DNA of 64,000 bases from Roseomonas indoligenes (GTDB lineage: Bacteria > Pseudomonadota > Alphaproteobacteria > Acetobacterales > Acetobacteraceae). The stretch is taken from the NCBI RefSeq assembly GCF_017813365.1, contig NZ_JAGIZA010000003.1, positions 248,001 to 312,000 on the forward strand, in the 5' to 3' direction. The translations under genes were made by a program, and so were the position numbers. The notes under the pieces were generated by a model. It searched no databases. It was not told where the DNA came from and was given only the letters and a program-made list of their open reading frames with translations. Positions 1 to 64,000 of the stretch are shown in pieces (positions within the stretch are counted from its first letter, which is position 1; each line of letters opens with the position of its first letter).

Positions 1-2
1 GC

Positions 3-1106
3 TTCCTGATGGGCCTCCTGGCGAATTTCCCGATCGCGCTGGCGCCCGGCATGGGGGTCAACTCCTTCTTCGCCTTTGCGGTGGTGGGCGGCATGGGCGT
101 GTCCTGGCAGGTCGCCCTCGGGGCCGTCTTCCTCTCCGGCGTGCTGTTCCTGATCGTCTCGCTCTCCGGCCTTCGGGAATGGCTGATCAACGGGATCCCG
201 CTCTCACTCAAGCTCGGCATCGCCGCGGGAATCGGGCTGCTGCTGGGGCTGATCGGGCTGCAGAATCTCGGGCTGGTGGTGGACCATCCCGCCACGCTGG
301 TCGGCCAGGGCCGGATCGGCTCCGCCCCGGTGCTGATCGGCTCGGCGGGCTTTGTCCTGATCGCCGCGCTCGCCGCGCGCCGCGTGCCCGGCGCCATCGT
401 CATCGGCATCCTCGCGACCGCCCTGGCCGGCATCCCCTTCGGCCTCACCCGCTTTAACGGCATCGTCTCCGCCCCGCCCTCCATCGCGCCCACGCTGCTG
501 CAGATGGACCTCGCGGGCGCTTTCACGCTCGGCGCGGCGAGCATCGTCTTCACCTTCTTCGTGGCGGACCTGCTGAACAACGCGGGAACGCTGATCGCCA
601 CAACGCATCGCGCCGGGCTGATGCGGCCGGACGGCTCCGTGCCGCGCCTCGGCCGCGCGCTGGTCGCGGATAGCGGGGGCGCGATGATCGGGGCCGCCCT
701 CGGCACCTCCCCCACGGTCAGCTACATCGAGAGCGCGGCCGGCATCCAGGCCGGCGGGCGCACGGGGCTGACCGCCGTGACGGTCGGGATTCTCTTCCTC
801 GCAGCCCTGTTCCTGGCGCCCCTGGCCGCCGCCGTTCCCGCCTTCGCGACGGCGCCCGCGCTCGTCTTCGTGTCCTGCCTCATGGCCCAGTCGCTGAGGG
901 ACCTGAACTGGGGCGACATGACGGACTACCTGCCCGCCATCCTCGGGGCGATGGCCATGCCCTTCACCTTCTCCATCGGCGCGGGCATCGGCATCGCCTT
1001 CATCGTCTACGCCCTGCTCAAGCTCATCGCGGGCCGGGCGGCGGAGGTGCATGGCGCGGTCTGGCTGCTCGCCCTCCTGTCCGCGGTGATGTTCGCCCTG
1101 ACCTGA
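3..1106 (+). CDS. NCS2-type (AzgA/GhxP-like) purine/pyrimidine permease, 5' end cut by window edge
   Basis: Inner-membrane nucleobase permease of the AzgA branch of the NCS2 family (hypoxanthine/guanine/uracil/xanthine uptake with protons). The frame is open to the left edge, and the family motif NFPIALAPGMGVNSFFAF appears at the start, so the ATG at 9 is almost certainly internal. About 367 residues remain, carrying roughly ten hydrophobic helices. FTFFVADLLNNAGTLIA and the segment around GTSPTVSYIESAAGI are typical of the family. The gene lies upstream of a Bug binding protein and rutCD on the same strand, which suggests uptake of a pyrimidine or related ring. Substrate is not decidable from sequence. 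Confidence 0.88.
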   Translation, partial: FLMGLLANFPIALAPGMGVNSFFAFAVVGGMGVSWQVALGAVFLSGVLFLIVSLSGLREWLINGIPLSLKLGIAAGIGLLLGLIGLQNLGLVVDHPATLVGQGRIGSAPVLIGSAGFVLIAALAARRVPGAIVIGILATALAGIPFGLTRFNGIVSAPPSIAPTLLQMDLAGAFTLGAASIVFTFFVADLLNNAGTLIATTHRAGLMRPDGSVPRLGRALVADSGGAMIGAALGTSPTVSYIESAAGIQAGGRTGLTAVTVGILFLAALFLAPLAAAVPAFATAPALVFVSCLMAQSLRDLNWGDMTDYLPAILGAMAMPFTFSIGAGIGIAFIVYALLKLIAGRAAEVHGAVWLLALLSAVMFALT

Positions 1107-1158
1107 TCCGCTGGCATGGGGATTGCTGCACCGTAATCCCCGCGCAAGGACGAACCCA

Positions 1159-2118
1159 TTGCCGCAGCCGACCCGGCGCGCCCTCCTCGCCAGCCCCGCC
1201 CTGCTCCTGCCGGCGTCTGCGCGGGCGCAGTCCTTCCCCGACCGTCCGATCCGGATGATCGTCCCCTTCCCACCGGGCGGCGCGGCGGACTTCCTCGGAC
1301 GCGTGGCGGCGGACCCCATGGCGAAAACCCTCGGGCAGCCGATCCAGATCGAGAACCGCACTGGCGCCGGCGGCAATATCGGCACTGCCCTCGCCGCCCA
1401 GGCGGAGCGGGACGGGCACAGCATCCTCCTCAACGGCCTACCCTATGCCGTGAACCGCTTCCTCTATCCCAGCCTTCCCTATGACCCGGACCGTGACTTC
1501 ACGCCGCTCGCGATGCTCGCCGTGGTGCCGAACATCATGGTCGTCTCGAACGACCTTCCCGTGCGGAGCGTGGCGGAGTTCGTCGCGCTGGCGAAGGGCA
1601 AGGCCGCGCACTACGCCTCCATCGGCAACGGCACCTCCCTGCACCTGGCGGGCGCGCAGTTCGCCCTCGCCGCCGGGCTGGACATGACACACGTCCCCTA
1701 TCGCGAGACCGCCGCTGCCAATTCCGACGTCATGTCCGGCCGGGTGGAGGTGATGTTCCAGACCATCTCCGCCGCGGCCGGGCTCGTGAAGGGCGGCCGC
1801 ATGAAGGCGCTCGCGGTCACGAGCGCCGAGCGCGTCCCCGCTTTCCCCGAGGTGCCGACACTGAAGGAGGCGGGCGTGGACCTCGTCTCCGTCGGCTGGT
1901 TCGGCCTCTTCGCTCCGCGCGGCGTGCCCCCCGACCGGGCGGCGAAGCTGGAGGCGGCCACGGTCGCCGCCGTGAACGACCCGGCCGTGAACGCCCGCAT
2001 CCTGGAGACGGGCAGCCTTCCCCGCCCCTTGCCCGGTGCCGAGTTCGGCCGCTTCATCGCGGAGGAATCCGCGCGCATGGGCGCCACCATCCGCGCAACC
2101 GGCATCCGCGCCGACTGA
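1159..2118 (+). CDS. Bug/TctC-family tripartite tricarboxylate transporter substrate-binding protein
   Basis: Periplasmic solute receptor of the Bug (TctC) family. I place the start at TTG 1159 because AAGGA lies 8 bases before it (1146-1150). It gives a short twin-arginine or Sec leader (TRRALLASPALLLPASARAQ) followed by the mature N-terminus SFPDRPIRMIVPFPPGGAAD, typical of the family. An upstream in-frame TTG at 1123 is possible but has no such site. About 319 residues, full length. No TctA/TctB membrane subunits are visible, so it is an orphan receptor, as in many Bug-rich bacteria. It sits between a nucleobase permease and rutCD; any role in pyrimidine uptake is inference. Confidence 0.9.
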   Translation: MPQPTRRALLASPALLLPASARAQSFPDRPIRMIVPFPPGGAADFLGRVAADPMAKTLGQPIQIENRTGAGGNIGTALAAQAERDGHSILLNGLPYAVNRFLYPSLPYDPDRDFTPLAMLAVVPNIMVVSNDLPVRSVAEFVALAKGKAAHYASIGNGTSLHLAGAQFALAAGLDMTHVPYRETAAANSDVMSGRVEVMFQTISAAAGLVKGGRMKALAVTSAERVPAFPEVPTLKEAGVDLVSVGWFGLFAPRGVPPDRAAKLEAATVAAVNDPAVNARILETGSLPRPLPGAEFGRFIAEESARMGATIRATGIRAD

Positions 2119-2151
2119 CACCCCCGATTGCAGCACAGGGAGCCCCGCCGC

Positions 2152-2538
2152 ATGCCCATGACACCCGTGATCCCCGCCGGTTCCGGCAAGCCGATCGCCC
2201 CCTTCTCCCCCGGTGCGATGGCGGACGGCGTTCTCTACGTCTCCGGCACCCTGCCCTTCGACAAGGACAACAACGTCGTCCATGTCGGCGACGCCGCGGC
2301 GCAGACGCGCCACGTGCTGGAGCTGATCAAGTCCGTGGTGGAGGCCGCCGGCGGCACCATGGCGGACGTAACGATGAACCACATCTTCGTCACGGACTGG
2401 GCGAACTACGGTGCCGTCAATGCCGTCTATGCCGAGTACTTCCCGGGCGACAAGCCGGCGCGCTACTGCATCCAGTGCGGGCTGGTGAAGCCGGACGCCC
2501 TCGTCGAGATCGCGACCGTCGCGCACATCGCCAAGTGA
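2152..2538 (+). CDS. rutC: RutC-like RidA-family protein (3-aminoacrylate deaminase)
   Basis: Small trimeric RidA/YjgF/UK114 protein, 128 residues. The start ATG 2152 follows an AGGGAG site. The sequence runs [20 protein letters not shown] and then [20 protein letters not shown], with the RidA arginine near the C-terminus ([13 protein letters not shown]). RutC deaminates 3-aminoacrylate to malonic semialdehyde in uracil breakdown. The assignment to RutC rather than generic RidA rests on the overlap with a clear RutD: the stop TGA (2536-2538) overlaps the GTG start of the next gene, implying translational coupling. The other rut genes are not in view and may lie to the left. Confidence 0.86.
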
Positions 2539-3305
2539 AGTACGAGATCACGGGCAAGCCCGGCGCGGAGGCCGTGGTTCTCTCCGCCGGGCTCGGCGGC
2601 GCGGCCGCCTTCTGGAAGCCGCAGATGGCGGCCCTGGAAGAACATTTCCGCGTTGTGTCCTTCGATCAGCGCGGCACCGGCCGCAACGCGGAAGCGCTGC
2701 CGGAGGGCTACTCCATCGCCCATATGGCCGACGATGTCGTGGATGTGCTGGACGAGGCAGGGATCGAGCGCGCCCATTTCCTGGGCCATGCCCTCGGCGG
2801 CCTCGTCGGCCTGGAGATTGCCCGCCGCCACCCGGCGCGCCTGAACTGCCTCGTGCCGGTCAACGCCTGGGCGAAGGTGGAGCGCCATTCCGAGCGGTGC
2901 TTCGAGATCCGCATCGGCATCCTGAAATCCCAGGGCCCGGCAGCCTACGTCGCCGCCCAGCCACTCTTCCTGCACACCGCCCCGTACATGGCGGAGCACT
3001 ATGAGAAGCTGGATGCCGAGATCGCCCACGGCACGGCGCATTTCCAGGGCGAGGAGAACCTGCTGCGCCGCATTGGCGCCCTTCGCGCCTTCGACTCCCG
3101 CGCCGACCTCGCCGACATCATGGCACCGGCCCTCGTCGTCGCGGCGAAGGACGACCTGCTCGTGCCCTGGACCGCCTCGCAGAAGCTGGCGGAGGGTCTG
3201 CCGAACGCCCGCCTCTGGCTGACCGAGACCGGCGGCCATGCCTCGACCGTTGAGCAGCCGGAGCCCTTCAACCGCGCCGTGGTGGAATTCCTGCTGGAGG
3301 CCTGA
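2535..3305 (+). CDS. rutD: RutD-like alpha/beta hydrolase (pyrimidine utilisation)
   Basis: Alpha/beta-hydrolase-fold protein, 256 residues, of the RutD family (uracil degradation; proposed to speed carbamate or aminoacrylate hydrolysis). The start is GTG 2535, overlapping the rutC stop as GTGA. Landmarks are [11 protein letters not shown] (oxyanion loop), [79 protein letters not shown] and the final GGHAS histidine. The nucleophile elbow reads G-H-A-L-G with no serine, which I recall is also true of E. coli RutD, so it supports the assignment rather than indicating damage. Confidence 0.88.
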
Positions 3306-3321
3306 CCGCTCCGGGGAGCGG
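3306..3321. terminator. short GC-rich hairpin between convergent genes
   Basis: CCGCTCC pairs with GGAGCGG (3306-3312 and 3315-3321) directly after the rutD stop and just before the convergent Mpo1-like gene's end. There is no U-run. It may act as a weak bidirectional terminator. Confidence 0.3.
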
Positions 3322-3329
3322 CGCTGCCG

Positions 3330-3659
3330 TCAGCGAATGCCGGCCCGCCGCAATTCCTCATCGAGCCGGCCCGTCAGGTACAGCCCGGCCATCCGGAGAT
3401 CCGAGCCAAGGGACCAGAGCGGGTAGGTGAAGGTCGCCGGCCGGTTCCGCTCGATCGTCATGTGGCTGACCCAGGCGAAAAGATATCCGCTCACGACGCC
3501 CGCCAGCATCAGCCACCACCGGCCCGTCAGCAGGCCCACCAGGAACAGCCCCGCCCCCAGCACCGTGCCGAGGACGTGAACCCGCCGCGTCACCGGGTCC
3601 GCGTGCTCCCGGAGGTAGTAGGGCCAGAACTCGGCATAGGTGGCGATGCGTTGGGCCAT
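3330..3659 (-). CDS. Mpo1-like (DUF962, YGL010w-type) small membrane protein
   Basis: 109-residue protein of the DUF962/Mpo1 family. Start ATG at 3659 (MAQRIATYAEFWPYYLREH). Two central hydrophobic helices are visible (GTVLGAGLFLVGLLTG and WWLMLAGVVSGYLFAWVSH). Histidines in LREHADPVTRRVHVLGT and AWVSHMTIERNRPATFTYP match the conserved metal-binding pattern, and yeast Mpo1 is an Fe2+ dioxygenase in 2-hydroxy fatty acid alpha-oxidation. Bacterial members are mostly uncharacterised. The next minus-strand gene is an ABC exporter that ends 33 bases upstream, so the two may be cotranscribed. Confidence 0.85.
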   Translation of the reverse strand: MAQRIATYAEFWPYYLREHADPVTRRVHVLGTVLGAGLFLVGLLTGRWWLMLAGVVSGYLFAWVSHMTIERNRPATFTYPLWSLGSDLRMAGLYLTGRLDEELRRAGIR

Positions 3660-3691
3660 GGGGCGAGCCTGACAGACCGCCCGGCCGGAAA

Positions 3692-5407
3692 TCAACCGGC
3701 GCGCTGGACCGAAGCCAGACGGGAATAGACCCCACCCCGGCCGAGCAATTCCCCGTGCCGCCCCTGCTCGACCACCCGGCCGTGATCCACCACCACGATC
3801 CGGTCCGCGTCCCGGATCGTCGCCAGCCGGTGCGCGATCACCAAGCTCGTCCGGCCTTCGGACAGTTCCCGCAGGGATTCCTGGATCGCCCGCTCCGTCT
3901 CCGTGTCGAGCGCGGAGGTCGCCTCGTCCAGGATCAGGATTGGCGGGTTCTTGAGGAAGATGCGCGCGATCGCCAGCCGCTGCTTCTGCCCGCCGGAGAG
4001 CTTCACCCCCCGTTCCCCGATCACGGTATCCAGCCCTTCTGGCAGGGCCTCGATCACCCCGTCCAGCCGCGCACGCCGCGCCGCCTCCAGGATCTCCGCC
4101 TCGCTCGCGCCGAGGCGGCCATAGGCGATATTCTCCCGGATCGTGCCGCCGAAGAGGAACACGTCCTGCTGCACGATCCCGATCTGCCCGCGCAGGGAGG
4201 CGAGGGTCATGTCGCGGATGTCGATCCCATCCACCGTGATCCGCCCGCCCGCCACCTCGTAGAAGCGCGGCAGCAGGGAGCAGAGGGTGGTCTTCCCCGC
4301 GCCGGACGGACCGACGAAGGCCACCGTCTCCCCGGTGCGGATATGCAGGTCGATCCCGTCCAGCACCGGCCGGCCATCGGCGTAGGCGAAACGCACGCCC
4401 TCGTAGCGGATCTCGCCGGTCAGTCCGGACACGTCCCGCGCGCCCGGCGCGTCCACGATGTCGGGCGCCGTGTCCAGCAGCTCCGTGTAGCGGCGGAAAC
4501 CCGCGATTCCCTTCGGGTAGGTCTCGATGACGGAGTTGATCTTCTCCACCGGCCGGAAGAACACGCCCACCAGCAGCAGGAAGCCGACGAACCCGCCCGC
4601 GGAGAGCTCCCCGCGCATGACGAAAAGGCTGCCGGCGACCATCACCACCAGCTGCGTCAGCCGCATGGACATGTAGGAGAGCGAGCCGCTGGCGGCCATC
4701 AGCCGGTAGGCCTCAAGCTTCGTCGCGCGATAGGCCGCGTTGTCCCGGGCAAAGAGCCGCTTTTCGTGCTCCTCGTTCGCGAAGGCCTGCACCACGCGGA
4801 TCCCGCCCACATTCTCCTCGATACGCGCGTTGAAGTCGCCGACGCGGCCGAACATCGCCCGGAAGTTCCGCGCCATCCGGCCGCCGAACCGCGCCGTCAG
4901 CCAGCCCGTGAGCGGCACGATCGCCGCCGTGATCAGCGCCAGCTGCAGGTTCACCGTGGTCATCAGGGCGAAGGCGCCGAGGAAGGTCATCACCGCGATG
5001 AACAGGTCCTCCGGCCCGTGATGGGCCACCTCCCCGATCTCCTCCAGGTCCTTCGTCAGCCGGCCCACGATGTGCCCGGTCTTGTTGTTGTCGAAATAGG
5101 AGAAGGAGAGCTTCTGCAGGTGCGCGAAGGCGCGCCGCCGCATCTCCGTCTCGATGTTAATGCCGAGCATGTGGCCCCAGTAGGTCACCACCGCCATCAG
5201 CCCGGCATTCAGCAGGTAGACGGCCAGCAGCCCCGCCGCGGCCAGGGCGATCATCACCGAGTCCTGGCCGGGAAGCAGCCGGTCCACAAAGACCTTCACG
5301 GCGATGGGAAAGCCGAGCTCCAGCACGCCCGAGAGCACGGCACAGCCGAAGTCCAGCAGGAACAGCCGCCGGTGGGGGCGGTAGTAGGCGAAGAAGCGCT
5401 TCAGCAT
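3692..5407 (-). CDS. ABC exporter, fused membrane and ATPase domains (MsbA/MDR-like half-transporter)
   Basis: 571-residue half-transporter, expected to work as a homodimer exporting a lipid or hydrophobic compound. Start ATG 5407 (MLKRFFAYYRPHRRLF). Residues about 15-300 form the six-helix ABC transmembrane domain. The ATPase domain has Walker A GPSGAGKTT (about residue 367), Q-loop IGIVQQDVFLFGGTI, signature LSGGQKQR (about 468), Walker B ILILDEATSALD (about 487) and H-loop VIAHRLATIRDAD. Because the ATPase domain is complete the gene looks functional. Substrate is unknown; the neighbouring MFS exporter is divergent, with about 110 bases between them. Confidence 0.92.
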   Translation of the reverse strand: MLKRFFAYYRPHRRLFLLDFGCAVLSGVLELGFPIAVKVFVDRLLPGQDSVMIALAAAGLLAVYLLNAGLMAVVTYWGHMLGINIETEMRRRAFAHLQKLSFSYFDNNKTGHIVGRLTKDLEEIGEVAHHGPEDLFIAVMTFLGAFALMTTVNLQLALITAAIVPLTGWLTARFGGRMARNFRAMFGRVGDFNARIEENVGGIRVVQAFANEEHEKRLFARDNAAYRATKLEAYRLMAASGSLSYMSMRLTQLVVMVAGSLFVMRGELSAGGFVGFLLLVGVFFRPVEKINSVIETYPKGIAGFRRYTELLDTAPDIVDAPGARDVSGLTGEIRYEGVRFAYADGRPVLDGIDLHIRTGETVAFVGPSGAGKTTLCSLLPRFYEVAGGRITVDGIDIRDMTLASLRGQIGIVQQDVFLFGGTIRENIAYGRLGASEAEILEAARRARLDGVIEALPEGLDTVIGERGVKLSGGQKQRLAIARIFLKNPPILILDEATSALDTETERAIQESLRELSEGRTSLVIAHRLATIRDADRIVVVDHGRVVEQGRHGELLGRGGVYSRLASVQRAG

Positions 5408-5515
5408 GGGCAAGGCCCATAGCACCCGGCCCGCCCTGCCGCACCGTACAAGCGCGCAACCCGGCCTTGCCTTACCGATCCATGACGGGCAGGAAACCAC
5501 CCGCCCTTCCATCAG

Positions 5516-7114
5516 GTGCCGATGCCCGCCCCCGCTGCCTTCGTCCCCTTCCGGAACCCCGCCTTCCGGATGCTCTGGATCGCGACCACGATCAGCAACA
5601 TCGGCGGCTGGGTGCAGAACACGGGGGCGGGGTGGCTGATGACCTCCCTCACCACCTCCCCGCTCATGGTCAGCCTGGTGCAGGTAGCCTCCATGCTGCC
5701 GGTTTTCCTCCTCGCCCTGCCGGCGGGGGCGCTGGCGGACATCATGGACCGACGCCGCTTCCTCATCCTCACGCAGATCTGGATCCTCGCGACCGCCCTG
5801 ATCCTCTGCCTCCTCACGGCCACGGGGACGCTGGGTCCCTGGGGCCTGCTGGCGCTGACCTTCTGCATCGGCATGGGCGCGGCGGTGAACTTCCCGACCT
5901 TCGGCGCCACCACGCCGGAACTCGTCCGGCGGGAGGACCTGGTCCAGGCGATCGTCCTCAACGCGATGGGCTTCAACCTCGCCCGCGCCCTCGGGCCGGC
6001 GCTCGGCGGTCTCGTCCTGGGCTGGGCGGGCGCGGAGGTGGCCTTCGCCCTCAACGCCACCTGCTTCCTCTACCTCACCATCGCCCTCCTCCTCTGGCGG
6101 CGCGCGCCGGAGAAGGAGCTGGCCCCGCGGGAAGGCCTGATGGACGCCATCGGCAGCGGGCTGCGCTACGTGGTGGCCAGCCCCGTCATGCGCGGCATCA
6201 TCCTGCGTGCGACTGCCTGCTTTTTCGCCGGCACGGCGGTCTGGGGCCTGATGCCCGTGCTGGTGCGCTACCGCCTCGGCCTGGGGCCTGGGGCCTACGG
6301 CATGATGCTCGGCGCGATGGGCGTGGGGGCCGTCACGGCCGGGTTCTTCCTGCCGGCCCTGCGCCGCCGACTCTCGAATTCCCGGACGGTCGTCGTCTGC
6401 GCCTGCGGCGTAGGCCTCGCGATGATCGCGCTCGGCCTCTCCTCCCACTGGCTGCCCGCAGGGCTCGCCATGCTCTTCTACGGCGCCTCCTGGCTTGGCA
6501 TGACCTCCAGCCTCGGCGCAGCGGCGCAGCTCGCCGCGCGGCCCTGGGTGCGGGCGCGGGCTATCGGCCTGTTCCAGGTCGCCACTTTCGGGGCCATGGC
6601 GCTCGGTTCTGCCTGCGGCGGCATCGGCGCGGCGCTGGTCGGCGTGCCCACCACCCTCATTGCCTCCGGCTGCCTCGGCATCGCCCTCGCCTTCGCCACG
6701 CGCCGCCTCCCCATGGAGGCCGCGCCCCCGCCCCCCGTCGCTCCGCTTCCAGCCGAGCCAGTGCCGGAAGCGCCTGCGCCCGAACTCCTGCCGAGCCTCG
6801 CGACAGACGAGGCGCGGCTCCTGGAATCCGTCCGCTACAACGTCCCTGCCGCCTCACGCGCGGCCTTCCTGGCGGCGATGGCGGAAGTGCGCGGCGTCCG
6901 CCTGCGCGCGGGCGCCATCGTCTGGCGCCTCTACGAGGACGTGGCCCATCCCGAGCGGTACGTGGAGCTCTGGGCCGTCCGATCCTGGACGGACCACCTG
7001 CGGGAACAGTCCCGTCTCTCCGAGCAGGACCACGCAACCCTCGCCGCCGCCGCGGCCTTCCAGGAAGCCGGCTCGGCACCGGAGGCGGAGCGCTTCGTGC
7101 AGCTTCCGGTCTGA
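5516..7114 (+). CDS. MFS_3-family (EntS-like) exporter with C-terminal ABM-like domain
   Basis: 532-residue major facilitator of the EntS/MFS_3 type. The start is GTG 5516 or ATG 5522; there is no clear ribosome site for either. Residues about 10-400 carry twelve hydrophobic helices, beginning FRNPAFRMLWIATTISNIGG, with the loop-2/3 signature ALADIMDRRRFL. A proline/alanine linker (about 402-425) leads to a soluble tail with VRYNVPAASRAAFLAAMAEV, YEDVAHPERYVELW and TDHLREQSRLSEQD. This resembles the dimeric alpha-beta barrel (ABM-like) fold found at the end of many MFS_3 proteins. It probably exports a siderophore or other small molecule; the substrate cannot be named. Confidence 0.88.
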   Translation: MPMPAPAAFVPFRNPAFRMLWIATTISNIGGWVQNTGAGWLMTSLTTSPLMVSLVQVASMLPVFLLALPAGALADIMDRRRFLILTQIWILATALILCLLTATGTLGPWGLLALTFCIGMGAAVNFPTFGATTPELVRREDLVQAIVLNAMGFNLARALGPALGGLVLGWAGAEVAFALNATCFLYLTIALLLWRRAPEKELAPREGLMDAIGSGLRYVVASPVMRGIILRATACFFAGTAVWGLMPVLVRYRLGLGPGAYGMMLGAMGVGAVTAGFFLPALRRRLSNSRTVVVCACGVGLAMIALGLSSHWLPAGLAMLFYGASWLGMTSSLGAAAQLAARPWVRARAIGLFQVATFGAMALGSACGGIGAALVGVPTTLIASGCLGIALAFATRRLPMEAAPPPPVAPLPAEPVPEAPAPELLPSLATDEARLLESVRYNVPAASRAAFLAAMAEVRGVRLRAGAIVWRLYEDVAHPERYVELWAVRSWTDHLREQSRLSEQDHATLAAAAAFQEAGSAPEAERFVQLPV

Positions 7115-7117
7115 CGG

Positions 7118-7139
7118 GGGCCGGGGCGAACCCCGGCCC
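7118..7139. terminator. bidirectional hairpin between convergent MFS exporter and FAH-fold gene
   Basis: Perfect 9-bp stem GGGCCGGGG / CCCCGGCCC with loop CGAA, 4 bases after the MFS stop and 22 bases before the end of the convergent gene. It has no T-run, so it is a probable rather than classical intrinsic terminator. Confidence 0.55.
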
Positions 7140-7161
7140 GCCCTCGTTCCCGCTCGTTCCC

Positions 7162-7971
7162 TCAGGCCCGCGCCGGCGTGATCCGCACGGAGAGGTCCGG
7201 CAGCCCTTCGATCTTGCAGAGGATCACGTCGCCCGGCACCACCGGCCCGACATTCTCCGGCGTGCCGGAGTAGATGATGTCCCCCGCCTTCAGTTCGAAG
7301 GCCTGGGACAGGTTGGCGATCTGCTCCGCCACGCTCCAGATCATCATGGACAGGTCGGCGCTCTGCTTCACCTGACCATTCACCGCGAGCGAGATGGCGC
7401 CCTTGGTGAAGTGCCCCGTGCCGGCCACGGGATGGATCGGCCCGATCGGCGCCGAATTGTCGAATGCCTTCCCGATCTCCCAGGGCTTCTTCTGGTCGCC
7501 CATGCCCCGCTGCAGGTCGCGCCGGGTCATGTCCAGGCCCAGCGCATAGCCATAAACGTGCTCCAGCGCGGCTTCGGCCGGGATGTTCCGCCCCCCGGAC
7601 TTCAGTGCCGCCACCAGCTCCACCTCGTAGTGGTAGTTCTTCGTCAGCGACGGATAGGGATGGTCCGCCACCGTTCCGGGGGTGACGAACTGGATGGCGT
7701 CGGTCGGCTTCTGGAAGAAGAAGGGCGGCTCCCGCGTCGGGTCGCTTCCCATTTCCCGGGCGTGGGCGGCGTAGTTGCGGCCGATGCAGTAGATCCGCCG
7801 CACGGGAAAGGCCGCCTCGCTGCCCACCACCGGGACGGTGATCCGCGGCAGCTCGAACAGGGTGCGCGGGCCGGCCGCGACCTGCGCCTCCGCTCCCGCC
7901 GTCGCCCCCACCAGCCCCGCCGCGCCGAGCGGCAACGCCGCGCCCAGCACAGTCCTGCGATTTGTTGTCAT
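7162..7971 (-). CDS. FAH-family hydrolase/isomerase with a twin-arginine export signal
   Basis: 269-residue fumarylacetoacetate-hydrolase-fold protein. I choose ATG 7971 over ATG 7977: GGAGG lies only 2 bases from the outer ATG but 8 from the inner one. The N-terminus TNRRTVLGAALPLGAAGLVG ending AEAQ (about residue 30) is a Tat leader. The FAH core begins about residue 57 (VRRIYCIGRNYAAHAREMG). Metal ligands are visible as E116-x-E118 in YHYEVELV and D147 in GYALGLDMTRRDLQ, with QKP and SGTPENVGPVVPGD further on. Family members cleave or isomerise acylpyruvates and 2-oxo-diacids and are normally cytosolic, so a Tat signal implies a periplasmic metalloenzyme. Substrate unknown. Confidence 0.88.
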   Translation of the reverse strand: MTTNRRTVLGAALPLGAAGLVGATAGAEAQVAAGPRTLFELPRITVPVVGSEAAFPVRRIYCIGRNYAAHAREMGSDPTREPPFFFQKPTDAIQFVTPGTVADHPYPSLTKNYHYEVELVAALKSGGRNIPAEAALEHVYGYALGLDMTRRDLQRGMGDQKKPWEIGKAFDNSAPIGPIHPVAGTGHFTKGAISLAVNGQVKQSADLSMMIWSVAEQIANLSQAFELKAGDIIYSGTPENVGPVVPGDVILCKIEGLPDLSVRITPARA

Positions 7972-8165
7972 GCCCATCTCCTCCGTCCCACCCCGTGCCG
8001 GGGCGTGGCCCTGAAGATTAGCACGGTGTCATTTGCCGGGCATGCGCTGCGATGAGGGCAGCATCGTCCTAGAAACCTTCCCCCGCGCCGCGCATTCGGG
8101 TTGCCGAGGGCGGCATCCACCCCATCATGGATCCCGTCTATCGGACTCGAGAAAAGGAGCCTCCA

Positions 8166-8684
8166 GTGGCGACCAAGACCGAACCCGGCAAGGTTCCCGG
8201 CAAGATCCCTACCCGTAACGATACCCCCAGCAACGGCAAGGCCGTTTCGATCGGCGTGCTTCAGGCCTGCCTCGTTGACATGGCGGACCTGACGAACTCC
8301 ACCAAGCAGGCGCACTGGAACGTCAAGGGCAGCCACTTCTACGGCCTGCACAAAATGTTCGAGAGCTTCTACGCGATCCTGAACGAGCAGACGGACGAGA
8401 TCGCGGAGCGCGCGGTGCAGCTCGGCGGCATCCCCGACGGCACCACCGAGACGATCGGCGCCACCAAGCGGATCGAGCGCTATGACAACAAGCTGCTGGA
8501 CGGCCTGGAGCATTGCGCGGCCCTTGCCGACCGCTACGCCCAGATGGCGAAGGAGCTCCGCGAGGGGATCGACGCCACTGACGAGGCCGGCGATGCCGAC
8601 ACCTCGGACCTGCTGACCCAGGTCTCTCGTGAGGTCGACAAGATGCTTTGGATGATCGAGGCCCACCTCCAGGGCAAGGACTGA
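8166..8684 (+). CDS. dps: Dps ferritin-like DNA-protection protein
   Basis: Dps family, 172 residues, forming a dodecamer that oxidises and stores iron and shields DNA. Start GTG 8166, set by AAGGAG at 8154-8159 (6-base spacing); the in-frame ATG at 8127 has no such site. The N-terminal tail is lysine-rich (MATKTEPGKVPGKIP), as in Dps proteins that bind DNA. The intersubunit ferroxidase ligands are present in STKQAHWNVKGSHFYGLH and FESFYAILNEQTDEIAERAVQLGG. Monocistronic: a strong intrinsic terminator follows. Regulation (OxyR, stationary phase) cannot be read here. Confidence 0.93.
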   Translation: MATKTEPGKVPGKIPTRNDTPSNGKAVSIGVLQACLVDMADLTNSTKQAHWNVKGSHFYGLHKMFESFYAILNEQTDEIAERAVQLGGIPDGTTETIGATKRIERYDNKLLDGLEHCAALADRYAQMAKELREGIDATDEAGDADTSDLLTQVSREVDKMLWMIEAHLQGKD

Positions 8685-10766
<2,082 letters not shown>

Positions 10767-10804
10767 ACCGGCGCGGCAGAACCCCCTTGCCGAAAGGCCG
10801 TCCA

Positions 10805-10826
10805 TAAGGTCATCGTACTGACCTTA
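10805..10826. promoter_or_regulatory. perfect 22-bp dyad (probable operator) upstream of FAD monooxygenase
   Basis: TAAGGTCA-TCGTAC-TGACCTTA: two 8-bp arms, fully complementary, separated by 6 bases. It is centred 40 bases before the monooxygenase ATG and 39 bases after the parE stop begins its spacer. No T-run follows, so a terminator is unlikely. The symmetric arms fit a dimeric repressor (TetR, MarR, GntR or IclR type). No regulator gene is adjacent. Confidence 0.6.
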
Positions 10827-10855
10827 GAGGAACGACAAGAAGGTTCGGGGGGACG

Positions 10856-12529
10856 ATGCCGCAGGACATGCGCGCGGACGTGCTCGTGGTCGGCAGCGGG
10901 CCGGTCGGCATGGTACTGGCAATGGATCTCGCCTCCCGGGGCGTGAAGGTGATCGTCGCGGAGCGACGGGCGCCGGGCGAGCCGCCCAACGTGAAGTGCA
11001 ACCACGTCTCCGCCCGCTCAATGGAAGTCTTCCGCCGCCTCGGCGTGGCGCAGGCCGTGCGGGACACGGGCCTGCCCGCGGACTTCCCGAACGACTGCGC
11101 CTATCGCACCACCTCCACCGGGATCGAGCTGTCCCGCATCCCCATCCCCTGCCGCCGGGACCGCTACACGGCCACCGGCGGCCCGGACACCTGGTGGCCC
11201 ACCCCGGAACCGCCGCACCGGATCAATCAGACCTTCCTGGAGCCCGTCCTCTTCGCGCACATGTCGGCCACCCCCGGCATTCGCGTGCTCAACCGTGTCG
11301 CGGTGGAGGGGTTCGAGCAGGACCACGTGGGCGTCCGTGCCACGGTGGAGGAGCTGGACGGCGGCGCTTCCTTCACGGTCGCCTGCCGCTACGTCGTCGG
11401 CTGCGATGGCGGTCGCTCCACCATCCGCCGGGCCATGGGCGCGAAGCTGGAGGGCACGCCGGTGGTGCAGCGCGTGCAGTCCACCCTCATCCGCGCCCCG
11501 GACCTGATCGACCGCATCGGGCGGCCCGCCTGGATGCTCCTCTCCCTCAACCCCCGCCGCTCCGGCACCGTGGTCGCCATCGACGGGAAGGAGGAGTGGC
11601 TGGTCCACAACCACCTGCACGAGCACGAGACGGAGTTCGACTCCGTGGACCGTGACTGGGCCATCCGCACCATCCTCGGCGTCGGGCCGGACTTCCGCTA
11701 CGAGGTCATCAGCCAGGAGGACTGGATCGGCCGCCGGCTCGTCGCGGACCGCTTCCGCCAGGGCCGCGCCTTCATCTGCGGCGACGCGGCGCATCTCTGG
11801 ATCCCCTATGCCGGCTACGGGATGAATGCCGGCATCGCCGACGCGGTGAACCTCTCATGGCAACTCGCCGCCGTGGTCCAGGGCTGGGCGGAGGAGGGCA
11901 TGCTCGACGCCTACGAGGCCGAGCGGCGCCCGATCACGGAGCAGGTCTCCCGCTTCGCCATGGGGCATGCCCTTGCGATGATGCGCCAGCGCGGCGGCGT
12001 GCCCGCGAATATCGAGGAACCCGGCCCGGAGGGCGATGCCGCACGCGCGAAGCTCGGCCAGGAGGCCTACGACCTCAACGTCCAGCAGTACTGCTGCGGC
12101 GGGCTGAACTTTGGCTACTTCTACCCGGACTCCCCGGTCATCGCGCATGACGGCGCGGAACCCCCGCCCTACACCATGTACGACTTCACGCCTTCCACCG
12201 TGCCGGGCTGCCGCACACCACATGTCCGGCTGCCCGACGGCCGTTCCCTGCTCGATGCCATGGGGCCGGGCTACACGCTCCTGCGCCTTGATCCGGCGCT
12301 GGACGCGGGCGGGCTGGAAGCGGCGGCGGCGCGCGCCGGGATGCCCTTCACGGTGCTGGACCTCGATCCGGCAGCGGCGAAAGCGGGGGGCTACGACCAC
12401 CCGCTCGTCCTCTCGCGCCCCGACTGGCACGTGGCCTGGCGCGGCCATGCCGCGCCCCCCGATCCCGAAGCCCTGATCGACCGGTTGCGCGGCGCCAGCC
12501 CGGCCGCGGCACGCAGCCTGGCCGCCTGA
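10856..12529 (+). CDS. FAD-dependent aromatic-ring monooxygenase (PheA/TfdB-like)
   Basis: Class A flavoprotein hydroxylase, 557 residues; would hydroxylate a phenolic or other aromatic substrate with NAD(P)H and O2. Start ATG 10856 after GGGGGGA. The Rossmann GxGxxG motif is VLVVGSGPVGMVLAMDLASRG (about residues 9-29). The DG motif is CRYVVGCDGGRSTIRRAMGA (about 178-197), and the GD motif is GRAFICGDAAHLWIPYAGYGMNAGIADAVNLSW (about 302). A thioredoxin-like C-terminal tail follows from about residue 440. The downstream Bug protein probably belongs to the same unit. The substrate is unknown. A perfect dyad sits in its leader. Confidence 0.88.
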   Translation: MPQDMRADVLVVGSGPVGMVLAMDLASRGVKVIVAERRAPGEPPNVKCNHVSARSMEVFRRLGVAQAVRDTGLPADFPNDCAYRTTSTGIELSRIPIPCRRDRYTATGGPDTWWPTPEPPHRINQTFLEPVLFAHMSATPGIRVLNRVAVEGFEQDHVGVRATVEELDGGASFTVACRYVVGCDGGRSTIRRAMGAKLEGTPVVQRVQSTLIRAPDLIDRIGRPAWMLLSLNPRRSGTVVAIDGKEEWLVHNHLHEHETEFDSVDRDWAIRTILGVGPDFRYEVISQEDWIGRRLVADRFRQGRAFICGDAAHLWIPYAGYGMNAGIADAVNLSWQLAAVVQGWAEEGMLDAYEAERRPITEQVSRFAMGHALAMMRQRGGVPANIEEPGPEGDAARAKLGQEAYDLNVQQYCCGGLNFGYFYPDSPVIAHDGAEPPPYTMYDFTPSTVPGCRTPHVRLPDGRSLLDAMGPGYTLLRLDPALDAGGLEAAAARAGMPFTVLDLDPAAAKAGGYDHPLVLSRPDWHVAWRGHAAPPDPEALIDRLRGASPAAARSLAA

Positions 12530-12534
12530 GACGA

Positions 12535-12555
12535 CCGCCCCCTGAAGCGGGGCGG
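12535..12555 (+). terminator. hairpin between FAD monooxygenase and Bug protein
   Basis: CCGCCCC pairs with GGGGCGG around a 7-base loop, 6 bases after the monooxygenase stop. There is no U-run. It could attenuate transcription or stabilise the upstream message rather than stop it. Confidence 0.35.
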
Positions 12556-12581
12556 CGAACAACGAGACGAGGACACGGACC

Positions 12582-13589
12582 ATGTGGAGAGATCGCCCCC
12601 CGGGGCGGCGCGCGGCCCTGCGCGCCCTGGCCGCCGCGGCCCTGGCAACGGGTCCCCTGGCCGCAGGGGTCCGGCCCGCCGCCGCGCAGGCCTATCCCGC
12701 GCGACCCATCCGGCTGATCGTCACCTTCCCGCCGGGCGGCAGCAGCGACGTGATCGGCCGCATCCTGGCGCCGCGGATCGAGGCCCGGCTCGGCCAGCCG
12801 CTGGTCATCGACAACAGGCCGGGCGCCGGCGGCAATATCGGGATGGACATCGTCGCGAAAGCCGCGCCGGACGGATACACCCTTGGCATCGGGGCGGCCG
12901 GTGCGCTTTCCGTGAACCCCAGCCTCTACCCCAACATGCCCTACGACACGCTGCGGGACCTGGCGCCCGTGACGATGCTGGCGGGCATCCCCTTCGTCCT
13001 CGTCGCCAATCCCCGCATCGGCGTGAAGACCCTGCCGGAGCTGGTCGCCCTGGCGAAGTCGCGGCCGGGCGTCCTGACCGTGGCGCATGGCGGCAACGGC
13101 ACGGCGATGCACCTCTCGGCGGAGCTGTTCAACCAGATGGCCGGGCTGCGGATCGAGACCATTCCCTTCCGCGGTAGCGCGCCGGCGATGACGGCGGCCG
13201 TCTCCGGGGATACGGACCTGGCCGTGGTGGACCTCGCCTCCGTCAGCGGGCTCACCGCGGGCGGCCAGCTCGTCGTTCTCGGCGTCACCACGCCCGCGCG
13301 CGTCTCCTCCCTGCGCGAAGCCCCGACGATCGCGGAAGCGGGGCTGCCCGGCTACGAATCCGTCGGCTGGTTCGGCCTCGTCGCCCCGGCGCGCACCCCG
13401 GCGGCAGCGGTCGAGGCTCTGAACGCCGCCTTCACCGCCGTGCTGCGGGAACCGGAGATCCGGGCCAGGCTGGAATCCATCGGAACGGTGGCCCAGCCCG
13501 GAACGGCGGAGGACTTCGCGTCCTTCATCCGTTCCGAGACGGCCAAGTGGGCCGGCGTCATCCGAGCCGCCGGCACGAAGGTGGAATAG
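12582..13589 (+). CDS. Bug/TctC-family tripartite tricarboxylate transporter substrate-binding protein
   Basis: Second orphan Bug receptor in the window, 335 residues. Start ATG 12582 preceded by GAGGA. A Tat/Sec-type leader (PPGRRAALRALAAAALATG, cleavage after AAAQA near residue 37) precedes the core PARPIRLIVTFPPGGSSDV. Further family landmarks are IDNRPGAGGNIGMDIVAKA, HGGNGTAMHLSAELF, PFRGSAPAMTAAVSGDTDL and TIAEAGLPGYESVGWFGL. It follows the FAD monooxygenase by 52 bases, so a role in importing that enzyme's aromatic substrate is reasonable inference. Membrane partners are not encoded nearby. Confidence 0.9.
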   Translation: MWRDRPPGRRAALRALAAAALATGPLAAGVRPAAAQAYPARPIRLIVTFPPGGSSDVIGRILAPRIEARLGQPLVIDNRPGAGGNIGMDIVAKAAPDGYTLGIGAAGALSVNPSLYPNMPYDTLRDLAPVTMLAGIPFVLVANPRIGVKTLPELVALAKSRPGVLTVAHGGNGTAMHLSAELFNQMAGLRIETIPFRGSAPAMTAAVSGDTDLAVVDLASVSGLTAGGQLVVLGVTTPARVSSLREAPTIAEAGLPGYESVGWFGLVAPARTPAAAVEALNAAFTAVLREPEIRARLESIGTVAQPGTAEDFASFIRSETAKWAGVIRAAGTKVE

Positions 13590-13651
13590 GGGTGGCCGCG
13601 GGCCTTTAGGCTGTCCGACGAAGCATGGCCTGGGACCCTGGGCCCGGCGGG

Positions 13652-14854
13652 TCAGGCGGCGGCGGCCACGGCCTCCGCCAGCTTCGCCTTGCCGCGCCGG
13701 ACCGCTTTGCCGGCGGCGCGCTTCGCCTTCTCCGGCACGGCGGAACCCTTCCCCGCCTTCAGACGGGCCAGGAGCGCCAGCACCGCCGCCTCCTCCGGCC
13801 GGAGCTGCTCCAGCTCCTCGCGCAGTTCCTGCTCGGCCCGCTCCGCCATCTCCAGCACGAGCTGTCCGGCCATGTAGCCCTCGATCACGTCCGGGTGGAC
13901 GTAGCACTTGCGACACACGGTCGGCGTGTTGCCCAGCCGGGAGGCCACGTGCTCGATCGCCGCGCGCACGTTCTTCTTTGCCGCGGTCTGGCTGTCGAAG
14001 GCTTCAAATTCCCGCAGGGCCAGGGCGGCCATCACCGTGCCGGACCAAGTGCGGAAATCCTTCGCCGTGATGTCCCGGCCCGTCACCTCGCGCAGGTAGT
14101 CGTTCACGTCGCCGGAGGTGACGTCGTGCATCGTCCCGTCCTCGGCGGGCCAGGCGAACAGTTCCTGACCCGGCAGGTCCTGGCAGGCCTTCACCACCCG
14201 CGCGATGCGCCGGTCTTGCAGGCCGAGCTTCCAGGTCTTGCCGCTCTTGCCCTTGAAGGCGAAGCGCATGGTCCCGCCTTCAACCTTCACGTGCCGGTTC
14301 CGCAGCGTGGTGAGGCCGAAGGATCCATTCTCCTTCGCGTAATCGTCGTTGCCGACCCGGATGAGCGTCGTCTCCAGCAGCCGCACCACGGTGGCCAGCA
14401 CCTTCTCCCGGCACAGCTCCTTGCGCTGCAGGTCGGCCTCCACCCGGGCACGCAGCGCGGGCAGGGCGGCGGCAAACTCCTCCATGTGCTCGTACTTCGT
14501 CGCGTCCCGCGTCTCCCGCCAGCGCGGGTGGTAGCGGTACTGCTTGCGCCCCTTGGCGTCCCGCCCCGTGGCCTGGATGTGGCCGTTCGCGTAAGGGCAG
14601 ATCCAGACATCCGTATAGGCCGGCGGAATGGCGAGCGAGCGGATCCGCTCCAGCACCGCCTCGTCCCTCACCGGCTCGCCGGAGGGATCACGGTAGAAGA
14701 AGCCGTCTCCCTTGGCTTGCCGGGTGATGCCGGGCCGCGTGTCGCTGACGTAGCGCAGGCCCGCGGCGCGGGCCGCCTCGCGCGGCTCGATGATGGAGCT
14801 TTCCTTGGGGTCGTTGTCCCCGGTGGTCTCGCGGGTCTCGGCGGTGCTGGGCAT
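13652..14854 (-). CDS. DNA topoisomerase IB (poxvirus/bacterial TopIB type)
   Basis: Type IB topoisomerase, 400 residues; nicks and religates one strand through a 3'-phosphotyrosine to relax supercoils. Start ATG 14854. The N-terminal domain includes GDGFFYRDPSGEPVRDE and the TopIB-typical IPPAYTDVWICPYANGHIQ with HPRWRETRDATKYEHM. Catalytic residues lie in LIRVGNDDYAKENGSFGLTTL (Arg), AKDFRTWSGTVMAA (Arg and preceding Lys region) and the nucleophile in CRKCYVHPDVIEGYM (Tyr about 317). A lysine/alanine-rich C-terminal tail follows. Common in Alphaproteobacteria as a non-essential accessory enzyme. It is convergent with the Bug gene. Confidence 0.93.
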   Translation of the reverse strand: MPSTAETRETTGDNDPKESSIIEPREAARAAGLRYVSDTRPGITRQAKGDGFFYRDPSGEPVRDEAVLERIRSLAIPPAYTDVWICPYANGHIQATGRDAKGRKQYRYHPRWRETRDATKYEHMEEFAAALPALRARVEADLQRKELCREKVLATVVRLLETTLIRVGNDDYAKENGSFGLTTLRNRHVKVEGGTMRFAFKGKSGKTWKLGLQDRRIARVVKACQDLPGQELFAWPAEDGTMHDVTSGDVNDYLREVTGRDITAKDFRTWSGTVMAALALREFEAFDSQTAAKKNVRAAIEHVASRLGNTPTVCRKCYVHPDVIEGYMAGQLVLEMAERAEQELREELEQLRPEEAAVLALLARLKAGKGSAVPEKAKRAAGKAVRRGKAKLAEAVAAAA

Positions 14855-14912
14855 GCGGGCGTCCTTCTGCCAGCAGAAACCCTCTTGCCCGATCCCAAGT
14901 TTCCCGGCCGCT

Positions 14913-15617
14913 TCAGCCCAGCCAGTCGCGCAGCAAAGCCGTCACTTCGCCCGGGCGTTCCATCGGCGGCAGGTGCGCGCAGCCCGGCAGCACCTGGAGC
15001 CGGGCGCCCGGGATCCCCTCGGCCATCTCCCGCGCCAGATCCGGCGGCGTCAGGACGTCCGCCTCCCCCACCGCGACCAGCGCGGGCACGGCGATGCCCG
15101 CCAGGTCGGGCCGCGAGTCCGGCCGCCCGAGGATGGCGGCTTGCTGGCGCAGGAAGGCCTCCTTCCCCACCCGCCCGGCCATGGCGATCACCTCCTCCGC
15201 CAGCGGGCCCGCCTGGTTCTCCGCGTGGAGCAGGCGCGGGATCAGCCGCGGCGTCACGCCCCGGAACTGGCCCGTGCGGGTCAGCGACATCAAGCCCCGG
15301 CGCTGCCGGGACTGTTCCGGCGTGTCCGGCCGGGCGGAGGTATCGAGCAGCGCCAGCCGTTCCACCCGTTCCGGAGCCCGCCGCATCACCTCGAAAGCCA
15401 CGTAGCCACCCATGGAAAGCCCGGCCAAGGCGAAGCGCGTCGCACCGGCCGCGTCCATGGCCGCCAGGGCCCGTTCGGCCATGGCACTCACGCTCTCGTC
15501 CAGGGTCAGATCGGCGACCACCGGCGTGGCCGCCGCCCCAAGCCCGGCGACCTGATCCCGCCAGAGTCGTGCGTCGCAGAGCAGGCCGGGGAGAAGAAGC
15601 AGGGGCGTGCGGCTCAT
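14913..15617 (-). CDS. alpha/beta hydrolase
   Basis: Alpha/beta-hydrolase-fold enzyme of 234 residues. Start taken at ATG 15617 (MSRTPLLLLPGLLCDARLW); a TTG 12 bases upstream is possible. The oxyanion loop is LPGLLCD, the nucleophile elbow AGLSMGGYVAFEVMRRAPE contains the catalytic Ser, the acid lies in VGEADVLTPP and the histidine in GCAHLPPMERP. The pattern resembles pimeloyl-ester/3-oxoadipate-enol-lactonase-like esterases, but the exact substrate cannot be assigned. It lies 58 bases upstream of topoisomerase IB on the same strand. Confidence 0.85.
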   Translation of the reverse strand: MSRTPLLLLPGLLCDARLWRDQVAGLGAAATPVVADLTLDESVSAMAERALAAMDAAGATRFALAGLSMGGYVAFEVMRRAPERVERLALLDTSARPDTPEQSRQRRGLMSLTRTGQFRGVTPRLIPRLLHAENQAGPLAEEVIAMAGRVGKEAFLRQQAAILGRPDSRPDLAGIAVPALVAVGEADVLTPPDLAREMAEGIPGARLQVLPGCAHLPPMERPGEVTALLRDWLG

Positions 15618-15907
15618 CCGGCGTGTCAATCACGCCACGCAACCCCCGGCAACCCGCCCGGCGGACCCCGGAAACCCCGGGAAATGGCCGGGAACCTTGC
15701 ATCGGCGGCCCCGCGGGCGCATATCGCGCGCATGCGGCTGCGTGCTGCGCGTATGGAATCCCAATCGGGAAGCCGCCGCGCCACGCCGGACCACCGGCCG
15801 GGCGCGACCGGCCATGCCGCACGGCGCCCGACCCCATTTTGACCACGCAGCCGAGTTTTCGCCGCCCTCCGCCACAGCAGGCCGGGTAGCGGCACAGGGA
15901 AATACGC
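15618..15907. other. 290-base divergent intergenic region
   Basis: Separates the minus-strand hydrolase from the plus-strand helicase and must hold both promoters. It is GC-rich with some CG-alternating stretches (around 15720-15755). I see no convincing gene, repeat or terminator in it. A long 5' leader for the helicase, as in cold-regulated DEAD-box mRNAs, is possible but not shown. Confidence 0.5.
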
Positions 15908-18013
15908 TTGAGCGAACACGACCAGCCCCGCCCCGCCGACACCAGCGCTTCTGAAGAGCGCCTCGGGGATCGCCCCGAGGAGCACCGGGAGGCTGCGCGC
16001 GAGGGCCTGCCGCAGGGCGGCATCACCCCCGGCGCGGCCGGCAGCATCCAGGGCGCGGCGGACGGCGACCCCGTGGGTGAGGGCAGCTCCCCCGACTTCG
16101 CCGAGCGCCCCGCCGCCTTCGAGAGCGCCGAGCCGGTGGCCGCCCTCGCCTCCGACGCGCCCGATGCCGGCGGCACGGGCGCGGATCGTGACGAGGATCC
16201 CGGCGAGACGGGTGCCGACTACTCCGACCCCGACGACGAGTCCGAGGACGAGGACGTGAGCGGGTCTGATCCCGTCGCCGATGAATCCTCGTCCGAGGAC
16301 GACGAGGACGAAGACGAGGATGACGAGGAGGAGGCTGCCGCTGCCCCCCGCGCCACCTTCGCCGATCTCGGCCTTTCCGAGCCGATCCTGCAGGCCGTGG
16401 CGGAGACGGGCTACGTCCACCCCACCCCCATCCAGGAAGCCGCGATTCCCGTGGTGCTGATGGGGCGTGACGTTCTCGGCTGCGCCCAGACCGGCACGGG
16501 CAAGACCGCCGGCTTTACCCTGCCCATGCTGGACATCCTGGCCGGTTCCCGCGCCAAGGCCCGCATGCCGCGCAGCCTGATCCTGGAGCCGACGCGCGAA
16601 CTGGCCCTCCAGGTCGCCGAGAACTTCGTGAAGTACGGCAAGTACCTGAACCTGACCCATGCGCTGCTGATCGGCGGCGAGAGCATGGATGAGCAGAAGG
16701 CCGTCCTCGAGAAGGGGGTGGACGTGCTGATCGCCACGCCCGGCCGCCTGCTGGACCTGTTCGACCGCGGCCGCATCCTGCTGGCGGACTGCAAGGTGCT
16801 GGTGATCGATGAGGCGGACCGGATGCTGGACATGGGGTTCATCCCCGATGTCGAGCGGATCGTCTCCATGCTGCCGAAGATGCGGCAGACCTTGTTCTTC
16901 TCCGCGACGATGGCGCCGGAGATCAAGCGCCTCGCCGACGCGTTCCTGCAGAACCCGCGTGAGATCAGCGTCTCGGCCCCCGCCTCGGTCGCGACCACCA
17001 TCACCGCCGGCCTGTTCTGGGTCGGTGAGCGCGACAAGCGCGAGGCCCTGCGCCGCCTGATCAAGCGGGAGGCGGTGCAGAACGCGCTGATCTTCTGCAA
17101 CCGCAAGGTCGATGTCGACATCCTCTACAAGAGCCTGAAGAAGCACGGCTTCAGCGTGGGGGCCCTGCACGGCGACCTCGCCCAGTCCGTCCGCTTCGCG
17201 ACGCTCGAAAAGTTCAAGAACAACGAGCTGCAGCTGCTCGTCTGCTCCGACGTGGCGGCGCGGGGGATCGACATCGGCGGGCTCTCCCACGTCTTCAACT
17301 TCGACGTGCCCTACCACGCGGAGGACTATGTCCACCGCATCGGCCGCACCGGCCGGGCCGGGCGCGAGGGCCATGCCTATACCCTTGCCACCGCGGACGA
17401 GGCGAAGGCCGTGGCGGCGGTGGAGACCCTGACGGGCCGCCCCATCCCGCCGATGGCAATCGAGGGCCTCGATCCCGTGAACCCCGAGGACATCCAGGCC
17501 GCGCTGAAGGCGACCGGCCGTGGCCGGGGCCGCGGCCGTGGCGGCGAGAGCCGTGGAGGCCGTGAGGCTGGCCGGGGCGAGCGCGGTCGCGGCGAAGCGC
17601 GCCGCGACCGTGGCGGCGAGGCCCGCGAGGGCGCCCGGCGCGAGGGCAGCGGCCGCCGCGACGAGCCCCGCCGGGAGGAGAAGCGGAAGGACGAGCCGCG
17701 GCGCGAGGAGCGCGAGGCCCGGCCTGGCCGCGAGAACCGCGGCGCCGAGCGCGTGCTGGACGAGGTGAACCGCGACGCCGCCCGCGAGTGGAAGGGCGAG
17801 GATCGGCCCCGCGGGGATGACCGTGCGCGCCGCGAGGAGCGGTTCCGCGAGGACCGCCCGCGCGAGGAGCGGGGCCGCCGCGACGACCGCCGCTACCGCC
17901 AGGACGACCTCGGGCCCTCCGTGGTCGGCTTCGGCGATGCCGTGCCCGCCTTCATGCTGATCCCCCTGCCCCGCCCTCGCCGGGTGCGGGACGACGAGGC
18001 CGAGGCGGCCTGA
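15908..18013 (+). CDS. DEAD-box RNA helicase with long acidic N-tail and Arg/Glu-rich C-tail
   Basis: 701-residue ATP-dependent RNA helicase (RhlE/CsdA-like core) for ribosome assembly or RNA turnover. Start TTG 15908 after an AGGGA site. Residues 1 to about 145 are low-complexity and very acidic, including a run of Asp/Glu around 118-140. The core has the Q-motif [19 protein letters not shown] and [11 protein letters not shown], motif I AQTGTGKT, Ia [14 protein letters not shown] in [34 protein letters not shown] and [12 protein letters not shown]. From about residue 535 the tail is [12 protein letters not shown]-like and then mixed Arg/Glu repeats of about 140 residues. The unusually charged ends suggest RNA binding and condensation. 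Confidence 0.92.
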
Positions 18014-18018
18014 TCCGC

Positions 18019-18040
18019 GGGAGGGGCCCCGGCCCCTCCC
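18019..18040. terminator. hairpin after helicase gene
   Basis: GGGAGGGG pairs with CCCCTCCC (18019-18026, 18033-18040) 5 bases after the helicase stop. It lacks a T-run but is the only strong structure before the next gene's leader. Confidence 0.45.
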
Positions 18041-18119
18041 CCTCCCCATCGCTGGCACTCTCCTGCCCCCTGGGGCAGGATGCGCCCGCGTTGGCATTGC
18101 CCATCAGAGGAACGCAGAG

Positions 18120-19346
18120 ATGAACGTCGTCACCCAGGTGCTGCCTGAGGCCCCGCAGGCCCGCGTCCCCCAGAAGATGGGCAGCTTCGTGTGGAACGAC
18201 CCCCTCCTGCTGGAGGAGCAGCTCACCGAGGATGAGCGCATGATCCGCGACGCGGCGCATGAGTTCTGCCAGTCCAAGCTGATGCCCCGCGTGCTCATGG
18301 CCAATCGGAACGAGCACTTCGACCGCGAGATCATGAACGAGTTCGGGGAGATGGGCTTCCTCGGCGCCACGCTGGACAGCCATGGCTGCGCGGGCGTCGG
18401 CTACGTCTCCTACGGCCTGATCTCGCGTGAGGTCGAGCGCGTGGACAGCGGCTACCGCTCCGCCTTTTCCGTGCAGTCCTCCCTTGTCATGTACCCGATC
18501 TGGGCTTTCGGCTCCGAGGCGCAGAAGGACAAGTTCCTACCGAAGCTCCGCACCGGCGAGTTCGTCGGCTGCTTCGGCCTGACCGAGCCCGATGCCGGCT
18601 CCGATCCCAATTCCATGCGGACGCGGGCCAAGTCGGTCGATGGCGGCTACCTCGTCTCCGGCTCGAAGACCTGGATCTCCAACTCCCCGATCGCCGACGT
18701 CTTCGTCGTCTGGGCGAAGGACGACGAGGGCCTGCTGCGCGGCTTCATCCTGGAGAAGGGCATGAAGGGCCTCACCGCCCCGAAGATCGAGGGCAAGATG
18801 TCCCTCCGCCCCTCCGTCACCGGTATGATCATGATGGACGAGGTCTTCGTCCCCGAGGAGAACAAGCTGCCGGGCGTGAAGTCGCTCGCCGGTCCCTTCT
18901 CCTGCCTCAACCGGGCCCGCTACGGCATCGCCTGGGGCGTGATGGGCGCCGCCGAGGATTGCTGGCACCGCGCCCGCGACTACACCATGGGCCGCAAGAT
19001 GTTCGGCAAGCCCCTGGCCCAGACCCAGCTGATCCAGAAGAAGCTGGCGGACATGCAGACCGAGATCACCCTCGGCCTGCAGGGCGTGCTGCGCCTCGGC
19101 CGGCTCTTCGACGAGCACAAGGCCGCGCCGGAGATGATCTCCATGATGAAGCGGAACAACTGCGGCAAGGCGCTCGACATCGCCCGGGTCTCCCGCGACA
19201 TGCATGGCGGTAACGGGATCGTGGACGAGTACCACGTGATCCGCCACGTCATGAACCTGGAGACGGTGAACACCTATGAGGGCACGCACGACGTGCACGC
19301 CCTCATCCTCGGCCGCGCGCAGACCGGGCTGAACGCCTTCGGCTGA
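18120..19346 (+). CDS. gcdH: glutaryl-CoA dehydrogenase
   Basis: FAD-dependent acyl-CoA dehydrogenase, 408 residues; oxidatively decarboxylates glutaryl-CoA to crotonyl-CoA in lysine, tryptophan and benzoate breakdown. Start ATG 18120 after GAGGAAC. The N-terminal domain includes [20 protein letters not shown] and the GcdH-type substrate segment [20 protein letters not shown] (with the glutarate-binding Arg). The middle domain has [20 protein letters not shown] and [19 protein letters not shown]. The catalytic base is Glu387 in [19 protein letters not shown]. The full sequence matches GcdH rather than medium-chain enzymes. No ETF or other lysine genes are adjacent. Confidence 0.93.
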
Positions 19347-19368
19347 TCCGCGCCGTCCATTGCGTTGA

Positions 19369-19405
19369 GAAGGGGCGGTCCCTCGGGGCCGCCCCTTCCT
19401 GTTTT
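19369..19405 (+). terminator. intrinsic terminator after gcdH
   Basis: 10-bp stem GAAGGGGCGG / CCGCCCCTTC (19369-19378, 19389-19398) with a loop that can itself pair CCC with GGG, followed by CTGTTTTC. It ends only 12 bases before the next start codon. Confidence 0.7.
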
Positions 19406-19417
19406 CTGGAAGCCATC

Positions 19418-20707
19418 ATGCGCGTGACAGTCGAGGCCATCGGCGCCGCCGCCGACGGGATCGCCCGCGACGAAGCGGGCCGCCCACTCTTCATCCCCTT
19501 CGCCCTGCCCGGCGAGACGGTGGAGGCCGCGCCAGGCCCCATGCGCGGCGAGGGCCGCACCGCCGCGCTGATCACGGTGGAGGCCCCCTCCCCCGATCGC
19601 GTCGCGCCCCCCTGCCCGCATTTCGGCATTTGCGGCGGCTGCGCCGTGCAGCACTGGGCGCCGCCCGCGGTCGCCGCCTGGAAGGCCGCGCGCGTATCGG
19701 AAGCCCTGTCCCGCGCCGGCTTTCCCGGGATCACCGTGGACCCGGCCGTCCCCAGCCCGCCGAACACCCGCCGCCGCGCCGACTTCGCGCTCCGCCGCCG
19801 TTCCCAGCAGGAGGGCAGCGGCATCACTGTCGGCTTCCACGCTCGCGGCAGCGCGGAGCCCTTCGACATGGCGACCTGCTTCGTCATCGACCCACGGCTG
19901 CTGGCCCTGGTGGCCCCGCTGCGGGCGATGCTGGCCGGCCTGCCCGCCCTGCGCCGCGCCGGCTCGGCCATGGTGAACCTGCTGGACAGCGGCCCCGACC
20001 TCTGGCTCCGCACCGACGGCGTGCTGACGCCGGCAGACCGCACGAAGCTCGCGGCCTTCGCCGAGGCGAACGGCATCGCCCGCATTGCCTGGTCGAAGGA
20101 GGGCACGCGCGACGTGCCGGAGATCGCCGCCCAGTCCGGCACGGTGCAGGCCAATCTTTCCGGCGTGGCGGTCACCCCGGCCCCGGGCGCCTTCCTCCAG
20201 GCCACGCCGCACGGCGAGGCCGCCATCGTCGCCGCCGTGCTGGCCGGCCTGCCGAAGCGCATGCCCGGCAAGCCCCGGATCATCGAACTGCATGCCGGCC
20301 TCGGCACCCTGACCTTCCCCCTCGCCGCGCGGGGACGGGTGGATGCCTTCGAAGGCGCACCGGAAGCCGCGGCCGCCCTCCACACCGCCGCAGGCCGCGC
20401 CGGCGCCAGGGTGAGGGCGGAGCGCCGCGACCTCGTCCGGCAGCCGCTTCTTCCCGCAGAGCTCAAGGGCGCCGCCGCACTGGTGCTGGACCCGCCTTTC
20501 GCCGGTGCAGCGGAGCAGGCCGCCATCCTCGCCCGCAGCACGGTGCCGCGCGTGATCTACGTGTCCTGCAACCCCGCCGCCCTGTCGCGGGACCTGGCGC
20601 CCTTCGCCCGCGCGCCGGGCTGGCGCGTCGAGAGCGCGGTGGCGGTGGACCAGTTCCTCTGGTCCACCCAGGTGGAGGCCGTCGTCACCCTCGCGCGCGG
20701 GCCTTGA
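19418..20707 (+). CDS. TrmA/RlmD-family 23S rRNA (uracil-5)-methyltransferase with 4Fe-4S cluster
   Basis: SAM-dependent m5U RNA methyltransferase, 429 residues. Start ATG 19418 with GGAAG upstream. The N-terminal TRAM-like region begins MRVTVEAIGAAADGIARDEAG. Iron-sulphur ligands fit RlmD: C66 and C72 and C75 in PCPHFGICGGCAVQHW plus C154 in MATCFVID. The Rossmann region has IIELHAGLGTLTFPLA, and the catalytic nucleophile is C384 in VIYVSCNPAALSRDL. Whether it modifies U1939 (RlmD-like) or another uridine cannot be told from sequence. It is separated from gcdH by a terminator whose end overlaps its leader. Confidence 0.88.
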   Translation: MRVTVEAIGAAADGIARDEAGRPLFIPFALPGETVEAAPGPMRGEGRTAALITVEAPSPDRVAPPCPHFGICGGCAVQHWAPPAVAAWKAARVSEALSRAGFPGITVDPAVPSPPNTRRRADFALRRRSQQEGSGITVGFHARGSAEPFDMATCFVIDPRLLALVAPLRAMLAGLPALRRAGSAMVNLLDSGPDLWLRTDGVLTPADRTKLAAFAEANGIARIAWSKEGTRDVPEIAAQSGTVQANLSGVAVTPAPGAFLQATPHGEAAIVAAVLAGLPKRMPGKPRIIELHAGLGTLTFPLAARGRVDAFEGAPEAAAALHTAAGRAGARVRAERRDLVRQPLLPAELKGAAALVLDPPFAGAAEQAAILARSTVPRVIYVSCNPAALSRDLAPFARAPGWRVESAVAVDQFLWSTQVEAVVTLARGP

Positions 20708-20759
20708 TAAAGCCACAGGCATCCAGAACTCTTCGGTTCCGCCCGAAGGATACGGACCC

Positions 20760-21743
20760 ATGGATCGACGCGCGCTTCTCGCCGCCGGCCTCGCCGCCCC
20801 CGCCCTGATCGCGGAGGCGCGGGCGCAGACCCAGGGGGCTGCGCCGGTTGCCCCGCCGCCACCACAGCAAGCGCCGGGCTTCTACCGCTTCCGCGTCGGC
20901 GGGTTCCTCGTGACCATGGTTCATGATGGCCAGGGGGCGCGGCCCAACCCGACCCAGGGCTTCGTCCGCAACGCCTCCCCGGAGGATGTCGCCGCCTCCC
21001 TCCGCGCGCAGGGGTTGGACCCCGCGCAGATCACCATTCCCTTCACCATCCCGGTGGTCCGCACCCCGCGCGGCACGGTGATGTTCGATACGGGCAACGG
21101 CCCCCAGACGGCCGCGGACAGCCGCATCGGCCAGCTCCAGGCCAATCTGTCGGCGGCAGGGATCGACCCCGCCTCCATCGACATCATCGCCTTCACGCAT
21201 TTCCACGGCGATCATGTCGGCGGCCTGCTGGACGGCGCCGGCAACGCCGCCTTCCCCCGCGCCCGCGTGGTGGTTCCGGAGAAGGAGTGGGCCTACTGGA
21301 TGGACGAGACCCAGGCCAGCCGCGCGCCGGAGGCGATGCGCCCGGCCTTCGCCAATGTCCGCCGCCGCTTCGCGCCCTACGACGCCCGCATTGAGCGGAT
21401 CGAGGACGGCGCCGAGGTCCTGCCCGGCATCCGCGGGCTGGAGACAGCGGGCCATACCCCCGGCCACATGTCGTTCCAGCTCTCGGATAACAACGCCTCG
21501 CTGTTGATCCTCGGCGACCTGACGAACCGCCCGGAACTGAACCTCACCAATCCCGGCTGGCACCTGGTCTTCGACATGGATCCGGCGATGGCGGAGGCGA
21601 CCCGGCGCAAGGTCTTCGACCGCGTCGCGGCCGACCGGACGCCCTGCGTTTCCTACCACTGGCCCTTCCCGGCGCGCGGGACGGTGGTGAAGGAGGGGAA
21701 TGGCTACCGGATGCTGCCTGCCGACTGGTCCAGCGTGGTGTAG
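20760..21743 (+). CDS. secreted metallo-beta-lactamase-fold hydrolase
   Basis: MBL-fold protein, 327 residues. Start ATG 20760 after GAAGGA. A short leader (MDRRALLAAGLAAPALIAEA, cleavage after ARA near residue 22) and a proline/glutamine linker precede the catalytic domain, so it is probably periplasmic. The zinc motif is FTHFHGDHVGG, with later ligands in AGHTPGHMSFQL, ILGDLTN and VSYHWPFPARG. The two-metal pattern HxHxDH fits N-acyl-homoserine-lactonase or quinolone-lactonase-like and alkylsulfatase-like MBLs, but I cannot assign a substrate. It follows the rRNA methyltransferase by 52 bases and may share its transcript. Confidence 0.87.
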   Translation: MDRRALLAAGLAAPALIAEARAQTQGAAPVAPPPPQQAPGFYRFRVGGFLVTMVHDGQGARPNPTQGFVRNASPEDVAASLRAQGLDPAQITIPFTIPVVRTPRGTVMFDTGNGPQTAADSRIGQLQANLSAAGIDPASIDIIAFTHFHGDHVGGLLDGAGNAAFPRARVVVPEKEWAYWMDETQASRAPEAMRPAFANVRRRFAPYDARIERIEDGAEVLPGIRGLETAGHTPGHMSFQLSDNNASLLILGDLTNRPELNLTNPGWHLVFDMDPAMAEATRRKVFDRVAADRTPCVSYHWPFPARGTVVKEGNGYRMLPADWSSVV

Positions 21744-21753
21744 CGACAGGGCG

Positions 21754-21772
21754 GGGGAGGCCCGGCCTCCCC
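21754..21772. terminator. hairpin after MBL gene
   Basis: GGGGAGG pairs with CCTCCCC around a CCCGG loop, 11 bases after the stop. No T-run. A probable transcription stop before the less GC-rich promoter region at 21840-21919. Confidence 0.4.
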
Positions 21773-21919
21773 TGGGGAAGGGTTGCGGAGAGCACGGGCT
21801 GAGTCCTGTACCGGCATCTGATCCATCCCATTCTGGGCTGGATGGATGCGGAGTATTGGTTTGTTCGGGGCCTGGTCGGCTCATAGCCTCGGCGCCCTGC
21901 CCTGTCGGAGAGGCCAAGA

Positions 21920-22711
21920 ATGGACGCCACGGTCCCGAACTTCGCACACAGCGTGATCACGCGCGACGGGCGAGGCGTCTACACACTCCAGATCCACGGG
22001 GCGAAGCGCCTCAACATCCTGTCCACGCCGGTCATCACGGGGCTGACCGAGGCGGCCCGCTGGATTGGCGGGCAAGCGGATGCGCGGGCCGTCATCATCC
22101 GCGGCGCGGGGGACGACGCCTTCGTCGGCGGCGCCGACATCTTCGAGATGGCGGAACTGGATGTCGCGGGGGGCCGCGCCTTCATCACGCGCCTGCGCCG
22201 CCTGTGCGAGGCGGTCGCCGACATCCCGGTCCCGACCGTCGCGCGCATCCCCGGATTCTGCCTCGGCGGCGGGCTGGAGCTGGCGGCGGCCTGCGACATC
22301 CGGCTCGGCTCGCGCGACGGCATCTTCGGCATGCCGGAGGTCCGTGTCGGCATCCCCTCAGTCATCCATGCCGTGCTGCTCCCGGCGCTCATCGGGCCGG
22401 GCGCGACGAACTGGCTCCTGCTGACCGGCGAGACGGTCGATGCCGAGCAGGCGATGCGCTGGGGCTTCCTGCAGTTCGCCTGCAAGACGGGGGAGCTGGA
22501 CGCCCTCGTGGAGCGCACGGTGGCGCCCATCGTGGCGAGCGGCCCTCGGGCGGTGCGCGCGCAAAAGCAACTGCTCCGCTACTGGCAGTCCTCCACGGTG
22601 GAAGCCGGGCTGGACCGCAGCGTGGAGGTCTTCGGCGATGCCTTCACGACTGCCGAACCGAGCGAGTACATGGCTCCGTTCCTCGCCCGCAGGAACGGCA
22701 AGGCGCCGTGA
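21920..22711 (+). CDS. enoyl-CoA hydratase/isomerase family protein
   Basis: Crotonase-fold enzyme, 263 residues, complete. Start ATG 21920 after GGAGAGG. The oxyanion-hole segments are visible as FVGGADIFEMAEL and RIPGFCLGGGLELAAACDIRLG, and the C-terminal helices end in RAVRAQKQLLRYW. Glutamates of classical hydratases are replaced in part (GMPEVRVGIPS retains one), so hydratase and isomerase cannot be separated. Its TGA overlaps the GTG of a broken CaiB/BaiF CoA-transferase fragment, which implies that the ancestral unit coupled an acyl-CoA transferase to this enzyme. Confidence 0.88.
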   Translation: MDATVPNFAHSVITRDGRGVYTLQIHGAKRLNILSTPVITGLTEAARWIGGQADARAVIIRGAGDDAFVGGADIFEMAELDVAGGRAFITRLRRLCEAVADIPVPTVARIPGFCLGGGLELAAACDIRLGSRDGIFGMPEVRVGIPSVIHAVLLPALIGPGATNWLLLTGETVDAEQAMRWGFLQFACKTGELDALVERTVAPIVASGPRAVRAQKQLLRYWQSSTVEAGLDRSVEVFGDAFTTAEPSEYMAPFLARRNGKAP

Positions 22712-22863
22712 CGGTGGGCGCCGACGTATTCGTCTCGAACGTGCGTCCCCAGGCGCTCGCCCGGCTCGGACTGGCGGCAGAGGCGCTCCTCCCGCGCAAC
22801 CCGCGGCTGATCCATGCCGCCTTGGGCTTCGGGCAGGGTGGCCCCTATGCGGCGGCACCCGGC
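22708..22863 (+). pseudogene. remnant of a CaiB/BaiF family CoA-transferase
   Basis: About 52 codons read as an internal piece of a class III CoA-transferase: GADVFVSNVRPQALARLGL, AEALLPRNPRLIHAALGFG and GQGGPYAAAPG match the family's conserved segment that normally starts near residue 80-90. The usual N-terminal GVRVLDLTR-type start and the following YD-x-L-xQ-x-G-GL block are both missing. The frame stays open to 23067, but residues after the glycine-rich end have no family character. GTG 22708 overlaps the stop of the enoyl-CoA hydratase. I read it as a deletion scar; any translated product would be non-functional. Confidence 0.7.
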
Positions 22864-23098
22864 CCCGGCAGCACCCTCCCTCCCGGGCAATCCGGTGAGG
22901 GCGTTCGGGCGCACCCCAAGGCTCGGAGATGCCCGACCGGGAGGACAGGCCGCGTGTTCAAACGATCCGCCTCGGGGGTGGGATTGTTGCGGCTATCTCC
23001 AATGGTAACCAGCACCGAAAAGACGGTCCGGACAAGTTCCGGTCGAACATGGTCCGCACCGGCCTAGGCCGTAAAGGACCTGGAAACCCTCGGGTGCC
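22864..23098. other. gene-free junction region after CoA-transferase remnant
   Basis: 235 bases between the remnant and the convergent LysR gene. It has lower GC from about 22975 on and encodes no convincing protein on either strand. I see no inverted repeats or transposase fragment. It probably represents the far side of an old deletion or insertion. Confidence 0.5.
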
Positions 23099-23992
23099 TC
23101 AACCCCCGATATAGGCAGCCAGTTCGTCGGGAACCCCTTTCGGGAAAGCGTCCTTCAGGTGTTCGAGGAAGGCGGAGACACGCGCGCTCAGCAGCCGCCG
23201 CGATGGGTAGAGCGTCCAGAGCGCGATTTCCGGCGCGTCCGCATCGCCCCATCGGACCAGCCTTCCGGCCGCCAGGTCGTGGCTCACGAGCGAGACCGGA
23301 AGGCGCCCGGCGCCGACGCCCGCGCGGACGGCATCGCGGACCATGACGAGCGATGACAGGCCGAGGACCGCCTCGATGGCGATGCTCGATCGTCCGCCCG
23401 GCACCGTCACGTTCCAGGCCGCAGTCCGGTCGCCCGACCCGCGCACGACCGCCGGAACGGCCGAGCCGTCAGCCGGCCGGATGAGGGCCGGGTTGGCCAC
23501 GACGACCAGCCGGTCGCGCAGGAAGACTCGCCCGACCAGGCTCTCGTCCGGATCCGGGTTCACGCGGATGACGAGGTCGTACCCCTCCTCCACCATGTCG
23601 ACGGCCCGGTCCTCCGTCGTGACCTCGAGGCGGACCTCCGGAAATTTCAGCGCGAACTCCGCCGCCAGCCTGCCCATCGCAGTCTGGGAAAAGAGCAGCG
23701 GTGCGCTGATCCGCAGCCGGCCCCGAGGCCTGTCCACACCCGACGCGATCGCCGCCGCCGTCTCCTCCAGTTCCGTGAGCAGCGCCCCCGCCCGCTCGTG
23801 CAACGCCCGCCCCTCCTGGGTGAGCCTCAGCGCGCGCGCGCCGCGCTCGAACAGCCGCAGGCCGAGGCTTCCCTCCAGTTCCGTCACACGCCGGGACAGG
23901 GTCGCCTTCGGGCGCCCGCTGGCGCGCGCGGCCCGGCCGAACCCTCCATGCCGGGCGACGAGATTGAAGTCGGCAAGGGCGAGAAGGTCCAT
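23099..23992 (-). CDS. LysR-family transcriptional regulator
   Basis: 297-residue LTTR. Start ATG 23992 (MDLLALADFNLVARHGGFGR). The winged helix-turn-helix spans about residues 3-60 (RAARASGRPKATLSRRVTELEGSLGLRLFER), and the effector-binding domain starts near residue 88 (GRLRISAPLLFSQTAMGRLA). It is divergent from an NmrA-like reductase with 104 bases between the starts, the standard LTTR arrangement, so it probably controls that reductase and the AtaL-like gene behind it and autoregulates. The inducer is unknown. Confidence 0.92.
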   Translation of the reverse strand: MDLLALADFNLVARHGGFGRAARASGRPKATLSRRVTELEGSLGLRLFERGARALRLTQEGRALHERAGALLTELEETAAAIASGVDRPRGRLRISAPLLFSQTAMGRLAAEFALKFPEVRLEVTTEDRAVDMVEEGYDLVIRVNPDPDESLVGRVFLRDRLVVVANPALIRPADGSAVPAVVRGSGDRTAAWNVTVPGGRSSIAIEAVLGLSSLVMVRDAVRAGVGAGRLPVSLVSHDLAAGRLVRWGDADAPEIALWTLYPSRRLLSARVSAFLEHLKDAFPKGVPDELAAYIGG

Positions 23993-24044
23993 GTGTTCCA
24001 CCGGCGGGACGGTCTGTCCCAATCTATCGTCTCCCGGGGCCGAT

Positions 24045-24072
24045 GTGGACCGATCATCTTCGGACCGTCCAC
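24045..24072. promoter_or_regulatory. candidate LysR binding site in divergent promoter region
   Basis: GTGGAC and GTCCAC (24045-24050, 24067-24072) form an inverted repeat separated by 16 bases, with a second short dyad CCGA/TCGG inside (24050-24063). Its position between the divergent regulator and target suits an LTTR operator. Arms are short, so chance cannot be excluded. Confidence 0.35.
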
Positions 24073-24096
24073 CGACACCAACCCGGAGTGATCCTC

Positions 24097-24960
24097 ATGA
24101 CCATCCTCGTCACCGGCGCCACCGGCAGCATCGGCCGCCACGTCGTCACCCAGCTCGCGGCCCGTGGCGCCGAGATCCGCGCCCTCGTCCACGATCCCGC
24201 GAAAGCGAACCTCCTCGCGGGCGTCGAGATCGCGCGGGGCGACCTGCTCGACATCGGCTCCCTGCGGCAGGCCCTCCAGGGCACCTCCACCCTCTTCCTG
24301 CTGAACGCTGTGGTGCCCGACGAATTCACCCAGGCCCTCGTCGCCCTCAACCTCGCCCAGGAGGCGGGCGTCGAGCGGATCGTCTACCTCTCGGTGATCC
24401 ACAGCGACCTCTACGTGAACGTGCCCCACTTCGCCGCCAAGTTCGGCGTGGAGCGAATGATCGAGCGGATGGGCTTCTCCGCCACCGTCCTCCGCCCCGC
24501 CTACTTCATGCAGAACGACATGATGGTCCGCGACGTGGTGCTGAACCACGGCGTCTACCCCATGCCCATCGGCGGCAAGGGCCTCGCCATGGTGGACACG
24601 CGCGACATCGCCGAGGTCGCCGCGCTCGAGCTGCTTCGCCGGGACCGTGCCGCGGGTCCCCTTCCCTCCGACCGCATCAATCTCGTCGGGCCCGACACGC
24701 TGACCGGCTCCGAGGTCGCCGCCATCTGGTCGGAGGTGCTGCATCGCCCGGTGGCCTATGCAGGCGACGACACCGCCGGCTTCGAGCGGAACCTCCAGGG
24801 GTCCATGCCGCCCTGGATGGCCTACGACATGCGCCTGATGAGCGAGCGCTTCCTCACCGACGGGATGATCCCCGAGCCCGGCGACGTCGCCCGCCTCACC
24901 GCGCTGCTCGGCCGCCCCCTCCGCTCCTACCGCGACTTCGCCACCGAAGCCGCGGCATGA
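24097..24960 (+). CDS. NmrA-like NAD(P)-binding oxidoreductase
   Basis: Atypical short-chain dehydrogenase, 287 residues. Start ATG 24097 with GGAGTG upstream. The dinucleotide motif is MTILVTGATGSIGRHVVTQL (GxxGxxG), followed by ALVHDPAKANLLAGVEIARGDLLD as in NmrA/QorB-type proteins. A canonical Tyr-x3-Lys catalytic pair is not obvious; VERIVYLSVIHSDLYVNVPHFAAK occupies that place. It could be a quinone or azo reductase or a redox sensor. Regulated most likely by the divergent LysR protein; the AtaL-like gene follows after 32 bases. Confidence 0.88.
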   Translation: MTILVTGATGSIGRHVVTQLAARGAEIRALVHDPAKANLLAGVEIARGDLLDIGSLRQALQGTSTLFLLNAVVPDEFTQALVALNLAQEAGVERIVYLSVIHSDLYVNVPHFAAKFGVERMIERMGFSATVLRPAYFMQNDMMVRDVVLNHGVYPMPIGGKGLAMVDTRDIAEVAALELLRRDRAAGPLPSDRINLVGPDTLTGSEVAAIWSEVLHRPVAYAGDDTAGFERNLQGSMPPWMAYDMRLMSERFLTDGMIPEPGDVARLTALLGRPLRSYRDFATEAAA

Positions 24961-24992
24961 CGCCACCCGATCCCGCAACAGGAACAGCCGCC

Positions 24993-25466
24993 ATGATCTA
25001 TTCGACCGCCACCGTCCCGGTGAACCCGGAAGGCGAGACCCCGCTGAGCCGCGCGCAGACCTGGGCCGGCCTCGTCCTCAAGGCCCGCGACGCCCGCCTC
25101 TTCCTCCCGCCCGGCCTTTGCACCCGCTGCGACGTGGTGGAGGAGAGCGCGACGCACATCGTGCGCGAGGCCACGATCGCGGGCGCCGACCTGCGCGAGA
25201 TCATCGCCTTCGAGCCGGAGAGCAAGGTTACCTTCTTCCAGGCCACCGGCCCGCGCGAGGGCGTCATCGTCAACGAACTCTTCGAGGACGAGGCCGGCGC
25301 CCTGCAGCTCCGCTTTTACTGCTACCTCGGGCTGCGCGGCGGCGAGCCGGACGGCCCCGAGGAGAGGGCCGAGCAGGCGCAGTTCGACAGCGACAAGGGC
25401 TACAGGGCAGCCCTGCTCTCCACGCTGAAGCGCACCCGCGAATTGCTGGCCAAAGACCGGATCTGA
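24993..25466 (+). CDS. AtaL-like (DUF1857) SRPBCC-fold protein
   Basis: 157-residue protein of the DUF1857/AtaL family, with a START/SRPBCC-like hydrophobic pocket fold. Start ATG 24993 (MIYSTATVPVNPEGETPLSR). Family segments are QTWAGLVLKARDARLFLPPG, CTRCDVVEESATHIVREATI and the central KVTFFQATGPREGVIVNELFE. The founding member sits in a fungal natural-product cluster, and the biochemical role of bacterial members is unknown. It probably forms an operon with the NmrA-like reductase under LysR control. Confidence 0.82.
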   Translation: MIYSTATVPVNPEGETPLSRAQTWAGLVLKARDARLFLPPGLCTRCDVVEESATHIVREATIAGADLREIIAFEPESKVTFFQATGPREGVIVNELFEDEAGALQLRFYCYLGLRGGEPDGPEERAEQAQFDSDKGYRAALLSTLKRTRELLAKDRI

Positions 25467-25549
25467 TTCCGGCGGCGTGTGCCGGCACGGGGCGGGACGG
25501 CTGCACCGGCCGTGGCAGAGGTTCCGCCCCTGCCTGGAGGAAGTTCAGA

Positions 25550-25729
25550 ATGGACTACATCGACAGAGCCGGCACCTGGCTCCGCTCGTGCGAGCGGCTT
25601 GTCCTCCCCCGCGTGCAAGTCACCAAGCGACGGACCCTCGCCCGTCCGCATTGGGACCGACATCAAGGTCACGTCACACGTGGAAGCTCTCGCCGCAGCC
25701 GCAGCGGCCCTTCTCGTTCGGGTTGGTGA
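25550..25729 (+). CDS. possible 59-residue ORF of unknown function
   Basis: ATG 25550 follows a good GGAGG (25536-25540, 9-base spacing) and reads MDYIDRAGTWLRSCERLVLP before turning very basic and serine-rich. It overlaps the convergent sufA end by 56 bases, and the overlapping part is probably just shadow. The upstream half has reasonable composition. It may be a degraded or spurious gene; I recognise no family. Confidence 0.2.
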   Translation: MDYIDRAGTWLRSCERLVLPRVQVTKRRTLARPHWDRHQGHVTRGSSRRSRSGPSRSGW

Positions 25730-26045
25730 AGGTGAAGCCGGCCGACATCGCCTTCTTCTCGTAGTCCATCACCGTCCCGATCAGGAACAGGGTGGCCTTG
25801 CGGTCAACCAGCACGGTCACGCCCTTGTCGGTCACGGTCTCGTCGCCCGGCCCGGCGGCATCGACGAATTCCATCTGGTAGGACATGCCGGAGCAGCCCT
25901 TGGTGGAGACGGCAACGCGCAGCAGCTTCTTGCCGTCACCCTTCTCGTACATCGCGCGCAGCCGCTCCGCCGCCGTATCGGTCAGCGTCATCAGCGGCGG
26001 CAGGGCCCGGCGCGCCTTCGGGGCCTCGGTGGTCGTCGTTCCCAT
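25674..26045 (-). CDS. sufA: A-type Fe-S carrier (SufA/HesB-IscA family)
   Basis: 123-residue A-type carrier, last gene of the suf operon. Start ATG 26045 (MGTTTTEAPKARRALPPLMT). The three conserved cysteines are C51 in STKGCSGMSYQMEF and C115 and C117 in GRCGCGESFHV. They bind iron or an Fe-S cluster, which is passed to apo-proteins. It begins 11 bases after the end of sufT. Distinguishing SufA from ErpA or IscA rests on operon position. Confidence 0.9.
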   Translation of the reverse strand: MGTTTTEAPKARRALPPLMTLTDTAAERLRAMYEKGDGKKLLRVAVSTKGCSGMSYQMEFVDAAGPGDETVTDKGVTVLVDRKATLFLIGTVMDYEKKAMSAGFTFTNPNEKGRCGCGESFHV

Positions 26046-26056
26046 GGCTCCCTCCC

Positions 26057-26446
26057 TCAGTAAACGTTGAGTGCCAGCTTTGCGTCCTCGCTCATGCGGG
26101 ACGGGTCCCAGGGCGGATCCCACACCACCTCCACCTTTGCGGAGGTGACGTTGGGCACGGTCTTCACCGCCTCCTCCACCATCCCCGGCAGTTCCTGTGC
26201 GGAGGGGCAAGAGGGCGTGGTGAGGGTCATGTCCACCTTCACCGCCCCATCATCGCCGATCTCCACGGCATAGATGAGGCCGAGCTCGTAGATATCCACG
26301 GGGATCTCGGGGTCGAACACGGTCTTCAGCGCGTCCAGCACCGCGACCTCGCTCACCCGCGTCGCGGGGATCGGGCCTTCGGGCGACCAGGCCTCGTGGG
26401 TCGTCCCGCCGTCGGTCATGCCCGAGGCTGCCATGGGTTCACTCAC
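26057..26446 (-). CDS. sufT: SufT (DUF59/MIP18-family) Fe-S assembly factor
   Basis: 129-residue DUF59 protein. The start is GTG 26446 because AAGGAGG (26453-26459) lies 6 bases upstream; it overlaps the sufU stop by 8 bases, whereas the in-frame ATG at 26434 lacks a site. Family motifs are ALKTVFDPEIPVDIYELGLI, KVDMTLTTPSCPSAQELPG (with the conserved reactive Cys) and VVWDPPWDPSRMSEDAKL. SufT supports Fe-S maturation, notably under high demand. Its place between sufU and sufA matches other SUF operons. Confidence 0.92.
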   Translation of the reverse strand: MSEPMAASGMTDGGTTHEAWSPEGPIPATRVSEVAVLDALKTVFDPEIPVDIYELGLIYAVEIGDDGAVKVDMTLTTPSCPSAQELPGMVEEAVKTVPNVTSAKVEVVWDPPWDPSRMSEDAKLALNVY

Positions 26447-26900
26447 TGGAAGCCTCCTTCCCGCCATCGAGGGCGGTGTTGAGGGTGTGCCAGGCCAGCG
26501 TCGCGCACTTCACCCGGCTCGGGAACTCATGCACGCCTGACAGGGCCTGGAGGCGGTCCATCTCATCCTCCATCGCGGCGCCGCAATCCGGGCAGGTGCC
26601 GGTCATCGCCATCTCGCGGAAATGCGCCGCGAGATCGCGTGCCTCGGCCGCCGTCTTGCCACGCACCGTCTCCGTCATCAGCGAGGCGCTGGCGGTGGAG
26701 ATGGCGCAGCCCCGCCCCTGGAAGGCCGCGTCCGCGATGCGGTCGCCATCCATGCCCAGGAACAGCTCGATCCGATCGCCGCACATCGGGTTGTCCCCGC
26801 GCGCGGATAGGTCGGGGGTTTCTAGCCGCCGAAAGTTCCGGGGCTTCCGCCCGTGGTCCAGGATCAACTCCTGGTATAGGTCGCGCAGGTCATCGAACAT
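26439..26900 (-). CDS. sufU: SufU-type sulfur acceptor/scaffold with an extra CxxC motif
   Basis: 153-residue NifU-N/IscU-fold protein. ATG 26900 overlaps the sufS stop by one base (TGATG). The zinc ligands of Firmicute SufU are present: C40 and D42 in DNPMCGDRIELF, C65 in GRGCAISTASAS and C132 in RVKCATLAWHT. SufU accepts persulfide from SufS and replaces SufE, which is absent here. It carries the SufU-specific insertion before the last cysteine, and that insertion contains C103-P-D-C106, which I do not recall as a standard SufU feature. Confidence 0.92.
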   Translation of the reverse strand: MFDDLRDLYQELILDHGRKPRNFRRLETPDLSARGDNPMCGDRIELFLGMDGDRIADAAFQGRGCAISTASASLMTETVRGKTAAEARDLAAHFREMAMTGTCPDCGAAMEDEMDRLQALSGVHEFPSRVKCATLAWHTLNTALDGGKEASSE

Positions 26901-28141
26901 CAGGAGAAGAACCTCCTTGCCGAGGTGAGCGCCTCCGCCAGGAAGTCGATCTCCTCATGCGTCGTGTACATCCCGAAGGAAGCACGGCAGGTGCTGTCGT
27001 GCCCGATACGGACATGCAGCGGCTCCGCGCAGTGCCGGCCGGCGCGCACCGCAATGCCCACGCGGTCCAGAAGGGTGGACAGGTCGTGCGCGTGAGCGTT
27101 GCCGAGGGCGAAGGAGAAGACCCCGCCCCGGTCCTGCGCGCGCCCGATCACCGTCAGCCCCTCGATAGTAGAAAGCTTCGCCATGGCGTGGTCCACCAGC
27201 GCGCGCTCATGCGCCTCGATGGCCTCCATCCCGATCGCGGTGACGTAGTCGATCGCCGCGTGCAGACCGACGGCCTCCACGATCGGCGGCGTGCCCGCCT
27301 CGAACTTCGCCGGCACGGGCGCAGCGCGGAATCCCTCCCGCGTCACCTCGGAGATCATGTCGCCGCCGCCCATGAAGGGCGGCATGGCGTCCAGCAGCTC
27401 CATCCGGCCCCAGAGGACGCCAATGCCCGTCGGGCCGTAAAGCTTGTGGCCGGTGAAGACGTAGAAATCCGCGTCCAGCGCCCGGACGTCCACGCGCCGG
27501 TGCACCGCGGCCTGGGATCCGTCGAACAGCACCTTCGCGCCATGCGCATGGGCCAGTGCCGCGATGCGCGCCGCGGGCGTCACCGTGCCCAGCACGTTGG
27601 ACATGTGGGTAATGGCAACCAGCCCGACCTTCCCGTCGGCCAGCTTGGCCTCCAGGTCCGCCATGTCCAGCTCGCCGGCATCCGTGACGTTGGCGATCCG
27701 CAGCTCGATCCCGTGGTCCTGCGCCAGCATCTGCCAGGGCACGAAGTTGGCGTGGTGCTCCATCTCGGAAACCACCACCGCCTGCCCGGGCTTCAGCACC
27801 CCGCGGCCGAAGGAATGGGCCACGAGGTTAATGGCGGCCGTGGAGTTGGAAGTGAACACCACCTCCCGCGCATCGCCCGCGTTCAAGAACCGCGCCACCG
27901 CTGCGCGCGCCGCCTCATAGGCGGCCGTGGAGGCCTCGCTCAGCTGGTAGGCGCCGCGATGCACGTTGGCGTAGCTCGTCTCGAACATCTCGCGCATGGC
28001 ATCGATCACTGCGCGCGGCTTCTGGGCGGAGGCACCGGAGTCCAAGAACACCAGCGGCTTGCCATGCACCTTGGACGACAGGATCGGGAAATCCTGCCGG
28101 ATCCGCTGCACGTCCAGCGCGGGTCTCAAGCTGCCATCCAT
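26900..28141 (-). CDS. sufS: SufS cysteine desulfurase
   Basis: PLP-dependent group II cysteine desulfurase, 413 residues; takes sulfur from L-cysteine and passes it to SufU. Start ATG 28141 overlaps the sufD stop (ATGA). Landmarks are FLDSGASAQKPRAVIDAMRE, HRGAYQLSEASTAAYE, TSNSTAAINLVAHSFG, EMEHHANFVPWQ, the PLP lysine in DFYVFTGHKLYGPTGIGVLW and the catalytic C371 in VRAGRHCAEPLHVRIG. All required residues are present. Confidence 0.95.
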   Translation of the reverse strand: MDGSLRPALDVQRIRQDFPILSSKVHGKPLVFLDSGASAQKPRAVIDAMREMFETSYANVHRGAYQLSEASTAAYEAARAAVARFLNAGDAREVVFTSNSTAAINLVAHSFGRGVLKPGQAVVVSEMEHHANFVPWQMLAQDHGIELRIANVTDAGELDMADLEAKLADGKVGLVAITHMSNVLGTVTPAARIAALAHAHGAKVLFDGSQAAVHRRVDVRALDADFYVFTGHKLYGPTGIGVLWGRMELLDAMPPFMGGGDMISEVTREGFRAAPVPAKFEAGTPPIVEAVGLHAAIDYVTAIGMEAIEAHERALVDHAMAKLSTIEGLTVIGRAQDRGGVFSFALGNAHAHDLSTLLDRVGIAVRAGRHCAEPLHVRIGHDSTCRASFGMYTTHEEIDFLAEALTSARRFFS

Positions 28142-29430
28142 CACGCGGCCTCCCCGTGCTGCGCCCACCAACCCGCGACGGCCTCGTCCAGCGCCTCGCG
28201 CGCGGCCTCGTCCGCCACGACCTCCACCGCCTCCTGCAGGAAGGCGCGCACCAGCATGGCGCGAGCCGGCCCTGCGGGGATCCCGCGGGAGCGGAGGTAG
28301 AACAGGCTGTCCTCGTCCAGCGCGCCGGCGGTCGCGCCATGGCTGCACTTCACGTCGTCAGCGTAGATCTCCAGCTGCGGCTTGCTGTCGATCTCCGCCT
28401 CCTCCGAAAGCAGGAGGGCCTGGTTCATCTGGTAGCCGTCGGTCTTCTGCGCCTCGCGCCGCACCAGGATCTTACCCTGGAACACGCCGCGGGAGCGCCC
28501 GGACAGCACCGTCTTCACCGTCTGCCGGCTGGCGCAGTTCGGCGCCGCATGGTCCAGCGCCGTCGTCGTGTCGGCCAGCTGGCCGTTCGCCACCAGCTGC
28601 GCGCCGTTCAGATGCGCGGCCGCCCGCGGCCCGAGCAGCGCCAGATGCGTCTCGCTGCGGCTGATCTTCCCGCCCGCGTTCAGCACGAAGCCGTCATAGG
28701 TGCCGCCCTCTGCCACGCGCACCCCGAGATGGGCGAGGTGATAGGCGCTCTCCGCCTCGCGCTGCACGCGGACATGGGTCAGCACGGCATCCTCGGCCAC
28801 CTCGATCTCGAAGACCGGGTTGTGCAGATGCGCGGACCCGGCCGGTGAGAGCGCCGTCTCCAGCAGCACCAGCCGCGCACCGCGCGCGAGGCGGATGAGG
28901 TGGCGCGGATGCACCGTCGCGGCCGTCTCGCCGGAAACGAGGGACAGCAGCTCCACCCGCCCGGCATCCGTGCCCGCCGGAACTTCCAGGACTAGGCCAT
29001 CCTCGAAGAGCAGCGTGTTCAGCGTCACCATCGGCTGGGAAGCGGAGGCCACGGTGTTCAGCCGCGGCGCCACAGTCTCGATCACCTCCGCCAGCGATCC
29101 CGCCACCAGCCCGTCCAGCGAGGAGAGGTCGGCGCGGAACCGCCCGTCCACGAACACGGCCCGCCGGTCGGCGCGCGCGGGCGGAAGCGCCACCGCCTCG
29201 TCCACCGGGGTCAGCGCCTCGCGGAACTCCCCGCGAAGCATCGGGGCGAGATCAGTGTAGCGCCAAGCCTCCAGCCGGCGGCTGGGCAGCCCGGCCGCGG
29301 TCAGCGTCTCGGCGGCCGCGTCGCGCAGCGCGCGCAGGGCGGGGATGTCGGCGCCCGGCAGGCGCCCGGCCAGTCCGGCATAGCGGTGCAGGAAGGCCGC
29401 CGCATTGCTGGTGGGGGAAACGCTGTTCAT
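28141..29430 (-). CDS. sufD: SufD component of the SufBCD Fe-S scaffold
   Basis: 429-residue beta-helix scaffold subunit that pairs with SufB. Start ATG 29430. The N-terminal half includes SRRLEAWRYTDLAPMLRGEF, and the core has DTTTALDHAAPNCASRQTVK, LSGRSRGVFQGKILVRREAQ and YADDVKCSHGATAGALDEDSLFYLRSRGI, the conserved SufD histidine region. It lies 10 bases after sufC and overlaps sufS by 3-4 bases, implying coupled translation. Confidence 0.94.
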   Translation of the reverse strand: MNSVSPTSNAAAFLHRYAGLAGRLPGADIPALRALRDAAAETLTAAGLPSRRLEAWRYTDLAPMLRGEFREALTPVDEAVALPPARADRRAVFVDGRFRADLSSLDGLVAGSLAEVIETVAPRLNTVASASQPMVTLNTLLFEDGLVLEVPAGTDAGRVELLSLVSGETAATVHPRHLIRLARGARLVLLETALSPAGSAHLHNPVFEIEVAEDAVLTHVRVQREAESAYHLAHLGVRVAEGGTYDGFVLNAGGKISRSETHLALLGPRAAAHLNGAQLVANGQLADTTTALDHAAPNCASRQTVKTVLSGRSRGVFQGKILVRREAQKTDGYQMNQALLLSEEAEIDSKPQLEIYADDVKCSHGATAGALDEDSLFYLRSRGIPAGPARAMLVRAFLQEAVEVVADEAAREALDEAVAGWWAQHGEAA

Positions 29431-29440
29431 CGCATCCCCC

Positions 29441-30190
29441 TCAGGCGGCCTCGCCGAGAACGCCGGCGTAACCCTCGGCCTCCAGGCGATGCGCCAGCTC
29501 CGGCCCGCCAGAGGTCAGGATGCGGCCATCGGCCAGCACATGCACCCGGTCCGGCACGATGTGGTTCAGCAGGCGCTGGTAGTGGGTGATGACGAGGGCG
29601 GAGAAGTTCGGCCCGCGCATGGCGTTCACGCCGTCGGAGACGATCTTCAGCGCGTCGATGTCCAGCCCGCTATCCGTCTCGTCGAGGATCGCGATCTTCG
29701 GCTGCAGCAGCGCCATCTGCAGAATCTCGTTCCGCTTCTTCTCGCCGCCGGAGAAGCCGACATTCACGCCGCGCTTCAGCATGTCCTCCGGCATGGAGAG
29801 CTCCTTCATGCGGGCGCGCGCCAGCTTCAGGAACTGCATCGCGTCCACCTCCGGCTCCCCGCGCGTGCGGCGGATGGCGTTCAAGGCGGTGCGCAGGAAG
29901 TTAGCATTGCCCACGCCGGGCAGTTCCACCGGGTACTGGAAGGCCAGGAACAGGCCGGCGGCGGCGCGCTCCTCCGGCTCCATGTCCAGCAGGTCCTGCC
30001 CGTTCAGCGTCACGGAGCCGCCGGTGATCTCGTATCCCTCGCGGCCCGAGAGCGCGTAGGACAGGGTGGACTTCCCGGCGCCGTTCGGCCCCATGATGGC
30101 GTGGATCTCGCCATCCGGCACCTCAAGGTTCACGCCCTTGAGGATCGCTTTGCCATCGACCTCGGCGGTCAGGTTCTCGATACGCAGCAT
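29441..30190 (-). CDS. sufC: SufC ABC-type ATPase
   Basis: 249-residue ABC ATPase driving the SufBCD scaffold. Start ATG 30190 (MLRIENLTAEVDGKAILKGV). Walker A is AIMGPNGAGKSTLSYAL, Q-loop GLFLAFQYPVELPGVG, signature VGFSGGEKKRNEILQMALL and Walker B PKIAILDETDSGLDIDAL; VITHYQRLLNHIVPDRVHVL contains the H-loop. The SGGEKKRNE signature is diagnostic for SufC. It starts 23 bases after sufB. Confidence 0.96.
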   Translation of the reverse strand: MLRIENLTAEVDGKAILKGVNLEVPDGEIHAIMGPNGAGKSTLSYALSGREGYEITGGSVTLNGQDLLDMEPEERAAAGLFLAFQYPVELPGVGNANFLRTALNAIRRTRGEPEVDAMQFLKLARARMKELSMPEDMLKRGVNVGFSGGEKKRNEILQMALLQPKIAILDETDSGLDIDALKIVSDGVNAMRGPNFSALVITHYQRLLNHIVPDRVHVLADGRILTSGGPELAHRLEAEGYAGVLGEAA

Positions 30191-30213
30191 GTCTCTAACT
30201 CTCCGCGCCGGGC

Positions 30214-31710
30214 TTACCCGACGCTCCCTTCCAGGCTGATCTGCAGCAGCTTCTGCGCCTCGACCGCGAACTCCATCGGAAGCTCCTTCAGCACCTCGCG
30301 GCAGAAGCCGTTCACGATCAGGCCCACGGCGTCCTCCTGCGACAGCCCGCGCTGCCGGCAATAGAACAGCTGGTCCTCCGCGATCCGGCTCGTCGTCGCC
30401 TCGTGCTCGGTCTTGGCCGTCATGCAGCGGTTCTCGATGTAGGGCACGGTATGCGCCCCACACAGATCGCCGATCAGCAGGCTGTCGCACTGGGTGAAGT
30501 TGCGCGCGTTCGCTGCCTTCGGGCTGATCCGCACCAAGCCGCGATAGGTGTTCTGCCCCTTGCCCGCCGAGATGCCCTTGGAGACGATCGTGCTGCGGGT
30601 GTTCTTGCCCAGGTGGATCATCTTCGTGCCGGTATCGGCCTGCTGGTGGTTGTTGGTGATCGCCACCGAGTAGAACTCGCCCACCGACTCCTCGCCCTGC
30701 AGGATGCAGGACGGGTACTTCCAGGTGATGGCGGAACCCGTCTCCACCTGCGTCCAGCTCACCTTGCTACGGCGGCCACGGCAGGCCGCGCGCTTGGTGA
30801 CGAAGTTGTAGATGCCGCCCTTCCCGTTCTCGTCGCCCGGGTACCAGTTCTGGACCGTGCTGTACTTGATGGAGGCATCGTCCATCGCGACAAGCTCCAC
30901 CACCGCCGCGTGAAGCTGGTTCTCGTCTCGCTGCGGGGCCGTGCAGCCCTCCAGGTAGGAGACGGTCGAGCCCTCATCCGCGATGATCAGGGTGCGCTCG
31001 AACTGCCCCGTGCTCTTCGCGTTGATGCGGAAGTAGGTGGAGAGCTCCATCGGGCAGCGCACGCCCTTGGGGATGTAGACAAAGCTGCCATCCGTAAAGA
31101 CCGCGCTGTTCAGCGCCGCGAAGAAGTTGTCGGTGTGCGGCACCACGGTGCCCAGGTACTTCCGCACCAGATCCGGGTGGTTTTGCACCGCCTCGGAGAT
31201 GGAGCAGAAGATGATCCCCTCCTTCTCCAGCCGGCCCTTGTAGGTGGTGGCAACGGATACGCTGTCGAAGACCGCGTCGATCGCGATCGGCAGGCGGCCG
31301 TCGGACGGACTCTCGCCCGCGCCCTCCACGCCGGCCAGGATGGCCTGCTCCTTCAGCGGGATGCCGAGCTTGGCATAGGTCTTCAGCAACTCCGGATCGA
31401 CCTCGTCCAGCGACTTCGGCCCGACCTTCTCCTTCGGCGCCGCGTAGTAATAGGCGTCCTGGTAGTCGATCGGCGGATAGGTCACGGCCGGCCAGCGCGG
31501 CTCCTCCATGCCCTTCCAGGCCTCAAAAGCGCGCAGCCGCCAATCCAGCAGCCAGGACGGCTCGTTCTTCTTCGCGGAGATGAAGCGGACGATGTCCTCG
31601 TTCAGCCCCTTGGGGGCGAACTCCATCTCGATGTCGGTCTCGAACCCCCACTTGTAGGCGCCCTGCGTGGCGTCCCGGACGGTATCGAGGGTCTCTTCGA
31701 CGGCAGGCAT
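30214..31710 (-). CDS. sufB: SufB component of the SufBCD Fe-S scaffold
   Basis: 498-residue scaffold subunit on which clusters are built. Start ATG 31710 ([20 protein letters not shown]). Diagnostic segments are [90 protein letters not shown] and [14 protein letters not shown], which contains the conserved cysteine. Near its C-terminus is [19 protein letters not shown]. It begins 10 bases after sufR, with which it is clearly cotranscribed. Confidence 0.96.
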
Positions 31711-31720
31711 GTCAGATCCC

Positions 31721-32182
31721 TTACTCGGCCGCCAGATGGGCGGTGGGGGAAACAGGGGCGCGGCGATGGGCATCCGCGCAGGTGGGCCGGGCCAGGTCGG
31801 CGATGGTCACGGCGGAGAGCGCGGCGCGCACCGCCTCGTTCACGGGGTTCCAGCGGCCGTGGATGGGGCAGTGCCCCTCCGCCTCGCAGCCACCGGTGCC
31901 ACCCTCCACGCAGGCCGTCAGGGCGATCGGGCCGTCCATCGCCACCACAACCTCGGCGAGGTTGATGGCGGTGATCGCGCGCGCCGCCCGGTGCCCGCCC
32001 CGTGCCCCGCGCTGGGCCTCGACGAGCCCGGCCTGGGAGAGGATGCGCAGCACTTTCGCCACCGTCGGCTCGGCTATGCCGGTCGCGGCGGAAAGGGAGG
32101 GGGCGGTGTGCAGCCCGCCCTCCTGCCCCAGCCGGGCGAGGAGGACGACCGCGTAATCCGCGAGTTTGGACAGGCGAAGCAC
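31721..32182 (-). CDS. sufR: Rrf2-family Fe-S cluster-sensing regulator (SufR/IscR-like)
   Basis: 153-residue Rrf2 regulator leading the suf operon. The start is GTG 32182: it gives [20 protein letters not shown], the family's N-terminus, and no other start codon lies in frame near the operator. No good ribosome site precedes it, so initiation may be leaderless or nearly so. The wHTH includes [20 protein letters not shown]. Cluster ligands are C91, C99 and C105, with H108 following as HCPIHGRW (IscR uses C92, C98, C104, H107). It likely represses its own operon when cluster-bound. Confidence 0.92.
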
Positions 32183-32205
32183 GGTGATGTCGGACCGGAG
32201 AATGG

Positions 32206-32230
32206 ATACCAGACCCCAGCGGTCCGGTAT
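32206..32230. promoter_or_regulatory. IscR type-1-like operator upstream of the suf operon
   Basis: A 25-bp imperfect palindrome: arms ATACCAGACC and GGTCCGGTAT around CCAGC, one mismatch in ten. It begins ATA and ends TAT and has GAC and GTC at the positions seen in the E. coli type-1 IscR site, which is also 25 bp. It lies 24-48 bases upstream of the sufR GTG and should overlap the promoter. The mapping to IscR/SufR control is inference from position and pattern. Confidence 0.72.
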
Positions 32231-32398
32231 GGGGTGGAAATGCGTCCTCGCCCGCACACTGTCAAGGAGCCCGCGCCGGCGTGCCCGGCAAAAACAACGA
32301 CTTGCGAGTGATTCGCGGCTGGCATGCGGCGGCGCCATGCCTTCCGCCCCGCCGACCCGCGGCCTAGAAGAGCGGGAAGAAGCGTACAGGCAGGCCCC

Positions 32399-33085
32399 GT
32401 GACGGAATCCATGCGCCCCACCGACTTCACCGCCGCCGGTGAGGCCCCTCCCACCAAGCCCGTCCACCCCAGGGATGCCGCCACGCTCCTGCTCTGGCGC
32501 GAATCCGGCGGGCACCTTGAGGTGCTGATGGGCGTGCGCAGCGTGAAGCACCGCTTCATGCCCAGCCGCCTCGTCTTCCCCGGCGGCCGCGTGGACCTGG
32601 AGGACCGCACGACCCCCGTCCTCTCGGACCTGCACCCCCCTACCCGCCGCGCCCTGGAACACCGTGCCCCGTCCCGGCTGGCCCGCGCCATCGCGGTTGC
32701 CGCCGCGCGGGAGCTGATGGAGGAAACGGGCCTTCTCCTCGGCCGTATGGAGAATGGCCGCCTCCACGCCGACCTCGCCCCGATGCGATACCTCTGCCGC
32801 GCCGTCACCCCGGCGATGAGCCCGGTCCGATTCAACGCCCGGTTCCTGATGGCCCCGGCCGAAACCGTCAGCGGCGAACTGGCCGGCTCCGGCGAGCTGG
32901 AGCACCTGGAATACCACCGCGTGGATTCCACCCCGGCCCATGACATGGCACCGATCACCGCGAAGGTGCTTGGCGAGTTCCGGGACCTCATGGCCCTGCC
33001 CGAGGCGGAGCGGGAAACCCGCCCCCTGGTCTGGTACCAGGGCCGCGACACCCGCCGGCTGGAACGCGCCCAGGCCGGCGGCTAA
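32399..33085 (+). CDS. Nudix hydrolase (NUDT19/CoA-diphosphatase-like)
   Basis: 228-residue Nudix protein. Start GTG 32399 or ATG 32411 (MRPTDFTAAGEAPP); neither has a strong site. Key segments are RDAATLLLWRESGGHLEVLM, FMPSRLVFPGGRVDLEDR and the Nudix box core AAARELMEETGLLLG, with an insertion between the first glycine and the box as in NUDT19-type proteins. Such enzymes hydrolyse nucleoside-diphosphate-X compounds including CoA derivatives. Divergent from suf, so its promoter shares the region holding the SufR operator. Confidence 0.86.
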   Translation: MTESMRPTDFTAAGEAPPTKPVHPRDAATLLLWRESGGHLEVLMGVRSVKHRFMPSRLVFPGGRVDLEDRTTPVLSDLHPPTRRALEHRAPSRLARAIAVAAARELMEETGLLLGRMENGRLHADLAPMRYLCRAVTPAMSPVRFNARFLMAPAETVSGELAGSGELEHLEYHRVDSTPAHDMAPITAKVLGEFRDLMALPEAERETRPLVWYQGRDTRRLERAQAGG

Positions 33086-33119
33086 AGCCGGCGCGCCGCC
33101 CCGTCCCCGGGAGTACCAG

Positions 33120-33281
33120 TCAGCCTTCCGGCAACTCCCCCACCGCGATCCGCCGCAGCGCCTCACCCAGGTCGAAGCATTCCGTCGCGCCTCGTGGGAT
33201 GGGCCAGCCAGACCTTCCGGCGCGCGCAGAAGGCCTCGAAGGCGGTCTGCCAGGTCAGGGTGAAAGGTAGCGCAACGCCAT
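33120..33281 (-). pseudogene. small gene apparently broken by two compensating frameshifts
   Basis: ATG 33281 starts 4 bases after the stop of the MBL gene (TGAGGATG). The frame reads MALRYLSP and meets TGA. The neighbouring frame then gives TLTWQTAFEAFCARRKVWLA, and the first frame resumes with IPRGATECFDLGEALRRIA and VGELPEG before a stop at 33120. Start and final stop are in the same frame (162 bases), so two opposite single-base shifts would restore a protein of about 53 residues. It may be a recently decayed gene, sequencing error, or coincidence. I do not recognise the family. Confidence 0.5.
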
Positions 33282-33283
33282 CC

Positions 33284-34180
33284 TCAGGCCACCGCCCGGA
33301 ACTGCCCTTCCTCCTCCCGCGCCGCCCCTTCCCGCGCCAGCTTCAGCAGGTGCGCCAGCAGGCTGCGCGCCGCCGCCGGCACCAGCCGTTCCTCCAGGGA
33401 CGAGCCGTAGACCGTCCGCACCAGCTCCGTCGCGGAGACCGGCCCCGGCGCCGCGCGCAGTGCCGAAAGCACCGCCGCCTCCCGCTCCCGCCGATGCGCG
33501 ATGAGCGCGGCGATATAGGTGCCGGGATCGTCCTGCGCCGGCCCGTGCCCGGGCAAAAGCAGGCTGTCGCCGCGCGCCGCCACCCGGTCCAGCGAGCGCA
33601 TGTAATCCGCCATGTCGCCATCGGGCGGGGAGACGATGCTGGTGGACCAGGCCATCACATGGTCCGCGCTGAACAGCACCCCCGACGGCGCCAGCGCCGC
33701 ATCCGCCTCCAGCGCGAAGCAGAGGTGGTTTGCGCAATGGCCGGGCGTGTGCAGCGCCGTCAGCCGCCAGCCCTCCCCCTCCACAACGGCGCCGTCGGCC
33801 AGGCGGGTGTCGGGCGAGAAGTCGTGGTCGCCGCCCTCTCCCTCGGATGGCGGGGTCAGGTGCGGCCCGAAGCCCAGCGTCTCCGCCCCTGTCACCGCCT
33901 TCAGCGGCGCCGTGCCGGGCGAGTGGTCCCGGTGCGTGTGTGAAACGAGGACCCGCGTCACCCGCTCCCCCGCTGTCGCTGCCAGCAGGGCATCCAGATG
34001 TGCCGCATCCACCGGGCCAGGGTCCAGCACCGCCACCTCGCCCCGCCCGATGAGGTAAGTGTTGGTGCCGCGGAAGGTGAAGGGCCCGGGGTTGTTGCAG
34101 ATCACCCGCCGGATGCCCGGCGCGATCCACTCCACCTCTCCAGGGACCAGGGGATCGTCACGCCGGAACACAGGGTTCAT
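33284..34180 (-). CDS. MBL-fold hydrolase with C-terminal winged helix (LACTB2/RNase-Z-like)
   Basis: 298-residue metallo-hydrolase. ATG 34180 overlaps the stop of the upstream exporter (ATGA). The catalytic domain runs from GIRRVICNNPGPFTFRGTNTYLIG through the zinc motif VLVSHTHRDHSPG, LHTPGHCANHLCF, LFSADHVMAWSTSIV and LLPGHGP. A C-terminal winged helix (about residues 225-285, YIAALIAHRREREAAVLSAL onward) matches LACTB2-like endoribonucleases and the thioesterase group of this family. RNA or thioester substrate cannot be decided. Confidence 0.88.
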   Translation of the reverse strand: MNPVFRRDDPLVPGEVEWIAPGIRRVICNNPGPFTFRGTNTYLIGRGEVAVLDPGPVDAAHLDALLAATAGERVTRVLVSHTHRDHSPGTAPLKAVTGAETLGFGPHLTPPSEGEGGDHDFSPDTRLADGAVVEGEGWRLTALHTPGHCANHLCFALEADAALAPSGVLFSADHVMAWSTSIVSPPDGDMADYMRSLDRVAARGDSLLLPGHGPAQDDPGTYIAALIAHRREREAAVLSALRAAPGPVSATELVRTVYGSSLEERLVPAAARSLLAHLLKLAREGAAREEEGQFRAVA

Positions 34181-35073
34181 CGCGCCCTCCTGAACTCGCT
34201 GCGGAGGATCAGGACACCTGCCCCCACGATCAGAACGCTGCCCGCCAGCATAGGCAGGCCGGGCAGCTCGCCCCAGAGCATCCAGCCCAGCAGCGCCGCC
34301 CAGAGCAGCCCCGTATAGGTGTAGGGCCCGAGGGAGGAGACCTGCGCGCTGGCGAAGGCCTCCGTATTCAGCACCTGGCCCACCCCGCCGATCACCCCGA
34401 TCAGCACCAGCATCCCCAGATCCGGCCAGGAAGGAGTGGTCCAGAAGAAGGGGAGCGCCAGCCCCGTCATCGCCGTCATCATCAGGGCCTGCCAGAGCAC
34501 GATGGTGGTGCTCGCCTCCGTCGCCGAGAGCTGCCGCACCAGCATGGTGGAGAGCGCGGCGAAGAACCCGCCCATCGCCGCCGTCAGATAGCCCACCAGC
34601 ATGCCCGATCCGCCGGTGGTACCGGTGCCCGCGCCGAGTTCCGCCCCCTTGCCCGCCGCGATCGCCAGCACGCCGAGGAAGCCGATGATCACCGCACCCC
34701 AGCGCGCCGGCCCTGGCCGCTCCCCCAGCCAGGGGATGGCGAGGAGGATGACGAAGAGCGGCTGCGTGTAGTTCAGCGCCGTCTGCTCCGCGAGCGGCAG
34801 GAACGACAGCGCGAAGAAGGAGCAGCCCATGGCCACCATGCCCGTGAAGGCCCGCCCGGCATGCCCCACCAGCCGCCGCGTCCGCAGCAGCGCCCCCATC
34901 CGCAGCCCCGCCACCAGCACGATGGGCAGGGAGAAGAAATTCCGGAAGAACATCAGTTCCAGGAAGCTGTATCGCGGGCTCAGCGCCTTCACGCAGGCGC
35001 CCATGACCGCGAAGCAGGCGGTGGCGCCGAGCATCATCAGCGCGCCGCGGCGGGCATCGTGCCGCAACGGCAT
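34177..35073 (-). CDS. EamA-family drug/metabolite exporter
   Basis: 298-residue inner-membrane protein with ten predicted helices in two EamA repeats (first MLGATACFAVMGACVKALS, second YLTAAMGGFFAALSTMLVRQ). Start ATG 35073 overlaps the upstream exporter's stop. Features such as LNYTQPLFVILLAIPWLGE and the C-terminal ALLGWMLWGELPGLPMLAGS are typical for RhaT/RarD-type DMT carriers. The ligand is unknown. It lies in a unit with a second EamA gene, a MaoC-like dehydratase and an MBL hydrolase. Confidence 0.9.
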   Translation of the reverse strand: MPLRHDARRGALMMLGATACFAVMGACVKALSPRYSFLELMFFRNFFSLPIVLVAGLRMGALLRTRRLVGHAGRAFTGMVAMGCSFFALSFLPLAEQTALNYTQPLFVILLAIPWLGERPGPARWGAVIIGFLGVLAIAAGKGAELGAGTGTTGGSGMLVGYLTAAMGGFFAALSTMLVRQLSATEASTTIVLWQALMMTAMTGLALPFFWTTPSWPDLGMLVLIGVIGGVGQVLNTEAFASAQVSSLGPYTYTGLLWAALLGWMLWGELPGLPMLAGSVLIVGAGVLILRSEFRRAR

Positions 35074-36014
35074 CAGCCCACCCCTGCCAGGCCGGGGCGG
35101 GCGGCGATCTCCGCCGCGCGCGCCAGCCGCGCCCGCACCCTCTCCCGGTATAGGTTGTACAGCCCTGCCGCGACCACCACGGACGCGCCCAGCACGGTCG
35201 TCGTCGCCGGCACGTCGCCCCAGACCAGCAGCCCGACCACGGTGCCCATCACCAGCGTCGAGTACTCGAAGGGCGCCAGCAGACCCACCGGCGCCAGCGC
35301 GAAGCCCCGGGCGAACAGGAAATGCGCGCAGGCGTTGCCGAAGCCGAGGATCAGGATCGCCACCACCCCGCCCGCGGAAGGCCAGCCCAGCGGGGGGAAC
35401 AGCGGCAGCACCGCGATCCCCACGGGCACATGCGCCACCATCAGCCAGAAGGTCACGCCCGCCGGACGATCCGTGCGCGCCAGCACGCGCATCCACAGCC
35501 GCGTCAGCGCCATCAGCCCGACGCCCGCCAGCAGCACCCCCGCTTCCCATCGCCAGAGGTCGCCGCCCGGCCGCACCATCACCAGCACGCCGAGGAAGCC
35601 CGCGAAGGTGGAGAGCCATCGGCGCCACCCCACCGCCTCCCCCAGAAGCGGGATGGCCAGCAGCGTCATGGCCAGCGGCGCCATGGCCGCCACGGCGTAG
35701 CTGTCCCCCAGCGGCATGCCGCGCACCCAGGCGAAGTAGAAGGTCACCGTCACCACGCAGTGCAGGAGGCACCGCCAGAGCATCAGGGACCGGTTCACCG
35801 GCCGCACCCGCCCCGGCGCCCGCCAGGCACCGGTGAGGAGCAGGATGGCGATCGTCCCGATGATCCCTCGCAGGATCATCGCCACCGCCACCCCGATCTC
35901 CGGCAGGACCCATTTCACCGCCGCATCGGAGACGGTGACGATGGCGAAGCCCGCGGCCACGCAGCCGATGCCGCGCAGCGCGTCGTCCGGGCGCGCCGTG
36001 ACAGGTTCAGGCAA
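35073..36014 (-). CDS. EamA-family drug/metabolite exporter
   Basis: 313-residue, ten-helix DMT protein. The start is TTG 36014, which overlaps the stop of the dehydratase gene by 8 bases; no ATG is available near the first helix (GIGCVAAGFAIVTVSDAAVK). EamA repeats end in WRRWLSTFAGFLGVLVMVRP and GLLAPFEYSTLVMGTVVGLLVWGD. Similarity to the neighbouring exporter is only at family level, so the pair may be paralogues that export different compounds or act as a heterodimer. Confidence 0.88.
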   Translation of the reverse strand: MPEPVTARPDDALRGIGCVAAGFAIVTVSDAAVKWVLPEIGVAVAMILRGIIGTIAILLLTGAWRAPGRVRPVNRSLMLWRCLLHCVVTVTFYFAWVRGMPLGDSYAVAAMAPLAMTLLAIPLLGEAVGWRRWLSTFAGFLGVLVMVRPGGDLWRWEAGVLLAGVGLMALTRLWMRVLARTDRPAGVTFWLMVAHVPVGIAVLPLFPPLGWPSAGGVVAILILGFGNACAHFLFARGFALAPVGLLAPFEYSTLVMGTVVGLLVWGDVPATTTVLGASVVVAAGLYNLYRERVRARLARAAEIAARPGLAGVG

Positions 36015-36834
36015 AGGTGGCCTCGGCCTCCTGGCAGGTCGCGCCGTCCTCGTCCCGCGTCTCCAGCCGGATCACGCCCTCCGCGTCGCGCCGCCCGAGC
36101 AGGAACAGGCACCGCCCGTCGAAGCAGGGCCGCTTGCCGCGATAGGCAAAGCGCGCCAGCGCCGCGCCGGGGCCTGCCAGGTCAAGGGCATGCCGCGCCA
36201 GCAGCGTCGCCTGCAACGGACCGTGCACGACGAGGCCGGGATAACCCTCCTCCCCCGTAACATAGGGATGGTCGTAGTGGATGCGGTGCCCGTTCCCCGT
36301 CAGCGCGGAGTAGCGGAACAGCATCACCGGATCCGGGATGAGGGAGGCCTCCAGCGCACCGTCCATGGCCGGCGCGGCGGAGGCGGCTTTCACCGCCGCC
36401 CCCTCGGTGCCGCGATAGACGATGTCCTGCTCCTCCTCGACCAGCACGCCCCCCGGCCCGTGCAGCACGTGCCCGACGGTGACGAAGACGAGGCGCCCCG
36501 ACCCTCCGGACTTTTCCTTCACGGAGAGGATGGTGCTGACGCGCCGCAGGGCGTCGCCCGTCCGCACCGGCGCATGGAAGGTCACGCGCCCGCCCGCCCA
36601 CATGCGGCGCGGCAGGTCATGGACCGGCGGCAGGAAGCCACCGCGGCGGGGATGCCCGTCCGGCCCCAGCCCGTCCGGCATCCGCCAGTCCTGGAACAGG
36701 GTCCAGTGCCACAGCGCCGGCCATTCCGGCCCTTCCAGCGGGCGCCCCAGCGTTGCCGCCATACCCTCGGCCAAGCGGGAATCCGCGCGGTCCTCGCGCT
36801 CCTCCTGCCGGCCGACATACTCCTCGAACGCCAC
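36007..36834 (-). CDS. MaoC/FAS1-like dehydratase (mesaconyl-C4-CoA hydratase-like)
   Basis: 275-residue double-hotdog hydratase. Start GTG 36834 after AGGGGGCAAGGGA; longer in-frame TTG starts lack support. The N-terminal FAS1-like half contains EWPALWHWTLFQDWRMPDGL and the C-terminal MaoC-like half has MLFRYSALTGNGHRIHYDHP, with the catalytic Asp/His, followed by GLVVHGPLQATLLARHAL. Architecture and motifs match mesaconyl-C4-CoA hydratase and fungal HTD2-like enzymes. The enzyme hydrates an enoyl-CoA; the exact substrate is uncertain. It leads an operon with two exporters and an MBL hydrolase. Confidence 0.87.
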   Translation of the reverse strand: MAFEEYVGRQEEREDRADSRLAEGMAATLGRPLEGPEWPALWHWTLFQDWRMPDGLGPDGHPRRGGFLPPVHDLPRRMWAGGRVTFHAPVRTGDALRRVSTILSVKEKSGGSGRLVFVTVGHVLHGPGGVLVEEEQDIVYRGTEGAAVKAASAAPAMDGALEASLIPDPVMLFRYSALTGNGHRIHYDHPYVTGEEGYPGLVVHGPLQATLLARHALDLAGPGAALARFAYRGKRPCFDGRCLFLLGRRDAEGVIRLETRDEDGATCQEAEATFA

Positions 36835-36936
36835 GTCCCTTGCCCCCTCCCCGGTCCCGGCGGGCAACTTAAACCGCTTTCATGTCGGCGATAGGGCGCC
36901 CGGGCCGCGAAGTCGGCATGGCCGACAGGTCCGGCC

Positions 36937-38574
36937 TCAGCCGTCGTAGCGCAGTTCCAGCAGGTCCACCTCCCGCATCAGCCGCGCCGCCGTCTCCGTC
37001 CCGATCCGGCGGCGGCGGACGAGGTCCTGGATCGTCGCGCGCTCGGCCCGCAGCGCGGCGAGCAGCATGGCCCGCTCGGCCGCCTCGCTGCGCCGCGCCA
37101 GCCCGTCGGCGGCGCCGTCGCCGGTCCGTCGGTCGATGCGCGCGCGGTAGTAGTCCATGACGCGTCCAGCCGCCTCGACATAGAGGTAGGCGTCGGCCCG
37201 GCCCTCCGCCAGCCCGTGCTCCGCCCGCTCCACCGCCCGGATCGCCGCCTCCGCGGCCGCCACCCGCGCGCGGTCCTCCTCATCCGCATGCCCGGGCTCG
37301 GGCGGCATCTCCAGCCCGCGCAGCAGCAAGGGCAGACCGATGCTGGCCGTGACGAGGGAGAGGATGATCACCCCCATCGCCAGCAGGATCGCCAGGTCCC
37401 GCGCCGGGAAGGGTTCCCCGTCCGACAGGGCGAGCGGAAGGGTCAGGATGCCCGCCAGGGTGATGGCGCCGCGCACCCCGGCCAGGGAGGTGGCAATGAG
37501 CAGCCGCCCGCTCGGCCGCTGCACCACCACTCCCCGCAGGTTGGCCCGGAACAGGAAGAAGCGGAGGGAAACCCAGACCCAGGCGAAGCGCAGCGCCGCC
37601 AGGGCCAGATTGATGGCCACCACGTAGCCGACGAGCCAGATCGGCTCGTGGTGCCCGGTCAGCTCCACCGTCTCCGCCGCACGGCCGAGGATGCCCGGCA
37701 GCTGCTCGCCCAGCAGCACGAAGATGATGCCGTTCGCGACGAACTGGATCGTGTCCCAGACCGTGGCCCGCTGCATGCGTGTAGAGGCCGCGGCCGGCCC
37801 CCTTGCCTCGGCGAAGCTCATCGTGACCCCCGCAGCCACCGCGGCCAGGATGCCGGAGCAGTGCAGGTGCTCCGCCAGCAGGTAGGAGCCGAAGGGAATG
37901 AGGAGGCTGACGACGATCTGCGTGCCCGCCTCCTCCCCGATGCGGCGGGCGATCCAGGTCTTGGCCCGGGTGACGGCGAGCGTCACCAGCAGCCCCACCC
38001 CGATCCCGCCCAGCGCCACCCAGAGAAAGCTCAGCGCCGCGTCATAGAGGGAGAAGGCCCCCGTCATCATCGCCGCCACCGCGAAGCGAAGGCAGACAAG
38101 GCCGGATGCGTCGTTGAGGAGGGATTCCCCCTCCAGGATATGCATCAGCCGCTTCGGGATGGGCACGCGCGCGGCGATGGATGTGACGGCGATCGGGTCG
38201 GTGGGGGATAGGACGGCCGCCAGCGCGAAGGCGACGGGGAGCGGCATGGCCGGCACCAGCCAGTGGATGAACAGCCCGACGCCCAGCACGGTGAAGACGA
38301 CGAGCCCGAGTGCCAGCTCCAGGATCGTCCCGGCATCCCGCAGCATCTCCTCCTTGGGGATGCGCCAGCCATCGAGGAACAGCAGCGGCGGGAGGAAGAG
38401 GAGGAAGAAGACCTCCGGATTCAGGTCGACCCGGAGGTCAGCGGCCAGCCCCACCAGCCCGCCGAGGGCGATCTGCACGAGGGGCCTGGGTATGGGAACC
38501 GGAAGGGCCCGGCTCACCCACCCGCTCACCACCACGGTGAGCAGGAGGATCAGGACAACCGCGATGCTTTCCAA
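36937..38574 (-). CDS. CPA1-family Na+/H+ antiporter (NhaP-like)
   Basis: 545-residue antiporter for Na+/H+ exchange and pH homeostasis. Start ATG 38574. Twelve or so helices fill residues 1-420; the ion-binding motifs are FALAAVLSPTDPIAVTSIA (about 120-135) and HILEGESLLNDASGLVCLRFA (about 145-165), followed by SLAGVRGAITLAGILTLPLA. A charged cytoplasmic tail from about residue 430 (EEDRARVAAAEAAIRAVERAEH onward, helical) probably senses pH or binds partners. It begins 9 bases after the end of the GT39-like gene and is probably cotranscribed. Confidence 0.92.
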   Translation of the reverse strand: MESIAVVLILLLTVVVSGWVSRALPVPIPRPLVQIALGGLVGLAADLRVDLNPEVFFLLFLPPLLFLDGWRIPKEEMLRDAGTILELALGLVVFTVLGVGLFIHWLVPAMPLPVAFALAAVLSPTDPIAVTSIAARVPIPKRLMHILEGESLLNDASGLVCLRFAVAAMMTGAFSLYDAALSFLWVALGGIGVGLLVTLAVTRAKTWIARRIGEEAGTQIVVSLLIPFGSYLLAEHLHCSGILAAVAAGVTMSFAEARGPAAASTRMQRATVWDTIQFVANGIIFVLLGEQLPGILGRAAETVELTGHHEPIWLVGYVVAINLALAALRFAWVWVSLRFFLFRANLRGVVVQRPSGRLLIATSLAGVRGAITLAGILTLPLALSDGEPFPARDLAILLAMGVIILSLVTASIGLPLLLRGLEMPPEPGHADEEDRARVAAAEAAIRAVERAEHGLAEGRADAYLYVEAAGRVMDYYRARIDRRTGDGAADGLARRSEAAERAMLLAALRAERATIQDLVRRRRIGTETAARLMREVDLLELRYDG

Positions 38575-38583
38575 ATGCCTGTC

Positions 38584-40251
38584 TCAATCCTCTCGGACGT
38601 AGAGCTTGTAGCCCTCGATCTCGCCCTGCTGCCGGTAGTGCTGGAACGCCTCGGCGAAGAGAGGGTGGCGGCTGAAATACTCGATGAAGTCGAACTCCTT
38701 CCCGCACCAGGGAATGCCGACATGCCGGGTCACCAGCACCGCCGATGGCGGGGCGGCCGCGAAGTCCTCGGCCACCGTGCGATAGACGAAGAACTCGGCC
38801 CGGGACATCTCCCAGGGCTCGCGATAGCGCTCCCCGCTCTCGGGGCAGCGGCCGTTCACGCCCTGCAGCAGCCACAGGTTCATGAAGCGCAGCGTGGACT
38901 GGCTGTGGGCGTAGTTCAGCGCCGGGTAGATCGGCCAGATATCCGGCGTCAGGATCAGCAGCCGCTCGTTCCAGGCGTGCTCCTTCAGCCAGGCCGTCAG
39001 GCGGCCGGCCTTCGCGCTCTCGAACTCCAGTTCCCGGAAGGGCGCCTCTCCCCCGCGCACCATGCCCAGGCACAGCGCGGCCGCCAGCAGGGCGGAGAGG
39101 ACCGGCGCCGCCCGCCGGGCGCGCGCGGCCGGCAGGGCGCCGTCCAGCCAGCGCGCAGCCATCAGCCCGCCCGTCAGCCCGCCCAGCATGAAGGTCGGCG
39201 CCACGTGATAGGTCCAGCCCTTGTGCTGCACCCAGGCCGCGAGAAAGGCCCCGCCCATCGCCGCCCAGAGCGCCAGCACCAGCGGCCCGCCCCGCCGCAG
39301 CAGGCAGACGCCCGAGACCAGCGCGAGCGCCAGCGCCGCTACCGCCATGTTCGGCGTCATCAGCGCGCTGAAGGCGGAGAGCCCGCCGAGATCGACGTAG
39401 TAGTCCCAGACCAGCGGCAGGACGTGGCCGAAGAAGTCCGGAAAGAAGACGGGGATGGAGGCAAGGTAGAGCAGCCAGACCCCCGCCATTGTCCAGGGCA
39501 CCGGGTCCTTCAGCGCCGCAACGGCCCGCGGCATGCCCCCGGCCACGGCGCCGCGCAGCAGCACCGCCGCCTCCACCAGCAGCGGCACGCCGAGGAAGTG
39601 CGGCTTCAGCGCGAAGCCCAGCGCCGCCAGCACCGCAACCCCGAAGGTCATCCGGCGCCCGGTGGGCAGTCCCAGCATGCGCCGGGCGGCCAGCACGGCA
39701 AAGGGGATAGCGACGGTGCCCATCAGCACCTCCCGCTGGCCGAAGTCGTAGCCCGGCAGCACCAGCGCCAGCGGCACCAGCGCACCCAGCGCCGCCCGCT
39801 CCACCGGCCCGAGCGGCATGTCCCGCGCCATCCGCGCCACGAGCCACCAGCACAGGCCCGCCAGCCCCACGAGGCAGAGGAGAAGCGCGCTGACCCCATC
39901 CAGCGGCGTCCATTCCGCGAGATAGCCGGGGATGAGGTTCAGCACGAAGATCAGCGGCGGGTTGACGTCGATCAGCTCGGAATACAGCCGTTCCCCAGCG
40001 ATCCAGCGCTGCGTGAAGTTCAGCACCGCCGAGACGTCGTGGTTCAGCGGGGGAGAGAGCACCACCGCCAGGAAGAAGGCCGCCGGCAGCAGCGCCGCCG
40101 CCCGCCAGAGCCGGGAAGCCAGGGCAGGCGTGACGAGCGAGGTCAGCGGCCGGCGACGCCCGATGGAGAGGCCGGGTGCCTGGCCCGGTAGGGAGGGGGG
40201 AACCGGAGCGTTCATGCCGGAGAGGTCTGCGGTCGCATGCTGGGTGGCCAT
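38584..40251 (-). CDS. GT39/ArnT-like polytopic membrane protein (putative glycosyltransferase)
   Basis: 555-residue integral membrane protein. Start ATG 40251 (MATQHATADLSG) or ATG 40215. About ten hydrophobic helices. The first periplasmic loop reads PPLNHDVSAVLNFTQRWIAG and YSELIDVNPPLIFVLNLIPG, the acid-containing loop typical of polyprenyl-phosphate-dependent GT-C enzymes. The C-terminal soluble part includes EHAWNERLLILTPDIWPIYPAL. It may transfer a sugar from a lipid carrier to an envelope acceptor. The GT2/SMR carrier-type genes lie just across the divergent region. Confidence 0.72.
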   Translation of the reverse strand: MATQHATADLSGMNAPVPPSLPGQAPGLSIGRRRPLTSLVTPALASRLWRAAALLPAAFFLAVVLSPPLNHDVSAVLNFTQRWIAGERLYSELIDVNPPLIFVLNLIPGYLAEWTPLDGVSALLLCLVGLAGLCWWLVARMARDMPLGPVERAALGALVPLALVLPGYDFGQREVLMGTVAIPFAVLAARRMLGLPTGRRMTFGVAVLAALGFALKPHFLGVPLLVEAAVLLRGAVAGGMPRAVAALKDPVPWTMAGVWLLYLASIPVFFPDFFGHVLPLVWDYYVDLGGLSAFSALMTPNMAVAALALALVSGVCLLRRGGPLVLALWAAMGGAFLAAWVQHKGWTYHVAPTFMLGGLTGGLMAARWLDGALPAARARRAAPVLSALLAAALCLGMVRGGEAPFRELEFESAKAGRLTAWLKEHAWNERLLILTPDIWPIYPALNYAHSQSTLRFMNLWLLQGVNGRCPESGERYREPWEMSRAEFFVYRTVAEDFAAAPPSAVLVTRHVGIPWCGKEFDFIEYFSRHPLFAEAFQHYRQQGEIEGYKLYVRED

Positions 40252-40470
40252 CCTGGGTAGGCTTGGCGGGCGGCGCAACCGGCGCCGGCCGCCCGACGGG
40301 GCTTCTACCCCCGAACCCCTTAACAATGGTGAGGGATTGCGGCAGCCCCTGGGCGGGCCTGCCTTGTCCCTGCCGCAGCCCGCTGCCACAAGCGGCGGGC
40401 CTCGTTTCCCTGGGCGGAGCCCTCTCCCCGCCCCATCTCACCCCCTCCTCGTCGACGGGCACCGCCGCCC

Positions 40471-41208
40471 GTGGAGCCGCGCTTGGAAGACGCCGAATAC
40501 GACCTGATGGACGCTGCGGAGGACAGGATGTGGTGGTACCGCGCCGTCCACGCCCGCCTCCTCGACGTGCTGGAACGCCGGCCGGGCCGCCCTGCCCTCC
40601 CTGTCCTGGACGCCGGCTGCGGCACGGGCGGCTTCCTGCGGCGCCTGGCCGACGCCAGCCCCCGCCGCGCTGTCGGGCTGGACTACAACCCCCGCGCCGC
40701 CGGCCGCGCGGCCGCCAAGTCCGGCCTTCCCGCCACCGGCGGCACGGTGAACGCCCTGCCCTTCCCGGATGCCAGCTTCGGCGCCGCCGTCTCGGTGGAC
40801 GTGATCTGCCACGCCGGCGTGGATGAGGCGGCCGCGCTGGCGGAACTCCACCGCGTGCTTGCACCCGGCGCCACGCTGGTGCTGAACCTGCCCGCCTATG
40901 CCTGGCTTCACTCCGCCCATGACCGGCGGGTGCACACCGCCCGCCGCTACACCGCCTCCTCCGCCGCCCGGCTCCTGCGCGGGGCCGGCTTCGCCGAGGT
41001 CTCGGCCGGGTACTGGAACAGCCTCCTCCTCCCGCTCATGGTTCTCCAGCGGAAGGTCCTGGCCCGGGGGGACGACCATGCGAGCGACGTGGCGGAGTTT
41101 CCGCGCTGGCTCGACCGCGTTCTGCACGGCGCGACAGAGGCCGAGCGCCGCCTTCCCATCTCGTTCCCAGCCGGCGGGTCCGTGCTAGTTGCCGCAACTC
41201 GCCCCTGA
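40471..41208 (+). CDS. class I SAM-dependent methyltransferase
   Basis: 245-residue methyltransferase (Methyltransf_11 type). Start GTG 40471. The SAM-binding motif I is ALPVLDAGCGTGGFLRRLAD, then VGLDYNPRAAGRAAAKSGLP, the acidic loop ALPFPDASFGAAVSVDVICH and motif post-II ELHRVLAPGATLVLNLPAY. Its HSAHDRRVHTARRYTASSAA segment is common in methyltransferases next to polyprenyl-phosphate glycosyltransferases. It is 89 bases upstream of such a GT2 gene, hinting at envelope glycan or lipid modification. Acceptor unknown. Confidence 0.87.
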   Translation: MEPRLEDAEYDLMDAAEDRMWWYRAVHARLLDVLERRPGRPALPVLDAGCGTGGFLRRLADASPRRAVGLDYNPRAAGRAAAKSGLPATGGTVNALPFPDASFGAAVSVDVICHAGVDEAAALAELHRVLAPGATLVLNLPAYAWLHSAHDRRVHTARRYTASSAARLLRGAGFAEVSAGYWNSLLLPLMVLQRKVLARGDDHASDVAEFPRWLDRVLHGATEAERRLPISFPAGGSVLVAATRP

Positions 41209-41297
41209 TGCGCCATTCTCCCGGCGCATTCGTTCACCCAACTGAATGGACAGATCCCGCCGGGAACTTGCCCGCCACGCGGAACCAGGAAGGCCCC

Positions 41298-42281
41298 ATG
41301 CCCAGCGTCGCTCCCTTCGCCGAGACGGTCGGCCTCTCCATCGTTGTTCCCGTCTATCGGGGCGCGGCAACGATCGGCACCCTCGTCGCCGCCCTGTCCG
41401 AGCTGCGGCCGGAAGGCGGGATCGAGATCGTGCTGGTGAACGACGGCTCGCCCGACAACTCCGGCGAGGTCTGCCGGCGGCTGGCCGAGACTGCCACCGT
41501 GCCCCTCACCTATGTCGAGCACGCCCGGAACTTCGGGGAACACAACGCGGTCATGTCCGGCCTCCGCGTCGCGCGCGGCAGCTACGTCATCACGATGGAC
41601 GACGACCTGCAGAACCCGCCGGAGGAGGTGATCAAGCTCTACGACCACGCCCGCCTCGGCAACTACGACGTGGTCTACACCCGCTACGCGGTGAAGGAGC
41701 ACGAGGGCTGGCGCAACCTCGGCAGCCGCTTTGCCAACGGCGTGGCGGACCTGCTGATCGACAAGCCAAAGGGCCTCTACCTCTCCTCCTTCCGCTGCAT
41801 GTCGGCGCTGGTGGTTCGGGAGATCACGCGCTACGCCGGCCCCTACCCCTATATCGACGGCCTGATCATGCAGGTGACGCAGCGCATCGCCTCCATCGAG
41901 GTGCGCCACCTCAAGCGCGTCGAAGGGCACAGCAACTACACGCTGCGGCGCCTCGTGCGGCTCTGGCTGAACCTGGCGACCAACTTCTCCCTGCTGCCCG
42001 TGCGCCTCGCCGTCTTCGCGGGCGCCGCCATGGGCGTGCTCGGCGTCGTCGCGGCCCTTTTCGTGATCGCGGAGGCGCTGACGGGCGACCCGCCCTCCGG
42101 CTGGGCCTCCACCATGACGGTGACGCTGCTGATCTCCGGCGTGCAGTTCCTCATCCTCGGCGTGCTCGGCGAATATGTCGGCCGCGCCTTCCTCTCCGCG
42201 AACGGCACGCCCCAGGGCGTGGTGCGCGACGTGGTGCGCGCCCGCCCCGCGGCGGAAGCCCGGGTGGAGGACGCGGCATGA
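41298..42281 (+). CDS. GT2 glycosyltransferase with C-terminal membrane helices (ArnC/GtrB-like)
   Basis: 327-residue polyprenyl-phosphate glycosyltransferase. Start ATG 41298 after AGGAAGG; earlier in-frame codons are poorly supported. The GT-A domain has LSIVVPVYRGAATIGTLVAA, IVLVNDGSPDNSGEVC and the metal-binding YVITMDDDLQNPPEEV. Two C-terminal helices (RLAVFAGAAMGVLGVVAALF and TMTVTLLISGVQFLILGVLG) end in GEYVGRAFLSANGTPQ, as in GtrB/ArnC/DPM-type enzymes. It charges a carrier lipid with a sugar on the cytoplasmic face. The SMR-like gene overlaps its stop (ATGA). Confidence 0.9.
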   Translation: MPSVAPFAETVGLSIVVPVYRGAATIGTLVAALSELRPEGGIEIVLVNDGSPDNSGEVCRRLAETATVPLTYVEHARNFGEHNAVMSGLRVARGSYVITMDDDLQNPPEEVIKLYDHARLGNYDVVYTRYAVKEHEGWRNLGSRFANGVADLLIDKPKGLYLSSFRCMSALVVREITRYAGPYPYIDGLIMQVTQRIASIEVRHLKRVEGHSNYTLRRLVRLWLNLATNFSLLPVRLAVFAGAAMGVLGVVAALFVIAEALTGDPPSGWASTMTVTLLISGVQFLILGVLGEYVGRAFLSANGTPQGVVRDVVRARPAAEARVEDAA

Positions 42282-42613
42282 CCCTGCACTGGATGATGCT
42301 GGCGGCCGCCATCCTCACCTCGCTGGCCGGGCAGGTCCTGCTGAAGTCCGGCGCGGTGGCGGAGGGCGGCTTCATCGCCCAGCTCTTCCGGCCGCAGACG
42401 ATCCTCGGCCTCGGCTTCTACGGCGGCGCGGCGCTGCTCTACATCGTGGCGCTTCGGAAAATCCCGATGTCCGTCGCCCTACCCTGCACCGCGGCCTCCT
42501 ACGTCGTGGCCGTGCTGATTGGCCACTTCGCCTTCGGCGAGGCCCTGGGCGCGCAGAAGATCGCCGCCATCGCCCTGATCAGCGCCGGCGTCGTCGTCCT
42601 CGCCACGGCATGA
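42278..42613 (+). CDS. small four-helix SMR/ArnE-ArnF-like transporter
   Basis: 111-residue four-helix membrane protein. ATG 42278 overlaps the GT2 stop. Helices are MMLAAAILTSLAGQVLLKSG, ILGLGFYGGAALLYIVALRK, SVALPCTAASYVVAVLIGHF and KIAAIALISAGVVVLATA. The sequence resembles ArnE/F-type subunits that flip aminoarabinosyl-undecaprenyl phosphate, and EmrE. Behind a carrier-lipid glycosyltransferase it is probably the flippase partner, though a single gene instead of a pair would require homo-oligomerisation. Confidence 0.84.
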   Translation: MTLHWMMLAAAILTSLAGQVLLKSGAVAEGGFIAQLFRPQTILGLGFYGGAALLYIVALRKIPMSVALPCTAASYVVAVLIGHFAFGEALGAQKIAAIALISAGVVVLATA

Positions 42614-43041
42614 GGGGCCTGGCAGCCCTGCTGCTCCCGGCCATTCTGCAGCTGGCCGCGTGCCAGGCGGGTGGAGCCCCGCCCGCCTGCCCCGCCGGAA
42701 CCGCCCCCGCCGCCGTCGCGGAGCTCGCCTTCGGGCGCAACGGCCCGGCCGGCTCGCTCCGTGTCACCGACCCCGACTGGGACGCTTTCCTGGCGGAGGA
42801 GGTCACGCCCCGCTTTCCGGACGGCCTGACATCCTTCGATGCCATGGGCCAGTGGCGCGGGCGCGATGGCCGCACGGCCCGCGAGCCGTCGAAGCTCCTC
42901 TGGCTGGTGGTTCCCGACACGACACTCGAGGAGGCGGGCAGCCGAACGAGGCCCATCGCCGCGGCCTACCGGCGCCGCTTCGGGCAGGAGGCCGTTCTGG
43001 CCGTCTATCGTGGCGGGTGTGCGGCGGTGCTGGGGAACTGA
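42610..43041 (+). CDS. DUF3574 lipoprotein
   Basis: 143-residue predicted lipoprotein. ATG 42610 overlaps the SMR gene stop (ATGA). The leader ends in the lipobox LAAC (Cys about residue 18), so it should be anchored in the periplasm. The DUF3574 core reads LRVTDPDWDAFLAEEVTPRF, PDGLTSFDAMGQWRGRDG and EPSKLLWLVVPDTT. The family has no established function. Its tight coupling to the glycosyltransferase and carrier is the best clue to its role here. Confidence 0.84.
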   Translation: MRGLAALLLPAILQLAACQAGGAPPACPAGTAPAAVAELAFGRNGPAGSLRVTDPDWDAFLAEEVTPRFPDGLTSFDAMGQWRGRDGRTAREPSKLLWLVVPDTTLEEAGSRTRPIAAAYRRRFGQEAVLAVYRGGCAAVLGN

Positions 43042-43080
43042 AGGGCATCCGTCCCGGCATCACGTCCGCGTCGGCGAGGC

Positions 43081-43335
43081 TCAGTCGCCCTCGTCGAGGG
43101 GGCCGAAATGGCGGCTGAAGCTCGCGGCAAGCTGGGACCGAACCTTCAGGTCCGCCACCGCCCCGCCGCTGACCGGCGCCTCGGTCAGGCATCGCTGCAA
43201 TTCCCGGCGCAGCCGCCTTATCATCTCGCGCCGCCTCTCAGGCGGCACCTCGCTCAGGACCGACCGGACGGCGGAATCCACCACCGTGTCCATGCTTTGA
43301 AATGTCAGTACGACAGGGTGCTGAGAGCCCATCAT
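43081..43335 (-). CDS. hypothetical protein
   Basis: 84-residue unknown protein. Start taken at ATG 43335, with another ATG right after it; no clear ribosome site. It reads VVLTFQSMDTVVDSAVRSVL and then a basic amphipathic helix PERRREMIRRLRRELQRCLT. Composition is unlike a shadow frame, and it is the best coding frame here. I recognise no family. It is convergent with the DUF3574 gene. Confidence 0.5.
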   Translation of the reverse strand: MMGSQHPVVLTFQSMDTVVDSAVRSVLSEVPPERRREMIRRLRRELQRCLTEAPVSGGAVADLKVRSQLAASFSRHFGPLDEGD

Positions 43336-43620
43336 TACCCCGCATCCCAAGAGAGTTCGGAAAGGCAGGACAACTTACAGCCGCAGCGGCACGAAGCCAC
43401 CCGTAATGTTGCAGATTCGTACGAATTAGCGAGCCGGCGGTGCTCAAGGTCACGAGCGGCCGAGATCAGGGCCGCCTCCGGGGATGCGGCACCATCTGTA
43501 ATCGAATGATTGCGCTCTCCCCGATGGAAAAGACGCCCGAGGCCTGGCGGGAGCGGGCCCGAAGGCCGGCTCCCTGGTCCGGTTTAGCCACCAAGCGCCA
43601 GATCGCAGCGCCCACGCGCC
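43336..43620. other. gene-poor, lower-GC stretch
   Basis: 285 bases between the hypothetical gene and DUF1150. It is noticeably richer in A/T than its surroundings, particularly 43370-43435 and 43490-43530. It contains a 12-bp perfect palindrome (43415-43426). I see no RNA gene or credible protein. Confidence 0.45.
43415..43426. promoter_or_regulatory. 12-bp perfect palindrome
   Basis: ATTCGTACGAAT, self-complementary with no spacer, about 80 bases upstream of the 84-residue hypothetical gene on the minus strand. Could be a regulator site or an old insertion scar; it is in an A/T-richer stretch where chance palindromes are more likely. Confidence 0.35.
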
Positions 43621-43842
43621 TCAGTGCACGAGGACCGGCGCCATCTCATGCTGGAGGATGGCGGCAATCGCCAGCGCCTCGGTCGGGGCCGCACCGATCG
43701 GGGTTCCGTCGGCGGCATGGATGGCGACAGCCTGGGTGCCGTTCACGGTCACCGGGCGGATATAGGCCATCTCCTGCGCGCCAAACTGCGCCCAGTCCAC
43801 GGACGACAGGTTGCGAAGGGTGGTGTTCGGGGTCGGGTTCAT
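43621..43842 (-). CDS. DUF1150 family protein
   Basis: 73-residue protein. Start ATG 43842 (MNPTPNTTLRNLSSVDWAQF) after a GAGGAG site. Core is GAQEMAYIRPVTVNGTQAVA, IHAADGTPIGAAPTEALAI and the end AAILQHEMAPVLVH. DUF1150 is an alphaproteobacterial family of unknown function that typically sits next to small heat-shock protein genes, as here, where it follows hsp20 by 112 bases on the same strand. It probably belongs to the heat-shock response, by neighbourhood only. Confidence 0.88.
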   Translation of the reverse strand: MNPTPNTTLRNLSSVDWAQFGAQEMAYIRPVTVNGTQAVAIHAADGTPIGAAPTEALAIAAILQHEMAPVLVH

Positions 43843-43954
43843 CACTCTGCTCCTCGCCCGCAGCCGGAATGGCCTGCAGGCTGATAACGCCCGTCGCGCA
43901 TCCCGGTTCGGCGATACGCTTCGGGCGGGGAAGGTTAGCCGGGGCCGTCGGGCC

Positions 43955-44392
43955 TCAGGCCTCTCCGTCCACCATGGGGCGGGTGCGGCCGTTGATCTGA
44001 ATGGTCCTGACACGGACCTCGGGTTGCGGACGCCGCAATTCAACGTGCAACAGGCCGTTGTCGAGCCAGGCGCCCTCGATCTCGATGCCCTCCGCGATCA
44101 CGAAGGCCCGCTGGAACTGGCGGGCGGCGATTCCGCGGTGCAGGAAGATCCGGCCGTCGGCATCATCCTTCTGCCGCCCGCGGATCACCAGCTGGTTGTC
44201 CTCCTGCGTGATCTGCAGGTCGTCCATGGCGAAGCCGGCGACGGCGAGGGTGATCCGCAGCCGATCGGCGGCGATCTGCTCGATGTTGTAGGGCGGGTAA
44301 CCATCCGAGCTCTTCTGCACGCGGTCGAGCATCTGCTCGAGGTGATCGAAGCCCAGGAACAACGGCGATCCGAAGACCGGCGAGCGCGACAT
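43955..44392 (-). CDS. Hsp20 small heat-shock protein (IbpA-like)
   Basis: 145-residue ATP-independent holdase. Start ATG 44392 (MSRSPVFGSPLFLGFDHLEQ). The alpha-crystallin domain covers about residues 34-125: YPPYNIEQIAADRLRITLAV, AGFAMDDLQITQEDNQLVIR, DADGRIFLHRGIAARQFQRA and the loop VEGAWLDNGLLHVELRRPQP-like IEGAWLDNGLLHVEL. The C-terminal I-x-I/V anchor is present in the region VRTIQI. A heat-shock-type promoter is visible upstream, and a 60-base leader could carry an RNA thermometer. Confidence 0.92.
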   Translation of the reverse strand: MSRSPVFGSPLFLGFDHLEQMLDRVQKSSDGYPPYNIEQIAADRLRITLAVAGFAMDDLQITQEDNQLVIRGRQKDDADGRIFLHRGIAARQFQRAFVIAEGIEIEGAWLDNGLLHVELRRPQPEVRVRTIQINGRTRPMVDGEA

Positions 44393-44458
44393 AGGGCGGC
44401 ATCCTTGACGAAGCGAGGCCACTGGGAACGGCCCATGGAGGCACCGTCCCGAGAGCCC

Positions 44459-44489
44459 AAATATTGGCAAGGAAGGGCGAAGTTGCAAG
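44459..44489 (-). promoter_or_regulatory. putative sigma-32 (RpoH) promoter of hsp20
   Basis: On the minus strand CTTGCAA (44483-44489) and CCAATATTT (44459-44467) are 15 bases apart, close to RpoH -35 CTTGAA and the -10 region of heat-shock promoters. The predicted start lies about 60 bases upstream of the hsp20 ATG. The -10 half is less than ideal. Confidence 0.42.
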
Positions 44490-44534
44490 CCGTTAACCCC
44501 GGCCAGGCGGGTAGCGGCGCGGTGCGGATGTGCC

Positions 44535-45329
44535 TCAAGCCGCCGCCAGCATCGCCTCCACCTCAGCGAGCACAGCCCGGATCTCCGGCTCCTGCCGCTC
44601 CGCGAGCCGGGTCAGCATGGAGCGCCGGAAAGTGGCGTTGGCGAGCCGCGCCGACGCCCGGAACCAGTGCACCGCCTCCGCGATCTGCCCCTCATCCGTC
44701 AACAGGGTTCCCAGGTTGAACTGCCCGCGGAAGTCGCCGCGCTCGGCGGAGAGGCGGTAGAGCCGCACGGCGCCCGCCGGATCAGGCGGCGCGTCCCAGC
44801 CCTCCTCCATGGCGCGTGCGACCACGTTGATGGACTTCGCATGCCCCTGCGCCGCGGCGGCGCGGTACCAGCGCAGCGCCGCATCGCGGTCCCGCGCCAC
44901 CCCGTCGCCGCGCATCAGCATGTTCGCGAGGTTATACTGCCCCCAGTCGAAGCCCAACTCGGCCGAGCGGCGGAAATGGTAGACCGCCGCCGCGTAGTCC
45001 ACCGGCGTTCCCCATCCCAGCTCGTGGCAACGGCCGAGCATCGTCATGCCCTCCGCATCGCCGGCGCCCGCCGCAGCCTTGAACCAGGCCAGGGCGGCGC
45101 GCTCGTCCTTCGGAACGCCCAGTCCCTCCAGCAGCATCTGCCCCCAGCGGGTCTGCGCGCCCGCGATCCCGTAGCGGGCCGCGGCCTCCACCCAGGGCGC
45201 CGCCTCCTCCGGCGGGGCGGCGAAGGCGGCCGCCAGAGATTCGGGGGAAGCGGCAGTGAGTTCGGTGAAGGTGATGCTGCGGCGCCGGGCCGGGGCGCCG
45301 CGGGATGAGGCGGGCATGGCAGGCTGCAT
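44535..45329 (-). CDS. Sel1-repeat (SLR) protein
   Basis: 264-residue helical-repeat protein. Start ATG 45329 (MQPAMPASSRGAPARR) or ATG 45317. It contains about five Sel1-like repeats: AGAQTRWGQMLLEGLGVPKD, AAAGAGDAEGMTMLGRCHEL, SAELGFDWGQYNLANMLMRG, AAAQGHAKSINVVARAMEEG and SAERGDFRGQFNLGTLLTDE. No signal peptide is visible, so it is probably cytosolic. Sel1 proteins act as protein-interaction scaffolds in stress or envelope signalling; partner unknown. It is divergent from def. Confidence 0.88.
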   Translation of the reverse strand: MQPAMPASSRGAPARRRSITFTELTAASPESLAAAFAAPPEEAAPWVEAAARYGIAGAQTRWGQMLLEGLGVPKDERAALAWFKAAAGAGDAEGMTMLGRCHELGWGTPVDYAAAVYHFRRSAELGFDWGQYNLANMLMRGDGVARDRDAALRWYRAAAAQGHAKSINVVARAMEEGWDAPPDPAGAVRLYRLSAERGDFRGQFNLGTLLTDEGQIAEAVHWFRASARLANATFRRSMLTRLAERQEPEIRAVLAEVEAMLAAA

Positions 45330-45436
45330 CGCACGCCTGCGAACGGCTCGCAACATCCAGCTGGGCCGGGATGCCAGCCTTCCGGCCTTCCCGCAATTCC
45401 ACTCCGCCGGGATCGGCCCTACATGACGCCCACGCC

Positions 45437-45976
45437 ATGACCGACGATGCTCTCCTCCTCCCCATCCTGCTCCACCCCGCGCCGATCCTCCGCGCCAAGG
45501 CCCGTGCCGTGGGCGAAGGCGACGGTGACCGGGTGCGCGACCTCGGATCCCGCATGCTCGCCACCATGTACAAGGCCCCCGGCATAGGCCTGGCCGCGCC
45601 CCAGGTGGGCGAGGGCCTCCGGCTCGTCGTGATCGACGTGGCGCGGGAGGGGGAGCCGCCGGCCCCCATGGTCCTGGTGAACCCCGAGATCGTGGCCGAG
45701 AGCGAGCAGCGTGCGGTGCGGGAGGAAGGCTGCCTCTCCATCCCCGGCCTCTACGCCGACGTGGAGCGCCCGGCGCGGGTGAAGGCCCGCTGGCGCGAGC
45801 TGGATGGCACCCGGCGCGAGGTGGAGGCCGACGGGCTGCTGGCCACCTGCCTGCAGCACGAGATCGACCACCTGGACGGCGTGATGTTCACCGACCACCT
45901 CAGCGCGCTGAAGCGGAACATGCTGCTCAAGAAGTTCCTGAAGGAGCAGAAGCTCAAGGCGCGGGAGGCGATGTGA
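45437..45976 (+). CDS. def: peptide deformylase
   Basis: 179-residue metallo-enzyme removing the N-formyl group from new proteins. Start ATG 45437. Motif 1 [18 protein letters not shown], motif 2 [11 protein letters not shown] (C99) and motif 3 [18 protein letters not shown] (H141, H145) supply the metal ligands and catalytic Glu142. Length is normal. The end ATGTGA overlaps the fmt GTG, so def and fmt are translationally coupled. Confidence 0.95.
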
Positions 45977-46902
45977 GCACTCCCTCCACCGGGAAGCTGC
46001 GCCTTGCCTTCATGGGCAGCCCGGGCTTTTCCGTGCCGGCGCTGCGGGCGCTTCACGCCGCGGGGCACGAGATCGCCATGGTCTACGCCCAGCCGCCCCG
46101 CCCGGCCGGGCGCGGGCAGCGGGAGACGCCCTGCCCCGTGCACCAGGCCGCACTGGATCTGGGTCTGCCCGTCCGGACGCCTGCGCGCGTCCGCAAGGAC
46201 ATGGCCGAGCACGAGGCCTTCGCCGCCCTGGACCTGGACGCCGCCGTCGTCGCCGCCTACGGCCTGATCCTGCCGAAGCCGATGCTGGACGCCCCCCGCC
46301 TGGGATGCCTGAACATCCATGCCAGCCTGCTGCCACGCTGGCGCGGGGCCGCCCCGATCCAGGCCGCCGTGCTGGCGGGCGATGCGGAGACGGGCATCAC
46401 CATCATGCGGATGGACGAAGGGCTGGACACCGGCCCGATGCTGCTGCGGGAGACCCTGCCCCTCGGGCCGCGCGCGACGACGCCGGAAGTGCACGACGCG
46501 CTGTCCGACATGGGCGCGCGCCTTATCCTTCGCGCGCTGGAGGAGGCCCCCTCCCCCGTCCCGCAGCCCGAGGAAGGCGCGGCCTATGCGCCGAAGCTCG
46601 GCAAGGAGGACGGGCGGCTGGACTGGTCGGAGCCGGGTTTGGCGCTGGACCGGCGGGTGCGGGCGATGAATCCCTGGCCTGGCGCCTTCACCGCCTGGAA
46701 CGGCGAGGTCCTGCGGGTCCTGGCCGCGGAGCCGGCGGAAGGGCATGGCGCGCCGGGCACGGTGCTGGACGACGCGCTGCTGGTCGCCTGCGGCGAAGGC
46801 GCGCTGCGGCTGACGCGCGTGCAGCGCGCCGGCAAGGCGGCCATGGCCGCCCCCGACTTCCTGCGGGGCACCCCGGTGCCGCCCGGAACGGCTCTCGGCT
46901 GA
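45973..46902 (+). CDS. fmt: methionyl-tRNA formyltransferase
   Basis: 309-residue enzyme that formylates initiator Met-tRNA using 10-formyl-THF. GTG 45973 overlaps the def stop. The catalytic domain shows [40 protein letters not shown], the Asn/His signature [20 protein letters not shown] and the catalytic Asp in [16 protein letters not shown]-terminal tRNA-binding OB-fold begins near residue 210. It functions directly with def, whose product reverses this modification on proteins. Confidence 0.95.
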
Positions 46903-46903
46903 G

Positions 46904-47668
46904 ATGCCGCGCTACGCCCTGTTGATCGAGTATGACGGGACACCCTTCGTCGGCTGGCAACGCCAGAAGGACGGTCTGTCCGTCCAGCAGGTGCTGGAGG
47001 AGGCCGCGGCGCCGCTGAACGGGGGCATCGAGCCGGTGATCGGCGCCGCCGGGCGCACCGATGCCGGGGTTCACGCCGAGGGGCAGGTCGCACAGGTCGA
47101 TCTTTCCGCCGACCTGCCGGTGGAACGGGTGCGGGAGGCGCTGAACACCCGCTCGCGGCCGCACCCCATCTCCGTGCTCTCCGTCACGCGGCCGCCCGAG
47201 GACTGGAGTGCCCGCTTCTCCGCCGTGCACCGATCCTACCGCTACCGGATCCTGAACCGCCGCGCCCGCCCGGGGCTGGATCTCGGTCGGGTCTGGCACG
47301 TGCCGCAGCGGCTGGACGCGGCGGCGATGCACGCGGCGGCGCAGGGCCTGCTGGGCTACCACGACTTCTCCGCCTTCCGCGCCGCCGCCTGCCAGGCGAA
47401 GGACGCGCTCCGGACGCTGGACCGGCTGGACGTCTCGCGCGAGGGAGAGGAGGTCGTGGTGCGGGTGGAGGCGCGGAGCTTCCTGCACCACCAGGTCAGG
47501 AACATGGTCGGCACGCTGGCCCAGGTGGGGCGCGGGCTGCGCCCGGTGAACTGGCCCCGGCAGGTGCTGGATACACGGGACCGTGGGCGCGCCGGGCAGA
47601 CGGCACCGGCGGACGGGCTATGCTTCGTCTCCGTGCGCTACGCCCCGCCACTGGATTGGGGCGCTTGA
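46904..47668 (+). CDS. truA: tRNA pseudouridine(38-40) synthase
   Basis: 254-residue TruA making pseudouridine in the anticodon stem-loop. ATG 46904 lies one base after the fmt stop. The N-terminus MPRYALLIEYDGTPFVGWQRQ and the catalytic Asp53 in GAAGRTDAGVHAEGQVAQV are diagnostic; later SYRYRILNRRARPGLDLGRV and SFLHHQVRNMVGTL are conserved. It completes the def-fmt-truA operon. A long hairpin overlaps its stop codon. Confidence 0.95.
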   Translation: MPRYALLIEYDGTPFVGWQRQKDGLSVQQVLEEAAAPLNGGIEPVIGAAGRTDAGVHAEGQVAQVDLSADLPVERVREALNTRSRPHPISVLSVTRPPEDWSARFSAVHRSYRYRILNRRARPGLDLGRVWHVPQRLDAAAMHAAAQGLLGYHDFSAFRAAACQAKDALRTLDRLDVSREGEEVVVRVEARSFLHHQVRNMVGTLAQVGRGLRPVNWPRQVLDTRDRGRAGQTAPADGLCFVSVRYAPPLDWGA

Positions 47669-47695
47669 GCCGGGGAGGCAGGACCTCCCCGGCTC
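47667..47695. terminator. 12-bp perfect hairpin overlapping the truA stop
   Basis: GAGCCGGGGAGG / CCTCCCCGGCTC with a CAGGA loop. It begins inside the truA TGA and ends 13 bases before the convergent PEP-CTERM gene's stop, so it can terminate in both directions. No T-run follows. Confidence 0.6.
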
Positions 47696-47708
47696 GTCGG
47701 GCCGCCGA

Positions 47709-48413
47709 TCAGGCCGCCTTGTCGGTCCGGCGACGGCGGACATAACCGAGGCCGAGCAGGCCGGCGCCGAAGAGCGCCAGCGACGCAGGCTCCGGCACGG
47801 CCACCTGAAGGACGGAGGGCGTGCCGTTCTGCCGGCTGTAGTAGAGCGTGTAGGTGCCGGCGGCGAGGTTGTTGAAGGTGTCCGTCACGACGCTGGTGGG
47901 GCCGCTGACGCCGCCGGCGACACGGGTGCCGTTCCGGTATAGGCTGATACCGTCGTCATGGGTGATGGTCAGGCTGGTGCCGGCGGCAAGATTGCCGAGC
48001 GAGATGTTGTACCACGAGCCGTAGCCATAGCCGGCGACGCTGCCGCTGGAAGACAGGAAGCCCGCCAGCGTCCCGAAATTGGCGACCTGCGTGCCCTGGT
48101 AGGTCACGGTGCCACTGCCCGAATAAGCCGAAACATTGGCGGCGCTGAAGCCGAAGGAGCTGTTCAGGTCGCCCGGCGGGTTGGACGGGTTGTTCTGCGG
48201 CGCCGAGTTGTTGAAGCTCAGACTGCCGTTGTAGGTGAAGCTGGCCGAGGCCGTCGATCCCGAAAAGGCCGGCGGGGTGCTCAGCGTGTCGAAGCCGCTG
48301 CCGCCCGACAGGCCGGTGATGACCGAGACCGAGTAGGAAGCGGCCTGGGCGCCTCCGGCTGCCAGTGCGGTGAGCGCGATGCCCACCATCAGGGCTTGTT
48401 TGAATGACCGCAT
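47709..48413 (-). CDS. PEP-CTERM sorting-domain protein
   Basis: 234-residue secreted protein. Start ATG 48413 (MRSFKQALMVGIALTALAAG) with GGGAGAA upstream. A signal peptide ends around AQA (residue 24). The mature part is Ser/Gly/Asn/Thr-rich and low in charge, as in surface or matrix proteins. The C-terminus has the tripartite sorting signal: VPEPASLALFGAGLLGLGYV then RRRR. Such proteins are processed by an exosortase (EpsH/XrtA group) and linked to exopolysaccharide. No exosortase gene is in the window. A sigma-54 promoter precedes it. Confidence 0.92.
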   Translation of the reverse strand: MRSFKQALMVGIALTALAAGGAQAASYSVSVITGLSGGSGFDTLSTPPAFSGSTASASFTYNGSLSFNNSAPQNNPSNPPGDLNSSFGFSAANVSAYSGSGTVTYQGTQVANFGTLAGFLSSSGSVAGYGYGSWYNISLGNLAAGTSLTITHDDGISLYRNGTRVAGGVSGPTSVVTDTFNNLAAGTYTLYYSRQNGTPSVLQVAVPEPASLALFGAGLLGLGYVRRRRTDKAA

Positions 48414-48460
48414 GATCGTTCTCCCATTCCCGCCTTTTGCCGGCGGGTAGGGGCGTACTG

Positions 48461-48475
48461 GCAAGGCGCGTGCCG
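48461..48475 (-). promoter_or_regulatory. sigma-54 (RpoN) promoter of the PEP-CTERM gene
   Basis: On the minus strand CGGCACG-CGCC-TTGC matches the consensus TGGCACG-N4-TTGC except for the first base. GG (48474-48473) and GC (48462-48461) are spaced by exactly 10 bases, as required for -24/-12 promoters. Expected start is about 12 bases downstream, leaving a leader of about 36 bases before ATG 48413. It is the only strong RpoN-type site I noticed. Confidence 0.72.
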
Positions 48476-48613
48476 GCGGAAAAACTTGCGTTTATTTAGG
48501 ACCTTATCCGGCGCTTTCGCCCAACCTGATCGCTCTTCGTAATGAACTTCGACGCGCCGCCCGTCAGACGTTCGGCCGGGGCGGGCCGGGAAACCCCGTC
48601 CCGCCCCTCGGGC

Positions 48614-50053
48614 TCAGAGACCCGCCTGCGTCACGAACTTCGTAACGAGATAGGCCTCGAGCGCCTCCGACCCGCCCTCGCTGCCGTAGCCGCTGTCCTT
48701 CACGCCGCCGAAGGGAACCTCGGGCAGCGCCAGGCCGAGATGGTTGATCGTCATCATCCCCGTCTCCACCCGCGCGCCGATCGCCTGGGCCGTGGTGGCG
48801 GAGCCGGTGAAGGCATAGGCGGCGAGGCCGAAGGGCAGGCGGTTGGATTCGCTCACCACCTCGTCCAGGTCCGAGAAGCGGTTCACCAGGGCGAGCGGAC
48901 CGAAGGGCTCCTCGTTCATCGCGCGGGAATCCAGCGGCAGGTCGGAGATGACCGTAGGCTCGTAGAAGTAGCCCTTGTTGCCGATCCGGTTGCCGCCCGT
49001 CTGCAGCTTCGCGCCCCGGCCGACCGCATCCTGCACCAGCGCCTCGATGGAGGGCACGCGCCGGTCATTGGCGAGCGGGCCCATCGTCACGCCCTCGTCC
49101 ATGCCGTTGCCGACCTTGATGGCCTTGGCCGTGGCGGTGAAGGTCTCCAGGAACTCGTCGAAGCTGCGCTCCTGCACCAGGAAGCGCGTGGGCGAGACGC
49201 AGACCTGGCCGGCGTTGCGGAACTTGGCGGTGGCGAGGGTCTTCGCGGCCTTCTGGACATCGGCGTCGTCGAAGACGATCGCCGGGGCATGGCCGCCCAG
49301 CTCCATCGTGGCGCGCTTCATGTGCTGGCCCGCGAGGCCGGCGAGCATCTTGCCCACGGGGGTGGAGCCCGTGAAGGTGATCTTGCGGATGACCGGGTGC
49401 GGGATGAGGTAGCTGCTGATCTCGGCGGGCACGCCATAGACCAGCTGCACCACGCCCTTCGGCACGCCCGCGTCGATGAAGGCGCGGATCAGCTCGGCGG
49501 GGGAGGCCGGGGTCTCCTCCGGCGCCTTCACGATGATGGAGCAGCCCGTGGCCAGCGCCGCGGAGAGCTTGCGGACCACCTGGTTGATCGGGAAGTTCCA
49601 GGGCGTGAAGGCGGCGACGGGGCCGACCGGCTCGCGCAGGGAGAGCTGGTAGACGCCCTCGGCCCGCGCCGGGATCACGCGGCCATAGGCACGGCGGCCT
49701 TCCTCGGCCATCCAGTCGATGATGTCGCCGGCGGCCAGCGTCTCCATCTTCGCCTCGCCGAGGGGCTTGCCCTGCTCGGCCGTCATCATGGCGGCGATGG
49801 AATCCGCGCGGCCGCGGAGGATGTCGGCGGCCTTGCGCATCATCTTGTAGCGGTCGAAGACCGAGGTCTTGCGCCACACCTCGAAGCCGCGCTGCGCGGC
49901 CGCCAGCGCCTCGTCCAGATCCACCTTCTCGGCATGGGCGACCGTACCGATCACCTCCTCGGTGGCGGGATTGATGATCTCGATCGTCTTGCCGGAGCGC
50001 GCGTCGCGCCACTCGCCGTCAATGTGAAGCTGAACCTTCGGGTATTCGGCCAT
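48614..50053 (-). CDS. aldehyde dehydrogenase, succinate-semialdehyde-dehydrogenase-like
   Basis: 479-residue NAD(P)-dependent aldehyde dehydrogenase of the GabD group. Start ATG 50053. Key segments are [60 protein letters not shown] (general base Glu) and the catalytic C285 in [20 protein letters not shown], then [19 protein letters not shown] catabolism would use such an enzyme to make succinate, and a 4-aminobutyrate aminotransferase is encoded 1.8 kb away on the other strand. It begins 14 bases after the TPP enzyme and is probably in one operon with it. Confidence 0.9.
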
Positions 50054-50067
50054 GGTCTGCGTCTCCG

Positions 50068-51609
50068 TCAGATGACGAGTTCGATGAGGAAGGGCCCAGG
50101 GCGGCTCATGCTCTGGGCGAGGAGGTCGGCCAGGGTCTCCAGGGTGGTGGCCTGCGCGGCCTCCACGCCCATGCCCTCGGCGATCTTCACCCAGTTGAGG
50201 TCCGGATTCCCCAGATCAAGCATGTTCATCGCCGTTGGGCCGGGATTGGCCCCGACACCCGCATATTCCCCGATGAGAATCTGGTACTTGCGGTTCGAGA
50301 GGATAATCGTCGTGACCGGCAGCTTTTCCCGCGCCTGCGTCCAGAGCGACTGCAGGCTGTACATGGCCGAGCCGTCGGCCTGGAGGCTGATGGTCCGGCG
50401 CTGCCCCCCGGACCCGATCGCGGCCCCGGTCGCCACGGGCATGCCGTCGCCGATCGCCCCGCCCGTGAGCTGGAGCCAGTCATGCGGCGGGGCGACATGG
50501 GTCAGCGGGAAGAAGCCGCGGCCGTAGGAGACGCTCTCGTCGGAGATGATGGCGTTCTCGGGCATCAGGGCGGCGACGACGTTCGCGACGCCCTCCGGGC
50601 TCGGGGCACCGCGCGGGGCCTCCGGGCGGGGACCGGGATCGGGGATGGCGGCCTCCGGGGCGCCCATCTCGTCCGCCAGGGCGGCGAGCGCGGCCCCGGC
50701 ATCGCCCTCCAGCCGGGTCAGGACATGGAACACCGCGTCCTCCCGGTTATGGAAGGACGGCTTCCCGGGATAGGCAAAGAAGGAGACGGGCGGCTTCGCG
50801 TTCACGAGAACGATGTGCTCGAGGGACGCAAGGGCCTTGCGGGCGACCTCACCGACATAGGGCACCCGGTCCAGCTGCGGCCGCCCCCGCCCGCGGGCGA
50901 TGCGGGCGTTGGAGCCCTCCGCCAGCAGCTTGGCGCCGGAGGCCTGGGCGATGCGCCAGGCCAGGGCCTGGTTCTCCGCGCAGAGCGCGGGGCCGCCGAG
51001 GAGGATCAGGACATTCCGCTTCTCGCGGAGGAGCTTGGCGACCTTCCCGATCGTCGCCGGATCCGGCGCGACGGCGGCCGGGACCGGCAGCGCCTCCGCC
51101 ACCAACCCGCCCTCGTCCCAGGAGGCGTCGGAGGGAAGGATCAGAGTGGCGATGCCGCCCGGTGCGGTCCGCGCTTCCTGCACGGCCACGGCGGCGTCCC
51201 GCCCGACATCGGCGGATTTCGTTGTGGTGCGGACCCAGGCAGAAACGGGCCGGGCCCAGCCCTCCGTATCGGCCGTCAACTGGGCGTCGAAGGGCCGGTG
51301 GTAGGTGGCCTGGTCGCCCACGATGTTGACGATCCCGCTGCGGGCCCGCCGCGCGTTGTGCAGATTGCCCAGTCCATTGGACAGGCCGGGGCCGCAGTGC
51401 AGCAGGGTGCAGGCCGGCTTCCCGGCAAGGCGGAAATACCCGTCCGCCATGCCGGTCACCACGTTCTCCTGCAGGCCGAGGACGCAGCGCATGCCGGGGA
51501 TGGTGTCCAGCGCCGCCACGAAGTGCATCTCGCTGGTGCCGGGATTGGCGAAGCAGGTGTCCACGCCGGATTTCAGCAGGGTATGGACAAGGCTCTGGGC
51601 ACCGTTCAC
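50068..51609 (-). CDS. TPP-dependent enzyme, acetolactate-synthase/benzoylformate-decarboxylase-like
   Basis: 513-residue thiamine-diphosphate enzyme. Start GTG 51609 with GGGGGAG 9 bases upstream. The N-terminal Pyr domain has [20 protein letters not shown], then the catalytic-Glu segment [20 protein letters not shown]. The C-terminal PP domain has the TPP/Mg motif [20 protein letters not shown] and [20 protein letters not shown]. The absence of an FAD-type signature is compatible with a decarboxylase rather than true acetolactate synthase. It may decarboxylate a 2-oxo acid to an aldehyde oxidised by the adjacent dehydrogenase. Substrate is inference. Confidence 0.85.
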
Positions 51610-51814
51610 CGGCTTCGACTCCCCCTTCAGGCGGGGCGCAAGTTGCGCGCGGCGGGCGGCCGCCGCAAGCCGGGGCGGGGCCGCGCCGTTCGAAAAGGCG
51701 AGCGTTCTCACGGGGAATACAGCGGAAATCCCGCCGGGCGGGGCGCCTTCAGCCTTGCCCCGGAGGTCTCCCCGGCGCAATTTCCGGCCTCCGCGCGCGA
51801 GGGGCATTGGAACC

Positions 51815-53164
51815 ATGGGCACCACGATTTCCGGCGAGACGACGGCCGACATCCCGGAGGGCCCGACCAACGCCGCCCTGCAGAAGCGGCGCGAGGCGGC
51901 CGTGCCGCGCGGCCTCGGCATCTCCCTCCCTGTCTATGCCGCCAAGGCGCAGGGCTCCGAGATCACGGATGTCGAGGGCAAGCGCTACATCGACTTCGGC
52001 GGCGGCATCGCCGTGCTGAACACCGGCCACCTGCACCCGAAGGTGAAGGCCGCCGTGCAGGCGCAGCTGGAGAACTTCTCCCACACCTGCGTCCAGGTGA
52101 CGCCCTATGAGAGCTACATCCGCCTCGCGGAGCGGCTGAACGCCATCGCGCCGGTCCGCGGCACCGCCAAGACCATCTTCCTGACCACCGGCGCCGAGGC
52201 GGTGGAGAACGCGGTGAAGATCGCCCGCGCCCATACGGGCCGCCCGGGCGTGATCGCCTTCTCCGGCGCCTTCCACGGCCGCACGCTGCTCGGCATGGCC
52301 CTGACGGGCAAGGTGGTGCCCTACAAGGTGGGCTTCGGCCCCATGCCGGCCGACATCTACCACCTGCCCTTCCCCGTGGCCTATCACGGCAAGGAAGTGG
52401 CGCAGACGCTGGACGCCATCGAGACGCTGTTCAAGTCCGACATCGACCCGAACCGCATCGCGGCCTTCATCATCGAGCCCGTGCAGGGCGAGGGCGGCTT
52501 CTACCAGGCGCAGCCTGAGCTGATGCAGGGCCTGCGCAGCATCGCCGACAAGTACGGCATCCTGCTGATCGCGGACGAGGTGCAGACCGGCTTCGCCCGC
52601 ACCGGCAAGATGTTCGCCATGGAGCATACCGGGGTAAAGGCCGACCTGGTGACAATGGCGAAGTCCCTCGCCGGCGGCTTCCCGCTCTCCGCCGTCTCCG
52701 GCACCGCCGAGATCATGGACGCTCCGAATGTCGGCGGCCTCGGCGGCACCTATGGCGGCTCCCCGCTCGGCTGCGCCGCGGCCAATGCGGTGCTGGACGT
52801 GATCGAGGAGGAGGGCCTCATCGAGCGCGCCAACTCCATCGGCGACCTCATCGTCTCCCGCATCAAGGAGCTGCAGAACAGCAACTCCCTGAAGGGCATC
52901 ATCGGCGACATCCGCCAGGTGGGCGGCATGGTCGCGATGGAGCTGGTGGCCGACGGGAACGCCGACAAGCCGGACCCGGACCTGACCCGCGCGCTGGTGG
53001 CGCGCGCGGCGGAAAAGGGGCTGGTCCTGCTCTCCTGCGGCGTGCGGGCGAACGTGATCCGCTTCCTCTGCCCGCTCACCACCTCCGACGCGCTGGTGAA
53101 CGAGGGCATGGACAAGATGGCCGAGGCGCTGCGCGAGTGCGTGGCGGAACGCGCCCAGGCCTGA
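51815..53164 (+). CDS. gabT: 4-aminobutyrate aminotransferase-like class III transaminase
   Basis: 449-residue class III PLP transaminase. Start ATG 51815. Motifs are DVEGKRYIDFGGGIAVLNTG, LTTGAEAVENAVKIARAHTG, FSGAFHGRTLLGMALTGK, IIEPVQGEGGFYQAQPELMQ, LLIADEVQTGFARTGKMFAM and the PLP lysine K283 in MAKSLAGGFPLSAVSGTAEI. Sequence and length fit GabT (GABA + 2-oxoglutarate to succinate semialdehyde + glutamate). With the divergently encoded dehydrogenase it would complete a GABA shunt. It also leads a plus-strand run with a small membrane protein and mobA. Confidence 0.9.
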   Translation: MGTTISGETTADIPEGPTNAALQKRREAAVPRGLGISLPVYAAKAQGSEITDVEGKRYIDFGGGIAVLNTGHLHPKVKAAVQAQLENFSHTCVQVTPYESYIRLAERLNAIAPVRGTAKTIFLTTGAEAVENAVKIARAHTGRPGVIAFSGAFHGRTLLGMALTGKVVPYKVGFGPMPADIYHLPFPVAYHGKEVAQTLDAIETLFKSDIDPNRIAAFIIEPVQGEGGFYQAQPELMQGLRSIADKYGILLIADEVQTGFARTGKMFAMEHTGVKADLVTMAKSLAGGFPLSAVSGTAEIMDAPNVGGLGGTYGGSPLGCAAANAVLDVIEEEGLIERANSIGDLIVSRIKELQNSNSLKGIIGDIRQVGGMVAMELVADGNADKPDPDLTRALVARAAEKGLVLLSCGVRANVIRFLCPLTTSDALVNEGMDKMAEALRECVAERAQA

Positions 53165-53168
53165 TCCC

Positions 53169-53567
53169 GTGATCGAGGATTTCCGCAGGGCGCTGCTGTT
53201 CGGGGCGCCCTGCGGCGCGGTCTCCGTCATCGTCTTTCGCGACTCGACGCTGTTCCTGCTGCATCACCTCTTCAAGGTGATGCCGCTGGCCGCCTACATC
53301 CAGACAGTGGGCACGCACGGCCTGCCCTGGGTGTGGTGGTTCGTGCTCTGGGGCGCGCTGGGCGGCTTCATCATCGGGCTGGTGCTGCGGCTGCTGCCCT
53401 TCGCGGATCTGCTGACGGGCGCGGTGCTCGGCGTGGCTGCGGCCTACCTGCTGCCGCAGCGCCTGCCCGCCGCCACACCGGCCTGGGTTCTGCCCTTGAT
53501 CGGGGCAGCCTGGGGCTGGGGCAGCGCCTTTCTCATGCGGCCCCTGGCGCTGCGTGGGCGGGACTAG
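53169..53567 (+). CDS. small integral membrane protein of unknown function
   Basis: 132-residue protein. Start GTG 53169, 4 bases after the gabT stop. It has about four hydrophobic segments, including WVWWFVLWGALGGFIIGLVL and TPAWVLPLIGAAWGWGSAF. Its end overlaps the mobA start by 14 bases. I recognise no family; the tight coupling to gabT and mobA is the only context. Confidence 0.72.
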   Translation: MIEDFRRALLFGAPCGAVSVIVFRDSTLFLLHHLFKVMPLAAYIQTVGTHGLPWVWWFVLWGALGGFIIGLVLRLLPFADLLTGAVLGVAAAYLLPQRLPAATPAWVLPLIGAAWGWGSAFLMRPLALRGRD

Positions 53568-54171
53568 GCCCGGCCTCCCCGGCCCTGGAATCCTCGGGGT
53601 CGTGCTGGCCGGCGGCCTGGCGCGGCGCATGGGGGGCGGGGACAAGGCGCTGCTGCCGCTGGGCGGGCGGCCGATGCTCTCGATCCTGCTGGATAGGCTG
53701 GCGCCGCAGGTCGCGGCGCTGGCGATCAGCGCGAACGGCGACCCGTCGCGCTTCGCGGATCTGGCGCCGGAAGTGCCCGTCCTCCCGGACTCCCTGCCCG
53801 ACTATCCCGGCCCGCTTGCCGGCGTGCTGGCGGGGATGCAGCACGCCGCGTCACTCGGGCTGGAAATGGTGCTCACGGTGCCCGGCGACACGCCGCTGGT
53901 TCCATCGGACCTCGCCGCGCGGCTGCTGGAAGCCGCGGCGCCGATCGCCTGCGCGGCCTCCGAAGGGCGGGCGCACCCGCCGGTCGCGCTCTGGCCGGCG
54001 TCACTGCGGGACCACCTGCGCGCGGCGATCGCATCAGGCGAGGGAAAGGTCAGCCGCTGGGCGCAGAGGCAGGGCTGCACCGTGGTGGAATGGGCGGGGG
54101 AGCCGTTCCTGAATGCCAATGCGCCGAAGGATTTGGCCGCGCTGGAGGCGGCGCTGGCCCGGGGTACCTAG
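53554..54171 (+). CDS. mobA: molybdenum cofactor guanylyltransferase
   Basis: 205-residue MobA: attaches GMP to molybdopterin to make Mo-bis-MGD. Start GTG 53554, overlapping the preceding gene by 14 bases; an internal GTG near 53600 is less likely. The nucleotide-binding motif is GVVLAGGLARRMGGGDKALL, with GGRPMLSILLDRLAPQ, DSLPDYPGPLAGVLAGMQHA and the acidic VLTVPGDTPLVPSDLAARLL. mobB lies 1.1 kb away on the opposite strand, an unusual split by an aldo/keto reductase. Confidence 0.93.
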   Translation: MGGTRPGLPGPGILGVVLAGGLARRMGGGDKALLPLGGRPMLSILLDRLAPQVAALAISANGDPSRFADLAPEVPVLPDSLPDYPGPLAGVLAGMQHAASLGLEMVLTVPGDTPLVPSDLAARLLEAAAPIACAASEGRAHPPVALWPASLRDHLRAAIASGEGKVSRWAQRQGCTVVEWAGEPFLNANAPKDLAALEAALARGT

Positions 54172-54184
54172 GCTCCCCGGGCCA
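54155..54184. terminator. bidirectional hairpin at mobA end
   Basis: Perfect 10-bp stem TGGCCCGGGG / CCCCGGGCCA around a 10-base loop. It spans the mobA stop codon and ends 8 bases before the convergent aldo/keto reductase stop. No U-run. Confidence 0.55.
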
Positions 54185-54191
54185 GGATGGA

Positions 54192-55172
54192 TCACGCGGG
54201 GGTCGGTGCGTTCTCCGGCAGGACCTTCTCGCGCTTCAGCTCCGCCCAGAAGTCGGACGGGATGGGCTGGCGCATCAGCTCCAGGTTCTCGCGCACGCGT
54301 TCCGGCTTCTTCGTGCCGGGAATGACCGAGGCCACGACCGGATGCGCCGCGCAGAACTGCAGCGCCGCCGCCCGCAGGTCCACGCCATGCCTCTGCGCGA
54401 TGGCCGCCAGCCGGTCCCGCGCCTGCACCTTGTCGGAGGATGCGGTCTGGTACTCGAAGGTGCTGCCACCGGCGATGAGGCCGGAATTGTAGGGACCGCC
54501 GACCACCACATGCACGCCCCGCTCCTCGCAGCGCGGGAAGAGCGTCTCCAGCGCCGGCTGGTTCAGCAGGGAGTAGCGGCCGGCGAGCAGGAACACGTCC
54601 GGGTCCGCCTGCTCCAGCGCCATGACGCAGGGCTCCACCCGGTTCACGCCGAGGCCCCAGGCACGGATCACGCCTTCCTCGCGCAGCCGCGTCAGCGCCA
54701 CGGCCGCCCCCTTCATGGCAATGTCGAACACTTCCAGCCAGCGGTCGCCATGCGCGTCCTCCGCGCAGTCGTGGATATAGGCCACGTCGATGCGTGCGAT
54801 GCCCAGGCGCTGCAGGCTGTCCTCGATGGAGCGGCGCACGCCGTCGGCGGTGTAGTCGTAGTCCACGCGGAAGGGCAGGCCGGCGACGAAGGGGCCGTGC
54901 TTGCCGCCCTTCGTCGCATCGGCGCGCAGCAGCCGGCCGACCTTGGTGGAGAGAACATACTCGTCCCGCGGCTTGTTCCGGAGGACATGGCCGAAGCGGT
55001 GCTCGGAAATGCCGGGGCCGTATTCCGGGGCGGTGTCGAAGTAGCGGATGCCGGCGTCCCAGGCGGCGTTGAGGGTCGCCTCGGCGTCGGGATCGGACAC
55101 GATCTCGAACATGTTGCCGAGCGGGGCGCCGCCGAAGCCAATCGGGCCGGGGGGGGCGTAGTGCTGCGTCAT
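54192..55172 (-). CDS. aldo/keto reductase (D-threo-aldose 1-dehydrogenase-like)
   Basis: 326-residue AKR with a TIM barrel. Start ATG 55172. It begins PPGPIGFGGAPLGNMF, and the catalytic Asp and Tyr lie in AGIRYFDTAPEYGPGISEHR, the Lys in EYVLSTKVGRLLRAD and the His in RIDVAYIHDCAED. The C-terminal cofactor region is VVASVIPGTKKPERVRENLE. The set resembles L-fucose/D-threo-aldose dehydrogenases; the substrate sugar is not certain. It is downstream of mobB by 61 bases. Confidence 0.88.
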   Translation of the reverse strand: MTQHYAPPGPIGFGGAPLGNMFEIVSDPDAEATLNAAWDAGIRYFDTAPEYGPGISEHRFGHVLRNKPRDEYVLSTKVGRLLRADATKGGKHGPFVAGLPFRVDYDYTADGVRRSIEDSLQRLGIARIDVAYIHDCAEDAHGDRWLEVFDIAMKGAAVALTRLREEGVIRAWGLGVNRVEPCVMALEQADPDVFLLAGRYSLLNQPALETLFPRCEERGVHVVVGGPYNSGLIAGGSTFEYQTASSDKVQARDRLAAIAQRHGVDLRAAALQFCAAHPVVASVIPGTKKPERVRENLELMRQPIPSDFWAELKREKVLPENAPTPA

Positions 55173-55233
55173 AGGGGGCCTTCCAAGCCGTTCCCCCCTT
55201 AGGTGCGCCGCAGCGCCGCCCGTTCCAGGGGGC

Positions 55234-55743
55234 TCACGCGGCTGGGAGGGGCCAGGGCATGGCGTGGGCCAGAATCAGGTTGCCGACCGCGGCGATATCG
55301 TCCAGCGCGGCGTGCGGCAGGCTGCCGGAAGGCGGGATATCGGCGGCCACGGCGCGGATCGCCGGATCCTCGAGATGCAGCCAGGGTTTGGCGTTGGCGG
55401 CGCGATGGACCTCGATCTTCGGAATGGGGTCGCGCTTGAACCCCTCCACGATCACGAGGTCCACCGGGTCCAGATGGGCCAGCAGCTCCGCCAGGGAGGG
55501 CTCCGGCGCCCCGCGCAGCTCCGTCATCAGCGCCCAGCGGTTTGCGGAGGCGACCAGCACCTGGGAGGCGCCGGCCTGGCGGTGCGTGTGGCTGTCCTTG
55601 CCGGGCTTGTCCACGTCGAAGGCATGATGGGCGTGCTTGATCGTGGAGACGGTCAGGCCCCTGCCCTTCAGCCAGGGGATCAGGGCGGCGAGCAGGGTGG
55701 TCTTGCCGGCCCCGCTCCAGCCGGCGAGGCCGATCACCCGCAT
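55234..55743 (-). CDS. mobB: molybdopterin-guanine dinucleotide biosynthesis adaptor MobB
   Basis: 169-residue P-loop GTPase that assists MobA. Start ATG 55743 (MRVIGLAGWSGAGKTTLLAA, Walker A at residues 8-16). Further motifs are VSTIKHAHHAFDVDKPGKDS, THRQAGASQVLVASANRWAL and DPVDLVIVEGFKRDPIPKIE, the MobB signature. Together with mobA it shows that the cell makes Mo-bis-MGD for DMSO-reductase-family enzymes, none of which lies in the window. Confidence 0.93.
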   Translation of the reverse strand: MRVIGLAGWSGAGKTTLLAALIPWLKGRGLTVSTIKHAHHAFDVDKPGKDSHTHRQAGASQVLVASANRWALMTELRGAPEPSLAELLAHLDPVDLVIVEGFKRDPIPKIEVHRAANAKPWLHLEDPAIRAVAADIPPSGSLPHAALDDIAAVGNLILAHAMPWPLPAA

Positions 55744-55873
55744 GGCTGTTCGTGGGCGGTCATGGCGGGGCTGTAGATCGCCCGGGCGGGGTGCGCCAGG
55801 GGGATGGCCGGCGGAACCGGGTTGTCCGGGCGGGGGCGCGGCCCAACTCTGGCTGCGAACAGGAGACCGCCCG

Positions 55874-56875
55874 ATGGCCGAGACCAACCTTCGCGTCCTT
55901 CTTCGCGCCCGCCCCGAGGGGAAGGTGGGCCCCGAGCACTTCGAGGTGAAGGAGGAGGGCCTCCCCTCCCCCCGGCCCGGCGAGGCGCTGCTGCGGAACC
56001 GCTATCTCTCCCTCGATCCCTACATGCGCGGGCGGATGAGCGCCCGGAAGTCCTATGCCGCGCCGGTGGAGATCGGCGGGGTCATGGTCGGCCAGACCGT
56101 GGCGGAGGTGGTGGAGGACCCGACGGGCACCTTCAGGCCCGGCGACATCGTGCTCGGCGGCTCCGGGTGGCAGCGCTTCTGCTGCGTGCCCGTGGCCGGG
56201 CTGCGGAAGCTGAACCCCGAGGCGGCGCCGCTGACCACCGCGCTCGGCGTGCTCGGCATGCCCGGCACCACCGCCTGGGTGGGCGTGACGGAGATGTCGC
56301 CGCCCAAGCCCGGCGAGACCTATGTCGTCACGGCCGCCTCCGGCGCCGTGGGCGGGGTGGCCGGGCAGATCGCGAAGCGGATGGGTGCGCGGGTGGTCGG
56401 CATCGCCGGCGGGCCGGAGAAATGCGCCTTCGTGACGGGCGAGCTGGGCTTCGACGCCTGCGTGGACCACAAGGCGCCGGACTTCCCGGAGCTGCTGGCG
56501 GAGGCCTGCCCGGACGGCATCGACGGTTATTTCGAGAATGTCGGCGGCGCCGTGCAGAAGGCGGCCTGGCCGCTGATGAACGAGTTCGGCCGCATGGCCT
56601 TCTGCGGCTCCATCGCCGAGTACGAGGACAAGGAGCCGGCGCCCGGCCCGAATCTCGGGCAGATCAACCGCAAGAAGCTCAGCCTCCGCGGCTTCATCGT
56701 GAGCGACCACCCCCGCGCCTTCGTGGAGTGGCGGCGGATCGGGTCCCGCCTGGTGAAGGACGGGTCTCTGAAGTACCGCGAGGACGTGGTGAAGGGCCTG
56801 GAGAACGCGCCGGAGGCCTTCATGGGCCTGCTGGCCGGAAAGAACTTCGGCAAGCTCGTCATCGATCTGGGCTGA
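55874..56875 (+). CDS. zinc-independent NADP-dependent oxidoreductase (CurA/LTB4-reductase-like)
   Basis: 333-residue medium-chain dehydrogenase/reductase. Start ATG 55874 with AGGAG 8 bases upstream. The N-terminus includes LLRARPEGKVGPEHFEVKEE and RNRYLSLDPYMRGRMSAR, the hallmark of the leukotriene-B4 12-hydroxydehydrogenase/CurA group. The NADP motif is VTAASGAVGGVAGQIAKRMG (AxxGxxG). YFENVGGAVQKAAWPLMNEF and GRMAFCGSIAEY follow. No zinc-binding cysteines are present. It reduces conjugated C=C bonds of enones or enals. Confidence 0.9.
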   Translation: MAETNLRVLLRARPEGKVGPEHFEVKEEGLPSPRPGEALLRNRYLSLDPYMRGRMSARKSYAAPVEIGGVMVGQTVAEVVEDPTGTFRPGDIVLGGSGWQRFCCVPVAGLRKLNPEAAPLTTALGVLGMPGTTAWVGVTEMSPPKPGETYVVTAASGAVGGVAGQIAKRMGARVVGIAGGPEKCAFVTGELGFDACVDHKAPDFPELLAEACPDGIDGYFENVGGAVQKAAWPLMNEFGRMAFCGSIAEYEDKEPAPGPNLGQINRKKLSLRGFIVSDHPRAFVEWRRIGSRLVKDGSLKYREDVVKGLENAPEAFMGLLAGKNFGKLVIDLG

Positions 56876-56902
56876 GACGGCGGGCGGGCGTAGAGGGAGG
56901 GG

Positions 56903-58339
56903 ATGAAGAACGACCCCATCGCCCTCGACCGCCTGTCCGACGCCGTTGAAGCCAAGGCGCCGGCCTTCACCGAACTGTCCGACCGGATCTGGGAGATGCC
57001 GGAGCTGCGCTTCGCCGAAACGCGCTCCGTCGAGGCCCAGATCGCGCTGCTGGAGGCGGAGGGGTTCCGGGTGACGCGCAACGTCGCGGGAATCCCCACC
57101 GCCTTCATGGCCGAGAGCGGCGACGGTGGCCCCTTGATCGGCTTCCTCGGCGAATTCGACGCCCTGGCCGGGCTCTCGCAGGAGCCGGGGGTGGCCGAGC
57201 AGCGGCCGCTGGAGGCGGGCGGCAACGGGCATGGCTGCGGGCACAACCTGCTGGGCGCGGGGGCGATGCTGGCCGCCGTCTCCGCCCGTGACGCGCTGCG
57301 CGAGTCCGGGATGAAGGGCCGCGTGCGCTACTACGGCTGCCCTGGCGAGGAGGGCGGATCGGGCAAGACCTTCATGGCGCGGGAAGGCGCGTTCGACGGG
57401 CTGGACGCCGCCGTCACCTGGCACCCCGGCGCCTTCAACGCGGTCATGTCGATCCGCAATCTCGCGAACTACCAGGTCTATTTTCGCTTCAAGGGCAAGG
57501 CCGCGCACGCGGCCGGTTCCCCGCATCTCGGCCGCTCCGCGCTGGACGCGGTGGAGCTGATGAATGTCGGCGTGAACTACCTGCGGGAACACATGCCGCA
57601 GGAGGCGCGGGTGCACTACGCCATCACCAACTCCGGCGGTGTCTCCCCCAACGTGGTGCAGGCCGAGGCGGAGGTGCTCTACCTCATCCGCGCCCCGAAG
57701 GTGACCGAGGCGGCGGCGCTGTTCGAGCGGGTGAAGGCCTGCGCGGAAGGTGCCGCGATCATGACGGGCACCAAGTGGTCCTTCGAGATAGACAAGGCCT
57801 GCTCCGAGGTGGCGCAGAACCGCACGCTGGAGACGGTGCTGCACGGAAACTTCCAGTCGCTCGGCGCGCCAGCCTATGACGAGGCGGACCAGCGCTTCGC
57901 CGCCGAGATCCGCCGCTCCCTCAGCGCGGAGGATATCGCCTCCGAGGTGGCGAGCTTCGGGGCGGATGCGGCGCTGGAAGGCGAGGCCCTGCATGACGGC
58001 GTGCTGCCCTTCGACGGCACCCCGATCACCCAGGCCGGCTCAACCGATGTGGGCGACGTCTCGCAGATCGTGCCGACGGTGCAGGCCTGGGGCGCCTGCT
58101 GGGCGGTGGGCACGCCCTTCCACACCTGGCAGGCCGTGGCGCAGGGGCAATCGGCCCACGCGCACAAGGGCATGGTGCAGGCGGCGAAGGTGATGGCCGC
58201 CACCGCGCTGGACGGGTTCCGCGACCCAGAACTTCTGGCACGGGCGAAGGCGGAACTGGCGCAGCGGCGGGGCGGGAAGCCCTATGTCAGCCCGATCCCG
58301 GCGGAGGTGCTGGCGCCGCCGTTGCGGAAGGCGGGCTGA
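56903..58339 (+). CDS. M20-family amidohydrolase (AbgB-like)
   Basis: 478-residue M20D metallo-amidohydrolase. Start ATG 56903, 27 bases after the oxidoreductase stop. Metal-binding residues lie in GGNGHGCGHNLLGAGAML, CPGEEGGSGKTFMAREGAFD and near AVTWHPGAFN; the C-terminal histidine is in GTPFHTWQAVAQGQSAHAHK. The dimerisation domain has YFRFKGKAAHAAGSPHLGRS. The closest recognisable group is AbgB, one subunit of p-aminobenzoyl-glutamate hydrolase. No AbgA is seen, so the substrate may differ. Confidence 0.88.
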   Translation: MKNDPIALDRLSDAVEAKAPAFTELSDRIWEMPELRFAETRSVEAQIALLEAEGFRVTRNVAGIPTAFMAESGDGGPLIGFLGEFDALAGLSQEPGVAEQRPLEAGGNGHGCGHNLLGAGAMLAAVSARDALRESGMKGRVRYYGCPGEEGGSGKTFMAREGAFDGLDAAVTWHPGAFNAVMSIRNLANYQVYFRFKGKAAHAAGSPHLGRSALDAVELMNVGVNYLREHMPQEARVHYAITNSGGVSPNVVQAEAEVLYLIRAPKVTEAAALFERVKACAEGAAIMTGTKWSFEIDKACSEVAQNRTLETVLHGNFQSLGAPAYDEADQRFAAEIRRSLSAEDIASEVASFGADAALEGEALHDGVLPFDGTPITQAGSTDVGDVSQIVPTVQAWGACWAVGTPFHTWQAVAQGQSAHAHKGMVQAAKVMAATALDGFRDPELLARAKAELAQRRGGKPYVSPIPAEVLAPPLRKAG

Positions 58340-58441
58340 AGCAGATCGGCCGACCGGCACGGCTCGGACGCCGAGAGCCTGCTCACTGGGTCAGGGGTCC
58401 GTGCGTTTGCGGTCGGCGCAGGCGGGCCGGAAAGGCTCGGG

Positions 58442-59128
58442 TCAGCGCCCCGGCCGATCCGGCGCGGCCTCAAGAGCCGGGTCGGGAGGCGCTTCGCGCT
58501 CAGGAAAGATCTGGCCGGAGTCCTGGGCAGGCGTCGCCCGAACATCCCCTGCTGCCGGACGCTGGGGCGCGGCGCGGCTGAGATACCCGAACAGGCGCAC
58601 CGCCATGTGCGCGGCGTAGATGGTCCGGTCGCGGCCGCTGCCGCGGATGCCGCCGACGGTGATCCACGCCCGGGCAGCCTGCCCCGAGACGATCGCGAGG
58701 CAGATAGCCTCCAGGGATGGCGGTTCGGAGACGGGCGCGATGATGCAGGTGGTCTCCGAACCGGGTAGGCGTGAGCGTGCCCTGACACGGGCGAGGCCGG
58801 GCACCTCCCCCCGGCGCAGCAGCTCGGTGCCGAGGGCGCGGTTCGCGCGCTGCAGATGCGGCCGGAGGACGTCCTCGGGGGCACCATTCGAAAACCCGGC
58901 CAGGGCGGGGTCGGGGGTAAGGTAGAGAGCCGTGCGATTGCCACTGGGCGAGGCGTAACGGACGAGGAAATCAGGTGTAGGGTCGCCGCCGCCCTGGCGA
59001 CGCTCGTCATAGACGAGCTCTGGCATCCGCGCCGCGATTTCGGGCGCTGAATAGGGTTGCTGGGCGCAGCCGGCCAGCAGGGCGAGAAAGGGAAGTGGGC
59101 GAATCGAGCGTATCGCCTCCCATGCCAT
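58442..59128 (-). CDS. lipoprotein of unknown function
   Basis: 228-residue predicted lipoprotein. Start ATG 59128; the leader has RPLPFLALLAGC with the lipobox LLAGC (Cys about 21). The body begins AQQPYSAPEIAARMPELVYD and includes PEDVLRPHLQRANRALGTEL and RARSRLPGSETTCIIAPVSE, then IVSGQAARAWITVGGIRG. The C-terminal 50 residues are Pro/Ala/Arg-rich. I recognise no family. Convergent with the amidohydrolase, codirectional with nothing nearby. Confidence 0.68.
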   Translation of the reverse strand: MAWEAIRSIRPLPFLALLAGCAQQPYSAPEIAARMPELVYDERRQGGGDPTPDFLVRYASPSGNRTALYLTPDPALAGFSNGAPEDVLRPHLQRANRALGTELLRRGEVPGLARVRARSRLPGSETTCIIAPVSEPPSLEAICLAIVSGQAARAWITVGGIRGSGRDRTIYAAHMAVRLFGYLSRAAPQRPAAGDVRATPAQDSGQIFPEREAPPDPALEAAPDRPGR

Positions 59129-59172
59129 GTTCGTTTCTGCGGCGGTGCAAGGGGACGCCCGCCAGTAGCAAA

Positions 59173-60648
59173 TCAGCCCTGGGCTACATGGACCCCCGGC
59201 CGGCGCCCGTCATTCCACTTCCCCCCGATCGCACGCTCCACCTGCGCCGCGAGCTGCAGCAGCAGCCCGTCCCCCGCCTGCCGCGTCTGCGCCTGGATGC
59301 CCAGCGGCAGCCCGCTCTCCTGCCAGCCCAGCGGCAGCGAGATCGCGGGGATGCCGCAGAGGTTCGAAAGCGGCGTATAGGCGAAGTTGCGCCAGAGATT
59401 GGCGAACCAGTCCTGGACGTCAGGGTTGTCGCTGACGGTCAGGTACTCGGTGGTGCCGATCACCGGCGTGGGCAGGGCGGTGATCGGGGTGAGGATGATG
59501 TCCCACTCCTCGAGGAAGGTCCCGAACGCGCGGGAGGTGGCGTTGAACACCGCCTGCATCCGCGCCCGCTCCGTGTAGGAAGTGTGCAGCCCCGCCTCCC
59601 AGATGCGGATGTTGACGGGCTCCACGAGGTCGGCGGGCGGGCGTTCCAGGCCGAGTGCACCGACTAGGTTGTTCACGGTCTGCGCGAAGTTGCTGATGTA
59701 GCAGGTGGTCTGCGCGGCGAAGGCGGCCCGGAAATCCACCTCCGGCACCGCCCAGTCCACCTCGTGGCCGAGGGATTCCAGCAGCCGCCCCGCGCGCTCC
59801 AGCTCCGCCACGAAGTGCGGCACCGCGCGGTAGTCGCCCCATTCATGCGAAAGGGCGATCCGGAGTCGCGGCGGGTCTCGGCGGACGAGGTCCGCATAGG
59901 ATTCGGGCGCGGTCCAATAGGGCATGAACTCGCCGGGCGCGCCGCCGCGGCAGGCGTCCACGAAAGCGGCGGTGTCGCGCACCGTGCGGGTGTGGCAGCC
60001 CTGGATAGAGACGAGCCCCGTCAGGTCGGAGGCATAGGGCGCGATGGAGAAGACGCCGCGCGACGGCTTGAGCCCGATATTTCCCGTCGCACCGGCGGGG
60101 ATGCGGATGGAACCGCCGCCATCCGTCGCGTGGGAAATGGGCAGCACCCCGGCCGAGACGGCGGCGGCGGTGCCGGCCGAGGATCCGTTCGTGGTGTAGC
60201 CGGTGTCCCAGGGATTGCGCGTGACATAGACGGCCGGGTTCTCGGCAGAGGAGCAGCAGCCGAATTCCGGCGTGGTGCTGCGCCCGATGATGTTGAGCCC
60301 GGCGGCGCGGATCTTCCCGGCCAGGAAGCTGTCGGCGGGCGCCCGGTTTCCGCGCATGAGAAGGGAGCCCATCTCCTGCAACCGCCCCTTCAGCGTGGGG
60401 CCGAGATCCTTCATCAGATAGGGCACGCCGGCGAAAGGCCCGTCCGTGTTCGTGCCGTTCGCGCGCGGGTCCGCCACCGCGTCCTCGAAAAGCTCGACCA
60501 CGGCGGAGAGGGTGGGGTTCACCTTCGCGACCCCGGCGGCAGTCTGGGCGGCCAACTCGGCGGGCGTTACCTCGCCGGCGCGGACGCGCCCGGCCAGGGC
60601 CGTCGCGTCGTGGCGCGCCCACTCATCCCAGCTCATCGCCAGCGTCAT
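59173..60648 (-). CDS. amidase-signature-family amidase
   Basis: 491-residue amidase-signature enzyme hydrolysing an amide. Start ATG 60648 with GGAGAG upstream. The Ser-cisSer-Lys triad is visible: Lys in VPYLMKDLGPTLKG, cis-Ser in YTTNGSSAGTAAAVSAGVLP and the nucleophile in DGGGSIRIPAGATGNIGLKP. The usual GGSSGGS core is altered to NGSSAGT, so specificity may be unusual. It may be a general indole-acetamide or nitrile-derived amide hydrolase; the Tat or Sec signal is absent, so cytosolic. Preceded by DUF3429 upstream on the same strand. Confidence 0.9.
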   Translation of the reverse strand: MTLAMSWDEWARHDATALAGRVRAGEVTPAELAAQTAAGVAKVNPTLSAVVELFEDAVADPRANGTNTDGPFAGVPYLMKDLGPTLKGRLQEMGSLLMRGNRAPADSFLAGKIRAAGLNIIGRSTTPEFGCCSSAENPAVYVTRNPWDTGYTTNGSSAGTAAAVSAGVLPISHATDGGGSIRIPAGATGNIGLKPSRGVFSIAPYASDLTGLVSIQGCHTRTVRDTAAFVDACRGGAPGEFMPYWTAPESYADLVRRDPPRLRIALSHEWGDYRAVPHFVAELERAGRLLESLGHEVDWAVPEVDFRAAFAAQTTCYISNFAQTVNNLVGALGLERPPADLVEPVNIRIWEAGLHTSYTERARMQAVFNATSRAFGTFLEEWDIILTPITALPTPVIGTTEYLTVSDNPDVQDWFANLWRNFAYTPLSNLCGIPAISLPLGWQESGLPLGIQAQTRQAGDGLLLQLAAQVERAIGGKWNDGRRPGVHVAQG

Positions 60649-60714
60649 GCCGCTCTCCGCCCCGTGGTGCGGGTGGAGGCTAGATCAGGGGGGTGGCCGG
60701 TCAAGGCCAGCCCG

Positions 60715-61200
60715 CTATCCCAGCAGCTTCGGGAGAAGCGCCGCGACGCCCGCGAGGGCCAGGAGCAACTGCACCGGGCGGAGGCGCGCGAAGTAGCGAG
60801 GCGCCTCGCCGCGCCGGGCGGCGATGGGATCCATCACCAGCATGATGCCGTATCCGGCGAGGGCAAGGAGGGCGGCGGCGAGCGGCCAGGGCGAGAGCAG
60901 CGACAGGATGCCGAGGCTGAAGAACAGAAGGGTCGCGACCAGCTGCACCACCGTCGCGCCGCCGGGCTGGCGGAAGCTCAGCCCGCGCCGGACGCCGGAG
61001 AAGAAGCACAGCAGGGCACCGGCCCAGGTGAGGGTCGCCCGCAGTGCGAGGGCGTCCGACGGCGCGGGGAGGAGCCAGGCCGCCGCGGCCCCGGCGAGGA
61101 GAGGCAGCATGGCGGCATAGGCCAAGCCAGCGCTGATGAGCGGCGCGCTGTCTCGCGCATCCTCGGTGTCGGCAAGGGAGGGGTTCGGCACGGATTTCAT
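60715..61200 (-). CDS. DUF3429 membrane protein
   Basis: 161-residue inner-membrane protein. Start ATG 61200 (MKSVPNPSLADTEDARDSAP). Five hydrophobic segments, including LAYAAMLPLLAGAAAAWLLP, TLTWAGALLCFFSGVRRGLS, LVATLLFFSLGILSLLSPWP and AALLALAGYGIMLVMDPIAA, match the DUF3429 family, which has no established function. It lies between the pirin and amidase genes on the minus strand; an operon with either is possible. Confidence 0.82.
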   Translation of the reverse strand: MKSVPNPSLADTEDARDSAPLISAGLAYAAMLPLLAGAAAAWLLPAPSDALALRATLTWAGALLCFFSGVRRGLSFRQPGGATVVQLVATLLFFSLGILSLLSPWPLAAALLALAGYGIMLVMDPIAARRGEAPRYFARLRPVQLLLALAGVAALLPKLLG

Positions 61201-61268
61201 CCCGCGCTAACGGCCGTCGACCGCGCGCGACGGCAGCGGGGAACGGCCGCGCCGCCCCCCACCGTTCT

Positions 61269-61976
61269 TCAAGCCGCCACCTCAACCAGCACCAACTCCG
61301 CCTCCTCCTCCGCGGTTACGGTGATCTCCGCCTCGTCGCGGATGGCCGCGCCGTCGCGCTCGCTGAGCGCGACCCCGTTCACCGTCACGCGCCCCTTGGC
61401 CGGGACGAGGTAGGCCCCCCTCCCCGCGTCCAGCCGCAGCGTGGCGCTCTGGCCCGGCGAAAGGGTGGCGGCCAGCACCGCGCCGTCCGCGTTCAGGCGC
61501 AGTGCATCGCTTCCCGCATCGGCGGCGCGGCCGGAGGCGAGAACCTCGAACCCGCCCTCGCGCGCCGCCTTCGGGAAGGCCTTCGCGCCCCAGCGCGGGG
61601 CCTGGCTGCGGCGATCGGGCAGGATCCAGATCTGGAAGATGCGCGTCTTTACCGGCTCAAGGTTGTATTCGGCATGCACGATGCCGGTGCCGGCGGACAT
61701 GACCTGAACGTCCCCCGCTTCGGTGCGGCCCTCATTGCCGAGATTGTCGCGGTGGGTGATCGCGCCTTCCCGGACATAGGTGATGATCTCCATGTCGCGG
61801 TGCGGATGGGCGTCGAAGCCCGTACCGGGGGCGATCTCGTCGTCGTTCCAAACGCGCAGCCGGCCCCAGCCCGGCCGCCCCTCGTCGCGGTAGCCGCCGA
61901 AGGCGAAGTGGTGGCGGGCATTCAGCCAGCCGTGGTCGGCGTGGCCGAGAGTGCCGAAGGGGCGGATGTCGATCAT
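61269..61976 (-). CDS. pirin family protein (YhhW-like bicupin)
   Basis: 235-residue bicupin. Start ATG 61976 (MIDIRPFGTLGHADHGWLNA). Iron ligands of the first cupin are in FDAHPHRDMEIITYVREGAI (two His) and SAGTGIVHAEYNLEPVKTRI (His and Glu), and the second cupin is degenerate. YhhW-type pirins have quercetin 2,3-dioxygenase activity in vitro; others act as redox-responsive co-regulators. No regulator is adjacent, so neither role is favoured. Confidence 0.92.
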   Translation of the reverse strand: MIDIRPFGTLGHADHGWLNARHHFAFGGYRDEGRPGWGRLRVWNDDEIAPGTGFDAHPHRDMEIITYVREGAITHRDNLGNEGRTEAGDVQVMSAGTGIVHAEYNLEPVKTRIFQIWILPDRRSQAPRWGAKAFPKAAREGGFEVLASGRAADAGSDALRLNADGAVLAATLSPGQSATLRLDAGRGAYLVPAKGRVTVNGVALSERDGAAIRDEAEITVTAEEEAELVLVEVAA

Positions 61977-62275
61977 GGCGGGGATCTCCGGGGGCGGCGC
62001 GGGGCAGCGCCCTTGCTTCGATGGGGAAGATGGCCCGCGACCTCCTTCGCGGCCATCGCGCGCCCGCCATCGCGGCGATCACGCACGTGAATGAGTTCCC
62101 GAGAGCGGGGAGGTGAACGGACCGCAGGAGAAGATCGTGACAGGCCCCCGCGCGACAGGCCTGGCCGGGACTCCCCCGCGCCCGCTCGCATTGTCCCTGG
62201 CGGGTGCGGAATGGGCGGCGCTGTGGCCCCGGCGCCCCTGGGCAGGCGCGGAATCCTGCGGGATGGTCCGCCGCC
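61977..62275. other. 299-base divergent region without a gene
   Basis: Between the minus-strand pirin and the plus-strand lipoprotein. The only possible frame (from GTG 62113) is low-quality and runs through the lipoprotein in another frame. I see no repeat, RNA or clear promoter; it probably holds both promoters. Confidence 0.45.
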
Positions 62276-62956
62276 ATGACCGCCCGCCGCTCGCTCCTCC
62301 TCGCCCTTCCCGCCCTCGGCGCGGCCGGAGCCCTCGCGGGTTGCGGCACCTCCCCGGAGACCTTCGAGGGCAAGGGCCCGCCCTTCCGCCCGGAGGAGTT
62401 CTTCGCCGGCAAGATCAAGAGCTACGGCGTCTTCACCACGCGCCTCGGCGCCATCGAGCGCTGGTTCCGCGCGACGACCGTGGGGGCCTGGGACGGCACC
62501 ACCCTGACCTTCGACGAGATCTTCCATTACGAGGACAGCTTCGAGGACCGACGCTTCTGGAAGCTGCGGCGCGACCCGGCCGATTCCGCCGCCTGGATCG
62601 GCGAGGCGACGGACGTCACCGGGCCCGTGCGCGGCCGCGTGGCCGGCAACGCGTTCCACCTGGAGCACGAGCTGGACATGCTCACCCTCTCCGGCGACCG
62701 GCGCCGGCTGGGCTTCGACCAGTGGTTCGTGCGGATGTCGGACGACATGGCCCTTTCGCGCGCCGCCGTGTCCTGGCACGGGATCCAGGTCGGCACCGCG
62801 CAGGTGGCCTTCCAGCGCGTCAGCGTCGGCGTGACGGAAGGCTCCGTCTATGCCGGCGCGGCAGCGCGGGAAGAGCCGGTGCCGCCGCGCGGCGTGCCGA
62901 CGGGAACCGGCGGGCGCGATCCCGGGCGGCTGATGAACGCCCCGCCCCGGCGCTGA
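62276..62956 (+). CDS. DUF3833-like lipoprotein
   Basis: 226-residue predicted lipoprotein. Start ATG 62276. The leader MTARRSLLLALPALGAAGAL ends in the lipobox LAGC (Cys about 23). The body begins TSPETFEGKGPPFRPEEFFA and continues GKIKSYGVFTTRLGAIERWF, TFDEIFHYEDSFEDRRFWKL and VAGNAFHLEHELDMLTLSGD. These fit the DUF3833 pattern of a beta-rich periplasmic protein. No established function. It is the first gene of a plus-strand pair with sixA, 85 bases apart. Confidence 0.78.
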   Translation: MTARRSLLLALPALGAAGALAGCGTSPETFEGKGPPFRPEEFFAGKIKSYGVFTTRLGAIERWFRATTVGAWDGTTLTFDEIFHYEDSFEDRRFWKLRRDPADSAAWIGEATDVTGPVRGRVAGNAFHLEHELDMLTLSGDRRRLGFDQWFVRMSDDMALSRAAVSWHGIQVGTAQVAFQRVSVGVTEGSVYAGAAAREEPVPPRGVPTGTGGRDPGRLMNAPPRR

Positions 62957-63041
62957 CCCCGATCCATCCGGACCCAGCCCCGACCGAAGGGCTACGGCCC
63001 CACCCGCGACAAGCCCCGGCGGCTGTGGCAGGGTGCCGCCC

Positions 63042-63563
63042 ATGCGTCAGTTGCTGCTGCTGCGTCACGCCAAGTCGGCCTGGGATGACCCCGCCCTCTC
63101 GGACCATGCCCGTCCCCTGAACGCCCGCGGCCGTCGCGCCGCGGCGGCCATGGCGGGCGCCATGCGCTCCCTCGGGCTTCGGCCGGAGCTGGTGCTCGTT
63201 TCCTCCTCCCGCCGAACACTGCAGACGCTGGAGGGGCTGGGGACGCTGGACGGCCCGCCCAGGGTGGAACCGACCGACGATCTCTACCTCGCCCCTTGGA
63301 CCCGGCTGCTGGACGCCCTGCGAGAGGTGCCGGAGGAGGTGCGGAGCGTGATGCTGATCGCGCACAACCCCGGCCTGCACGACCTGGCGCTGAACCTCGC
63401 CGCACCGGATTCGGGGACCCCCGGACAGGCGCTGGCTGAGGCCTATCCCACGGCTTCCCTTGCGGAATTCGCCGTGGCGGAGCCCTGGGCCGCACTCGGC
63501 CCGCTTGGCGCGAGGCTCGTCCGGTTCCTGCAACCGAAAGATCTGCCGGAGATGGCGGGGTAG
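63042..63563 (+). CDS. sixA: SixA-type phosphohistidine phosphatase
   Basis: 173-residue histidine-phosphatase-superfamily protein. Start ATG 63042 with AGGG upstream (GTG 63033 also in frame). The catalytic motif is MRQLLLLRHAKSAWDDPALS (His9, reading RHA rather than RHG, as in SixA), followed by VLVSSSRRTLQTLEGLGTLD and the second histidine in SVMLIAHNPGLHDLALNLA. SixA removes phosphate from phosphohistidine in phosphorelay or PTS proteins; no such partner is in view. Confidence 0.9.
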   Translation: MRQLLLLRHAKSAWDDPALSDHARPLNARGRRAAAAMAGAMRSLGLRPELVLVSSSRRTLQTLEGLGTLDGPPRVEPTDDLYLAPWTRLLDALREVPEEVRSVMLIAHNPGLHDLALNLAAPDSGTPGQALAEAYPTASLAEFAVAEPWAALGPLGARLVRFLQPKDLPEMAG

Positions 63564-63636
63564 CACCCCGCCAGCGATACCGGGCCGCACGGGGCGGCTT
63601 GTGCCGGGGCACCCGGCCTTGCTAGGCAGGCTTGCA

Positions 63637-64000
63637 GTGCTTCCTCGTCGCCGCATCTTCCGCCCTGCCCCCTCCCCCCGCGCCTGGCGCGGGCCGTTGC
63701 TGCTGCTCGGCCTCGCGGCCGGCACGGCGACCCTGATAGGGCTGGGCGGTCCCACCCAGCTCTTCGGCAACTCCCCGCGTGAGCAGGACTGGGCCGCCGG
63801 GCCCGCCGAAGTGCGGGTGGTGGATGGCGAGACCTTGCGCCTGGCCGATCGCATCGTGCGGCTGCGCGGGCTCGACGCCCCAGCCCGCGGCCAGGCCTGC
63901 CGCGATTCCGCCGGGCGGGAATTCGACTGCGGCGCCGGATCGGCCGAGGCCCTCTCCCGCCTGCTGGGCGGGCGCGGCGTGGCCTGCCGCGTTCGCGGGC
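63637..64000 (+). CDS. membrane-anchored SNase-like (thermonuclease) nuclease, 3' end cut by window edge
   Basis: Partial; 121 codons in view. Start GTG 63637, with GGCAGG 6 bases upstream, gives MLPRRRIFRPAPSPRAWRGP and a helix LLLLGLAAGTATLIGLG (about residues 21-37) as an uncleaved anchor or signal. The nuclease domain starts EVRVVDGETLRLADRIVRLR, then GLDAPARGQACRDSAGREFD and CGAGSAEALSRLLGG. This matches TNase-like domains, including the Asp of the VDG-D/E motif region and the first catalytic Arg/Asp segment. The C-terminal half with further catalytic residues lies outside. Confidence 0.82.
   Translation, partial: MLPRRRIFRPAPSPRAWRGPLLLLGLAAGTATLIGLGGPTQLFGNSPREQDWAAGPAEVRVVDGETLRLADRIVRLRGLDAPARGQACRDSAGREFDCGAGSAEALSRLLGGRGVACRVRG

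Follow-up and report, generated by a model that had tools for sequence, protein, structure and literature searches.

A conserved dyad at the suf promoter of Roseomonas indoligenes, the probable operator of a cluster-dependent Rrf2-family autorepressor

The window, by which we mean the whole stretch of 64,000 nucleotides that was analysed, carries on its minus strand a suf operon in the gene order sufR-sufB-sufC-sufD-sufS-sufU-sufT-like-sufA-like. A dyad and a candidate promoter lie upstream of the first gene, and the features are given below in the direction of transcription.

32260..32265, minus strand: -35 hexamer TTGACA, invariant in 13 aligned sequences, with a presumed promoter role
32237..32242, minus strand: putative -10 hexamer CATTTC, after a 17-base spacer, its end 6 bases before the operator
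32206..32230, minus strand: putative operator dyad, in the sufR-sense reading ATACCGGACC-GCTGG-GGTCTGGTAT
31721..32182, minus strand: sufR, Rrf2-family regulator, GTG start, 153 aa, with C91/C99/C105, D9 and H108
30214..31710, minus strand: sufB (NF008773, 910 bits)
29441..30190, minus strand: sufC (TIGR01978, 356 bits), start approximate, taken from the profile match within a longer ORF
28141..29430, minus strand: sufD (TIGR01981, 274 bits)
26900..28144, minus strand: sufS (TIGR01979, 549 bits)
26439..26900, minus strand: sufU (TIGR01994, 155 bits)
26057..26467, minus strand: SUF-associated protein, sufT-like (TIGR02945, 146 bits), start uncertain
25674..26057, minus strand: A-type carrier, sufA-like (above the TIGR00049 cut-off, below that of TIGR01997 SufA), start uncertain

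No protein of the genome other than SufU matched NifU_N, so no separate IscU scaffold was seen; SUF is probably its only Fe-S assembly route.

In order to compare this locus with those of relatives we used three sets of loci. One scan of named genomes yielded 80 loci with a relative of the regulator, mostly from Roseomonas and other Acetobacteraceae. For the class sample, the TIGR02944 model was run against 142 genomes of the class, of which 117 matched and 48 scored over the cut-off; the resulting class set of 50 loci, each from a different family, consists of these 48 together with G100 and G040, which fall just under the cut-off. G035 (102.8 bits) and every weaker match were not taken up, nor was the genome of the window, and G040 is the only locus of the set from the window's family, the other 49 coming from elsewhere. 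The phylum sample comprised 150 genomes with 55 over the TIGR02944 cut-off, and the best 30 loci, all from other classes, were used; one family supplies 21 of these 30, which are hence non-independent. Residue counts given below refer to all 160 relatives (80 named, 50 class, 30 phylum), near-duplicates included. The gene for SufB follows directly after the regulator gene on the same strand in every one of the 160 relative loci as well as in the window.

The dyad at 32206-32230 reads ATACCAGACCCCAGCGGTCCGGTAT. It is 25 bases long, with 10-base arms that are complementary at 9 of 10 positions and a centre of 5 bases, and a gap of 23 bases separates it from the sufR GTG, which begins at 32182. 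Neither the dyad alone nor its resemblance to the Escherichia coli IscR type-1 site alone is significant in the window, because shuffled sequences give comparable numbers and scores. Dyads of the 10-5-10 form (at least 9/10 paired) number 12 in the window, where 40 shuffles lead one to expect 7.4. The dyad matches the E. coli type-1 consensus at 18/25 positions, a score that two other places in the window also have, and the best match in the 40 shuffled windows, scored on one strand, was 16-19 of 25. These within-window statistics were excluded from the support for the operator reading.

It is position and conservation, rather than the dyad itself, that make the site convincing. The nine nearest relatives (L002-L010) keep 18/18 template positions, 23-26 bases ahead of the start codon. 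An alignment of ten close sequences shows 22 of the 25 operator columns to be invariant, against 30/82 upstream of the operator and 5/23 in the stretch that leads from it to the start codon. Even the mismatched arm pair (positions 6/20) is kept in close relatives, position 6 being G and position 20 being T or G; farther out in the family the flanks shift to AAA...TTT and GGAC-N7-GTCC is largely retained. The preliminary description had placed an IscR type-1-like operator just before sufR, and had named absence of the dyad from close relatives that keep sufR as evidence to the contrary; the dyad is present in 9/9 of the nearest, which supports a conserved operator-like dyad at the suf promoter, immediately before an Rrf2-family gene.

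The position of the dyad relative to the -35 hexamer is also largely kept in the named and class sets. TTGAC-type hexamers, sought within 60 bases, start 26-36 bases before the operator in 54/56 named and 19/22 class cases, and in the phylum set such a hexamer occurs at one place only, outside the 26-36 range. A generic sigma-70 promoter scan listed no promoter, and the terminator search found no terminator. Counting 5-9 bases past the putative -10 hexamer, we infer that transcription would start at the edge of the dyad or inside it, and a repressor bound there would prevent initiation. The ten close sequences also retain most of a second block, at 32290-32308 (minus strand CTCGCAAG-N4-TTGTTTT). 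Upstream of sufR the window also encodes a divergent Nudix-type gene (Pfam NUDIX, 27.8 bits), as do 25/80 named loci, the nearest ten examined included, and the second block may be the promoter of this gene.

A dyad at this place should form part of the 5' leader RNA, and might act as an RNA hairpin controlling translation or stability; a 10-pair stem is possible, and a 62-nt piece folds at -19.6 kcal/mol. However, this folding is no better than that of shuffled sequences (z -1.01; 29/200 shuffles equal or better). Pairing is kept at positions 4/22 in 31/74 relatives and at positions 5/21 in 49/74, but the bases GAC and GTC themselves are nearly fixed, which argues that sequence rather than pairing is conserved. 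With folding at the level of shuffles and pairing lost at these positions in many relatives, we rejected the hairpin as exceedingly improbable, and we treat the dyad below as a candidate DNA operator.

A template for this operator, AWA-NN-GGAC-N7-GTCC-NN-TWT with 14 scored positions, was derived from Acetobacteraceae. At least 11/14 positions are matched within 250 bases in 77/79 named loci (L066 was excluded as too short), but the template was derived from these same 79 loci, so that this count is circular and the class and phylum sets constitute the test. In 38/50 loci of the class set the 120 bases before the suf-linked Rrf2 gene contain a match of 11/14 or better, in 27/50 one of 12/14 or better, and 12/50 loci stay below 11/14. 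Among 1500 shuffles 1.7% attain the lower threshold, as do 1.7% among 655 windows further downstream, and in both controls 0% attain the higher one. The template occurs at 11/14 or better in 28/30 of the best phylum loci against 1.9% of 900 shuffles, and the 9 loci of that set from four families other than the dominant one reach 11/14 in 9/9 cases. At four loci (L112, L118, L156, L177) the region upstream of the regulator carries GTAC-N7-GTAC instead of GGAC-N7-GTCC, symmetric in both halves, which suggests an alternative half-site.

The same comparison bears on which protein recognizes the dyad. Counting sufR, four genes of the genome score above the Pfam cut-off for Rrf2, and in principle another regulator, such as one of the other Rrf2 proteins, could bind the dyad and leave sufR without autoregulation. 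We consider this very unlikely, given that the dyad is found with the regulator gene linked to suf across those 38 class families and in other classes, whereas the template stays below 11/14, with a maximum of 10/14, upstream of other Rrf2 genes (17 control loci, 16 of them distinct, L111 and L144 being the same gene). SufR itself is the preferred candidate.

In order to define the family site without presupposing its outer core bases, sites were chosen blind to positions 6 and 20, a choice passed by 74/79 named, 36/50 class and 25/30 phylum loci. These sites have G at position 6 in 73/74 named, 27/36 class and 24/25 phylum cases, and C at position 20 in 65/74, 28/36 and 12/25, in the same order. 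Judged from these counts, the family site is GGAC-N7-GTC(C), which is closer to the motif of RisR, an Rrf2 regulator of Myxococcus xanthus, than to YGAC-N7-GTCR. The latter is the core of the E. coli type-1 consensus (PMC3899308), and RisR is reported to bind, at the promoters of suf and isc, a GAC-N7-GTC dyad with the motif T(t/g)GAC-N7-GTCC(t/a) and AT-rich flanks (PMC9973013). The window's site shares with E. coli type-1 sites the length of 25 bp, the ATA...TAT ends and GAC-N7-GTC, but it differs from Y6/R20, reading G6/T20 in the sufR sense and A6/C20 in the opposite one. Compared with the RisR motif, it has GAC-N7-GTC, has GTCC in one reading direction (its own right half-site being GTCT, not GTCC) and differs in the outer bases. 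GAC-N7-GTC by itself cannot identify IscR, since it is common to E. coli type-1, RisR and SufR-family sites, and the IscR motifs reported for Caulobacter and Rhodobacter differ again (PMC11475020, PMC4618611).

The product of sufR was compared with models of known regulators. Its best model is TIGR02944 (SUF regulator; NCBIfam suf_reg_Xantho), at 109.1 bits against a cut-off of 110.65; falling 1.5 bits short, SufR is nearest to TIGR02944 and not a formal member. That family, which is known by name only, resembles SufR in preceding sufB, in its three cysteines and in its template-bearing upstream regions. Scores for the RirA model (56.3 bits, cut-off 193) and the NsrR model NF008240 (33.5 bits, cut-off 182) are far lower, as is that for the IscR model TIGR02010 (55.2 bits, cut-off 207.55). 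The SufR of cyanobacteria and actinobacteria is of the DeoR type, not Rrf2, and shares only its gene name with the protein described here. It is a suf repressor and a [4Fe-4S] protein (PMC8593673), as the Rrf2-type SufR is predicted to be.

Residues C91, C99, C105 and W111 are present in 160/160 relatives, and D9 in 159/159 readable ones, the remaining sequence being truncated there. The window's SufR contains the three cysteines and H108, and one could take it for a genuine IscR that binds [2Fe-2S] through C91/C99/C105/H108 and recognizes a type-1 site, the cluster discriminating type-1 from type-2. The length, ends and GAC-N7-GTC of the dyad agree with this, as do the histidine, shared with the nearest relative L002 (R. 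populi), and W111, which corresponds to IscR W110. However, the residue aligned with H108 is His in only 4/160 relatives (L002, L067, L078 and L131) and Arg in 110/160, and the two recognition-helix residues of IscR are replaced: E43 by A42 (Ala or Ser in 152/160 relatives, Glu in 0/160) and Q44 by K43 (Lys in 154/160). Together with the low IscR model score and the G, rather than C or T, at position 6 of the sites chosen blind, these replacements make a genuine IscR improbable. The IscR type-1 label of the preliminary description was therefore partly right for the DNA, where length, ends and GAC-N7-GTC agree and the core does not, and mostly wrong for the protein, where the four residues it named are present but the histidine is rarely kept in relatives and score and helix do not support IscR identity.

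The reading that we prefer to IscR places SufR beside NsrR at its ligand positions. The [4Fe-4S] cluster of Streptomyces coelicolor NsrR is reported to be ligated by three cysteines and by Asp8 of the other subunit (PMC5411485). In our alignment C91, C99, C105 and D9 of SufR stand opposite C93, C99, C105 and D8 of NsrR, and A42 and K43 stand opposite Ala44 and Lys45, the NsrR letters having been verified against PDB 5n07; E. coli IscR has R8 at the place of D9, and E43 and Q44 in the helix. NsrR differs from SufR in being an NO sensor with other targets, and in the model score. The resemblance appears to involve only the ligand and helix positions: the idea that SufR as a whole is nearer to NsrR is not favoured by profile and fold comparisons, in which NsrR has no edge over IscR, CymR and RsrR. 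The fold search placed RsrR, CymR and the IscR of T. potens at the top, with NsrR and E. coli IscR next, and the profile search of PDB sequences placed T. potens IscR and CymR first, with RsrR, NsrR and E. coli IscR later. The predicted structure (mean pLDDT 83.7, falling to 54 for residues 91-100 and 63 for residues 101-110 in the Cys loop) and the fold search confirm an Rrf2 fold at the level of a model, and they leave the IscR and NsrR types unseparated.

RisR provides a second point of comparison. Like SufR it is an Rrf2 protein with three cysteines and a GAC-N7-GTC(C) dyad at suf, which it represses, and its repression requires the three cysteines; its authors place it nearer to NsrR than to IscR and favour [4Fe-4S] from its spectrum (PMC9973013). 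Unlike SufR it also controls isc, and its cysteines are C92/C102/C108; we liken the two by description, not by sequence. RirA is a further Rrf2 regulator with three cysteines and a [4Fe-4S] cluster, but it has Asn8 in place of the aspartate, a labile cluster and the role of an iron sensor, and its N8D variant is reported to hold a stable [4Fe-4S] cluster and to have lost iron sensing (PMC10510648). From C91/C99/C105 and D9, the alignment of D9, A42 and K43 with NsrR, and the reports on RirA N8D and RisR, we consider it rather more probable than otherwise that SufR carries a [4Fe-4S] cluster ligated as in NsrR, rather than a [2Fe-2S] cluster with His107 as in IscR. On the RirA N8D work (PMC10510648), D9 would predict that SufR senses NO or the supply of clusters and not labile iron. 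It is also possible that SufR binds DNA independently of its cluster, since A42 equals the E43A substitution of E. coli IscR, which is reported to bind type-1 sites without a cluster, as apo-IscR (PMC5411485).

We consider it highly probable that the dyad acts as the operator in a negative feedback loop whose cluster-dependent autorepressor is SufR. SufR bound at the dyad would keep the suf operon off; when clusters are scarce it would lose its cluster or fail to gain one and quit the dyad, and the assembly operon would be expressed. Cluster-dependent self-repression, which the preliminary description had also predicted, is the likeliest function on grounds of homology. E. coli IscR is likewise a feedback repressor of an Fe-S assembly operon. 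The principle of autorepression is known, while this branch of regulators and its site seem little studied. An operator of the TIGR02944 family was not described in the literature searched, though the X. campestris IscR study (Fuangthong 2015) may cover a relative. The extension of the operator to the whole family is a useful addition.

The feedback exerted through the operator seems to be local. With up to three mismatches to the 25-mer pattern, the operator is the only place found on both strands of the 5.8-Mb genome, and no site beyond suf appeared (backward control: 3 and 3); the family template with two mismatches gave 9 places against 13 in the backward control. These two patterns revealed no wider regulon, and weaker sites are possible. 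The only other place that matches the template with one mismatch (L169) was set aside, its neighbouring ORFs being phage-like by eye (XRE-type regulator, BRO/antirepressor-like).

More broadly, the odds seem to us about even that TIGR02944 and its close relatives, the suf-linked Rrf2 regulators of proteobacteria, are a class of Fe-S sensor in their own right, holding [4Fe-4S] by three cysteines and a partner-subunit aspartate as in NsrR, and serving SUF feedback rather than NO defence through an old GGAC-N7-GTCC operator over the start site, which dozens of families in the class and further classes of the phylum have kept. According to the RisR authors, Fe-S binding by the Rrf2 groups IS2-IS5, encoded near SUF or MIS genes, awaits validation (PMC9973013). 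A conserved operator together with a conserved candidate fourth ligand offers a concrete and cheap test of what SUF-linked Rrf2 regulators sense.

Two further Rrf2 proteins were observed in the course of these comparisons. A paralogue in the window's genome (G000:C45:79498-79884, L142) is IscR-like with the helix motif AYLEQLF, has a cluster loop without cysteines, and is possibly a cluster-free regulator. A genome of the same genus (G011) encodes, besides sufR, an Rrf2 protein (L097) with Cys, Cys, Cys, His and a YLEQLF helix.
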